Shown here piece by piece: positions 1-12,718 of a DNA stretch of 12,718 bases. The position numbers and the translations under genes were made by a program. The notes under the pieces are model-generated. The model was not told the DNA's origin. It did no database searches and saw nothing but the letters and a program-made list of their open reading frames with translations. The stretch spans positions 1-12,718 of the forward strand of contig JALHDI010000110.1 in NCBI GenBank assembly GCA_022839045.1. Direction: 5' to 3'. This DNA comes from Sporomusaceae bacterium. Lineage in GTDB: Bacteria > Bacillota_C > Negativicutes > Sporomusales_B > UBA7701. Every line of letters begins with the position of its first letter. Position 1 is the first letter of the stretch.

Positions 1-1
1 G

Positions 2-265
2 CCCGACATCAACATCCCCGCCACCACCGCCATGGAAACCCTCGACAAAAACGGCCGCATCATCGCCCTCCAGAGCGGCGCCAACGTCGTCATGCCCAAC
101 GTCACCGAAGGCGACTACCGCCGCCACTACGCCCTCTACCCCGGCAAAATATGCGTCGGCGACACCCCGGCCCAGTGCCGTTCCTGCATCACCGGCAAAA
201 TCACCGCCATCGGCCGCAAAATCTCACCCGGCCACGGCTTTAGGAACAAGTCAAAACCAGATTAA
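2..265 (+). CDS. hydE: [FeFe]-hydrogenase H-cluster radical SAM maturase HydE, C-terminal part
   Basis: This is the last 87 codons of a gene whose 5' end lies outside the window; the reading frame is open from base 2 to a TAA at 263-265. HydE is a radical SAM enzyme that helps build the dithiomethylamine-bridged 2Fe subcluster of [FeFe]-hydrogenase. The visible part matches the end of the HydE barrel: IPATTAM near the window start, then GANVVMPN, LYPGKIC and a closing IGRKISPGHG stretch. The N-terminal CX3CX2C cluster motif is not visible. The related biotin synthase-like/PylB proteins share part of this tail, so the assignment rests on the combination of PATTA, GANVVMPN and LYPGK motifs. cysK starts 51 nt downstream on the same strand with no clear terminator between them, so cotranscription is possible. 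Confidence 0.82.
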   Translation, partial: PDINIPATTAMETLDKNGRIIALQSGANVVMPNVTEGDYRRHYALYPGKICVGDTPAQCRSCITGKITAIGRKISPGHGFRNKSKPD

Positions 266-266
266 C

Positions 267-284
267 AGCAACGCCGCAGATGGG
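267..284 (-). repeat. 18-nt copy of the end of the intergenic repeat found at 3320
   Basis: The 18 bases just after the hydE stop are the exact reverse complement of 3320-3337 (CCCATCTGCGGCGTTGCT). Nothing else of the longer element at 3317-3468 is recognisable here, so this looks like a solitary end or remnant of the same dispersed repeat. Confidence 0.6.
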
Positions 285-316
285 GCGTTATCGCCAATCG
301 CAAGGAGGACATTCAC

Positions 317-1249
317 ATGACTATCGCCCGCTCCCTCACCGACCTCATCGGCAACACCCCCATCCTCGAACTGACCGGCTTCGCCCGCGCCGAGCGCCTT
401 CAGGCCCGCATCCTCGCCAAACTCGAATACTTCAACCCCCTCGGCAGCGTCAAAGACCGCGCCGCCCTCGCCATGATCGCCGCCGCCGAAGAGCGGGGCC
501 TCATCAATAAAGACACCCTCATCGTCGAACCCACCAGCGGCAACACCGGCGTCGGCCTTGCCTTCGTCGCCGCCGCCCGCGGCTACAAAATAACCCTCAC
601 CATGCCTGAAACCATGAGCCAGGAGCGGCGCAGCCTCCTCGAAGCCCTCGGCGCCCGCCTTGTCCTCACCCCCGGCCCCGAAGGCATGAAAGGGGCCATC
701 AGAAAAGCCGAGGAAATCGTCGCCGCCACCCCCAACGCCTACATGCCCCAGCAGTTCGAAAACCCCGCCAACCCCGCCGCCCACCGCCGCACCACCGCCG
801 AAGAAATCTGGCGGGACACCGGCGGCCACGTCGACATCTTCGTCGCCGGCGTCGGCACCGGCGGCACCATCACCGGCGTCGGCAGCGTCCTCAAAGAGCG
901 CAGCCCGTCCGTGCGCGTCGTCGCCGTCGAGCCTCACGACTCGCCCGTCCTCTCCGGCGGCAAGGCCGGACCTCACAAAATCCAGGGCATCGGCGCCGGC
1001 TTCGTCCCCAAAATCCTCGACACCGCCGTCATCGACGCCGTCGCCGCCGTCAAAGCCGACGACGCCTTCCGCACCGCCCGCGCCCTCGCCCGCACCGAAG
1101 GCCTCCTCGTCGGCATCTCCAGCGGCGCCGCCGCCTTCGCCGCCGCCGAACTCGCCCGCCGGCCCGAGAACGCCGGCAAAACCATCGTCGTCATCCTGCC
1201 CGACACCGGCGAACGCTACCTGTCCACAGAATTGTTCAGAGAGGAATAG
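317..1249 (+). CDS. cysK: Cysteine synthase A (O-acetylserine sulfhydrylase)
   Basis: 310 residues, the usual length for CysK. It makes L-cysteine from O-acetylserine and sulfide in the cytoplasm using pyridoxal phosphate. The PLP lysine is K46 in NPLGSVKDR. The substrate loop PTSGNTG is at 72-78, the phosphate-binding loop GTGGT at 180-184, KIQGIGAGF at 221-229, and GISSGAA at 266-272 precedes the closing [10 protein letters not shown]. All expected residues are present. An AAGGAGG site at 301-307 lies 9 nt before the ATG, which fixes the start. The gene follows hydE closely and ends at its own hairpin terminator. The sequence alone cannot separate CysK from CysM, but the length and the SGNTG and GIGAGF motifs favour the O-acetylserine/sulfide enzyme. 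Third codon positions are almost all C or G, as in most of the window. Confidence 0.95.
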
Positions 1250-1264
1250 AGCCATAGACATCCC

Positions 1265-1291
1265 GGCCCGCGTCTTCGGCGCGGGCCTTTT
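1265..1291 (+). terminator. Intrinsic terminator after cysK
   Basis: Perfect 8-bp stem GGCCCGCG / CGCGGGCC (1265-1272 with 1280-1287), a 7-nt TCTTCGG loop, then TTTT. It lies 15 nt after the cysK stop. Confidence 0.8.
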
Positions 1292-1392
1292 CGTTCCTCC
1301 GGCAGGAAAACCCGCCGCCCGCCTGGAAGTATTACAACCGACCACTTTCGGCACAACTCTCACGCTGCCCGAAAAACAAGGAGCCCCAACCC

Positions 1393-2568
1393 ATGCCCGT
1401 ACCAGCAACCGGCCCCCTCTGGACGAAAAACTTCATCGCCCTCTCCTTCTCCAACGCCCTGCTCTTTTCGGGCTTCCACCTCCTCGTCCCCGTCCTGCCC
1501 GTATTCATCGCCGACCACGGCGGGAACGACGCCCAGATAGGCCTCGTCATGGGCAGCTTCACCTTCTCGGCCATCCTGATCCGCCTCTTCACCGAAGCCG
1601 GCATCAGGCGGCTGGGCAAAGTACCCTTCCTGCTCCTCGGCATGTTCATCTGCCTGCTGGCGACCGCCGTCTACTACTGGGCCGACAGCGTCGGCCTCGC
1701 CCTCGCCGTCCGCTTGCTCCACGGCCTCGGCTTCGGCATCGCCACCACCATGTACGCCACCCTCGTCGCCGACATCATCCCCGGCGCGCGCCGGGGCGAA
1801 GGCATGGGCTACTTCGGCCTCGGCACCACCGTCATGATGGCCGCCGCGCCGGCGCTCGGCGTCTGGCTCGTCGCCGGCTACGGCTTCGGCGTCCTCTTCG
1901 CCGTCGCCACCCTAGGCCAAATAGTCGCCATCCTGGGGATGGGCTTCTTCTCCCCCGGCGCCCCCGGTCCCGCGAAAAAACCCGGCCAAGGCGCCGCGCT
2001 CTCCTTCCTCGACCGCGTCATCGAGCGCCAAGCCGCCTTCCCCGCCTTCCTCAGCCTGCTCACCGGCATCTGCGTCGGCGGCGTGCTCAGCTTCGTCACC
2101 CTCCTCGCCAAGCAGGCCAACCTCGCCACCGTCGGCTACTTCTTCCTCGTCGCCACCTCGTTCATCTTCCTCTCGCGGCTCTTCATCGGCCGCATCTTCG
2201 ACCGCAAAGGCCCCGCCTGGGTCATTCTCCCCGGCGCCGTCTCCCTCCTGATCGGCCAGCTCGTCCTCTCCCAGGTCGGCACCACCGCCGTCCTGCTCAC
2301 CGCGGCCGTCTTCCACGGCCTCGGCATCGGCATTCTCTTCCCCTCCCTCCAGACCTGGATGATCAGCATCGTCGCCCCCGCCCGGCGGGGCATCGTCAAC
2401 GCCACCTTCTTCAACTTTCTCGACCTCGGCGTCGGCGGCGGCGCCGTCCTCCTCGGCTTCGTCGCCGCAGCGGGCGGCTATTCCGCTGTCTACCTCACCG
2501 CCGCCACCGTCATGGGCGTGTTCATAGCCGTTTATATTGCCTACCTCCTAAAAAGAAGCCGTCGATAA
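1393..2568 (+). CDS. Major facilitator superfamily (MFS) transporter
   Basis: 391 residues with about twelve hydrophobic segments, the standard size of a 12-TM MFS permease in the inner membrane. MFS signatures are visible. The loop-2 motif region runs through GLVMGSFTFSAILIRL (50-65) into the basic IRRLGK. RLLHGLGFGIATT (107-119) is the TM4 motif-B type, where the Arg is usually important for proton coupling. The motif-C-like glycine-rich helix spans about 138-156. A second loop motif, GRIFDRKGP, lies between TM8 and TM9. The family is consistent with drug or small-metabolite export, but the substrate cannot be read from the sequence. An AAGGAG site at 1378-1383 lies 9 nt before the ATG. The gene appears monocistronic, with hairpin terminators on both sides. 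Confidence 0.9.
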   Translation: MPVPATGPLWTKNFIALSFSNALLFSGFHLLVPVLPVFIADHGGNDAQIGLVMGSFTFSAILIRLFTEAGIRRLGKVPFLLLGMFICLLATAVYYWADSVGLALAVRLLHGLGFGIATTMYATLVADIIPGARRGEGMGYFGLGTTVMMAAAPALGVWLVAGYGFGVLFAVATLGQIVAILGMGFFSPGAPGPAKKPGQGAALSFLDRVIERQAAFPAFLSLLTGICVGGVLSFVTLLAKQANLATVGYFFLVATSFIFLSRLFIGRIFDRKGPAWVILPGAVSLLIGQLVLSQVGTTAVLLTAAVFHGLGIGILFPSLQTWMISIVAPARRGIVNATFFNFLDLGVGGGAVLLGFVAAAGGYSAVYLTAATVMGVFIAVYIAYLLKRSRR

Positions 2569-2605
2569 AGCTCCTCCATAAACATACTGCCGCAACGTCA
2601 CCAAG

Positions 2606-2646
2606 CCCCCGCCGCAGGCGCTCCGCCCCGGCGGGGGATCATTTTT
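2606..2646 (+). terminator. Intrinsic terminator after the MFS gene
   Basis: Perfect 9-bp stem CCCCCGCCG / CGGCGGGGG (2606-2614 with 2629-2637), then ATCA and five T (2642-2646). It sits 37 nt after the MFS stop. The T-run is offset by 4 nt from the stem, so efficiency is uncertain. Confidence 0.65.
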
Positions 2647-2724
2647 CCCTCTTTGTCCCGAATTATGCTCATAACACGGGCGGCTGGCGCGTAGACTTGT
2701 ACGGAAAAAACATGGAGGTGAAAC

Positions 2725-3303
2725 ATGAAAAAACTCGTCATCATCATGGCCGCAGTATTGCTCCTGACGGTCGCACCTGTCTGCGCCAGTCCGCTGGAAG
2801 ACCTCTCCTCCGGTCGCTGGGCGATCGACCTGAACTGGAAACCCTACTCCTTCTCCGGCGGCCACGCCAGCGAATTCGGCGTCACTGCCGGGCTCGGCGG
2901 CGACTGGGCCCTCGCTTTCCGGCAGATAAACTTCGACACCGGCGGCCACACGCGGGACTACGGGGTGCACAACCGGGAAATCAACCTCATCCGCAAACTC
3001 GGCGACGGGCTCCAGCTCTACGCCGGCCACTCCCGCACCGGCGGCGGCGCCGGGATATCCGCCAAGAATGTCGTCCAGGTCGGCGTCATCGCCGCCCGCA
3101 AACTGGGCGACCGCTTCACCCTCTACACCATCCTCGGCGGCGGCAAAAACGTCGCCAACGTCGAATTCGGCCTCTCCTACCGGCTCAAGCCCCACCTCGA
3201 GCTGAACTCCACCTACCGGCACCTTACCGTCGAACATATCGGGGATAGGGCGAGCCGCCACAATTACCGCGGCTTCGGCCTTGGCCTTACCTGGAAACTA
3301 TAG
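2725..3303 (+). CDS. Exported protein, probable outer-membrane beta-barrel (hypothetical)
   Basis: 192 residues. The N-terminus is a clear Sec signal peptide: MKK, a hydrophobic core (LVIIMAAVLLLTVAPV), and a likely signal peptidase I site after CAS, around residue 22. The mature part has no hydrophobic helix. It is built of alternating short beta-type strands rich in Gly, Tyr, Phe and Trp (EFGVTAGLGGDWALAF, YTILGGGKN, NVEFGLSYRLK). It ends in GFGLGLTWKL, resembling the C-terminal strand of an outer-membrane barrel, although the last residue is Leu rather than Phe or Trp. At this size an 8-stranded barrel is plausible. This would fit a diderm Firmicute. GGAGGTG at 2714-2720 is 4 nt before the ATG. 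I do not recognise a characterised homologue; the function is unknown and the barrel call is an inference from strand pattern. Confidence 0.7.
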   Translation: MKKLVIIMAAVLLLTVAPVCASPLEDLSSGRWAIDLNWKPYSFSGGHASEFGVTAGLGGDWALAFRQINFDTGGHTRDYGVHNREINLIRKLGDGLQLYAGHSRTGGGAGISAKNVVQVGVIAARKLGDRFTLYTILGGGKNVANVEFGLSYRLKPHLELNSTYRHLTVEHIGDRASRHNYRGFGLGLTWKL

Positions 3304-3316
3304 CGGACGCCCATAA

Positions 3317-3468
3317 GCGCCCATCTGCGGCGTTGCTCCTCGGCTGCCATCCTCAGCGTACGTTCTGTACGCGCGATGCTGTTAAACCGATCCTGTGCAA
3401 ACAACACATATAAACGTTGTCGCGGAGGAAACGGTGGTGTCAGCCTCCGGTGCGCCTTGCATCTGGGC
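3317..3468 (+). repeat. Palindromic intergenic repeat element, about 150 bp
   Basis: The ends are imperfect inverted repeats: GCGCCCATCTGCGGCG at the left and GCGCCTTGCATCTGGGC at the right (3452-3468). Written in the same sense they share GCCCA, TGC and GGCG blocks. The middle holds a perfect hairpin GCGTAC / GTACGC (3356-3361 with 3367-3372), extended on both sides by CATC/GATG. It has no coding potential. The left end recurs exactly, inverted, at 267-284, so this is a dispersed element rather than unique spacer. Its end-to-end palindromic form suggests a REP- or MITE-like sequence, but no target-site duplication was found. Confidence 0.55.
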
Positions 3469-3531
3469 ACTTCTGAACGTCCGTTCGCCGATAGAGACGG
3501 CACTTCTGAACGGCCGCTCGGGCACAATAAG
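3466..3531 (+). repeat. Two imperfect tandem units of 33 bp
   Basis: GGCACTTCTGAACG occurs at 3466-3479 and again at 3499-3512, exactly 33 bp apart. The following bases are also similar (TCCGTTCGCC and GCCGCTCGGG). The units abut the right end of the palindromic element and may belong to it. Confidence 0.5.
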
Positions 3532-3540
3532 CGCGCACGA

Positions 3541-3569
3541 AAAGCGGCCCGGACACACCGGGCCGCTTT
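3541..3569 (-). terminator. Bidirectional intrinsic terminator between convergent genes
   Basis: Perfect 12-bp stem AAAGCGGCCCGG / CCGGGCCGCTTT around an ACACA loop. Read on the minus strand it ends CCGCTTTT and would terminate the L,D-transpeptidase operon, which stops at 3640. Read on the plus strand it ends CCGCTTTCCCTTTT and could stop transcripts from the barrel-like gene. Confidence 0.8.
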
Positions 3570-3639
3570 CCCTTTTCCCGACAAAAAACATCCTATTTCC
3601 CGGGCAATCATCACCGCTCGTGCCGTATAATCCGGCTTC

Positions 3640-4341
3640 TCACGGCTTCATCCCCAGCGCTCCGTTCTCCTCCAGGCCGCGATCCCGCTGGAACCTCTTC
3701 ACCGCCTCCTCGGTCACCAGACCGTAGATGCCGTCCGCCCGGCTGTCCAGATACCCCAGCTCCTTCAACTTCAACTGCACCAGCACCACATCCGGGCCCA
3801 CCGTCTGATACTTCAGCACCCGGCTCACTTTCGTCCGGCCGCCCTCGATCATCACCGGCGTCCCGATCCGCACCCATTCGAACAACTCTTCCACGTCCCG
3901 GTTGCGCATCCGGATGCACCCGTGGCTGGCGAAACTGCCGATCGACCACGGCTTATTCGTCCCGTGGATGCCGTACGTCCCCCACGGCACGTTCAGCCCC
4001 ATCCAGCGCGTCCCGAACCCCGTCCCCCAGTTGTAATCCTTCCAGACCACCTTCCACTCCCCGAACGGCGTCGGCGTCTTGCTCTTCCCGACCGCCACGC
4101 GGTAAGTCTTGTGAACCTGGCCGTCGGCGTAAACCTCCAGCGTCCGCTTCACCACGTTGATCTTCAGGCTCACCGCCCCGTCGGGCGGGCTCGTCGGCTG
4201 CCCCGGCGCGGCCGCCAGCTCCAACTCGTCGGTGTAATCGGCCACGGTGAAGCTCACCGCCAGCACCGCCAGCACCAGGCCCGCAAACGCCCAGTACAGC
4301 GTCCGCCGCCGCCAGACCCCGCCGCTCATCCGCATCCTCAT
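3640..4341 (-). CDS. Membrane-anchored L,D-transpeptidase (YkuD) with peptidoglycan-binding domain
   Basis: 233 residues. A basic N-terminus is followed by one hydrophobic helix (about 15-34), so the enzyme is anchored and faces the cell wall. The YkuD domain spans about 57-166 and has the full catalytic set: HGTNKPWSIGSFASHGCIRM starts at H126, with the nucleophile C142 in SHGCIRM and conserved H140 and R144. Such enzymes form 3-3 peptide crosslinks, attach lipoproteins or exchange D-amino acids. A PG_binding_1-type repeat follows (about 180-225: VQLKLKELGYL, DGIYG, TEEAVKRFQ); its end is slightly short. The start is ambiguous among ATG codons at 4341, 4335 and 4329; the purine-rich GGTGGAAGG upstream fits any of them. 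The gene begins 15 nt after the stop of the hydrolase gene and is probably cotranscribed with it. Confidence 0.9.
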   Translation of the reverse strand: MRMRMSGGVWRRRTLYWAFAGLVLAVLAVSFTVADYTDELELAAAPGQPTSPPDGAVSLKINVVKRTLEVYADGQVHKTYRVAVGKSKTPTPFGEWKVVWKDYNWGTGFGTRWMGLNVPWGTYGIHGTNKPWSIGSFASHGCIRMRNRDVEELFEWVRIGTPVMIEGGRTKVSRVLKYQTVGPDVVLVQLKLKELGYLDSRADGIYGLVTEEAVKRFQRDRGLEENGALGMKP

Positions 4342-4356
4342 CCTTCCACCCCCATC

Positions 4357-5067
4357 CTAGCCGCGCCTGGCGGCCTCAGTCACCAGCCAGCGGAACAACT
4401 CCAGCATCACCGGCTGGCTGCCCAGCATATCCTCCGGATGCCACTGCACCGCCAGCAGCAGCCCCGTCGTCCCCTCCACCGCCTCCACCACGCCGTCCGC
4501 CGTCCGGCCGCACACCGCCAGCCCCGGCGCCACCTCATCGATCGCCTGGTGGTGGAAACTGTTCGTCCGCACCTTTTCCCGCCGCAGCACGCGGTGCAGC
4601 AGCGTCCCCGCCTTCACCGCCACCGCATGCCCCGCCACCTCGCCGCGGCTCTCCTGCCAATGCTGCAGCCCGCCCGCCCGGCCGCGCAGATCCTGGTGCA
4701 GCGTCCCGCCCAAGGCCACGTTCGCCGCCTGCAAGCCCCGGCAGATCCCCAGCACCGGCCGGCCTAAAGCTCCCGCCGCCCTCACCAGCGCCACCTCATA
4801 CTCGTCCCGCTCCGGCCACACCCGCCCCAGGCCCGGCAGCGGCTCGGCCCCGTACAGCCAGGGATCGACATCCCCGCCCCCGGTCAACACCACCCCGTCC
4901 ACCATCGCCAGGTGGCAGCCCGCCTGCGCAGCGCCGCCGGTGAACGGCAGCACCACCGGGCAGCCGCCGGCCTGCGCAACCGCCCGCACATACGCCCCGC
5001 CGGCGAACAACCGCTCCTCGCCGTCGGCCCAGATGCTCGCCGCAATGCCGATAACCGGTTTATTCAT
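4357..5067 (-). CDS. Gamma-glutamyl-gamma-aminobutyrate hydrolase family protein (peptidase C26, PuuD-like)
   Basis: 236 residues from the chosen start. It is a class-I glutamine amidotransferase-fold hydrolase, predicted to cleave a gamma-glutamyl amide in the cytoplasm. The nucleophile is C109 in GICRG, and the His-Glu pair is H210 and E212 in QWHPE. The family signature LTGGGDVDP is at about 61-69, and NSFHHQAI supplies the usual substrate-side histidines. An in-frame ATG 30 nt upstream (5097) exists, but the start at 5067 has a G-rich ribosome site (GGTGGGGGG, 5074-5082) at good spacing and begins with the expected MNKPVIGI strand. The substrate could be gamma-Glu-GABA or another gamma-glutamyl compound. 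Pairing with an L,D-transpeptidase suggests, but does not prove, a role with cell-wall-derived gamma-glutamyl peptides. Confidence 0.87.
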   Translation of the reverse strand: MNKPVIGIAASIWADGEERLFAGGAYVRAVAQAGGCPVVLPFTGGAAQAGCHLAMVDGVVLTGGGDVDPWLYGAEPLPGLGRVWPERDEYEVALVRAAGALGRPVLGICRGLQAANVALGGTLHQDLRGRAGGLQHWQESRGEVAGHAVAVKAGTLLHRVLRREKVRTNSFHHQAIDEVAPGLAVCGRTADGVVEAVEGTTGLLLAVQWHPEDMLGSQPVMLELFRWLVTEAARRG

Positions 5068-5235
5068 CGCCGTCCCCCCACCGTGCGCCGCCTTCATCAG
5101 CGGCCCGGCCGCTGCTAAAAATATATGACGGCGCTACGGTAAAATTCCCTGCAACGTAACTCCCGTTCCGGGCGACCCTTCCCAAGGCAACTGTTGCCAC
5201 GAACTCGCCGGCAGGACCAGCGCCTCGTCGTCGTA

Positions 5236-5269
5236 TAAAAAGCGAACCGGCCAATCCTGGCCGGTTCGC
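5236..5269 (-). terminator. Intrinsic terminator after the ABM-domain gene
   Basis: On the minus strand a perfect 12-bp stem GCGAACCGGCCA / TGGCCGGTTCGC (5258-5269 with 5242-5253) encloses a 4-nt loop and is followed by TTTTT. It lies 34 nt past the stop of the ABM-domain gene. The rest of 5068-5303 is leader DNA of the hydrolase operon; no convincing gene is seen there. Confidence 0.9.
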
Positions 5270-5303
5270 AACCGTTGATAAACGCCCTGGCTTATCCCGT
5301 GGG

Positions 5304-5618
5304 CTATTGCCCGCAGTTCCCGTAAGTCAGCGTATAATGCCGCGCGAAATCGTCGAAGTCCGCCAGCGCCGCCTGCGCGGCCGGCTCCACCACCGCCGTC
5401 TCCGCATCCGCGCCCGCGAACGCGCGGATCGCGTCCAGCGACTCCCACATCGTCACCGCCAGGAACTCCACCCCCGCGGCCGTCTCCCGCTGCAGCAGAT
5501 ACGCCCCCTTATGTCCCGCGATCTCCTTCAACTCCGGGAAAACCTTCCCCGTCACGTGCCGGTAATACGCGGGCGCGTTCTCCTGCGTCGCCTGTCCGCG
5601 CCAAATCCGCACCACCAT
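5304..5618 (-). CDS. Antibiotic biosynthesis monooxygenase (ABM)-domain protein
   Basis: 104 residues, a single small alpha/beta domain of the dimeric alpha-beta barrel type. It opens with VVRIWRGQA, then NAPAYYRHV and PELKEIAGHKGAYLLQR. The middle is VEFLAVTMWESLDAIRAFAG, the typical strand and helix of ABM and related heme-degrading or stress proteins, and the tail is FARHYTL. No dedicated cofactor motif is visible, and many family members have no assigned reaction, so the substrate is unknown. The ATG at 5618 is chosen over one 21 nt upstream because AGGAGGG (5626-5632) lies 7 nt before it. The gene has its own promoter and terminator and so is monocistronic. Confidence 0.82.
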   Translation of the reverse strand: MVVRIWRGQATQENAPAYYRHVTGKVFPELKEIAGHKGAYLLQRETAAGVEFLAVTMWESLDAIRAFAGADAETAVVEPAAQAALADFDDFARHYTLTYGNCGQ

Positions 5619-5650
5619 CGCCGATCCCTCCTGACACATTTCTTACTAAC

Positions 5651-5679
5651 AGCATACGTCATTGGCAAAAAACGGTCAA
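5651..5679 (-). promoter_or_regulatory. Sigma-70 type promoter for the ABM-domain gene
   Basis: Minus strand TTGACC (5674-5679), a 17-nt spacer, then TATGCT (5651-5656). This is five of six and four of six matches to consensus. It would start a leader of roughly 25 nt before the ATG at 5618. Confidence 0.65.
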
Positions 5680-5779
5680 GCGGGGCTGCCGCCGCCTCCC
5701 CGCGCCGGCAGGAATCCGCCCCGCCGCCGAGAAAAGCATAAGAATATAGTTCATGAAAAACAGGGGAGGAGAAAACCCC

Positions 5780-6445
5780 ATGAGCAAAACCGTCATCGCC
5801 GTCAACGGCAGCCCCCGCAAAACCTGGAACACCGCCACCCTGCTCGCCGCGGCCCTCGAAGGCGCCGCCGCCCAGGGGGCTGCCACCGAGCTCGTCCACC
5901 TCTACGACCTCGACTACAAAGGCTGCCGCAGCTGCTTCGCCTGCAAACTCAAGGGCGGCCCCGGCTACGGCCGCTGCGCCGTCCGCGACGGCCTCGCCCC
6001 CCTCCTCGAAAAGATCGCCTCCGCCGACGCCCTCATCCTCGGCTCGCCCGTCTACTTCGGCTCCGTCACCGGCGAAATGCGCTCCTTCCTCGAGCGCCTG
6101 CTCTTCCCCTACCTCATGTACGTCGCCGGCGACAAGCGCACCCTCTTCCCCCGCAGCCTGCCCACCGCCTTCATCTACACCATGAACGTCGACGAAGCGC
6201 ACCTCAAAGAAATGGGCTGGGACAAACACCTCGCCAACAACGCCCGCGTCCTCGCCATGATCTTCGACGCCCACGAAGCGCTGTTCGCCTACGACACCCT
6301 CCAGTTCGACGATTACAGCCGCTACCACGCCCCGATGTTCGACCCCGCCGCCAAGGCCAGGAGCAGGGCCGAAGCCTTCCCGCGCGACTGCGCCGACGCC
6401 TACAACCTCGGCGCCCGCCTCGCCGCCGGGGAGGACGCGTCGTGA
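5780..6445 (+). CDS. Flavodoxin-fold NAD(P)H-dependent oxidoreductase (FMN reductase family)
   Basis: 221 residues. The N-terminus VIAVNGSPRKTWNTATLL (5-22) is the classic FMN-phosphate loop of the NADPH-dependent FMN reductase/flavodoxin-like family. GSPVYFGSVTGEMRSFLER in the middle is the second flavin-contact loop. Four cysteines lie at 49, 52, 55 and 66 (KGCRSCFACK ... GRC). This resembles the cysteine cluster of iron-sulfur flavoproteins, but it is also common in plain oxidoreductases of this family, so a 4Fe-4S cluster is possible, not shown. An ATG 27 nt upstream is in frame, but GGGGAGGAG at 5763-5771 lies 8 nt before the ATG at 5780, which decides the start. The stop codon overlaps the GTG start of the next gene, so the two are translationally coupled. 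The substrate is unknown. Confidence 0.87.
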   Translation: MSKTVIAVNGSPRKTWNTATLLAAALEGAAAQGAATELVHLYDLDYKGCRSCFACKLKGGPGYGRCAVRDGLAPLLEKIASADALILGSPVYFGSVTGEMRSFLERLLFPYLMYVAGDKRTLFPRSLPTAFIYTMNVDEAHLKEMGWDKHLANNARVLAMIFDAHEALFAYDTLQFDDYSRYHAPMFDPAAKARSRAEAFPRDCADAYNLGARLAAGEDAS

Positions 6446-7416
6446 CGATCGAACAGCTGCCCGTCACCGCCATCCCCGGCTTCCGCCTCGGCAACGCCCA
6501 CAACCTCGCCGCCGCCACCGGCTGCACCGTCATCCTCTGCCCCGCAGGTGCCGTCGCCGGCGTCGACGTCAGGGGCGGCGCCCCCGGCACCCGCGAGACC
6601 GACCTCCTCCGGCCCGAGAACTATGTCGAGAAAATCCACGCCGTCCTCCTGTCCGGCGGCAGCGCCTTCGGCCTCGACGCCGCCGCCGGCGTCATGGCCT
6701 ACCTCGAAGAGCGCGGCGTCGGCTTCGACGTCGGCGTCGCCAAAGTCCCCATCGTCGCCGGCGCCGTCCTCTTCGACCTTCCCTGCGGCGATCCGGCCGT
6801 GCGGCCCGACAAGGCCATGGGCTACGCCGCCTGCCTGGCTGCGGAAAAAGGCGGCTTCGCCGAAGGCACGGCCGGCGCCGGCGCCGGCGCAACGGTCGGC
6901 AAATTTTTCGGCATGGAGCACGCCATGAAAGGCGGCCTGGGCGCGTACGCCGCCAAAGTCGGCGGACTCATGGTCGGCGCCGTCGTAGCCGTCAACTGCC
7001 TGGGCGACGTCGTCGACCCCGACGGCGGCGGCATCATCGCCGGCGCCTACCAGGACGACCCCTTCGCCTTCCTCGGCAGCGAGGACGGCATGATCTCAAA
7101 ATACGGCCGCACCGGCAACCTCTTCGCCGGCAACACCACCATCGGCGCCATCCTCACCAACGCCGCCCTTACCAAGGGCCAGGCCGCCAAAATCGCCTCC
7201 ATGGCCCACAACGGCTACGCCCGTACCATGCGGCCCGCCCACACCATGGTCGACGGCGACACCATCTTCTGCCTCTCCGCCGGCTCTGTCGCCGCCGACG
7301 TCAGCGTCGTCGGCCTCATCGCCGCCCGCGTCATGGAGTGGGCCGTCCTCCGCGCCGTCCGCGAAGCCACCTCCCTCGCCGGCTTCAAAGCCTGCCGCGA
7401 CAGCAAAAAAGACTGA
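6442..7416 (+). CDS. P1 family peptidase (S58/DmpA-NylC type Ntn hydrolase)
   Basis: 324 residues, starting at a GTG that overlaps the upstream TGA (GTGA). GGGGAGG at 6428-6434 lies 7 nt before it. The family covers self-processing Ntn hydrolases such as the aminopeptidase DmpA and the nylon-oligomer hydrolase NylC. Signatures are VDVRGGAPGTRETDLL (41-56), LSGGSAFGLDAAAGV (70-84) and GNTTIGAILTNAALTK (230-245). By analogy, autocatalytic cleavage would fall between N231 and T232, making T232 the N-terminal nucleophile of the small subunit. There is no signal peptide, so it is cytoplasmic. Natural substrates of most members are unknown; small amide or beta-aminoacyl peptides are typical. Coupling to a flavin oxidoreductase is a hint of a shared pathway only. 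The ORF is open well upstream of the GTG, but that part is a shadow of the oxidoreductase gene. Confidence 0.88.
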   Translation: MTIEQLPVTAIPGFRLGNAHNLAAATGCTVILCPAGAVAGVDVRGGAPGTRETDLLRPENYVEKIHAVLLSGGSAFGLDAAAGVMAYLEERGVGFDVGVAKVPIVAGAVLFDLPCGDPAVRPDKAMGYAACLAAEKGGFAEGTAGAGAGATVGKFFGMEHAMKGGLGAYAAKVGGLMVGAVVAVNCLGDVVDPDGGGIIAGAYQDDPFAFLGSEDGMISKYGRTGNLFAGNTTIGAILTNAALTKGQAAKIASMAHNGYARTMRPAHTMVDGDTIFCLSAGSVAADVSVVGLIAARVMEWAVLRAVREATSLAGFKACRDSKKD

Positions 7417-7447
7417 ACCCTCGGATTCGGGGATTCACCTGCCTTTT
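7415..7447 (+). terminator. Weak candidate terminator after the P1 peptidase
   Basis: GAACCCTCG (7415-7423) can pair with CGGGGATTC (7428-7436) around GATT, with one mismatch and one G-U pair. A T-run follows 7 nt later. The hairpin overlaps the stop codon. Low confidence. Confidence 0.3.
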
Positions 7448-7559
7448 TCCCGGGCCGGTCGTCCTTTCGGATCTTGATCGTATGATTAAAGAGCAACCAT
7501 AAGAGCAATGGCATTCGAGCCGCAAAAGGTGAACATTAGTTAATAAATCCCATGTCCCA

Positions 7560-7589
7560 TTGACGGAAAGTGAAAGGCATTGCTATAAT
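7560..7589 (+). promoter_or_regulatory. Sigma-70 promoter of the fluoride operon
   Basis: TTGACG (7560-7565), an 18-nt spacer, then TATAAT (7584-7589) preceded by TGC, giving an extended -10. The transcript should start near 7596, about 12 nt before the riboswitch aptamer, exactly where it is needed. Between the P1 peptidase stop and this promoter (7437-7559) the DNA is AT-richer and I see no gene. Confidence 0.85.
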
Positions 7590-7607
7590 TTAACCATATT
7601 GCAATAC

Positions 7608-7658
7608 GGTGATGGAGTTCGCCTTTAACCCCGTATTTATTGCGGTGATGACTCCTAC
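7608..7658 (+). ncRNA. Fluoride riboswitch (crcB motif) aptamer
   Basis: The sequence carries the conserved fluoride-aptamer blocks GGTGATGGAGTTCGCC (7608-7623), AACC and GGTGATGACTCCTAC (7644-7658). P1 is GGAGT (7614-7618) with ACTCC (7651-7655). The pseudoknot is GGTG (7608-7611) with CGCC (7620-7623), one wobble. P2 is CCGT with GCGG around ATTTATT. This RNA class binds fluoride through magnesium ions and usually turns on fluoride-export genes. The 3' strand of P1 is also the 5' arm of the terminator that follows, so fluoride binding should prevent termination (an ON switch). It lies 48 nt before the antiporter gene, which it should control together with uspA and the DUF190 remnant. Confidence 0.92.
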
Positions 7659-7689
7659 CAGTACACTACTGGTAGGAGTTTCTTGCTTC
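7651..7689 (+). terminator. Riboswitch-controlled intrinsic terminator
   Basis: Perfect 13-bp stem ACTCCTACCAGTA / TACTGGTAGGAGT (7651-7663 with 7667-7679), a CAC loop, then TTTCTTGCTTCTT. The first five bases of the 5' arm (ACTCC) are the P1 strand of the fluoride aptamer, so aptamer and terminator are mutually exclusive. The T-run is interrupted by C and G. Confidence 0.88.
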
Positions 7690-7705
7690 TTCCGGTTATG
7701 AAAGG

Positions 7706-8899
7706 ATGGTTGTCTTGGAACAAAATCTTCTCGTTGCAACCCAATGGATTTTCTTAGCCCTTGTTGCCAGCCTCTTATCAATCCGGCTGGGGATTTCAGT
7801 AGCCCTAATGGAGATTGTAGTCGGCATATTTGGCGGAAATGTATTGAATATCGAAATAACGCCGTGGGTGAATTTCCTGGCAGGCTTCGGCGCCGTAATC
7901 TTGACCTTTCTCGCGGGCGCGGAAATCGACCCCGAGAGCCTGAAAGAGAATATCAAGGAAAGCTTTGCAATCGGCGTTCTGTCGTTTCTCTTGCCTTTCC
8001 TGGGGGGGATGGCCTGCGCATATTATTTCTTCGGCTGGGATAGCAACGCATCCAAGATTGCCGGTATTGCGTTATCTACAACATCGGTAGCTGTGGTTTA
8101 TGCGGTCATGGTGGAAAGCGGCTTGTCATCCAGCCGCTTAGGGCAAGCCATCCTAGCTGCTTGTTTTATCACTGACCTGGGCACGGTGGTTGCACTGGGA
8201 ATCCTTTTTACCGGATTTTCGCTAAAACTTATCTGGTTTATTCTTATCCTCGTAATAACCCTCTTTATTGCCACGCCAATAGCAGCTAAACTATTTGCAT
8301 CATATGGAGGAAAGGTCAGTGAACCGGAAATCAAGTTCGTTTTCTTAGTGTTGGCCGGGCTCGGTTATGTGGCTTTAACCACTGGAAGCGAGGCCGTCCT
8401 TCCTGCTTATATACTTGGGATGGCAATGGCCGGCTTCTTTTCAAAGTACAAAGAAACTCTTCACAAGATGCGGGCAATTATTTTTGTTGCCTTTACGCCG
8501 TTCTACTTTCTTAAGGCCGGCGCTCTTATCTCATGGACTGCTCTCTATACGATGTTCGGTACCATCATGATATATTTGCTAGTGAAGGTTGCGGCCAAGT
8601 TCGTCGGCGTTTTGCCTGCCGCCTACGCTTTCAGTTACGGCCACCGGACGGGGATATACACCACCCTGCTGATGAGTACGGGCCTGACATTCGGCACCAT
8701 ATCCGCCTTGTACGGCCTGTCCAATAACTACATCAATAATAACCAGTATAGCGTGTTGGTTGCAGCGGTAATATTGAGCGCTGTTATCCCCACGGTAATC
8801 GCCCAGAAGTATTTCTTCCCGGTTCCTGGGGAAAGCAATGGTGATTCGGAGGAAATTGCTACAGTCCAAGTCGAAAGGAGTAGCGAAAATGAATGTTAA
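7706..8899 (+). CDS. CPA2-type cation:proton antiporter under fluoride riboswitch control
   Basis: 397 residues with about eleven to twelve hydrophobic helices, in the inner membrane. Family features include FLAGAEIDP (68-76), STTSVAVVYAV (124-134), the ion-site helix FITDLGTVVALG (154-165) and GSEAVLPAYILG (227-238). The usual Asp-Asp of sodium antiporters is Thr156-Asp157 here, so there is a single acidic ion-site residue. The soluble tail (about 374-397) is short, with no TrkA-N domain. Control by a fluoride riboswitch points to a role in fluoride or linked pH/cation stress; whether it moves fluoride itself is not known from sequence. The ATG at 7706 directly abuts AAAGG, which is too close; a TTG at 7715 (LEQNLL) has better spacing and may be the true start. 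GC content and codon use are lower and more mixed than in the flanking genes. uspA overlaps its end by 11 nt. Confidence 0.88.
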   Translation: MVVLEQNLLVATQWIFLALVASLLSIRLGISVALMEIVVGIFGGNVLNIEITPWVNFLAGFGAVILTFLAGAEIDPESLKENIKESFAIGVLSFLLPFLGGMACAYYFFGWDSNASKIAGIALSTTSVAVVYAVMVESGLSSSRLGQAILAACFITDLGTVVALGILFTGFSLKLIWFILILVITLFIATPIAAKLFASYGGKVSEPEIKFVFLVLAGLGYVALTTGSEAVLPAYILGMAMAGFFSKYKETLHKMRAIIFVAFTPFYFLKAGALISWTALYTMFGTIMIYLLVKVAAKFVGVLPAAYAFSYGHRTGIYTTLLMSTGLTFGTISALYGLSNNYINNNQYSVLVAAVILSAVIPTVIAQKYFFPVPGESNGDSEEIATVQVERSSENEC

Positions 8900-9314
8900 A
8901 AGAATTCTCGTTGCCTATGACGGTTCACGGCAAAGCCAGAAAGCATTACAATGGGCAGTTGCTATAGCTAGTAAATTCGATTCAGAGATTACTACAGTTA
9001 CAGTGATAAAACCGCCTGAATTTAGTCCGACCATAAGTGAAATCGATGAGTGTTATGCCGATGCGGAGCAACATTTAGCACCAATTCTGGAATCAGTCCG
9101 AAACTTTGGTCTGAACAACGGCATTACAATAAAAACGCAAATTCTCCGCGGCCATCCGGCGGAGAGCATTGTGAAGTACGCTTATGAAAATAAGGCGGAC
9201 GTCATTGCTATCGGCACCCGAGGAATGGGCGGGTTCAGGAACTTAATAATCGGCAGCGTGGCGCAAAAAGTAGTCACGTACTCCAAGATTCCCGTTCTGA
9301 CTGTTAAGGAATAG
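8889..9314 (+). CDS. Universal stress protein, ATP-binding UspA type
   Basis: 141 residues, one Usp domain of standard length. The N-terminal strand KRILVAYDGSRQSQKAL holds the conserved Asp after the first strand. The nucleotide motif G-X2-G-X9-G-S is complete near the end (GTRGMGGFRNLIIGS), so it should bind ATP. The protein closes with the usual IPVLTVK strand. The start is the ATG at 8889, preceded by AAAGGAG (8874-8880) at 8-nt spacing. A longer open frame upstream is a shadow of the antiporter gene. The start lies inside the antiporter coding sequence (11-nt overlap), so translation is probably coupled and expression depends on the fluoride riboswitch. Usp proteins next to antiporters may act as regulatory subunits; that is an inference here. 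Confidence 0.93.
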   Translation: MNVKRILVAYDGSRQSQKALQWAVAIASKFDSEITTVTVIKPPEFSPTISEIDECYADAEQHLAPILESVRNFGLNNGITIKTQILRGHPAESIVKYAYENKADVIAIGTRGMGGFRNLIIGSVAQKVVTYSKIPVLTVKE

Positions 9315-9326
9315 CGGAGGTGCCGG

Positions 9327-9742
9327 ATGCCGAAGATTACTGCCTAGGCTAAGCGGCTTAGAATCTACGTGGGCGAAACTGGCCGATGGCAGGGGAAGGC
9401 GCTATACCACGCAATTGTCTTAAGGCCAAAGATCTCGACCTGGCCGGGGCAACAGTCTTTCGCGGACTCATGGGTTACGGTGCTAATAGCCGCATCCATA
9501 CCGCTCGTATCGTCGAGCTTTCAAGTGACCCTTCCATTCTCATAGAAATTATCGATAGTCAAGAATATATCGCACGACTGCTTCCATATCTCGATGAAAT
9601 GGTTCCTGAAGGGATGGTAACCATCGATGATATAGAAGTAATCAAATATGGCGACAAGTCATCTACACCACCACCGCCGCCTGGCCGGTCCGCCTCACCC
9701 CCGGCGCGGCCGCCAGCCTCTCCGCCAGCCCCATCGCCATGA
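9327..9742 (+). pseudogene. DUF190 family gene, broken by a stop and a frameshift
   Basis: DUF190 proteins (COG1993) are small PII-like proteins often found beside crcB fluoride channels. The start is intact: GGAGG at 9316-9320, ATG at 9327, 12 nt after uspA. It reads MPKITA, then an in-frame TAG (9345-9347), then AKRLRIYVGE and KALYHAIV in the same frame. The rest (LKAKDLDLAGATVFRG, GYGANSRIHTARIVEL, LLPYLDEMVPEGMVTIDD, EVIKYG) is in another frame; one base is missing near 9419-9421. After KYGDK, where family members normally end, there is no stop. The frame runs into GC-rich DNA and adds a Pro/Ser/Ala tail ending at 9742. Two inactivating lesions plus a lost stop make decay likely. A sequencing error could explain one lesion but hardly all three. 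Full function would need readthrough and frameshifting, for which no signal is seen. Confidence 0.8.
9659..9740 (+). pseudogene. Possible truncated 3' end of a GC-rich gene
   Basis: Directly after the DUF190 homology ends, the frame beginning ATC TAC ACC at 9661 has 27 successive codons ending in C or G, the codon style of the window's native genes. It would read IYTTTAAWPVRLTPGAAA and onward. It has no start of its own and no clear stop before the terminator at 9751. I do not recognise the protein. This is best seen as a fragment left at the edge of the low-GC island, and it is uncertain. Confidence 0.35.
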
Positions 9743-9750
9743 GTCGCCGC

Positions 9751-9782
9751 AAAAAAAGCAACCCGGCCCCAAGTGCCGGGCT
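9751..9782 (-). terminator. Intrinsic terminator of the CXXX-repeat cluster
   Basis: On the minus strand AGCCCGGC pairs with GCCGGGTT (9775-9782 with 9760-9767, one G-U) around a 7-nt loop, followed by GC and seven T (9751-9757). It lies 21 nt after the precursor gene stop and ends the operon. Confidence 0.88.
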
Positions 9783-9803
9783 ATCGGCGTTATATCGTGC
9801 CTG

Positions 9804-10229
9804 TCAACGCATCATCCCCGTGCAGCCCCGCGTACACGTGCCGCTGCAGCCGCTGCCGCAATTCTGCGAACAGCTGCCGCGGCAGGTATTCTGGCACGAA
9901 CCGGTGCAAGTCTGGTAGCAGGACCCCCGGCAGGAGCCGTCGCACCCGTAGCTGCACTTGCCGCCGCACTGGCCGGAGCAACTCCCGGCGCAGGCCCAGT
10001 TGCAGCCGCTCCGCTGGGGAGACGGATCGCTGGCCTTGCTCGTCCCGGCGGCAGCCGGCCCCGCATCGTTCCCAGCCCCTTGTCCCAAGGGCGCCCCCTC
10101 GGCGAACGGGCCGAATCCCAAAAGGGCGAGCGAAGGCAGCACCAACCCCGCTTTCTTGATAAAATCGCGCCGGGTCAGGCCGTTGCCGGCGGCGGACACA
10201 TTCTCGGTTTCCCTGTCAGGTCCTTTCAT
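9804..10229 (-). CDS. Cys-X3 repeat radical SAM target (RiPP precursor) with Tat leader
   Basis: 141 residues. The leader carries a twin-arginine motif (TRRDFIKK, R20-R21) followed by a hydrophobic stretch (LVLPSLALLGFG), the pattern of a Tat signal, then a Gly/Ala/Pro-rich linker. From residue 76 to 136 there are 16 cysteines, each exactly four residues after the last (CNWA CAGS CSGQ CGGK and so on), then TGMMR. The spacing residues are mostly Gly, Ser, Thr, Asn, Gln or Arg. The composition and the neighbouring maturases match the class annotated as Cys-Xaa-Xaa-Xaa repeat radical SAM targets. The likely fate is modification of the cysteine region in the cytoplasm, then Tat export. The ATG at 10235 touches the AAGGAGG site; the second ATG at 10229 has 6-nt spacing and is chosen. 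It is the last gene of the operon and should be made in excess over the enzymes only if extra promoters exist; none is obvious. Confidence 0.87.
   Translation of the reverse strand: MKGPDRETENVSAAGNGLTRRDFIKKAGLVLPSLALLGFGPFAEGAPLGQGAGNDAGPAAAGTSKASDPSPQRSGCNWACAGSCSGQCGGKCSYGCDGSCRGSCYQTCTGSCQNTCRGSCSQNCGSGCSGTCTRGCTGMMR
9822..10004 (-). repeat. Coding tandem repeat of Cys-X3 units
   Basis: Sixteen Cys codons every 12 nt with no break in phase. The DNA between them varies (codons for Gly, Ser, Thr, Arg, Gln, Asn, Tyr, Trp), so the periodicity is kept at the protein level rather than by recent DNA duplication. Confidence 0.85.
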
Positions 10230-10286
10230 GGCCATCCTCCTTTCTTGCCGGCTGAGACGGCCGGGCGGTCGGGAAGGTCGTCGCCC

Positions 10287-10589
10287 CTACCGCTGACGGC
10301 GGATGTAGATGTCGCCGCTGGCGAAATCGATCTCCCAGCTGCAGCCGCTGATGTTCTCCCAGTCGTACTTTGCGCTTTTCTCGTCCCACCAAGCCTGAAA
10401 CCTGGTCGCCGTTTCCCCCATATCCCTCACCAGCCGCTCATAGATGGCGCTGCCGGCCAGCTCTTCGTCCGGCATGCCGACCAGGGAGCGGAAAAGCTCG
10501 CCCAAAGCGTTCTTCCGTTCGAAAAGCGCCTTGATTTCGTCGCGTTCGGCGGGGGTGACGGCGCCGATTTTTCGCCGTGCGTCGTTCAT
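10287..10589 (-). CDS. CXXX-repeat peptide modification system protein
   Basis: 100 residues, acidic-basic mixed, with no signal peptide or membrane segment. It starts MNDARRKIGAVTPAERDEI, continues with a helical ALFERKNALGELF segment and an IYERLVRDMGETATRFQAWWDEK helix, and closes with a short beta-like WEIDFASGDIYIRRQR tail. I match it, from memory of the family, to the small accessory protein named for CXXX-repeat peptide modification systems; its activity is unknown. A scaffold or leader-recognition partner for the maturases is a reasonable guess. The ATG at 10589 overlaps the stop of the upstream gene (ATGA), and GGAGG at 10598-10602 has 8-nt spacing. A longer open frame upstream is a shadow of the maturase gene. 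The precursor gene follows after 57 nt. Confidence 0.8.
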   Translation of the reverse strand: MNDARRKIGAVTPAERDEIKALFERKNALGELFRSLVGMPDEELAGSAIYERLVRDMGETATRFQAWWDEKSAKYDWENISGCSWEIDFASGDIYIRRQR

Positions 10590-11548
10590 GGCTGCAGCCT
10601 CCGTGTCGGGATTTGGTCGAAAGGATCGAGATAATCGACGTCCGGTATGGCCTTGAGCCGCGAAAAGGGGGGCGTCGCCCCGAGCCGCCGCCGGATGAGC
10701 CGGGCGGCGTTCCGCTCCAGGTGGGCCAGCACGCACTGCTCGCGGGACGGTGTATTCCATTCGAGCGTCGTCCTGCCGTTCAGATAGACGCAGCGCTTGC
10801 AGTGATAAGCGTCGCAGCACGAGCACACGGGCGCGTTCGCCAGCGTCAGCAGCTGGCCGTTGGCGAGGGTGACGCCGTCCGCGAGGCTGCCGGCCGCGTT
10901 ATCTTCGTTATCGTAGTAGAACCCGGGGCAAATATAAAAATTGCCGTTCGGCGCCGCGGTCAGGTGGACCACCCCGGCGTCGCAGTTATTCATGCCGCTC
11001 AGCAGCATCCGGTCCGAAAAGATATTCACCTCCGGCAGGCAGCCCTGCCGGTACAAATCGGTGACGTACCCGGCGGCGAGCTCCAACTGCCGGCCGTATT
11101 CGTCAATATCGGCGGCGGTGTAGCGGTCGATCCCGCCGAGGTAAAGATCGAGCCGCGCGGCCCGTCCCAGGCAGGAGCGGACGAGGACCGCCATATCGCC
11201 CAGCCGTCGCCGCGGCAGGCGGAGGATGAACTGGCGCTTGGCGCCGGTTTCGTCCGGAAAGCTGCCCGGGTCGTCGGCATCGAGCACGAGGATGGCGTCC
11301 GGGTACCGGCCGGCCAGGCCCGCGGGGACGATCGCGGCATAGTCGGTCCTGTCCAGCGTCGCCCGGTATTGCGGCGGCAGCTCTTCCCGGCCAAGCAGCA
11401 GGGTCAGCGCCAGCCCGCGGCTCCGGGCGAACGCGACGGCCTTCGCCAGCATGGCGAGCGGCATCAGCTCTGTTTTTCGGCGGTCGTGGTCGTAATGGCA
11501 GAACGGCGGCGCGCTGGCATCGACCAGCACCAGCAGATGGGTCAGCAT
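10586..11548 (-). CDS. CXXX-repeat peptide maturase, SPASM-like, lacking the radical SAM motif
   Basis: 320 residues. There is no CX3CX2C radical SAM motif; only isolated cysteines at 17, 126 and 170 lie in the first half. The C-terminal half has a SPASM-type pattern: C189-X12-G-X4-C207 (CDAG ... PNGNFYIC), then C242-X2-C245-X4-C250-X2-C253 (CSCCDAYHCKRC) and C272. This pattern normally binds auxiliary 4Fe-4S clusters. The N-terminus (LTHLLVLVDASAPPFCHYD) and a long middle region suggest a degenerate barrel-like enzyme. It fits the partner maturase known from CXXX-repeat systems. The role is unproven: it could hold the precursor, pass electrons, or be a second enzyme. The start overlaps the upstream radical SAM stop by 7 nt with only a weak ribosome site, so coupling is likely. 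The downstream overlap is 4 nt. Confidence 0.83.
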   Translation of the reverse strand: MLTHLLVLVDASAPPFCHYDHDRRKTELMPLAMLAKAVAFARSRGLALTLLLGREELPPQYRATLDRTDYAAIVPAGLAGRYPDAILVLDADDPGSFPDETGAKRQFILRLPRRRLGDMAVLVRSCLGRAARLDLYLGGIDRYTAADIDEYGRQLELAAGYVTDLYRQGCLPEVNIFSDRMLLSGMNNCDAGVVHLTAAPNGNFYICPGFYYDNEDNAAGSLADGVTLANGQLLTLANAPVCSCCDAYHCKRCVYLNGRTTLEWNTPSREQCVLAHLERNAARLIRRRLGATPPFSRLKAIPDVDYLDPFDQIPTRRLQP

Positions 11549-12714
11549 AAGATTTCGCCCCGCTTCCGGCGCAGCCTGTCCCAGTAGTACCCGTTCGCCC
11601 GGACGCGGGCCTTGTGCATCGGGCAGATATAGGTCGCCCGCTGGTAAATGGTGTCCGTGGCAGCCGCTTCATAGTTCAGGCCCTGGCACCAGGCACAGCC
11701 GCTGGCCACCTCGCAGGCGACGCACTCCGGCGGGCTTTGCGCCAGCCGGGTCAGGGCGAGGAACGGCCGCAGCAGGTTCATGTTGACGCCGTCCGCGCAG
11801 TTGCCCACAACCCGCGGCTTTTTCGCGCTCATCGAGTGGGGCGCGAAGCGCACGCAGGGGTAAAACTCCCCTCCGGCGCCCACGGCGAGCATCTTGCCCG
11901 ACCCGCACCAGTTCTGATTGTCGCCCGCCGGGTCGAGCGGCTTGCCGATCGAAGCGTCGAAAAACGAGCACGCGTATTCCCGGTACAGCTCCCGGTCGAT
12001 AATTTCATCGGCCAGGCTTACGAGCTGTTCTTCGAACAAAGCGTCGTCGCCCGGCTGCCACACATCCTCGAACACGACGTTGATATTCACCGTTTTCACG
12101 CCCAGGCTCCAGATATGCAGCACGCTCTCCTTGATATAGGGCAGATCGTCGTGCGCCACCGTGACCTTGGTGCCCGCGTCGGGAAACTGCCGCAGCCACA
12201 GGGGGATGTTGCGCATCACCGCGTCGTAGGAGCCGCGCCCGTCGGGGAAAACCCGGGCGATATCGTGCTTTTCCCTGATGCCGTCGATCGTAATCCCGAT
12301 GCTGAGATGGCTGTGGTTCTTGAAAATATAGCGCTGTACCCTGGGGTCGTCGTACATCAGGCCGTTGGTGGACAGGCTGAAGCGGTAGCAGTCGAACCAG
12401 GGGTGGCCCGTCGCGTACATGCGCAGCTTGATATAATCGCTGATCCTGTCGATCAACTCGATCTCCATCAGCGGCTCGCCGCCGATGAATTCCCAGATCA
12501 CCGACGGCTCGGCGAACAGCTCCCTTTCCCCGAGAACATAGTCCACCGTTTTTCGGGCGCAGGCCAAATCCATCCGCCGGCCGGGATTTTTGCCGACGAG
12601 GTAGCAATACTTACAGCGCAGCTGGCAGTCCTCGGTGACGATGAAGGTGATGTTTTTGGCGCGGCCTTCCTCCCAGGACGCCTCCGGCCGTTTGCATCGC
12701 TCCTGTTCCTCCAT
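11542..12714 (-). CDS. Radical SAM/SPASM peptide maturase, CXXX-repeat target family
   Basis: 390 residues as seen. The radical SAM cluster motif is C30-X3-C34-X2-C37 (CQLRCKYC), followed by the SAM-contact motif IGGEP (77-81). Further conserved segments are STNGLM (115-120), ITIDGIREKHD (141-151) and FPDGRGSYD (156-164). The SPASM domain has C270-X11-G-X4-C287, C331-X2-C334-X5-C340-X2-C343 and C364, enough for two auxiliary 4Fe-4S clusters. It should act on the Cys-X3 precursor at the other end of the operon, probably by radical chemistry at or near cysteine; the exact bond is unknown. The first ATG (12714) is only 4 nt from the window edge, so its ribosome site and a possible longer N-terminus cannot be judged. 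It is the first visible gene of the operon; more genes may lie upstream. Confidence 0.9.
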   Translation of the reverse strand: MEEQERCKRPEASWEEGRAKNITFIVTEDCQLRCKYCYLVGKNPGRRMDLACARKTVDYVLGERELFAEPSVIWEFIGGEPLMEIELIDRISDYIKLRMYATGHPWFDCYRFSLSTNGLMYDDPRVQRYIFKNHSHLSIGITIDGIREKHDIARVFPDGRGSYDAVMRNIPLWLRQFPDAGTKVTVAHDDLPYIKESVLHIWSLGVKTVNINVVFEDVWQPGDDALFEEQLVSLADEIIDRELYREYACSFFDASIGKPLDPAGDNQNWCGSGKMLAVGAGGEFYPCVRFAPHSMSAKKPRVVGNCADGVNMNLLRPFLALTRLAQSPPECVACEVASGCAWCQGLNYEAAATDTIYQRATYICPMHKARVRANGYYWDRLRRKRGEILC

Positions 12715-12718
12715 GGGT

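Follow-up and report, generated by a model that had tools for sequence, protein, structure and literature searches.

A CXXX-repeat radical SAM RiPP operon in a Sporomusaceae bacterium, with a leader that may double as a Tat signal

The window (the whole stretch of 12,718 nucleotides analysed here) ends in a cluster of four genes, encoding a radical SAM maturase, a partner protein, a small accessory protein and a cysteine-rich precursor peptide. The genes and associated features are as follows.

11542..12714, reverse strand: radical SAM/SPASM peptide maturase, 390 aa (TIGR04115), with the CX3CX2C motif
10586..11548, reverse strand: partner, 320 aa (TIGR04119), with a predicted radical-SAM-like barrel lacking CX3CX2C and a SPASM-like region with 7 invariant Cys
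10287..10589, reverse strand: accessory protein, 100 aa (TIGR04116), with two long helices and short strands; proposed leader guard
9804..10235, reverse strand: precursor, 143 aa, with a Tat-type leader, a variable linker and a core with 16 Cys, one every 4 residues
10107..10178, reverse strand: Tat-like signal in the precursor, residues 20-43 of the translation (LTRRDFIKKAGLVLPSLALLGFGP), with family-conserved RR and Pro at +12/13
9759..9783, reverse strand: possible intrinsic terminator, hairpin and T run

The preliminary description had placed four genes on one strand, and their coordinates are reproduced, as are the 7-nt overlap between the radical SAM and partner genes and the 4-nt overlap between the partner and accessory genes; the cluster is real. 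The gap of 57 nt given for the accessory and precursor genes holds if translation starts at the second ATG (10229-10227), and is 51 nt with the first ATG. The gene set had also been said to close with a strong terminator. A hairpin and T run are present, but their strength is weakly supported, because a scan of the stretch found 1 such site where 2.5 are expected by chance, and the fold of 9748-9792 (-16.6 kcal/mol) has z = -1.25. Only 4 bases of the window lie upstream of the radical SAM start, and the term 'complete-looking' can apply to the window only; an S41 peptidase gene (Pfam) lies further upstream in four Negativicute relatives (L001, L002, L096, and L097). A genome is available for one relative, Anaeroselena agilis.

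The four genes are the CXXX-repeat system of NCBIfam. Hits to the CXXX models, the lack of which would have refuted the preliminary family match, were obtained: the maturase scores 593.3 bits against TIGR04115 (cut-off 350), the partner 215.8 bits against TIGR04119 (cut-off 150), the accessory protein 85.3 bits against TIGR04116 (cut-off 50), and the precursor 30.3 bits against the TIGR04114 repeat model (cut-off 20). The precursor falls below the cut-off of the paralog model TIGR04117 (Syntroph_Cxxx; 30.6 versus 50 bits); among the precursors of seven relatives, one passes this model (L009, 66.7), one stands at 50.0 (L005), and five are under 50. Protein search names PF27846 for homologues of the precursor. 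The NCBIfam CXXX repeat peptide system (TIGR04114-TIGR04117 and TIGR04119) thus has the same components as the window; its model names are silent on Tat export and on the radical-SAM fold of the partner. Among the matches listed for these names in the open-access literature there is no paper on the CXXX system, and PMC12654047, in which 'radical SAM', 'RiPP', and 'TatC' occur together, has a different topic in the portion available.

The maturase family is uniform in its catalytic motif, with CX3CX2C in 81/81 TIGR04115 members. The only PDB sequence relative of the window maturase at E <= 0.001 is 5wgg (E 5.8e-25), listed there as a radical SAM protein for sactipeptide thioether formation, which we take to be CteB (the SCIFF maturase). 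The 16 cysteines noted in the precursor are confirmed: they occupy residues 78, 82 and so on to 138, all 4 apart, and shuffling the core 20,000 times gave no such run longer than 8. Spacing of 4 holds for 1847 neighbouring Cys pairs across 126 precursors. The next best model for the maturase after TIGR04115 is that of PapB (NF047865), with a score less than half of the cut-off (162.6 versus 340 bits). PapB and the freyrasin ranthipeptides share the i to i+4 spacing of the window core, and a Cys-Asp link within CX3D is described for PapB in a passage of PMC9413430. In contrast, the CX3D/E acceptor motif of PapB substrates is absent from the window core, where i+4 is Cys throughout instead of Asp/Glu, and the window, unlike PapB, has a second, motif-less radical-SAM-like protein together with TIGR04116.

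Fold search with a predicted model gives the partner a CteB-like radical-SAM/SPASM fold, so that CteB (5wgg/5why) is both a sequence relative of the maturase and the best fold match of the partner. Unlike CteB, the partner lacks CX3CX2C; the motif occurs within the first 60 residues of none of 61 TIGR04119 proteins. By this motif the partner is probably a fold relative and not an active radical SAM enzyme. TIGR04116 has a confidently predicted structure (AF2 pLDDT 90.4), which gave no match at E <= 0.001 in a fold search against the PDB. Its candidate assignment as an RRE therefore lacks a supporting fold match, a missing match being no disproof. TIGR04116 is found in 7/7 other CXXX genomes of the same search versus 0/3 Deltaproteobacterial genomes. 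The working analogy for TIGR04116 is with the Tat proofreading chaperones NapD and TorD, which hold the Tat signal until maturation is done (from a section of PMC3712460); no sequence or fold match to NapD or TorD was seen, and the role is a proposal.

The leader was compared over 126 ORFs on the cluster strand of 81 loci; removal of 3 ORFs cut by contig ends and 3 from Deltaproteobacteria gives 120 intact precursors. All 120 carry RR, 108 fit RRxF[FLIMV][KR], and 116 have Pro at +12/13. The window precursor has TRRDFIKK followed by a hydrophobic core, in agreement with the Tat-substrate pattern (SRRxFLK type in the part of PMC3712460 concerned with the motif); the twin Arg is kept in 10/10 homologues found for it, a possible signal-peptidase site (AEG/A, read by eye) follows the Tat-like signal, and the score against the Tat signal model TIGR01409 is just below the cut-off (14.8 versus 16.7 bits). 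Lipobox patterns match 37 and 43 times in two counts, both of which take in core cysteines. In 18 precursors the Cys of the pattern is followed by two acidic residues; the Cys of one of these (L050) belongs, by eye, to the core, and the lipobox is therefore quoted for at least 17/120. The appearance of the CXXX leader suggests a Tat signal.

Genes for Tat components adjoin many of the clusters, tatC being found in 55/81 loci and tatA in 56/81. All 55 tatA+tatC pairs share the cluster strand and lie downstream of the TIGR04116 gene, with tatA <= 100 nt from it in 51/55 (four pairs were checked by Pfam); each of the other flanking families (ORFs >= 80 aa) occurs in <= 7 loci. Bacteroidales-type loci have their own TatA and TatC in 55 of 68 cases; a linked tatC is absent from 8 Bacteroidales-type loci with room downstream and from all 12 other uncut loci. 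The window contains no tat genes, and four close relatives have none next to their clusters, tatC lying elsewhere in these four genomes. In the TatC tree a clade of 45 entries (support 100/99) is entirely cluster-linked, comprising 42 of the 54 cluster entries and 3 later found beside TIGR04116, with 0 of 32 background entries inside. The other 12 of 54 fall outside this main clade; 8 cluster TatC elsewhere in the tree form a second group with other TatC from two of the same genomes. More than one TatC is encoded in 25/50 CXXX genomes versus 14/288 genomes from the order of G007 in which TIGR04115 does not reach its cut-off, a background order unmatched to all 50 CXXX genomes. TatC of any kind is present in 50/50 CXXX genomes tested versus 246/295 genomes in that order; because so many genomes of the order have TatC, its presence is weak and was rejected as proof of Tat use. 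The Tat argument is carried by linkage, the TatC tree, and copy number.

In three related Deltaproteobacterial loci, neither the RRxFFK motif nor the hydrophobic core nor TIGR04116 is present; the maturases there are accompanied by an ABC exporter instead. The leader Pro stays in place, and one locus (L080) keeps RR one residue off register (RRKDQM). These loci are close kin and perhaps represent one event. A Tat/ABC switch wider than one Deltaproteobacterial lineage was considered and set aside, with TIGR04115 in only 3/46 genomes of the class and 1 in a 395-genome sample of the phylum.

The locus is likely a CXXX-repeat radical-SAM RiPP operon in which the leader doubles as a Tat signal. Computation shows the repeat, the leader motif, membership of the families, linkage to tat genes and, as a prediction, the fold of the partner. 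For Tat use, chemistry, gating by TIGR04116, cleavage, and the role of the product, we infer the following course. The precursor would be held in the cytoplasm with its leader bound by maturation proteins, probably TIGR04116, while TIGR04115, together with TIGR04119, would modify the CX3-rod cysteines, the most likely modification being thioether cross-links; TIGR04119, itself probably inactive, may contribute a docking surface, additional Fe-S clusters, or both. The folded product would then leave via Tat, and signal peptidase I would remove the leader. Some Bacteroidales precursors, those with a lipobox, would become Tat lipoproteins; the Negativicute lineage of the window would rely on its general Tat system. 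The Tat-type leader, the tat genes of relatives, and the degenerate partner fold offer a reason for the lack of a visible dedicated transporter or protease, for which Tat and signal peptidase probably stand in.

An ordinary ranthipeptide or sactipeptide, with the RR segment a mere maturase recognition motif, an unlinked ABC exporter, and the Bacteroidales tat linkage a product of operon drift, would agree with a radical SAM enzyme nearest PapB and CteB, with the exporter adjoining the Deltaproteobacterial maturases, and with the lack of tat genes near the window. This reading is nevertheless unlikely: RRxF[FLIMV][KR] and the hydrophobic core persist across the family but are gone from the Deltaproteobacterial loci, although the Pro stays, and cluster TatC mostly form their own clade, a second TatC group standing beside the same genes too.

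Two further explanations retain export of the peptide by a signal sequence and alter either its chemistry or its route. A Tat-exported, metallothionein-like cysteine rod that binds metal or Fe-S, in which the maturases would serve to load a metal array or to protect it and would form no thioethers, could suit the cysteine periodicity, and many Tat cargoes are cofactor-loaded (according to a portion of PMC3712460); it is decidedly improbable given the universal radical-SAM motif of TIGR04115 (81/81), whose closest characterised relatives are thioether-forming enzymes. A Sec route for the modified peptide, as in bufferins, has precedent in the Sec signals of MNIO-modified RiPPs (excerpted text of PMC12452194), but is very improbable in view of an RR that no intact non-Deltaproteobacterial precursor lacks and of tatA/tatC within the operon in 55/81 loci.

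RiPPs are usually thought to exit by ABC exporters with dedicated proteases. A survey of Bacteroidales reports this pairing of exporter and protease (part of PMC10352776), and bacterial RiPPs with even a Sec signal for a leader are described as rare (section of PMC12452194). In bufferins and DAG-RiPPs, as proposed here, the signal peptide is the RiPP leader, and some are lipidated (portions of PMC12452194 and the preprint PMC12636315); these systems differ in having MNIO enzymes, and Sec in what PMC12452194 describes, where radical SAM and proposed Tat are found here. The words 'Tat' and 'twin' are absent from PMC12452194, and 'twin' from PMC12636315.

A broader reading, put forward tentatively as somewhat short of probable, is that the CXXX peptides form a class of RiPPs that Tat exports in the folded state, with cluster-encoded, specialised TatA/TatC in most Bacteroidales-type loci; TIGR04116 would be a new kind of proofreading factor for Tat leaders, releasing the signal only once the live/dead radical-SAM pair has finished cross-linking the entire rod, and the product would be a periplasmic or surface-anchored thioether rod. 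A role is also proposed for a radical-SAM-like protein in which the catalytic motif is missing. Exit by Tat, if true, would be unusual for modified peptides of the RiPP class: a finished, rigid cross-linked peptide would be exported via a gate for folded cargo, and a Tat leader would make the restraint of export until modification directly testable.

The four genes of the cluster match the NCBIfam models for CXXX-repeat systems above cut-off, which bears out the identity proposed in the preliminary description:

11542-12714, minus strand, radical SAM maturase (TIGR04115)
10586-11548, minus strand, partner protein (TIGR04119)
10287-10589, minus strand, accessory protein (TIGR04116)
9804-10235, minus strand, precursor (TIGR04114 repeat)

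Because the CXXX system is already named in NCBIfam, membership is not in itself new. The precursor carries 16 cysteines in strict four-residue spacing (a run of 16, versus at most 8 in 20,000 shuffles); it scores below cut-off for the precursor model TIGR04117 (30.6 versus 50) and falls short for the Tat signal model TIGR01409 (14.8 versus 16.7). The terminator said to close the cluster is plausible, but by scan and z-score it is no better than chance.

Adjoining the cluster is a lower-GC block (7500-9700; ~44-52% versus 60-70% either side) encoding a Na+/H+ antiporter-like protein, a universal stress protein and a DUF190 protein; three relatives (L001, L097, and L096 of Anaeroselena agilis) have a gene for a UvdE endonuclease after the precursor in place of this block. 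The match of the DUF190 ORF (9386-9742, plus strand) to PF02641 starts only at profile position 25, and the ORF's Pro/Ser-rich tail coincides with the rise in GC, as if the block junction lay inside this ORF.

A genome scan with the radical SAM protein yielded 132 relatives, of which the best 80, by title chiefly Bacteroidales and kin and almost all MAGs, form with the window a set of 81 loci. The maturase is present in 81, the partner in 80 and TIGR04116 in 75; the six loci lacking TIGR04116 are L059, L060 and L077, which stop short, and the Deltaproteobacterial L066, L079 and L080. The nearest loci place the window's host near Negativicutes: L001 and L002 are Selenomonadales MAGs (maturase identity to the window 88% and 81%), and L096 of A. 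agilis (Negativicutes, Acetonemataceae; genome G366) shares five aligned segments with the window at 84-90% DNA identity. In four Negativicute relatives an S41 (Ctp-like) peptidase is encoded upstream of the maturase (L001:4004-5275, L002:6586-7839, L096:4464-6119, L097:9548-11161), and the stretch between the two encodes a PAS-GGDEF-EAL protein (L001, L096) or an EAL piece (L097); these are possible processing and regulation partners beyond the window. Two loci titled Lachnoclostridium (L040) and Clostridium (L046) are placed with Bacteroidota in the maturase tree, reflecting either mislabelled MAGs or recent transfer. In a Rhodospirillales locus (L009) four Cys-rich ORFs with RR leaders surround maturase genes of differing order.

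The CXXX precursor leader looks like a Tat signal. The loci carry 126 precursor-like ORFs in the orientation of the cluster, of which 120 were retained after three cut by contig ends and three Deltaproteobacterial ORFs were set aside; RR occurs in all 120 leaders, RRxF[FLIMV][KR] in 108, and a proline 12 or 13 residues past the first arginine in 116. Ten homologues of the window precursor, three of them the precursors of L001, L002 and A. agilis, all keep (T/N)RR(D/E)F(I/L)(K/R) and LPSIA by eye. In UniRef the name given to the A. agilis precursor starts with 'Twin-arginine translocation signal domain-con', so annotation has already picked up the motif. In some Bacteroidales precursors (L004, L006, L012, L020, L059 and others) acidic residues come after a lipobox, reminiscent of the surface-export signal of Bacteroidetes lipoproteins; at least 17 of the 120 leaders (one of 18 was dropped by eye) run into a lipobox whose cysteine is followed by two or more acidic residues.

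First-pass clustering of flanking ORFs (at least 80 aa) placed tatC at 51 loci and tatA at 15, the next families reaching 7 and 6. By profile search, 56 of the 81 loci have tatA and 55 have tatC; all 55 tatA/tatC pairs, four of which were checked against Pfam, lie on the cluster strand. In 51 of these pairs tatA is within 100 nt of the TIGR04116 gene, and in the other four the distance is 108-727 nt. In these linked loci, all among the 68 Bacteroidales-type loci (grouped by title; L046 by the maturase tree), the tat genes belong to the CXXX operon. Six of the 26 loci without tatC have at most 1 kb past the maturation genes; tatC is absent despite room in the other 20 (8 Bacteroidales-type and 12 others, including the window). 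All four close relatives of the window have tatC, away from the cluster, and Tat use in the window is proposed from sequence motif and kinship.

TatC is present in 50/50 CXXX genomes tested (50 of the 80 loci), which is weak evidence because 246/295 genomes of the order of genome G007 also have it. Two or more copies occur in 25/50 CXXX genomes, or 21/38 without the 12 that are non-Bacteroidales by title; within the G007 order the counts are 14/288 genomes without TIGR04115 over cut-off and 4/7 with it. No other TatC was found in 14 of the 34 genomes with a cluster TatC, and G027 is a fifteenth with only CXXX-linked TatC; these counts are provisional since many genomes are MAGs.

In the TatC tree (54 cluster, 27 other-in-genome and 32 background rows; bootstrap not fully settled, very long branches on three rows), a starred clade (support 100/99) holds 42 rows labelled cluster, three labelled other and none of the 32 background rows. 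The three others (L102, L104, L109; genomes G018, G027, G046) adjoin a second TIGR04116 gene, so that 45/45 are cluster-linked. The starred branches require the cluster label to change at least 8 times, versus a shuffled mean of 37.8. Twelve cluster rows fall outside the clade. Four (L008, L013, L064, L138) stand amid mixed rows; the other eight (L005, L018, L026, L032, L034, L042, L050, L078) form a second group that includes other TatC from two of the same genomes. In a quick maturase tree of 37 of the 81 rows, L036, which has its TatC in the large starred clade, joins L005, L018 and L034 in one group (support 93, under the star), suggesting that tatC of the operon was exchanged and its linkage then restored.

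The Deltaproteobacterial loci serve as a natural control. Their leaders keep the proline, with R-K, not R-R, 13 residues upstream and F-F-K gone; the RR pair is not lost in all three, because L080 retains it one residue off register (RRKDQM). Their best hydrophobic stretch scores 1.13, whereas no score below 1.51 occurs among the Tat-type leaders compared, the 108 of 120 that have proline at +13. TIGR04116 is found in 0/3 of their genomes versus 7/7 other CXXX genomes, an ABC exporter starts directly past the partner gene in 3/3, and TatC is encoded elsewhere. In L079 an S8 subtilase with an autotransporter domain (12185-15730) follows the exporter. The maturases and proline region would thus go with modification, and RRxFFK, hydrophobic core and TIGR04116 with Tat, a contrast that counts as one event at best since the three loci are one lineage.

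The ranthipeptide maturase PapB joins Cys to Asp/Glu, and the part of the source consulted gives CX3D as the natural motif (PMC9413430). PapB substrates have the acidic acceptor at i+4, whereas CXXX precursors have Cys there; where two cysteines stand four residues apart, Gly fills the second position between them in 41% of cases and Ser, Gly or Thr the third in 68%. The acceptor would therefore be the following Cys or a small residue, or the chemistry non-thioether; putative thioether-type links in the product are moderately likely.

Leaders of the Sec-signal type have precedents among MNIO RiPPs, according to the portions consulted (PMC12452194, PMC12636315), and are called rare in the former; CXXX precursors differ in having a Tat-type leader. 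A survey of Bacteroidales RiPPs describes, in the part consulted, GG leaders with peptidase-containing ABC transporters, and a term search of its main text returns no 'Tat', 'twin' or 'CXXX' (PMC10352776). Among the matches listed in the open-access literature, subscription papers being outside the scope, there is no Tat-exported radical-SAM RiPP.
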